Origin: Candidatus Heimdallarchaeota archaeon
GTDB lineage: Archaea > Asgardarchaeota > Heimdallarchaeia > JABLTI01
Length of the DNA stretch: 16,087 nt
Direction: 5' to 3'
NCBI GenBank assembly: GCA_019894765.1
Contig: JAGXNT010000078.1
Span: 1 to 16,087, forward strand
Under the pieces are notes generated by a model that made no database searches, was not told the origin of the DNA, and saw nothing but the letters and a program-made list of their open reading frames with translations. The first letter of the stretch is position 1, and every line of letters begins with the position of its first letter. The translations under genes and the position numbers were made by a program. Below are positions 1 through 16,087 of the stretch, one piece after another.

Positions 1-8
1 TATTGTTC

Positions 9-38
9 AAGTCTTTCTCATTAATAAAGACTTTTTTT
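9..38 (+). terminator. Intrinsic-type terminator of a gene upstream of the window
   Basis: AAGTCTTT (9-16) and AAAGACTT (26-33) form a perfect 8-bp stem with a 9-nt loop, followed directly by a T run to position 38. A T-rich tail follows the stem only on the + strand, so the hairpin most likely ends a + strand gene lying before the window. Archaeal termination often needs only the T run, so the hairpin may be accessory. Confidence 0.5.
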
Positions 39-85
39 AAAAAAAAGAGAAGATTATTTATTCTCGAAGCTGTTTCACATTATTC

Positions 86-826
86 ATGAAAGTTATACCT
101 GTCATGGATCTTCTAAATGGGCAAGTAGTTCAAGGAAAAGGTGGTCGAAGAAACGACTATCAACCATTTCGAGATTCTGTTATTTCAAATGATCCAGCTC
201 CACTTTGTGTTGCCACTGCTTTTCATGAGAAGCTAGCTTTAGATTGGTTTTACATAGCAGATCTAGATAGAATTCAATCCATAAATAATGCTGAGTTAAA
301 TAAGAACATCATCATTGAATTAGTTGAAACATCTAACTACAAAATATCAATTGATGCAGGTTGCAAGCAATTAGAGGACATTGAGGAAGTAATTGATTGG
401 GGTGTTGATCAGGTTATTATTGGTACTGAAACTCTTAGGTCTTTAGAGGTTTTAGAAAAAGCTGTGTCAGAATTTAATCCTCAGAAAATTATCTTAAGTG
501 TTGATTTTAAAGGTGGAGAATTACTAGCTAATAGTGAAGAAATACGCAAGATAAAACCAATTGAAATTGCTGAGATTGCGGGAAAATTAGGATTAAAAGC
601 AATCATTGTTCTTGAGCTGCAAAAAGTAGGCAGCCAAACAGGACCACTAAATGATTCTTTATTACAAATTGTGGAGAACGTATCATCAATTCCTATAATC
701 ACCGGAGGAGGTGTACGCAGTATAGAAGACTTGAGTGTCTTAAAGAAAAAGGGTATAATGGGAGCTTTAGTAGCTACTGCATTTCACAATGGAAATATAA
801 AGAAAGAGGATTTAGAAGATCTTTAG
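86..826 (+). CDS. HisA-related TIM-barrel protein (COG1411 / hisAF_rel type)
   Basis: A 246-residue (beta/alpha)8 barrel of the HisA/HisF family, of normal HisA length. The opening IPVMDLLNGQVVQG (residues 4-17) is the first barrel strand, with Asp8 at the HisA catalytic-acid position. Asp140 in ILSVDFKGG sits where the second HisA acid lies. GGGVRS (207-212) is the typical phosphate-binding loop. The stretch GRRNDYQPFRDSV (20-32) and the later IADLDRI are typical of the HisA-related group called COG1411, not of true ProFAR isomerase. No other histidine gene is nearby, so the substrate is unknown; a sugar-phosphate or ribonucleotide isomerisation is an inference from the fold. The ATG at 86 lacks a ribosome binding site. 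An AT-rich box at about 52-60 lies at the right distance for a leaderless transcript. The gene overlaps the end of convergent purM by 4 bases. Confidence 0.8.
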   Translation: MKVIPVMDLLNGQVVQGKGGRRNDYQPFRDSVISNDPAPLCVATAFHEKLALDWFYIADLDRIQSINNAELNKNIIIELVETSNYKISIDAGCKQLEDIEEVIDWGVDQVIIGTETLRSLEVLEKAVSEFNPQKIILSVDFKGGELLANSEEIRKIKPIEIAEIAGKLGLKAIIVLELQKVGSQTGPLNDSLLQIVENVSSIPIITGGGVRSIEDLSVLKKKGIMGALVATAFHNGNIKKEDLEDL

Positions 827-1962
827 TACTTATCAGCGGGATACTCGATTGTTTCCGACGGTAATTCTAAAATTATCTTCTTTTCATCAATTATTGAACC
901 AATTCTAAATAACTTCTTCCCGTGTTTCTTACATATTTCTTTTAGTGTTGCTTCTTCAGTTTCTGGGGCAATAACACAAAAGCCTACACCCATGTTGAAA
1001 GTCTTATACATTTCTTTTACTGAAACATTGCCCATTTTCTGAATTAATTTGAAAATAGGGAGTGGTTCAGGTAATGAATCAAGCTTAACACCAACAGTTG
1101 TTTTTGCTTGTCTCATTAATCGGGCTAATTTAAGGAAGGATCCACCTGTGATATTAGCTAAACCATGAATATCAGCTTTATTAATCATCTCAAGAACTTC
1201 TTGTACATAAATCAAAGTTGGTTTGATTAATTCTTCACCGAGATGTAAGCCATCAACGACGTCATTTACTGTATGTTTTTCTAATAAGACACTTCTCGCT
1301 AATGAGTAGCCATTTGAATGCAAACCATTGCTTTCAATACCATAGATGATATCATCCGGTATAATTTTATCACCTAGAACGAGTTTCTTTTTCTCAACCA
1401 AACCAATTGCAGTTCCTGCTAAATCAAATCCTTTACCATTATGACCTCGGATAATATCTGGCAAAGTAGCTGTTTCTCCTCCTACCACAGCAATTTTTGA
1501 TTGAATTGCTCCTTCAACTAATCCCATTGCTATTTGATTTGCCATGATTGAATCAGGTTGTTCTATAGCGAAATAATCTACAAAAACAAGCGGTTCTGCA
1601 CCAACACAAATCAAATCATTCACATTCATAGCAATACAATCAATGCCTACAGTATCGAATTTCTCGAGCATTTCTGCAATAAGAACCTTCGAGCCAACAC
1701 CATCAACTGTAACCACTAAGTATTTGTCAGGTATACCGATATCAACAATCCCGCCATAGTGGGACATTGCAGGTAAAAATTTAGCGTTTGGATTTAATTT
1801 GAAGGTTTTTGGAAGCAATTTCCAGATTTCTTCAATTACTTTTCCTTCTTCAGCTATATCTACACCTGATTTCTTGTAAGTTGCACCTTTTTCATCCAAA
1901 TCTTTCACCTCAGGTTCGGTATCTACTTCGTTGTCAGAACCTGTTGTAGTTTTTTTACTCAA
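823..1962 (-). CDS. purM: Phosphoribosylformylglycinamidine cyclo-ligase (AIR synthetase)
   Basis: PurM closes FGAM to aminoimidazole ribotide (AIR) with ATP, the fifth step of purine synthesis, in the cytoplasm. Family signs are DGVGSK (87-92), NVNDL (113-117), GGETA (161-165), SNGLHSNGYSLAR (211-223) and FNMGVGFCVI (322-331). The usual PurM beginning (TYKKSGVDI) appears only at residue 28, so there is an extra acidic, Lys/Asp/Glu/Thr-rich N-terminus of 27 residues. The start is a TTG with GAGGT at 1974-1970 and a 7-nt spacer, which argues that this extension is translated. The ATG at 1967-1965 is out of frame and stops after two codons. In-frame GTG (V19) and TTG (L22) remain possible shorter starts. 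The gene stands apart from purSQL and purF and on the opposite strand. A TATA-like TTTAAAATAA lies at 2030-2021. Confidence 0.96.
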   Translation of the reverse strand: MSKKTTTGSDNEVDTEPEVKDLDEKGATYKKSGVDIAEEGKVIEEIWKLLPKTFKLNPNAKFLPAMSHYGGIVDIGIPDKYLVVTVDGVGSKVLIAEMLEKFDTVGIDCIAMNVNDLICVGAEPLVFVDYFAIEQPDSIMANQIAMGLVEGAIQSKIAVVGGETATLPDIIRGHNGKGFDLAGTAIGLVEKKKLVLGDKIIPDDIIYGIESNGLHSNGYSLARSVLLEKHTVNDVVDGLHLGEELIKPTLIYVQEVLEMINKADIHGLANITGGSFLKLARLMRQAKTTVGVKLDSLPEPLPIFKLIQKMGNVSVKEMYKTFNMGVGFCVIAPETEEATLKEICKKHGKKLFRIGSIIDEKKIILELPSETIEYPADKY

Positions 1963-2071
1963 AACATATACCTCATTAAATGAGCATTTAGTGGCTTTGA
2001 ATGTCTATGTCAATTGGATTTTATTTTAAACTTAAGTCTTTCTAAGATTATTAATTGGAAAACGTAATAGG

Positions 2072-2842
2072 TTATTTTCTCTTATTGATAAATTGATGAA
2101 TGGATTTAAACAATAATTCCTTATCAGGTCCAACTGAAACGATATGTTGAGAATCAGGAAGAAGCACTAATTCTTTATCTTCTGTGGGAATTAATTTCTG
2201 GAGTATTTTATAACCTTCGGGATCCACTCGGTCATCTTTTTCTCCTTGGATTATTAAAGTTGGAATCTTAATTTTTGATAAGACATTTCTTTGAGTGTAT
2301 TTTGAAAGCTTTACAGCTTCATGTACAGCACTCATAGGATATTTGAGATAGCTAATGAGATTATTGTCTTTGAAGTATTGAGCAGTTTCTTCACTCTTAG
2401 AGAAATATGGTTTCAAGTATTTCATTATTGGAAATAGAAAAGCAACTCTCGAGAGAATTTTTGGTTTGATTTTTAGAAATGACGAGATCAAAATTAATCC
2501 TTTTAGTTGTTTTTCATAATCAATAGCCGCTTGAGCTGCAAGTAGAGCACCCATTGAGAATCCAACCACAAAATCAAATCCATTATTTTCATCAAAAATC
2601 TCTGTTATTGAATTCTGCCAATCGGCTACTTTCTTCGTTTGTAAATCCTCCGGAGCTGTTCCATGTCCTGGAAGTAAAATTGAGTAAATGTCATACTTTT
2701 TCTTGTATAGATAATTGCCAATGGGTCTTACCTCAGTCGGTGTCGCTGTAAACCCATGTATAAGAAGAATTTTCGGCCCTTTAGCTTTCAATCGAAAAGG
2801 TTCAGCACCGGGAATAATCGGGAATTGTTTTTTCTCACTCAT
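2072..2842 (-). CDS. Alpha/beta hydrolase, Est30/monoglyceride-lipase-like carboxylesterase
   Basis: A 256-residue serine hydrolase with a complete triad. The oxyanion motif HGFTATPTEVRP begins at residue 29. LLPGHG is at 56-61. The nucleophile elbow GFSMG gives Ser96. The acid is Asp203 in QGEKDDRVDP and the base is His233 in PDSQHIVS. The arrangement matches the carboxylesterase YvaK/Est30 group (COG1647), which cleaves esters of short to medium acyl chains or monoacylglycerols. The true substrate cannot be read from the sequence. There is no signal peptide, so it is expected to be cytoplasmic. The ATG has no clear ribosome binding site, and a TATA-like CTATAACT at 2878-2871 suggests a very short leader. 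It lies 93 nt after membrane regulator 1 on the same strand, but probably has its own promoter. Confidence 0.85.
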   Translation of the reverse strand: MSEKKQFPIIPGAEPFRLKAKGPKILLIHGFTATPTEVRPIGNYLYKKKYDIYSILLPGHGTAPEDLQTKKVADWQNSITEIFDENNGFDFVVGFSMGALLAAQAAIDYEKQLKGLILISSFLKIKPKILSRVAFLFPIMKYLKPYFSKSEETAQYFKDNNLISYLKYPMSAVHEAVKLSKYTQRNVLSKIKIPTLIIQGEKDDRVDPEGYKILQKLIPTEDKELVLLPDSQHIVSVGPDKELLFKSIHQFINKRK

Positions 2843-2935
2843 GTATAGTCAAACCATAGACAAATTTCTAAGTTATAGTTTTATTGAACATAAAAAAGAT
2901 TATTGGATAATTAATTATGAAACAACTTTATTATT

Positions 2936-4027
2936 TCATTCAGGTTTCTCGTTGGAAACTCCAATGGTTTTGAAGGTAGGAGCAGTAATTGTTACTTTAT
3001 TGGTTCTTCCCCATCGTTCACGAACAAGAACGTCTCTTTGCTCAAGTTTGAGTAGTATTTGGGAGACTTTTGATTTCGAATAACCCGTTTTCTCACATAT
3101 TCTTCTTTGGGTGGAAACCCCACCATCTTGATTTATTGCTTTAATGACTTCTTGCTCGGTTTTTGTTAACAAAGAACTAACAAGTTGACTTTCAGCAGGT
3201 TTGACTTTAAATCTGTAAACTAGGAAAATAACTAGACAACCTAGAAGTATCCCAGCTAATAGTGTTAGGATGTAAAATAAAGGTTTAAGATTAGAGTCAT
3301 TTGGTATATCACTGGTTCGAGTAACAAATCTGATAAGAAATACATCATCATCATCCATATCCCGATTTTCTAGTACCCAGTAAATTTTGACTATTCCATC
3401 CTCTTCCACGATTCTAAGGGGATTAGGATAAACAGGTTCTGGAGGACTTTGATCTAAAAGATCGCTTTCAGAAGGCAAACACAATTCAAGTTCAAATAGG
3501 TCAGTTTTTCGAGGATGGGTAATTTCGAAATCCAACCCATAATATTCAATTGGTTCCTGAACAGAATAGATTACTGTATCAATCCGATATTCGATAGAGA
3601 AAACATAGGTTTCATTCGGAAATAACGGATATCTCATTGAAACATTGACCAAACTTCCAGTTGTTATGTTTATTAGCCATGTGAAACTTAGAGAGCCAAT
3701 CGGGTCATATGAAAAAACAGAGGAGATATTTTTACTAATTAAAACAGCAAAGAAATCCATTGGTTGAGAATCATTATTCGTAACAACATAAGTAGATGTT
3801 ACTTTAAGTGAATAATCATTATTTACTTTTATTTTCATGTGATGTGCAAGTAAAGTCTCATTCTCAATTGAATTAGGCATCAAAGTAGAAACAGTATTGC
3901 TTTGTTTATGAAAATTAGAATTAGTGATTAATTCCTTTGATTTCACGCTTTGAAGATTTATCGGATTCATTAACATAAATGTGGTAAAAAAGAAGATGAG
4001 GTATATTTTGAATTTGCGTGAAGTCAT
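2936..4027 (-). CDS. Membrane-anchored winged-helix regulator 1 (COG2512 type)
   Basis: A 363-residue protein with an unusual layout for a regulator. An N-terminal hydrophobic signal or anchor (about 8-26) is followed by a beta-rich ectodomain (about 55-240) with several N-x-S/T sites. A transmembrane helix (about 248-271) and a cytoplasmic winged helix (about 286-348) follow. The recognition helix is GYSKSKVSQILLKLE (315-329) and the wing is RERWGRTNKVTIT (336-348). This is the plan of archaeal COG2512 membrane-associated transcription regulators. It is paralogous to the gene at 5303-6424: the DNA-binding domain is about 78% identical (46 of 59, counted by eye), while the ectodomain is much more diverged. 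It follows surface protein A by 121 nt. It may sense an extracellular or envelope signal and act on DNA from the membrane, perhaps at the neighbouring surface-protein promoters (inference). The start is ATG with a weak GTGGT at 4038-4034. Confidence 0.85.
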   Translation of the reverse strand: MTSRKFKIYLIFFFTTFMLMNPINLQSVKSKELITNSNFHKQSNTVSTLMPNSIENETLLAHHMKIKVNNDYSLKVTSTYVVTNNDSQPMDFFAVLISKNISSVFSYDPIGSLSFTWLINITTGSLVNVSMRYPLFPNETYVFSIEYRIDTVIYSVQEPIEYYGLDFEITHPRKTDLFELELCLPSESDLLDQSPPEPVYPNPLRIVEEDGIVKIYWVLENRDMDDDDVFLIRFVTRTSDIPNDSNLKPLFYILTLLAGILLGCLVIFLVYRFKVKPAESQLVSSLLTKTEQEVIKAINQDGGVSTQRRICEKTGYSKSKVSQILLKLEQRDVLVRERWGRTNKVTITAPTFKTIGVSNEKPE

Positions 4028-4051
4028 GTTGTTACCACACTTAGAGAATAA

Positions 4052-4060
4052 TTAAACAAG
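4052..4060. promoter_or_regulatory. Possible regulator half-site upstream of membrane regulator 1
   Basis: TTAAACAAG matches 8 of 9 bases of the TTAAACAAT half-site seen in both surface-protein promoters. It lies 25 nt upstream of the regulator 1 start. No partner half at the 8-nt spacing is present; a looser GTTTCA lies about 15 nt further upstream. In AT-rich DNA a single half-site can arise by chance. Confidence 0.25.
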
Positions 4061-4103
4061 ATTATAATGATATCGTTTCAGCTATTTTTTTCAATATAAT
4101 GAA

Positions 4104-4136
4104 AATGTGATCTTGGTTTTTTCCCAAAATCACATT
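4104..4136 (-). terminator. Strong hairpin just downstream of surface protein A
   Basis: AATGTGAT (4104-4111) and ATCACATT (4129-4136) form 8 perfect base pairs. After a single mismatch, the inner TTGG (4113-4116) pairs with CCAA (4124-4127) around a 7-nt loop. On the minus strand it begins 12 nt after the surface protein A stop codon and is followed by T-rich sequence. It fits a terminator or a 3'-end stabilising stem between surface protein A and regulator 1, and may let the two genes be expressed at different levels. Confidence 0.5.
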
Positions 4137-4148
4137 CAGAGAAAGCTA

Positions 4149-5114
4149 TTATTTTCTTTTTCTTACGATAGCGGCTATTGCAGCTGTCGCAATTATCCCA
4201 CCAATTATTGGGAAGATATATAGTGGAAAGCTGAACGCGTCTGGAAATATACCTATGGAGGGGTCATGTCTTAAGGTATATGAATCGCCATAATTTGGAT
4301 AAGTTAACCAGAAGTGAATCATTCCGGGTACTCCTGGACCTACACCTTGAGCGCCATCTTCAATGTATGCTGTTCCCACGTCAATTGTTGAGATTTTAAC
4401 TAAATTATCATATACATCAGCGAAAGTTGCCCATTCGTAAAAAGCGACTTTTTTATTGCCCTGTTCTTCACTTTCAAATTGCATGGTTCTTGTAGTATTA
4501 CCATTTTCAGCTGTTGTTCCATTCCTTACGCGAACTCTATGTCGTTGTTGAGATTCTAAAACTTGGGATTTGACTGCTAGTCCTGCTGCCCCTGGGCTGA
4601 AAACCCAATCTTTAACTACAATATCAAACTTTACTTCAGCTAGTGCATCTACAATTTGATCAGTTCCTTCAACTGGTTGATCAGTTTCATAGATGTTTAT
4701 TATGAATTGTACTTCAGCATCATTTGCTAAGCCTGAAAGTGTTAAAGTTACAGTAACAGATGTTTCATCTTCTACTATCTCAGATATCCAATCACTAGTA
4801 ACTAAATTGTAAGAAATACCACCTAGTTCTCCATTAGTATCTAGAGTATCATCAGGTCCAAAATACTCTTGTAATTTTGTGAATTGAACATTGTACATTT
4901 CATCTGATGTGCTTTGATTTCCATACCACCAAATAAAGTGTGGTTTTCCATCAACTAGTTTCAAAGTAATATAATCAGTTGAAATTGTAATTGCATCTTG
5001 TCCTTCCTTAACACCTATTTTTTCACTTTGTGCAGAGACATTATTAGTAATTGCAGGTAAGAAGAATAGGGCTATGAGTGAGATGCCGATCATTAATTTT
5101 GTTTTTGTTTTCAT
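4149..5114 (-). CDS. Surface protein A: secreted ectodomain with C-terminal membrane anchor, function unknown
   Basis: Not matched to a named family. The 321 residues comprise a signal peptide (about 1-28, plausible cleavage after NNVSA), a beta-rich extracellular domain, and a C-terminal hydrophobic anchor (about 297-317) ending in the basic tail RKRK. This signal peptide plus tail anchor plan is common for archaeal envelope proteins; a CTERM-type sorting tail is possible but not evident. Marked stretches are LQEYFGPDD (81-89), ELGGISYNL (96-104), LTLSGLAN (124-131) and DIVVKDWVFSPGAAGLAVKS (164-183), which recur in paralogue B at 6536-7513. It has four N-x-S/T sequons. The ATG has GAGGT at 5126-5122 and a 7-nt spacer. 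Its long leader (about 90 nt if the TATA call is right) and operator-like repeats suggest controlled expression. It sits between the two membrane regulators. Confidence 0.8.
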   Translation of the reverse strand: MKTKTKLMIGISLIALFFLPAITNNVSAQSEKIGVKEGQDAITISTDYITLKLVDGKPHFIWWYGNQSTSDEMYNVQFTKLQEYFGPDDTLDTNGELGGISYNLVTSDWISEIVEDETSVTVTLTLSGLANDAEVQFIINIYETDQPVEGTDQIVDALAEVKFDIVVKDWVFSPGAAGLAVKSQVLESQQRHRVRVRNGTTAENGNTTRTMQFESEEQGNKKVAFYEWATFADVYDNLVKISTIDVGTAYIEDGAQGVGPGVPGMIHFWLTYPNYGDSYTLRHDPSIGIFPDAFSFPLYIFPIIGGIIATAAIAAIVRKRK

Positions 5115-5226
5115 TTTTCTAACCTCTTAATTTTTTTTAAGATCCATTTTTTGTCATTAACTCAAACTTATAGTTGAGAAATTTACTTCACAATTCCCGC
5201 GATCTGGGTAAATGCTTACTAAAATA

Positions 5227-5233
5227 CATATAG
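5227..5233 (-). promoter_or_regulatory. TATA-like element of surface protein A promoter
   Basis: On the minus strand this reads CTATATG. It lies 13 nt downstream of the inverted repeat at 5247-5272. The surface protein B gene has CTATAC at nearly the same distance from the same repeat. Transcription would start near 5204, giving a leader of about 90 nt. Confidence 0.45.
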
Positions 5234-5246
5234 AATGAAGTTTATT

Positions 5247-5272
5247 TTAAACAATCTTTGACAATGGTTCAA
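5247..5272. promoter_or_regulatory. Operator-like inverted repeat upstream of surface protein A
   Basis: TTAAACAAT (5247-5255), an 8-nt spacer, then ATGGTTCAA (5264-5272), whose reverse complement TTGAACCAT matches the first half at 7 of 9 positions. The same arrangement occurs at 7569-7594 ahead of paralogue B, with the first half identical. It lies upstream of a TATA-like box, the place of an archaeal activator or upstream repressor site. The neighbouring winged-helix regulators are the natural candidates to bind it (inference). Confidence 0.55.
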
Positions 5273-5295
5273 GAATGGTTCAAAATGGGTTCAAA
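5262..5295. repeat. 11-bp tandem repeat of the operator half-site (3 copies)
   Basis: ATGGTTCAA begins at 5264 and again at 5275. A third copy with one extra G (ATGGGTTCAA) begins at 5286. The 11-bp period is close to one helical turn, so bound proteins would stack on one face of the DNA. The first copy is the right half of the inverted repeat at 5247-5272. The array ends 8 nt from the stop codon of membrane regulator 2. Confidence 0.7.
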
Positions 5296-5302
5296 ATCAA
5301 AT

Positions 5303-6424
5303 TTAGTCATCAAATTCTTTGCTCTTTTGAATTTCTGCTTCCCCACTTTCAAGTTCTATATTTAGGAAAGAAGGATTTGTGATTGTTACTTTATTTGTTC
5401 TACCCCAGCGTTCACGTTTCAAGACATTCTTTTCTTCCAGTTTCAGTAAAATCTGTGATACTTTTGATTTTGAGTATCCGGTCCGTTCGCAAATTCGACG
5501 TTGTATTGCTATTCCGCCTTCATCATTAATAGCTTGAATAACTGCTTGTTCAGAATCAGATAGTAGGGAACTAACTAGCTCAGATTTAACTGGATGATAT
5601 TTTCGCTTTATAATTAAATAGGAAACAAGTGTACTTATAGCTATGCCACCTAGGAAAGCAAGTATAACATAGAGGAATAGATAGGGGTTTGACGGATTAT
5701 CAATTGAAAAGGTAATATCTACTTCTTCGAACCTTATAGTAAACAGGTATTCAAAATAAGGAACGATATTCACAGACGTCCAAGCAATTTTCACAATGTT
5801 GTCTTCTGTGTAAACCCTTTCAGGTATAGGATATGTTGGGCGAGGGGATTCACCAGTAATCAAACCAAAACCAAGTGGTAATGAGATTTCTAAATCAAAT
5901 CTTTGAGTCTCTAAATAATGAAAAATGGCGTATTCAAGTGTAAAAAACTCTGAAGGTTCTTGAACGAGGAATGGCACCAATTCGGATAGAAAATAAGCAA
6001 TTGTTATTACATATTTTTGACCTTCAAGCAAAGGATACCTCATAGTTACGTTAAGAACACTGGAGTCTTCAAAAATATTCCAAGTAAATTCTAATGACCC
6101 GATCGGATCTGAAACAAATACATTACTAATTGAATCATTGATTACATACTGAAAATAATCAATAGTGCCATTTTCACTATTCTCAATGACTAAGGTCGAG
6201 TCAACACGTAATCTATAGTCTAATTGTATCTTCACTTTCATGTTATGAAAAATTATGAAGTCGCCATTTGAACTTGGAATAAATTCATTTGGATAAGTGG
6301 GAGAGCGATTTACAAAAGAAGGTGATTCAGCAAAATTATTCTCAGAACAAATTACCGGCAAGGAACCTTGAATTAAAACAAAGGTTGATAACAATATTAC
6401 CCCAATAATTTGTGATTTCTTCAT
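5303..6424 (-). CDS. Membrane-anchored winged-helix regulator 2 (COG2512 type)
   Basis: A 373-residue paralogue of the gene at 2936-4027 with the same plan: N-terminal signal or anchor (about 5-22), ectodomain (about 55-240), transmembrane helix (about 247-272), and cytoplasmic winged helix (about 288-349). Its recognition helix GYSKSKVSQILLKLE (316-330) is identical to that of regulator 1, and so is the wing RERWGRTNKVTIT (337-349). This implies that both read the same DNA site. The ectodomain keeps DPIGSL (106-111) and NVTMRYPLL (125-133) but is otherwise diverged, so the two may sense different signals. The C-terminal tail after the winged helix is acidic. The start ATG is preceded by GGGGA at 6435-6431 with a 6-nt spacer. 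It lies 111 nt after surface protein B and 188 nt before surface protein A on the same strand. Confidence 0.85.
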   Translation of the reverse strand: MKKSQIIGVILLSTFVLIQGSLPVICSENNFAESPSFVNRSPTYPNEFIPSSNGDFIIFHNMKVKIQLDYRLRVDSTLVIENSENGTIDYFQYVINDSISNVFVSDPIGSLEFTWNIFEDSSVLNVTMRYPLLEGQKYVITIAYFLSELVPFLVQEPSEFFTLEYAIFHYLETQRFDLEISLPLGFGLITGESPRPTYPIPERVYTEDNIVKIAWTSVNIVPYFEYLFTIRFEEVDITFSIDNPSNPYLFLYVILAFLGGIAISTLVSYLIIKRKYHPVKSELVSSLLSDSEQAVIQAINDEGGIAIQRRICERTGYSKSKVSQILLKLEEKNVLKRERWGRTNKVTITNPSFLNIELESGEAEIQKSKEFDD

Positions 6425-6444
6425 CTGATATCCCCAATTATAAT

Positions 6445-6462
6445 AATAGGTTTTACCCTATT
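6445..6462. promoter_or_regulatory. Inverted repeat in the leader of membrane regulator 2
   Basis: AATAGG (6445-6450) and CCTATT (6457-6462) are perfect inverted 6-mers around a 6-nt loop, just upstream of the ribosome binding site of regulator 2. It could be an operator or a leader hairpin. It does not resemble the TTAAACAAT-type repeat of the surface-protein promoters. Confidence 0.3.
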
Positions 6463-6493
6463 TTCAAAGACCTAATATCATAATTGTTAACTT

Positions 6494-6508
6494 ACTAAAA
6501 AATTTAGT
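6494..6508. terminator. Short palindrome after surface protein B
   Basis: ACTAAA (6494-6499) and TTTAGT (6503-6508) form a perfect 6-bp inverted repeat with a 3-nt centre, 28 nt downstream of the surface protein B stop. On the minus strand the repeat contains a T run. It could be a weak terminator or a regulator site for the next gene, and the sequence does not decide between them. Confidence 0.3.
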
Positions 6509-6535
6509 GGAATTAAAAGCAGAGAAGATAAAGGA

Positions 6536-7513
6536 TTATTTCCAGGCTTTTCTCCTGAAAACAATCACAAGTACATTAACAATTAGAATAGAGCCAATTA
6601 TAGGAATAATATAATTCCTTACTTGGTTTGAGGGATATGTGTTTCGATCATAAATTCCAAACACACACACATGATTTATTGTTAATGATTCATTGATTTT
6701 CGGATATGAAAACCAAGGATGAATTTTATCTTCTCCCGGAGGATCATTGGTTTCATTAAAGTATGAACTACCAATTTTACTGGTGTTATAATAGGTTGAG
6801 TCATTATAGTAGTCAGCATCATTAACCCAATAAACAAACGCTTTTTCTGGATTATACCCAGCATTACTTTGTATCTGAAGTGCTTCCACATTGCTATAAG
6901 GAATATAGGTATAATTCACAATATCTACATAATTTATATTCATGGATTCAAAAACTTCAGACTTTAGTGCTATTCCTTTAGCACCTGCAGTGAATTTCCA
7001 ATTTTTAACAACAATGGTAATTTGTGCTTCACTAAAAGGTTGCAATAATGCATCTGTATTTTCAATAGGAATTTCCAATTCTGATATATTAACTATAAAT
7101 TGAATTATTACATTATTCGCTAATCCGGAAAGCGTTAAATTAATCACTACATTAAATGAATCTTCAGTGACTTCATAATCCCATTCATTCGCTAAGAGAT
7201 CATAACTAATTCCACCGAGTTCATCACTATTATTGAGATAATCATCAGATCCAAAATATTCTTGTATTTTCATGAAACTCAAGCGGTATTCTTCAGCTGA
7301 GACAGATATATTATCGTGCCACAAAGCAAAATCAGGTTTATAGTTGAGAGCCTTAAAGGTCATTTTCTGGGTTGTAACAGTTATTTCATTGAACCCTGTA
7401 CCAAATCCAATAAACGCAGCACCATCTACTTTCAGATAAGGACTAGCTACAAAGACAGTTAATACTAGTAGTACCAATGAGATGATTACAGGATTTCTTT
7501 TCTTGATTAACAT
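6536..7513 (-). CDS. Surface protein B: paralogue of surface protein A, function unknown
   Basis: A 325-residue paralogue of the protein at 4149-5114. A signal or anchor segment lies at about 8-25, followed by a beta-rich ectodomain rich in N-x-S/T sites and a C-terminal membrane helix (about 300-319) ending in RRKAWK. Shared stretches include IQEYFGSDD (83-91), ELGGISYDL (98-106), NLTLSGLANN (125-134) and VVKNWKFTAGAKGIALKSEV (168-187). The reading frame is open back to a TTG at 7576. The ATG at 7513 is preferred because it gives a length close to paralogue A, puts the signal segment at the N-terminus and leaves the promoter repeat outside the gene. GAGG at 7531-7528 is 14 nt away, rather far for a ribosome binding site. 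It is the first gene of the four-gene block in transcription order. Confidence 0.75.
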   Translation of the reverse strand: MLIKKRNPVIISLVLLVLTVFVASPYLKVDGAAFIGFGTGFNEITVTTQKMTFKALNYKPDFALWHDNISVSAEEYRLSFMKIQEYFGSDDYLNNSDELGGISYDLLANEWDYEVTEDSFNVVINLTLSGLANNVIIQFIVNISELEIPIENTDALLQPFSEAQITIVVKNWKFTAGAKGIALKSEVFESMNINYVDIVNYTYIPYSNVEALQIQSNAGYNPEKAFVYWVNDADYYNDSTYYNTSKIGSSYFNETNDPPGEDKIHPWFSYPKINESLTINHVCVFGIYDRNTYPSNQVRNYIIPIIGSILIVNVLVIVFRRKAWK

Positions 7514-7550
7514 ATTTAAATATCGAACCTCAATATAATTTCTAATTATT

Positions 7551-7556
7551 GTATAG
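7551..7556 (-). promoter_or_regulatory. TATA-like element of surface protein B promoter
   Basis: The minus strand reads CTATAC within an AT-rich stretch, 12 nt downstream of the inverted repeat at 7569-7594. Transcription would start near 7528, giving a leader of about 15 nt. Confidence 0.4.
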
Positions 7557-7568
7557 GTTACAATTGAT

Positions 7569-7594
7569 TTAAACAATCTCTTGCAACAGTTTAA
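7569..7594. promoter_or_regulatory. Operator-like inverted repeat upstream of surface protein B
   Basis: TTAAACAAT (7569-7577), an 8-nt spacer, then ACAGTTTAA (7586-7594). The left half is identical to that at 5247-5255, the spacer length is the same, and the distance to a CTATA box is nearly the same (12 versus 13 nt). The surrounding promoter sequence is otherwise only loosely similar. This points to a conserved site for a shared regulator. Confidence 0.55.
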
Positions 7595-7676
7595 GAACCG
7601 TGTACAGGCAAAAATTCAGAAAAAAATCATCTTTTGAAATTAAGTGGAAAGAATTTAAACGAAAAACAATATTGTA

Positions 7677-7693
7677 GATATATAATTTATAAG
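7677..7693 (+). promoter_or_regulatory. TATA box of the VOC-family gene
   Basis: GATATATAATTTATAAG is a strong archaeal TATA-type stretch ending 9 nt before the ATG at 7703. The predicted transcription start falls at or next to this ATG, so the mRNA is probably leaderless, which agrees with the absence of a ribosome binding site. Confidence 0.5.
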
Positions 7694-7702
7694 TTGATTC
7701 AA

Positions 7703-8059
7703 ATGGAAAACAAGATTGTTCATATAGAGATTCCTTGCAAAGACGTTAATATGGCTAAGAAATTCTATGAAAGCGTTTTCAAATGGGAAGTTCAAATTGA
7801 AACGGGCTTTCCGGATTATGCGTTCTTCAAAAGCGGAGGAGAAGGCGTTGGAGGAGCTTTCCAGAAATCAGATAAAATTTCTAAGGGAGAAATCAATTTG
7901 AATATCGAAGTTGAAGACATTCCAAAAGCTCTTAAAAAAATCACCGAAAATGGTGGAAAGGTTATCCAAGAGAAAACGGAAATTGAAAATGATTATGGCT
8001 TTTATGCTGTCTTTGAAGATAATAGTGGAAATATCCTAGGTGTTTGGTCTCAAAAATAA
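7703..8059 (+). CDS. VOC (glyoxalase/bleomycin-resistance fold) family protein
   Basis: A 118-residue single-chain vicinal oxygen chelate domain, close to COG3324. IVHIEIPCKDV (5-15) starts the first beta-alpha-beta unit, and MAKKFYESVFKW (17-28) is the usual helix after it. The second half ends with AVFEDNSGNILGVW (102-115), the typical closing strand. Members usually dimerise and many bind a divalent metal; His7 and residues near the final strand are the likely positions. The substrate is not predictable. The frame runs open upstream to a TTG at 7634, but homology begins at the ATG at 7703 and a TATA box sits just before it, so this start is chosen. The gene converges on the Rieske gene. 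Confidence 0.85.
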   Translation: MENKIVHIEIPCKDVNMAKKFYESVFKWEVQIETGFPDYAFFKSGGEGVGGAFQKSDKISKGEINLNIEVEDIPKALKKITENGGKVIQEKTEIENDYGFYAVFEDNSGNILGVWSQK

Positions 8060-8088
8060 CTGACAATTTCTGTGAAGGAAAAAGCAAG

Positions 8089-8117
8089 ACATAGTATTTT
8101 TACAATACTATGTTTTT
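8089..8117. terminator. Perfect 10-bp hairpin between convergent genes (bidirectional terminator)
   Basis: ACATAGTATT (8089-8098) pairs with AATACTATGT (8104-8113) around a 5-nt loop, followed by T5 on the + strand. It ends the VOC gene transcript. The Rieske gene stop codon lies inside the T tail (8116-8118), so on the other strand the hairpin follows that stop directly and could serve both genes. Confidence 0.7.
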
Positions 8118-8451
8118 AATCTTTAATCTCTACAAACAGAAAATCATCTTGTACAGATGTTTCGTAAATATGAGTGTTTTTAGCTTTTTTAAACCAACCA
8201 GCAACAGTACCAGGAGGACTAAGAAGCTCACCAGATTCTAAGCTGAAAACTGATCCATGTAATGGACATTTTATTGTTTTATCTTCAAGTTTTCCTTTTA
8301 CTAAATTTCCCTTCATATGTGTACACAATCTATCTATTGCATAAAATTTACCTTCAACTTTGAAAACAGCGATATCTTTATTTTCAATTTTAAAGGTCTT
8401 AACAGCATTCTCAGGGATTTCGGATACAGAACATAATTTTATTTTACTCAT
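8116..8451 (-). CDS. Rieske-type [2Fe-2S] ferredoxin
   Basis: A 111-residue soluble Rieske domain. The cluster ligands are all present: Cys43 and His45 in CTH, and Cys62 and His65 in CPLHG. The layout and length match the small Rieske ferredoxins related to NirD and dioxygenase ferredoxin subunits, which carry electrons to an oxygenase or reductase in the cytoplasm. No oxygenase or reductase partner is in this window, so its partner is unknown. The ATG at 8451 is chosen because SKIKLCSVSEIP is the usual start of the domain; an upstream in-frame TTG at 8469 has no ribosome binding site. A TATA-like CTATAAAATTTT lies at 8543-8532, and a 15-base palindrome lies between it and the gene. Confidence 0.9.
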   Translation of the reverse strand: MSKIKLCSVSEIPENAVKTFKIENKDIAVFKVEGKFYAIDRLCTHMKGNLVKGKLEDKTIKCPLHGSVFSLESGELLSPPGTVAGWFKKAKNTHIYETSVQDDFLFVEIKD

Positions 8452-8510
8452 CGAGATCTTCTCTTTCAATATAAGCCAATAATTGCATTTAGTTTTGAAT
8501 ATCGCGTAGT

Positions 8511-8525
8511 AGATACTTTGTATCT
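8511..8525. promoter_or_regulatory. Operator-like palindrome in the Rieske gene promoter
   Basis: AGATAC (8511-8516), TTT, GTATCT (8520-8525) is a perfect 6-bp inverted repeat. It lies just downstream of the putative TATA element (8543-8532) and near the expected transcription start of the Rieske gene, where bound protein would block transcription. The regulator is unknown. Confidence 0.4.
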
Positions 8526-8590
8526 GAGTTTAAAAATTTTATAGCAAAAGCGCGTGAAATTTCAAACAAAAATTATCAAAAGACATAATA

Positions 8591-8605
8591 ATTAACTAAG
8601 TTAAT
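8591..8605. promoter_or_regulatory. Operator-like palindrome upstream of the larA-like gene
   Basis: ATTAACT (8591-8597), A, AGTTAAT (8599-8605) is a perfect 7-bp inverted repeat. It overlaps the start of an AT-rich TATA-like stretch (8601-8610) about 40 nt before the gene, so a bound protein would compete with TBP. AT-rich palindromes also arise by chance. Confidence 0.4.
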
Positions 8606-8643
8606 ATTTTCATAATCAAATATAACCCATTGGATGGTACTAA

Positions 8644-9999
8644 ATGGCAGAATATATGGACACACCAATAGATTATGGAGAAGATGAAATCAATGATTTC
8701 ATTCCAAAGAATGCTAATGCTAAGTATCTCGAGATAAAAGGTGATTTTCCTGAAATCGTCAAGATTGAAGAAAAACTCTTCGAGGTATTAGAACAGCCTA
8801 TTGACAGCCCACCACTAAAAGAAGTAATTGCGAAGAATTACTCAAAAGGGAAAGCTGTAATCATCTTAGTAGATGATAACACAAGACCAAACATACATAC
8901 TCGAGTTTTATTACCAATTCTCTTTCCAAAAATCATCGAGTATGGAGTTGCAGCTGAGGACCTAAAAATATTAGTAGCCAGTGGCACTCATCGTCTACCA
9001 ACTCCAGAAGAAGTTGAAAGAAAGATTCTAGGAACAGAAATTTGGAACAAATACAAAGATCATGTTGTAGCACATAATTGTGATGAGGGAGTAAAGCAAA
9101 TTGGTACCTCAAGTAGAGGAACTCCAATCTTTCTTAATGAACTCGCTTTAGAATCATGTTTAATTATACCTTTAACAGATTCTGAATACCACTATTTTGC
9201 AGGTGTAGCTGGAACTGTGAAATCTTTCTTCCCTGGAATTGCGGGACGAAAAACTATCAGTAGAAATCATCCTAAAGCCTTTAGCTTAGAGACAGGTTTC
9301 AAAGCAGAATGCCGATTAGGAAATACTGAAGGAAACCCCGTTATCCAAGATATGAAAGAAATGGTTCAAACTGTAATGAAAACTAAAGCAGTCTTTTGTA
9401 TTGATGCTATTCTCAACGAAAAGAAAATAGTGCTGTTAAACGCAGGAAATATTATTTCTCTTCATGAAATGGCTGGAGAATTACTCAAACCATTAAGAGT
9501 CATTGATGTTGACAAACCAGCTGACTTAGTTATTGTAACTACAGGTGAACTTGGTTTGAACTTATACCAAGCAGGAAAAGGAGTACATGCTGCATGGAAT
9601 GCAGCAAAGAAAGGTGGTAAAATCTTACTTCTAGCAAAAGCACAGGAGGGAGTAGGTAATCAAGCCTATCATGATACAATGATTGCAATAAAAGAAATGG
9701 ACCTTGATGAAGCTCTAACCTGGGTAGTTGAGAACAAATGCAGCGAAGAAACCTTTAGAATCGGTAACCAAAAACCTGTAGATTTGTTACGAATACTAAA
9801 AGATAACCAAATTGACATGATTACTGAAATGGATCACAAAGAGCTCAAAGAAATCTTCAGAATTAACGGATTAGAAATCAAAGGAACAATACAAGAAACC
9901 CTACGAAACTATGTTAATAGCTTTTTAGAAGCGAAACCCGAAGGTTCTATTTATATCATGGCAGATGCTGGTAATTTTGTCAAACCGAAAGAGAACTAA
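8644..9999 (+). CDS. LarA-family nickel-pincer racemase/epimerase homologue
   Basis: A 451-residue member of the lactate racemase family (DUF2088 plus C-terminal domain). LarA enzymes use a nickel-pincer nucleotide (NPN) to racemise or epimerise 2-hydroxyacids by hydride transfer. All main LarA positions appear in order: DDNTRP (77-82, Arg81), GTHR (114-117, His116), HYFAGVAGTVKS (183-194, His183 and Lys193), NH (208-209, His209) and LYQAGKG (307-313, Gln309 and Lys312). Homologues act on lactate, malate, phenyllactate, gluconate and others, so the substrate is left open. The NPN synthesis genes larB, larC and larE are not in this window. The ATG at 8644 has GGATGG 6 nt upstream. It is followed by a 126-nt gap holding the purS promoter, so it is probably transcribed separately from the purine genes. 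Confidence 0.88.
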   Translation: MAEYMDTPIDYGEDEINDFIPKNANAKYLEIKGDFPEIVKIEEKLFEVLEQPIDSPPLKEVIAKNYSKGKAVIILVDDNTRPNIHTRVLLPILFPKIIEYGVAAEDLKILVASGTHRLPTPEEVERKILGTEIWNKYKDHVVAHNCDEGVKQIGTSSRGTPIFLNELALESCLIIPLTDSEYHYFAGVAGTVKSFFPGIAGRKTISRNHPKAFSLETGFKAECRLGNTEGNPVIQDMKEMVQTVMKTKAVFCIDAILNEKKIVLLNAGNIISLHEMAGELLKPLRVIDVDKPADLVIVTTGELGLNLYQAGKGVHAAWNAAKKGGKILLLAKAQEGVGNQAYHDTMIAIKEMDLDEALTWVVENKCSEETFRIGNQKPVDLLRILKDNQIDMITEMDHKELKEIFRINGLEIKGTIQETLRNYVNSFLEAKPEGSIYIMADAGNFVKPKEN

Positions 10000-10032
10000 T
10001 CTCTTTCACCATTTTTTCTTTTTCTTTTCATT

Positions 10033-10041
10033 TTTATATTT
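10033..10041 (+). promoter_or_regulatory. TATA box of the purSQL operon
   Basis: TTTATATTT in a T-rich stretch 85-93 nt before purS. The expected transcription start, about 25 nt downstream, falls inside the inverted repeat at 10047-10076. Confidence 0.45.
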
Positions 10042-10046
10042 AGCAA

Positions 10047-10076
10047 TGTGATAAGCAACATTTTTAACTTATCACA
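10047..10076. promoter_or_regulatory. Perfect 9-bp inverted repeat at the purSQL promoter, likely operator
   Basis: TGTGATAAG (10047-10055) and CTTATCACA (10068-10076) are exact reverse complements with a 12-nt spacer. They start 6 nt after the TATA box and cover the expected transcription start, which fits a repressor site. A second palindrome, CACAACTTGTG (10073-10083), overlaps its right arm, and another CACAA lies at 10088-10092. Transcribed, the same bases could form a leader hairpin. Control by purine supply is the natural guess, but no regulator is identified. Confidence 0.5.
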
Positions 10077-10125
10077 ACTTGTGGAAGCACAACCACTCGA
10101 AGAATCTTAGGCGGTAATATTAATT

Positions 10126-10383
10126 ATGCCAGAATTTAACGCGGAAGTAATTATAGAGGGGAAGAAGAACGCGCGAGATCCCGAGGGAGAAACAATTATG
10201 CGTGACCTAATGATTAAGCATGGTTATGACATGGTTTCTTCTGTTCGTAGCGGGAAAATTTTGAAAGTCACTTTAGAAGCCAAAAATGAGAAAGATGCAG
10301 AAGACATCTGCTGGAATATGGTAAACGAACTTCGGATCTATAATCCGGTTGCTCATGTTTGTACAATCAAGATAGTAAAATAA
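10126..10383 (+). CDS. purS: FGAM synthetase subunit PurS
   Basis: An 85-residue small subunit of formylglycinamidine ribonucleotide (FGAM) synthetase. It has the PurS signature: an N-terminal strand (FNAEVIIEGK), DPEGETIMRDL (18-28), a central strand after VRSGKILKVTLEA, and the terminal NPVAHVCTIKIV. PurS dimers bridge PurQ and PurL so that ammonia made by PurQ reaches the PurL active site. It is the first gene of the purS-purQ-purL operon, 29 nt before purQ. AGGCGGT at 10108-10114 is a rather distant ribosome binding site for the ATG. Confidence 0.95.
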   Translation: MPEFNAEVIIEGKKNARDPEGETIMRDLMIKHGYDMVSSVRSGKILKVTLEAKNEKDAEDICWNMVNELRIYNPVAHVCTIKIVK

Positions 10384-10412
10384 GCTTGCTTTATAAATAA
10401 GGTGAACACAAA

Positions 10413-11129
10413 ATGCCAATGCGAGTAATAGTAGTTCAATTTTCTGGATCAACTTGTGATCGTGATCTGGTTTATGCCATGAAAGATGTCATGGGATGGG
10501 AAGTAGATCTTGTTTGGTATAAAGAGGCACAAAAGCATCTTGAAAGTTATGATGCGATTTTCTTACCAGGAGGATTTACTTATGGAGATCATCTCAGGGC
10601 AGGAATAATTGCAGCTTATACTCCTGTAATGGACAAAGTTAAGGACCTAGCAAAAGAAGGATTGCTTGTTTTAGGAATCTGTAATGGTTTCCAAATCCTT
10701 GTTGAATCAGGATTACTCCCAGGAGCTTTAATCGGTAATGATACCTTACGTTTCAGTTGTAAATGGACAAATCTGCGTGTTGAAACAACAAGAAGTGCTG
10801 CAACTAATATAGCTAAGAAAGGTGATATCTGGAAAGTGCCAATTGCTCACGGGGAAGGTAGATATTTTCTTGATGAAAAAGGTCTCAAAGAATTAAATGA
10901 AAATGACCAAGTGGTTTGGCGTTATGTTTCCGATAATGGAAAAATAACTATTGAAGATAATCCTAATGGGTCAATTGAAAGTATTGCAGGAATTTGTAAT
11001 TTAGAGGGCAATGTTGTAGGCTTAATGCCTCATCCTGAGAGAGCTTCTGAAAGCATCTTAAGTCCTTGGGGATCAGAGCATGGAAAATTATACTTCCAAT
11101 CACTTGAAAATTCTTTTAGGAGAGGTTAA
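10413..11129 (+). CDS. purQ: FGAM synthetase glutaminase subunit PurQ
   Basis: A 238-residue class I glutamine amidotransferase that releases ammonia from glutamine for PurL. The nucleophile is Cys90 in LGICNGFQIL, and the other triad members are His207 and Glu209 in PHPERA. The N-terminal VVQFSGSTCDRD is the PurQ form of the usual F-PGS-NCD start. LPGGFTYGDHLRAG (51-64) and IAHGEGR (144-150) are also typical. AAGGTG at 10399-10404 with an 8-nt spacer supports the first ATG rather than the one two codons later. The last codons contain the ribosome binding site of purL, so translation of the two genes is probably coupled. Confidence 0.96.
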   Translation: MPMRVIVVQFSGSTCDRDLVYAMKDVMGWEVDLVWYKEAQKHLESYDAIFLPGGFTYGDHLRAGIIAAYTPVMDKVKDLAKEGLLVLGICNGFQILVESGLLPGALIGNDTLRFSCKWTNLRVETTRSAATNIAKKGDIWKVPIAHGEGRYFLDEKGLKELNENDQVVWRYVSDNGKITIEDNPNGSIESIAGICNLEGNVVGLMPHPERASESILSPWGSEHGKLYFQSLENSFRRG

Positions 11130-11130
11130 A

Positions 11131-13374
11131 ATGATACAAGAAACTGTTATTCGAGATGAAATCAATCTCACTAAAGAGGAGAAAGAAGTAGTTTACAAAA
11201 CGTTAAACAGAGATTTAACCATCCCAGAAGCAGCAATGTTGGAAGTTATGAACTCTGAGCATTGTAGCTATAAAAGTTCAAGACCAGTCTTGCCAAAATT
11301 ACCTACAGAAGGTCCCAGAGTTATTTGTGGACCAGGTGAAGATGCTGGTGTAGTAGATATCGGTGATGGATTAGCACTAGTTTTCAAATTGGAATCACAT
11401 AATCATCCTTCCGCACTTGATCCATTCAATGGTGCAGCAACTGGTATTGGAGGAATAATTAGAGATATCCTGTGTATGGGAGCACGTCCAATAGGTTTGT
11501 TGGATAGTTTTCGACTTGGAAATTTATCAGACCCTCATACTAAATGGTTATTGAAGTGGGTGACTAAGGGTGTTGGAGATTATGGCAACTGCGTAGGAAT
11601 TTCCAATGCTGGAGGAGATATTGAGTTCGATCCCTCATTTCAAATTAATTGCTTAATCAATGTTGGTTGCTTTGGAGTTATGCGAAAAGATGAATTAGCA
11701 TTGAGTAGAGCAACAACACCTGGTGATAAACTCATTCTTCTAGGCGGTTCCACAGGTAGAGATGGTATCGGTGGTGCTTCCTTTGCTTCGAAGAATATTA
11801 CTGAAGATTCTGAAAGCGATAGAGGTGCGGTGCAAATCGGCGATCCCTATATGAAGAAATTGATTATCGAAGCAACTCTTGAGGCAATAAAGGCGGGTGT
11901 CGTTGAAGGGCTAAAAGATTTGGGAGCGGCAGGAGTTACTTGTTCTATTTCTGAAACTGCTGATGCAGGTGGTACAGGAACCGAGATTCAACTTGAAAAA
12001 ATAAGGATTCGAGAAGATGATATGGAGCCTTGGGAAATCCTTGTTAGTGAATCACAGGAAAGAATGTTTTTCGTAGTGAAACCTGATAATGTCAAGAAAA
12101 TTGGAAAAATCTTTGACAAATATGAGCTTCCCTATGAAATACTTGGTGAAGTAACTGATACAGGTAAATGTGTTGTAAAATATCACGATCACATTATTGT
12201 TGACTTGCCAGCTCATCTTTTAACTAAACCCCCGGCAGCAAATAGAAAAGCTACTTATCCAAAATACCTCAATAAATTGAATCAAAAATGGTTGCCAAAA
12301 GAACCCAAAGATAGTGAACTTAACGATATTTGTCGCAAAATAATGGCAAGTGACAATATGATAAGTAGAGAATGGGTTTACAGACAATACGATACAGAAG
12401 TAGGATTACATTCTGTTATTAAATCTGGACAAGCTGATGCGGGAGTATTTCGATTATCAGAATTTAATACCAAGAAAGGCATTGCTGTTACTTTCGATGG
12501 AAACTCTCATCATTGTTACTTGGATCCATACAATGGCGGTGCTGGAATTATGATGGAAGCGTGCAGCAATGTTGCAGCTGTTGGTGCTGAACCGATTGCT
12601 ATGACAGATTGTCTTAACTTCGGAAATCCAGAACACCCACAAGTTTTCTGGACTTTTGAAAAAGTAGTAGAAGGACTTGCAGATGCTGCAAAAGCTCTTG
12701 GTGTTCCTTGTGTAGGGGGAAATGTAAGCTTTTACAACCACGATGAAGTAAGAGATGTAGCTGTAAAACCATCCCCAGTAATTTTCGTTGCAGGTTTACT
12801 GGAAGATGTTGAAAAAGCCGTGAATAATAGCTTCAAATCGCCTGATGAATTCATTATACTAATTGGTAATACAAATACTGAGATTGGTGGATCTGAATAT
12901 TCAAAAGTCATCCATTCATCTGATGATGGGCAAGTTCCAAAAGTAGATTTTGCTAATGCGAAAAACGTGTTAAAGAAAGTCGTGAAGACAGTGAATGAAG
13001 GATTGGTTACTGCTTGTCATGACATTTCTAAAGGTGGATTATTTGTCGCTTTAACTGAAATGGCAATGGCTGGAAATTTAGGTTTTAAAGTAGGACTCAA
13101 AAGAATTCCCGCAGACACACAAAGAAGTGACATAAAACTTTTCTCGGAAACACATGGACGATTCTTAATGACTGCTAAAAAAGAAGACATGGATAAATTG
13201 ATAGCGATTTTTGCTGAAGATGAAATTCCAGCATCATACATAGGTATTGTTACCCAAAAAAAGAAACTCATCATAGAAAACGAAGAAAATAAAATTATTA
13301 TAGATCTTCCATTAGACGAAATAAAACAAGTATGGGAAACAAGAATGGTGGAAGAAATGGAAGGAAAGAGCTAA
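11131..13374 (+). CDS. purL: FGAM synthetase large subunit PurL (small-PurL type)
   Basis: A 747-residue synthetase subunit that turns FGAR into FGAM with ATP and ammonia from PurQ. This is the length of the bacterial and archaeal PurL that needs PurS and PurQ, not the 1200-1300-residue fused form. Motifs include SEHCSYKSSR (42-51, active-site His44), ESHNHPSALDPFNGAATGIG (88-107), GGSTGRDGIGGASF (205-218), PYNGGAGIMMEACSN (466-480), DCLNFGNPE (493-501), GGNVSFYN (529-536) and HDISKGGL (630-637), all in place. The frame is open upstream into purQ, but the ATG at 11131 is chosen: it follows the purQ stop by one base and has GAGGT at 11122-11126. The gene ends 3 bases from the convergent gene at 13378. 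Confidence 0.97.
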   Translation: MIQETVIRDEINLTKEEKEVVYKTLNRDLTIPEAAMLEVMNSEHCSYKSSRPVLPKLPTEGPRVICGPGEDAGVVDIGDGLALVFKLESHNHPSALDPFNGAATGIGGIIRDILCMGARPIGLLDSFRLGNLSDPHTKWLLKWVTKGVGDYGNCVGISNAGGDIEFDPSFQINCLINVGCFGVMRKDELALSRATTPGDKLILLGGSTGRDGIGGASFASKNITEDSESDRGAVQIGDPYMKKLIIEATLEAIKAGVVEGLKDLGAAGVTCSISETADAGGTGTEIQLEKIRIREDDMEPWEILVSESQERMFFVVKPDNVKKIGKIFDKYELPYEILGEVTDTGKCVVKYHDHIIVDLPAHLLTKPPAANRKATYPKYLNKLNQKWLPKEPKDSELNDICRKIMASDNMISREWVYRQYDTEVGLHSVIKSGQADAGVFRLSEFNTKKGIAVTFDGNSHHCYLDPYNGGAGIMMEACSNVAAVGAEPIAMTDCLNFGNPEHPQVFWTFEKVVEGLADAAKALGVPCVGGNVSFYNHDEVRDVAVKPSPVIFVAGLLEDVEKAVNNSFKSPDEFIILIGNTNTEIGGSEYSKVIHSSDDGQVPKVDFANAKNVLKKVVKTVNEGLVTACHDISKGGLFVALTEMAMAGNLGFKVGLKRIPADTQRSDIKLFSETHGRFLMTAKKEDMDKLIAIFAEDEIPASYIGIVTQKKKLIIENEENKIIIDLPLDEIKQVWETRMVEEMEGKS

Positions 13375-13379
13375 GCTCT
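13367..13379. terminator. Palindrome across the two convergent stop codons (purL and the PRC-like gene)
   Basis: AGAGCT (13367-13372), A, AGCTCT (13374-13379) is a perfect 6-bp inverted repeat. It contains the purL TAA and most of the facing gene's TAG. An outer GGAA/TTCC pairing (13363-13366 with 13385-13388) could extend it, and T-rich sequence follows on the + strand. It is a possible compact two-way terminator. Confidence 0.35.
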
Positions 13380-13758
13380 ATCTTTTCCTCTCTTTTTGTT
13401 TATGTTTCAAGTTACCAGGATCAAAAATCATTGTACCAGAAGCACCCGTTTTATAAACACCAATATTACCAGAATAAGTTTCTCGCACAGCTTTAACTAG
13501 CTTAGCAGTTTTCACCTTTTCATCAAAATCCTCTTTTGAAATATCAAACCTAGCAAATTGCCCTCCGACTTTGACAACTTTTTCAATATCAATAGGAACA
13601 ACAACTTTCTTTTTAAAACGTATTTTCACAAGAATCATTGCGTAAGGTTTGTATTTCTTAATTGTTTTTCCGAGAAGTTTATCTATTCGGATAATTTTAC
13701 CCAATGTCTTATTCTCTTTATCAACTGCAATTTTTGAAATCAATATTTTATGACTCAA
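13378..13758 (-). CDS. Small basic PRC-barrel-like protein, function unknown
   Basis: A 126-residue lysine-rich protein. LGKIIRIDKLLGK (19-31) followed by alternating strands (MILVKIRFKKKVVVPIDIEKVVKVGG, written here as residues 41-66) resembles a PRC-barrel-type small beta barrel, as in archaeal PRC-domain proteins and the RimM C-terminus. This is a pattern-level guess. The C-terminal part (SGNIGVYKTGASGTMIFDPG) is unrecognised and ends in a strongly basic tail, HKQKERKR, that might touch RNA or acidic surfaces. There is no signal peptide or membrane segment. The start is TTG with AAGGGGT just upstream (GGGGT at 13768-13764, 5-nt spacer). It is divergent from purF, with which it shares an AT-rich promoter region, and convergent with purL. 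Confidence 0.7.
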   Translation of the reverse strand: MSHKILISKIAVDKENKTLGKIIRIDKLLGKTIKKYKPYAMILVKIRFKKKVVVPIDIEKVVKVGGQFARFDISKEDFDEKVKTAKLVKAVRETYSGNIGVYKTGASGTMIFDPGNLKHKQKERKR

Positions 13759-13780
13759 AATTAACCCCTTATAGTTTATT

Positions 13781-13795
13781 GTATACTATATATAC
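13781..13795. promoter_or_regulatory. Shared TATA-rich promoter centre between the PRC-like gene and purF
   Basis: GTATACTATATATAC holds GTATA and TATAC arms around a 5-nt centre, so it reads as a TATA-type element on both strands. It could serve purF (leader of roughly 80 nt) and the minus-strand gene (very short leader). The 13817-13846 stretch also has AGATTC...GAATCT arms with an 18-nt loop; this may be chance. Confidence 0.4.
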
Positions 13796-13893
13796 ATCTA
13801 GTGATTTAAGGATTTCAGATTCCATTCTTCTTTTGATAGAGAATCTAAAGATTTTAAAACCAATGCCTTCTTAAGTCGCTTGAGGATACTTAT

Positions 13894-15324
13894 TTGTCAA
13901 TCAAAGATCATTGTGGCATTATAGGAATTCGAACTACAAAACGCATTCATGATTTAGGTTTCTTATTATACCAAGGTATGCTAGCTTTACAGCACCGAGG
14001 ACAATCTAGCGCAGGAATAACAGTCATAAATAAGAAGAATATGAAAACGATTTCTGATGTTGGTTATGTAAAAGATATCTTTGATAAAAACACTTTAGCG
14101 GCCTTAAAAGGAAAATTCGGAATAGGACACGTTCGTTATCCTACAGCTGGAGATGATTTGACTGTAGGCATTCAACCCTTTGTTCTTCAAACAAGGCAAT
14201 TAAAAATTGCGATTGCGTTTAATGGAACAATTGCGAATTTTGAAGAAGTTAGGGATTTTCTCATGGATCAAGGATTCAGATTTAGTCATGATACAGATAC
14301 AGAAGTAATTGGCAAATTGCTGGATTTTGTGCTTGAAGAAGAAAATGGTGACATAACAAAAGCTTGTAAAAGACTCATTGGTTATTTAGATGGAGCATAT
14401 TCTATTTTAATCGCAACAAATAAGGGAGAAATAATAGCATTAAGAGATCCTCTTGGATTTAAACCACTTTGTTATGGGAAAACAAAGGAAGGAGATTTTG
14501 TTATTGCCTCTGAAACTATTGGATTATCAATTGTTGGAGCGAAATTCGAGGATGATGTGAAACCAGGTGAAATGGTAAGCATCAATGAAAAGGGCATAAA
14601 GAAAAAGCGACTAGTAAAAGAAGAAAAGGTAGCTCATTGTATGTTTGAGTGGGTTTATTTTGCCAGACCTGATGCCTTATTAGATGGAATTTCCACCTAT
14701 GAAGCAAGAGAGCGAATTGGTAAAGGACTAGGCAAATTATTCAAAGAAAAAGGATTTGAAGCGGATATTGTTGTCCCAATCCCAGATTCAGGTAGAATAG
14801 CAGCTATTGGTTTTTCCAAAGAAACAGGTATAGAGTATTCTGAAGCATTAATTAGAAACAGATATGTTGGTCGTACATTTATCATGCCACGTCAAGCTGC
14901 TCGAGAGGAAGCAGTAAAACTCAAACTCAATGTCATGCAAAACCTTGTGAAAGGAAAGAAAGTGGTTCTAGTTGATGACTCGATTGTAAGAGGAACCACC
15001 TCTAAAGGAATAATAAAAATGATTAGAGAAGCGGGAGCAACACATGTGTATTTTGCTGTGAGTTGTCCACAACTCATTAATCCATGCTTTATGGGAACTG
15101 ATTTCCCAACAGAAAGAGAACTAATAGCTTGTGGACGAACAGATGAAGAAATCGCTGAAATCATAGGTCTAGATGCTGTGATCTATAATACTGTTCCCTT
15201 ACTAGTTGATGCAATTGGGTTCGACAAGTGGCCTGATAACAATCATTTATGTTTGGCTTGTCTTACCGGTGAATACCCACTAAGAAAATCACCCCCACTG
15301 ATTCTTTGCGAAAGAGAATCTTAG
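13894..15324 (+). CDS. purF: Amidophosphoribosyltransferase (glutamine PRPP amidotransferase)
   Basis: PurF makes phosphoribosylamine from PRPP and glutamine, the committed step of purine synthesis. The N-terminal Ntn-hydrolase domain begins CGIIGI at Cys7, so a six-residue propeptide must be removed to free the catalytic cysteine. Other marks are LQHRGQSSAGI (32-42), GHVRYPT (78-84), FNGTIANF (109-116) and the PRPP loop VVLVDDSIVRGTTSK (357-371). Cys249, Cys398 and the CLAC pair Cys453/Cys456 match the four ligands of the [4Fe-4S] cluster in Bacillus-type PurF, implying oxygen sensitivity. The start is TTG with GAGGA at 13882-13886 and a 7-nt spacer; the codons before it do not give a better start. 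purD follows after 89 nt on the same strand. Confidence 0.96.
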   Translation: MSIKDHCGIIGIRTTKRIHDLGFLLYQGMLALQHRGQSSAGITVINKKNMKTISDVGYVKDIFDKNTLAALKGKFGIGHVRYPTAGDDLTVGIQPFVLQTRQLKIAIAFNGTIANFEEVRDFLMDQGFRFSHDTDTEVIGKLLDFVLEEENGDITKACKRLIGYLDGAYSILIATNKGEIIALRDPLGFKPLCYGKTKEGDFVIASETIGLSIVGAKFEDDVKPGEMVSINEKGIKKKRLVKEEKVAHCMFEWVYFARPDALLDGISTYEARERIGKGLGKLFKEKGFEADIVVPIPDSGRIAAIGFSKETGIEYSEALIRNRYVGRTFIMPRQAAREEAVKLKLNVMQNLVKGKKVVLVDDSIVRGTTSKGIIKMIREAGATHVYFAVSCPQLINPCFMGTDFPTERELIACGRTDEEIAEIIGLDAVIYNTVPLLVDAIGFDKWPDNNHLCLACLTGEYPLRKSPPLILCERES

Positions 15325-15327
15325 TTA

Positions 15328-15341
15328 ATTTTCCGGAAAAT
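15328..15341. other. 14-base perfect palindrome after the purF stop
   Basis: ATTTTCCGGAAAAT is an uninterrupted 7+7 palindrome that starts 3 bases after the purF stop codon. With no loop it folds poorly as RNA, so it looks more like a protein-binding site, for example for purD control, than a terminator. No second copy was noticed in the window. Confidence 0.35.
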
Positions 15342-15413
15342 GCATCAATCAATTTCTTCAGTAAAATTCTTATTTCAAATTATATTCATTTGAATCATAG
15401 ACAGGTGAAAAAA

Positions 15414-16087
15414 GTGGTTAACGATAAAATATTGTTAGTAGGTCAAGGCGCAAGAGAGCACGCCATAGCAAAAGCATTAAAGAAAAGCGAAGTTGATTTA
15501 TTCGCATTTATGAAAGCAAAAAACCCAGGAATCGCTAAATTATCAACCAAAGTGAAAATAGCGAAATTGGATGATTTTGATGCTCTAGGTGATTTCGTAA
15601 AGGAAGTTCAGCCAGATTTCGCTGTTATTGGACCCGAGAATCCTCTTGCAAATGGCATTGTTGATTTCTTACTGGAAAAAGGAGTGGAGTCTATCGGACC
15701 AACAAAATCCGCAGCAAGAATTGAATCGTCGAAGAGCTTTACTCGAGACTTATTAACTAAATACAAGATTCCAGGACAACCTCACTACAAGATTTTTGCA
15801 CCTGACACTGTTTTAATAGAAATATCAGAATATATTGCTCAGTTAGGAATGGTTGCTGCTAAAAGAGATGGATTAGCAGGAGGTAAGGGTGTGAAACTTA
15901 TGGGAGAACATCTAAAGGATGTAGATGAGGTTTTAGATTTTTGCCAGGAAGTTTTTGCAAAGGGAGAAGCAATAGTTCTTGAAGAATTATTAGTCGGAGA
16001 AGAATTCTCCTTGCAATGTTTTGTTTCCGGGGAAGAAATTTTCCCATCACCAATTGCTCAAGATCATAAAAGAGCATATGATGGAGA
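15414..16087 (+). CDS. purD: Phosphoribosylamine-glycine ligase (GAR synthetase), 3'-truncated by the window
   Basis: PurD joins glycine to phosphoribosylamine with ATP, the step directly after PurF. Only about 224 of the usual 420-450 residues are inside the window; the frame is open to the edge. The N-terminal KILLVGQGAREHAIAKAL matches the PurD start, apart from Gln in place of the first Gly/Ser of the usual GSGGREHA. Further signs are AVIGPENPLANGI, AKRDGLAGGKGVKL (ATP-grasp loop), EELLVGEEFSLQCF and IAQDHKRAYDG. The start is GTG with AGGTG at 15403-15407 and a 6-nt spacer. It lies 89 nt after purF, so it may be co-transcribed or have its own promoter. Confidence 0.93.
   Translation, partial: MVNDKILLVGQGAREHAIAKALKKSEVDLFAFMKAKNPGIAKLSTKVKIAKLDDFDALGDFVKEVQPDFAVIGPENPLANGIVDFLLEKGVESIGPTKSAARIESSKSFTRDLLTKYKIPGQPHYKIFAPDTVLIEISEYIAQLGMVAAKRDGLAGGKGVKLMGEHLKDVDEVLDFCQEVFAKGEAIVLEELLVGEEFSLQCFVSGEEIFPSPIAQDHKRAYDG

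Follow-up and report, generated by a model that had tools for sequence, protein, structure and literature searches.

Surface-protein genes beside membrane-tethered regulator genes suggest a built-in cell-surface control circuit in Asgard archaea

Two copies of one gene pair

The window analysed here, a 16,087-nucleotide stretch of DNA from a Candidatus Heimdallarchaeota archaeon (contig JAGXNT010000078.1), contains a run of four consecutive minus-strand genes, and the question that it raises is whether these are two copies of one unit in which a surface protein (S) is coupled to a membrane-tethered regulator (R). The genes lie in the order S2 (6536-7513, 325 aa), R2 (5303-6424, 373 aa), S1 (4149-5114, 321 aa) and R1 (2936-4027, 363 aa), where S1 and R1 are copy A and S2 and R2 are copy B. 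The reading frame of S2 can also be read from TTG 7576, and ATG 7513 is favoured as its start because an operator-like site overlaps the TTG extension. R1 and R2 are 44% identical over 365 columns (E 1e-91) and S1 and S2 are 39% identical over 265 columns (E 6e-62), and these alignments together with the coordinates bear out the original prediction that two S-R pairs are paralogous and in the same order. The same tandem array was found in loci L070-L074 and L082 and therefore the tandem copy in the window is not an assembly artefact. When the identity of R1 and R2 was examined by part it was 74% in the winged helix and 42% in the ectodomain. Such a pattern after duplication, with a near-constant winged helix beside ectodomains and S proteins that have diverged, would fit two sensors that act through a common kind of control site.

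Domain layout and model folds of R and S

By hydropathy and in an AF2 model, R has a hydrophobic N-terminal segment, an ectodomain, one span and a C-terminal winged helix-turn-helix (wHTH), which in R2 correspond to an Ost1-like ectodomain at about residues 52-237, a span (a model helix) at about 249-276 and a DUF7343 wHTH at 287-348. DUF7343 (PF24034) scored 52.6 and 54.8 bits in R1 and R2 against a curated cut-off of 27.6 and was matched by 65/65 R members at E<=0.1, making the cytoplasmic wHTH a clear member of this family, and the anticipated regulator with an ectodomain, one membrane span and a winged helix was thus recovered. From this layout R is predicted to be a membrane-tethered one-component regulator, with the sensor outside, the span and the DNA-binding domain inside the cell in one chain. 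Most of the invariant columns among 23 aligned R proteins fall in the wHTH, for example S318 K319 S320 K321, R337 and R339-T343. In the literature searched no paper naming DUF7343, and hence no description of what the family does, was found.

The best structural match of the R ectodomain, taken from the predicted model, is the membrane-proximal luminal domain of Ost1, and Pfam Ribophorin_I was matched by 17/65 R members at E<=0.1, the best at 1.1e-5. As a whole-length match to PF04597, R2 stays below the cut-off (14.9 bits against 25, over residues 82-183 only), and the R profile run against PDB sequences returned three matches with E values of 0.21-0.3 and no Ost1. R carries an Ost1 domain yet is not classed as Ost1; unlike Ribophorin I/Ost1 it is without the first Ost1 domain and has an intracellular wHTH.

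In S, hydropathy and the model gave a hydrophobic N-terminal segment, an ectodomain, a single C-terminal span and a basic tail. The anchoring C-terminal span that had been predicted is there, whereas the label tail-anchored did not hold, as the span and the basic tail fit a type I membrane protein better. The modelled S1 chain has a GLMP-like fold, including both the luminal-domain fold and the C-terminal span of GLMP (NCU-G1), but S would be located at the archaeal cell surface and GLMP is in the lysosome. In sequence searches, PF15065 (NCU-G1) was over its Pfam cut-off in 0/227 Asgard genomes and was matched at E<=0.1 in 29/227; among the 32 PF15065 places listed, the best 8 belong to the S family by the S profile, which was run on those 8. 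When four S alignments were compared by hhalign with a GLMP profile made from mammals only, the probabilities were 0.5%, 0.3%, 44% and 8%, all of them below the 58% over 37 columns of the S versus R control. The S profile run against PDB sequences gave two matches (E 0.47 and 0.99) and no GLMP, the S HMM gave the best mammalian GLMP 9.3 bits versus 9.4 for R decoys, and the mammalian GLMP HMM ranked S first with non-S ORFs directly after, there being no separation with either HMM.

Pairing, co-duplication and operator-like sites

A same-strand S was found beside 44/66 R matches where about 0.14 would be expected by chance, although the loci share descent and neither these adjacency counts nor the motif counts given below are independent events. 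This adjacency is what the original prediction had called for, and same-strand pairs occur in 29/32 R-bearing genomes and opposite-strand pairs in none. The S side is looser, in that 55/133 unique S genes adjoin R and 78/133 are without an adjacent R; 16/133 adjoin another membrane-bound wHTH regulator (one Pfam-typed, the remainder assigned by similarity) and 62/133 adjoin neither type. Conversely, 20/74 unique R genes are without an adjacent S. The next gene lies within 300 bp in 18 of these 20 and on the same strand in 16/18, and a hydrophobic start is present in 16/16 of these same-strand genes versus 139/627 background genes. In trees of 51 pairs the S2 copies and the R2 copies each group into one clade, and both clades comprise the same 7 loci, the S2 clade being nested within S1 and the R2 clade being sister to R1, and S and R distances over the 51 pairs gave a Mantel r of 0.72, which was reached in 0/2000 permutations. 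Independent duplication of the two families was thus not seen, and neither of the two refuting conditions set out with the original prediction came out against it. S-R pairs occur widely across Asgard archaea, and in the lineage of the window the two genes were duplicated together.

An operator-like site, AACTGTTGCAAGAGATTGTT, lies before S2 at 7572-7591 on the minus strand with 0 mismatches to the window-group motif and overlaps the TATA-like element TTTAAAT. Before S1 the site at 5250-5269 (minus strand) reads AACCATTGTCAAAGATTGTT, with 2 mismatches, followed by TTTAAAATA. Scanning the window at <=3 mismatches gave 2 matches versus 0.12 expected, and 2 were reached in 1/200 shuffles. Read by eye, three GAACCMATT-like direct repeats (5262-5292, minus strand, starts at 5292, 5281 and 5270, 11-bp spacing) run into the S1 site.

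In the 180 nt before 54 paired S genes GTTGC/GCAAC words numbered 52 in 9720 nt, or 5.35/kb, with at least one in 28/54, and these are undercounts, as the scans took the farthest start codon and placed the 180-nt stretch too far upstream in several loci (e.g. L090, L092, L095, L097, L099 and L100). The density in the same loci was 1.06/kb before 332 other genes (56/332 with one) and 1.21/kb before 69 R genes; against shuffles the count before paired S was 51 versus 6.1, and S genes without R were also enriched in one set (19 versus 4.8). The words were not enriched at paired R promoters (4 versus 6.1 expected), and simple autoregulation of R was therefore not seen. The patterns described next were derived partly from the same promoters that they later matched, and therefore the informative part of the counts is the scarcity of matches elsewhere. 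In 15 whole genomes GTTGCNNANCGTTGC gave 7 matches in 6 genomes, versus 1 for the reversed-pattern control, and 7/7 are followed by an S match 76-90 bp downstream; the exact pattern is absent in 9/15 genomes, each with an S match. At <=2 mismatches the window-group motif gave 39 matches in 10 genomes versus 13 in the control: S promoters account for 6/6 perfect matches, 3/6 with one mismatch (the other 3/6 being before other secreted-type proteins) and 9/27 with two. It is absent before the paired S of G058:C13, G062:C95 and G014:C8, and the other genes that carry it include SBP_bac_5 and vWA genes. A third pair type has its own palindrome, with 13 matches versus 2 in the control. Of the 13, 10 lie before its own S and 3, spread over three genomes, lie before one further secreted-type protein; in G058:C7 the third pair lacks the palindrome. 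Loosening the operator pattern to 3 mismatches was uninformative (212 matches versus 151 in the control, 15 genomes).

The proposed circuit and its alternatives

We think it likely that each S-R pair is a self-contained surface-control circuit with S as its main output. R would be a one-span membrane-tethered transcription factor with a ribophorin-I/Ost1-type beta-sandwich domain outside. Inside the cell, the DUF7343 winged helix of R would bind a site close to the S gene's TATA box and set S transcription. S, a surface protein of type I topology whose ectodomain is GLMP-like, would be the main output of R and probably also a feedback ligand or co-sensor that R reads. The operator-like sites upstream of S genes lend support to the idea of S as the output. 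We infer R as the protein that binds these sites, and likewise the sign of the regulation and a contact between S and R; the motif could belong to a factor other than R.

A different sensing role is possible, if doubtful, in which R senses the state of secretion or glycosylation, its Ost1-type domain binding, at the translocon, secreted proteins that are still nascent or have been poorly processed, and tunes whichever surface gene adjoins it, S being one of several clients. This would agree with Ost1 as the top fold match of the R ectodomain, with the Ribophorin_I matches among R members and with the other secreted-type proteins that follow S-less R genes (the Pfam-typed ones, n=5, are 4 NosD/beta-helix and 1 beta-lactamase-like), and in 124/227 Asgard genomes a separate protein, in most cases from an open frame of about 580-750 aa, scores above the Ribophorin_I cut-off. 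That the pair serves or senses extracellular peptides, S being a GLMP-like transporter accessory subunit or peptide receptor the level of which R adjusts to supply, we regard as unlikely. The GLMP fold of S points this way, as GLMP is the accessory subunit of the dipeptide uniporter MFSD1 (PMC11252000 and PMC6819133), and so do an M42 aminopeptidase downstream of 5/133 S genes (one Pfam-typed) and the motif before an SBP_bac_5 protein in G002. However, the SBP_bac_5 link comes from a single genome, a transketolase-like gene is beside 9/133 S genes, and no MFSD1-like partner was found, the MFS neighbour in L118, the only one compared with the PDB, being NorA-like. Other transporters beside S are a Na/H exchanger in L088 and MFS_1 and MFS_2 in L114 and L165.

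It is improbable that S and R form a complex while an unrelated factor binds the upstream sites and R has its targets elsewhere or does not act on DNA at all. The lack of GTTGC word enrichment at paired R promoters and the presence of sites before some S genes without R would fit this, but the wHTH is the best-conserved part of R, with most of the invariant columns, and different pair types have different sites. Finally, the linkage of S and R could be neutral conserved synteny with no functional coupling, considering that the close relative L002 shares the synteny of the flanking genes (racemase, Rieske, hydrolase, PurM and HisA/HisF-like). This is very improbable, as the pairs occur in both orders (S>R and R>S) with differing flanks, and the chance estimate, the matching trees and the promoter-specific motif matches disfavour it further.

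Relation to known systems and possible descent

ToxR and CadC are transmembrane wHTH regulators and ToxR is encoded beside its membrane partner ToxS. By analogy, the S-R pair may be likened to ToxR/ToxS as a membrane-tethered wHTH regulator gene beside a membrane-partner gene, but the domain order of R is reversed compared to ToxR and CadC and its partner is a large GLMP-like protein. In Sulfolobus acidocaldarius, archaellum and pili are under the control of ArnR and ArnR1, one-component regulators bound to the membrane, which are paralogous archaeal HTH proteins that act on surface-structure promoters with defined boxes (PMC6396743). R resembles them as a membrane-bound HTH regulator with paralogues, for which the operator-like sites would be the candidate boxes. 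ArnR has an N-terminal HTH, a HAMP-like domain and two C-terminal spans (PMC6396743), a layout that R does not have; unlike ArnR, R combines an Ost1-type domain outside the cell with a single span and a C-terminal wHTH, and its gene adjoins a surface-protein gene.

No description of an S-R circuit was found in the literature searched on COG2512, DUF7343, Asgard ribophorin, GLMP/MFSD1 in Asgard or other archaea, and membrane regulators, which covered a minority of subscription journals. To our knowledge archaeal membrane-tethered regulators have hardly been studied, and here a regulator family comes with a likely target gene, candidate control sites placed to the base pair, and predicted folds for both proteins, and therefore regulator, site and output are directly testable. 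We suggest only tentatively that the ancestor of GLMP was a surface protein of Asgard archaea, hard-wired there to a ribophorin-I-domain transcription factor, the S-R circuit being archaeal nutrient or surface sensing and both extracellular modules having later been reused in the eukaryotic lysosome and the ER oligosaccharyltransferase. If the GLMP and Ost1 links do reflect descent, two modules of eukaryotic secretory and lysosomal membranes would be related to parts of a signalling circuit found in the archaea closest to eukaryotes.

The gap between S1 and R1 holds, directly past the S1 stop, a 10-bp stem-loop (4107-4133, minus strand) that is possibly a terminator or processing element. When 10 orthologous gaps were aligned, changes on both sides were seen at 3 pairs, every one in L082, along with 3 broken cells.

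The duplicated array and its inheritance

The window carries four consecutive minus-strand genes that form two homologous pairs, in keeping with the tandemly duplicated module of the original prediction. In transcription order these are S2 (7513-6536), R2 (6424-5303), S1 (5114-4149) and R1 (4027-2936), where S is a type I surface protein with a GLMP-like fold in structure models, and R is a membrane-tethered regulator with an ectodomain modelled as Ost1-like, one span and a DUF7343 winged helix (wHTH). Identity is 44% between R1 and R2 (365 columns) and 39% between S1 and S2 (265 columns), and the best-kept part between R1 and R2 is the wHTH, with 74% compared to 42% for the ectodomain. A close relative (locus L002) has an identical array with the same genes around it. 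In the S1-R1 gap, just after the S1 stop codon, there is a 10-bp stem-loop (4107-4133); when 10 such gaps were aligned 3 of 100 cells were broken, and both-side changes occurred at three pairs, all in locus L082 and compensated there. It is possible that this stem-loop is a terminator or processing site that holds R below S.

Midpoint-rooted FastTree trees of S and R from 51 pairs agreed (Mantel r 0.72), and none of 2000 permutations was as high, the largest being 0.24. Because shared species history adds to this correlation, stronger evidence comes from the clades in which the copies match: S2 and R2 from the same seven loci (the window, L070-L074 and L082) each group as one clade, which is nested within S1 in the S tree and sister to R1 in the R tree. 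Thus S and R were co-duplicated, as had been predicted. A third pair type (L127, L146-L148, L168, L186), in which the S and R genes overlap, takes a separate branch in both trees; L188 is also of this type and is absent from the trees.

Partners of S and R

Among 227 Asgard genomes, S was present in 91 (E<=0.001) and the R ectodomain in 32. Adjacency of the two was found for 44 of 66 R matches, which had a same-strand S among the listed matches within 1.5 kb, compared to about 0.14 expected by chance; an opposite-strand S within this distance was found for none of the 66. At least one such pair occurred in 29 of the 32 R-bearing genomes. Profiles built on the matches added pairs in G073, G160, G180, G181, G186 and G188, which had no R match in the first ectodomain search, and in G201 (loci L122, L192, L184, L172, L149, L161, L141).

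The 133 unique S genes come from all fetched loci, some fetched because R was present, and the window; 55 adjoin a same-strand R, 16 a different wHTH protein that is also membrane-bound and resembles the one in L181 (by Pfam typing, a DUF7347 wHTH with about five spans), nine a transketolase-like gene and five an M42-like gene, and 48 have none of these neighbours. The order is S>R in the window's group and R>S in another group. The DUF7347-type class (L118, L119, L153, L181, L187 and others) is divergent from S in 9 of the 16 cases, and it seems that S genes tend to associate with various kinds of membrane-bound regulator. Downstream of the R-less S paralogues in L078-L081 and L085 comes an M42 aminopeptidase-like gene, and in the typed L078 a succinyl-CoA-ligase-like gene as well; such a setting is one of fermentation of peptides or amino acids. 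The gene of 667-690 aa that adjoins S in several genomes (L111, L115, L116, L120, L167, L169, L174) is a transketolase by typing in L167.

An adjoining S was found for 54 of 74 unique R genes. For 18 of the remaining 20 the next gene lies within 300 bp, on the same strand in 16, and all 16 of these genes encode a hydrophobic N-terminal segment, compared to 139 of 627 background genes; 15 of them start 70-109 bp downstream of R. The five that were typed are four NosD/beta-helix proteins and one beta-lactamase-like protein. Since R genes without S precede such hydrophobic-start genes, R is a type of regulator that accompanies genes for secreted proteins generally, with S as the commonest partner. 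In L133 (777-14644) two tandem 792-aa genes, the first typed as beta-helix, lie directly downstream of R, with a second R and a 789-aa gene further along; R units therefore duplicate with other surface proteins too.

Candidate sites upstream of S genes

GTTGC words, candidate operator-like sites, were first spotted by eye upstream of S genes and tested afterwards. There were 51 upstream of 47 paired S (6.1 in shuffles), 19 upstream of 30 S without R (4.8), four upstream of 45 paired R (6.1) and four upstream of 18 R without S (1.9). Over all loci the density per kb was 5.35 upstream of 54 paired S, 28 of which had at least one word, 1.94 upstream of 60 other S, 1.04 upstream of 16 S adjoining the DUF7347-type regulator, 1.21 upstream of 69 R and 1.06 upstream of 332 other genes. 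The words and longer patterns were derived from some of the promoters later scored, and therefore the fairer test is the scarcity of other places genome-wide.

In 15 R>S-group genomes, GTTGCNNANCGTTGC gave seven matches in six genomes (control 1), each of them 76-90 bp upstream of an S match; nine of the 15 had no exact match. In 10 genomes of the window's group, AACYGTTGYNAGAGATTNTT with up to two mismatches gave 39 matches (control 13). All six perfect matches were S promoters, and the six with one mismatch were three S promoters and three sites before secreted-type proteins, namely a 643-aa member of the SBP_bac_5 family, a vWA protein and a 143-aa protein. The 27 two-mismatch matches comprised nine S promoters, among them the M42-linked ones of contigs G002:C36 and G060:C89, 16 sites within long open frames and two without a following ORF. 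Matches in G060:C89 and G061:C178 were assigned by position relative to S matches, and at up to two mismatches the paired S in G058:C13, G062:C95 and G014:C8 had no match. The window at up to three mismatches has exactly two matches, one upstream of each S, compared to 0.12 expected, and two were reached in 1 of 200 shuffles. The palindrome of the third pair type, GAACWGTTCA-N5-9-TGAAC, gave 13 matches (control 2), ten before third-type S in six genomes, two apiece in four, and three before a single further secreted-type protein, 434-435 aa long, in G058, G062 and G063. No exact match was found at the third pair of G058:C7, and in G063 the third-pair promoter is off the contig. Over the patterns, the 32 strong matches were 26 S promoters and six sites before other secreted-type proteins. 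The sites are promoter-specific. Convergent to the motif-bearing SBP_bac_5 gene lie two genes that look TldD/PmbA-like in sequence (L241, 1089-3835).

A proposed circuit and its setting

These observations suggest a circuit in which R would bind the candidate upstream sites via its wHTH and read the surface via its Ost1-type domain, with S as the probable output and perhaps the ligand as well. A role in peptide use or sensing of peptides is hinted at by the GLMP-like fold, the M42 neighbours and the SBP_bac_5 promoter. Membrane-tethered one-component regulation, of which ToxR/ToxS is one system for comparison, is already known, and we rate the S-R pair as falling within that kind; its sensor domain and its partner are both unusual. 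ArnR/ArnR1 is the functionally nearest known system to R but differs in architecture (PMC6396743). Asgard OST subunits including Ost1 have been reported, and the available parts of these reports make no mention alongside them of an Ost1-domain transcription factor (PMC10307638, PMC11417166).

In the window, the S-R array and other genes separate PurM (TIGR00878; 823-1962, minus strand) from plus-strand purine synthesis genes that read as PurS-, PurQ-, PurL- and PurF-like (10126-15324). The gene at 8644-9999 encodes a nickel-pincer (LarA-type) racemase family protein that scores under the subfamily cut-offs.
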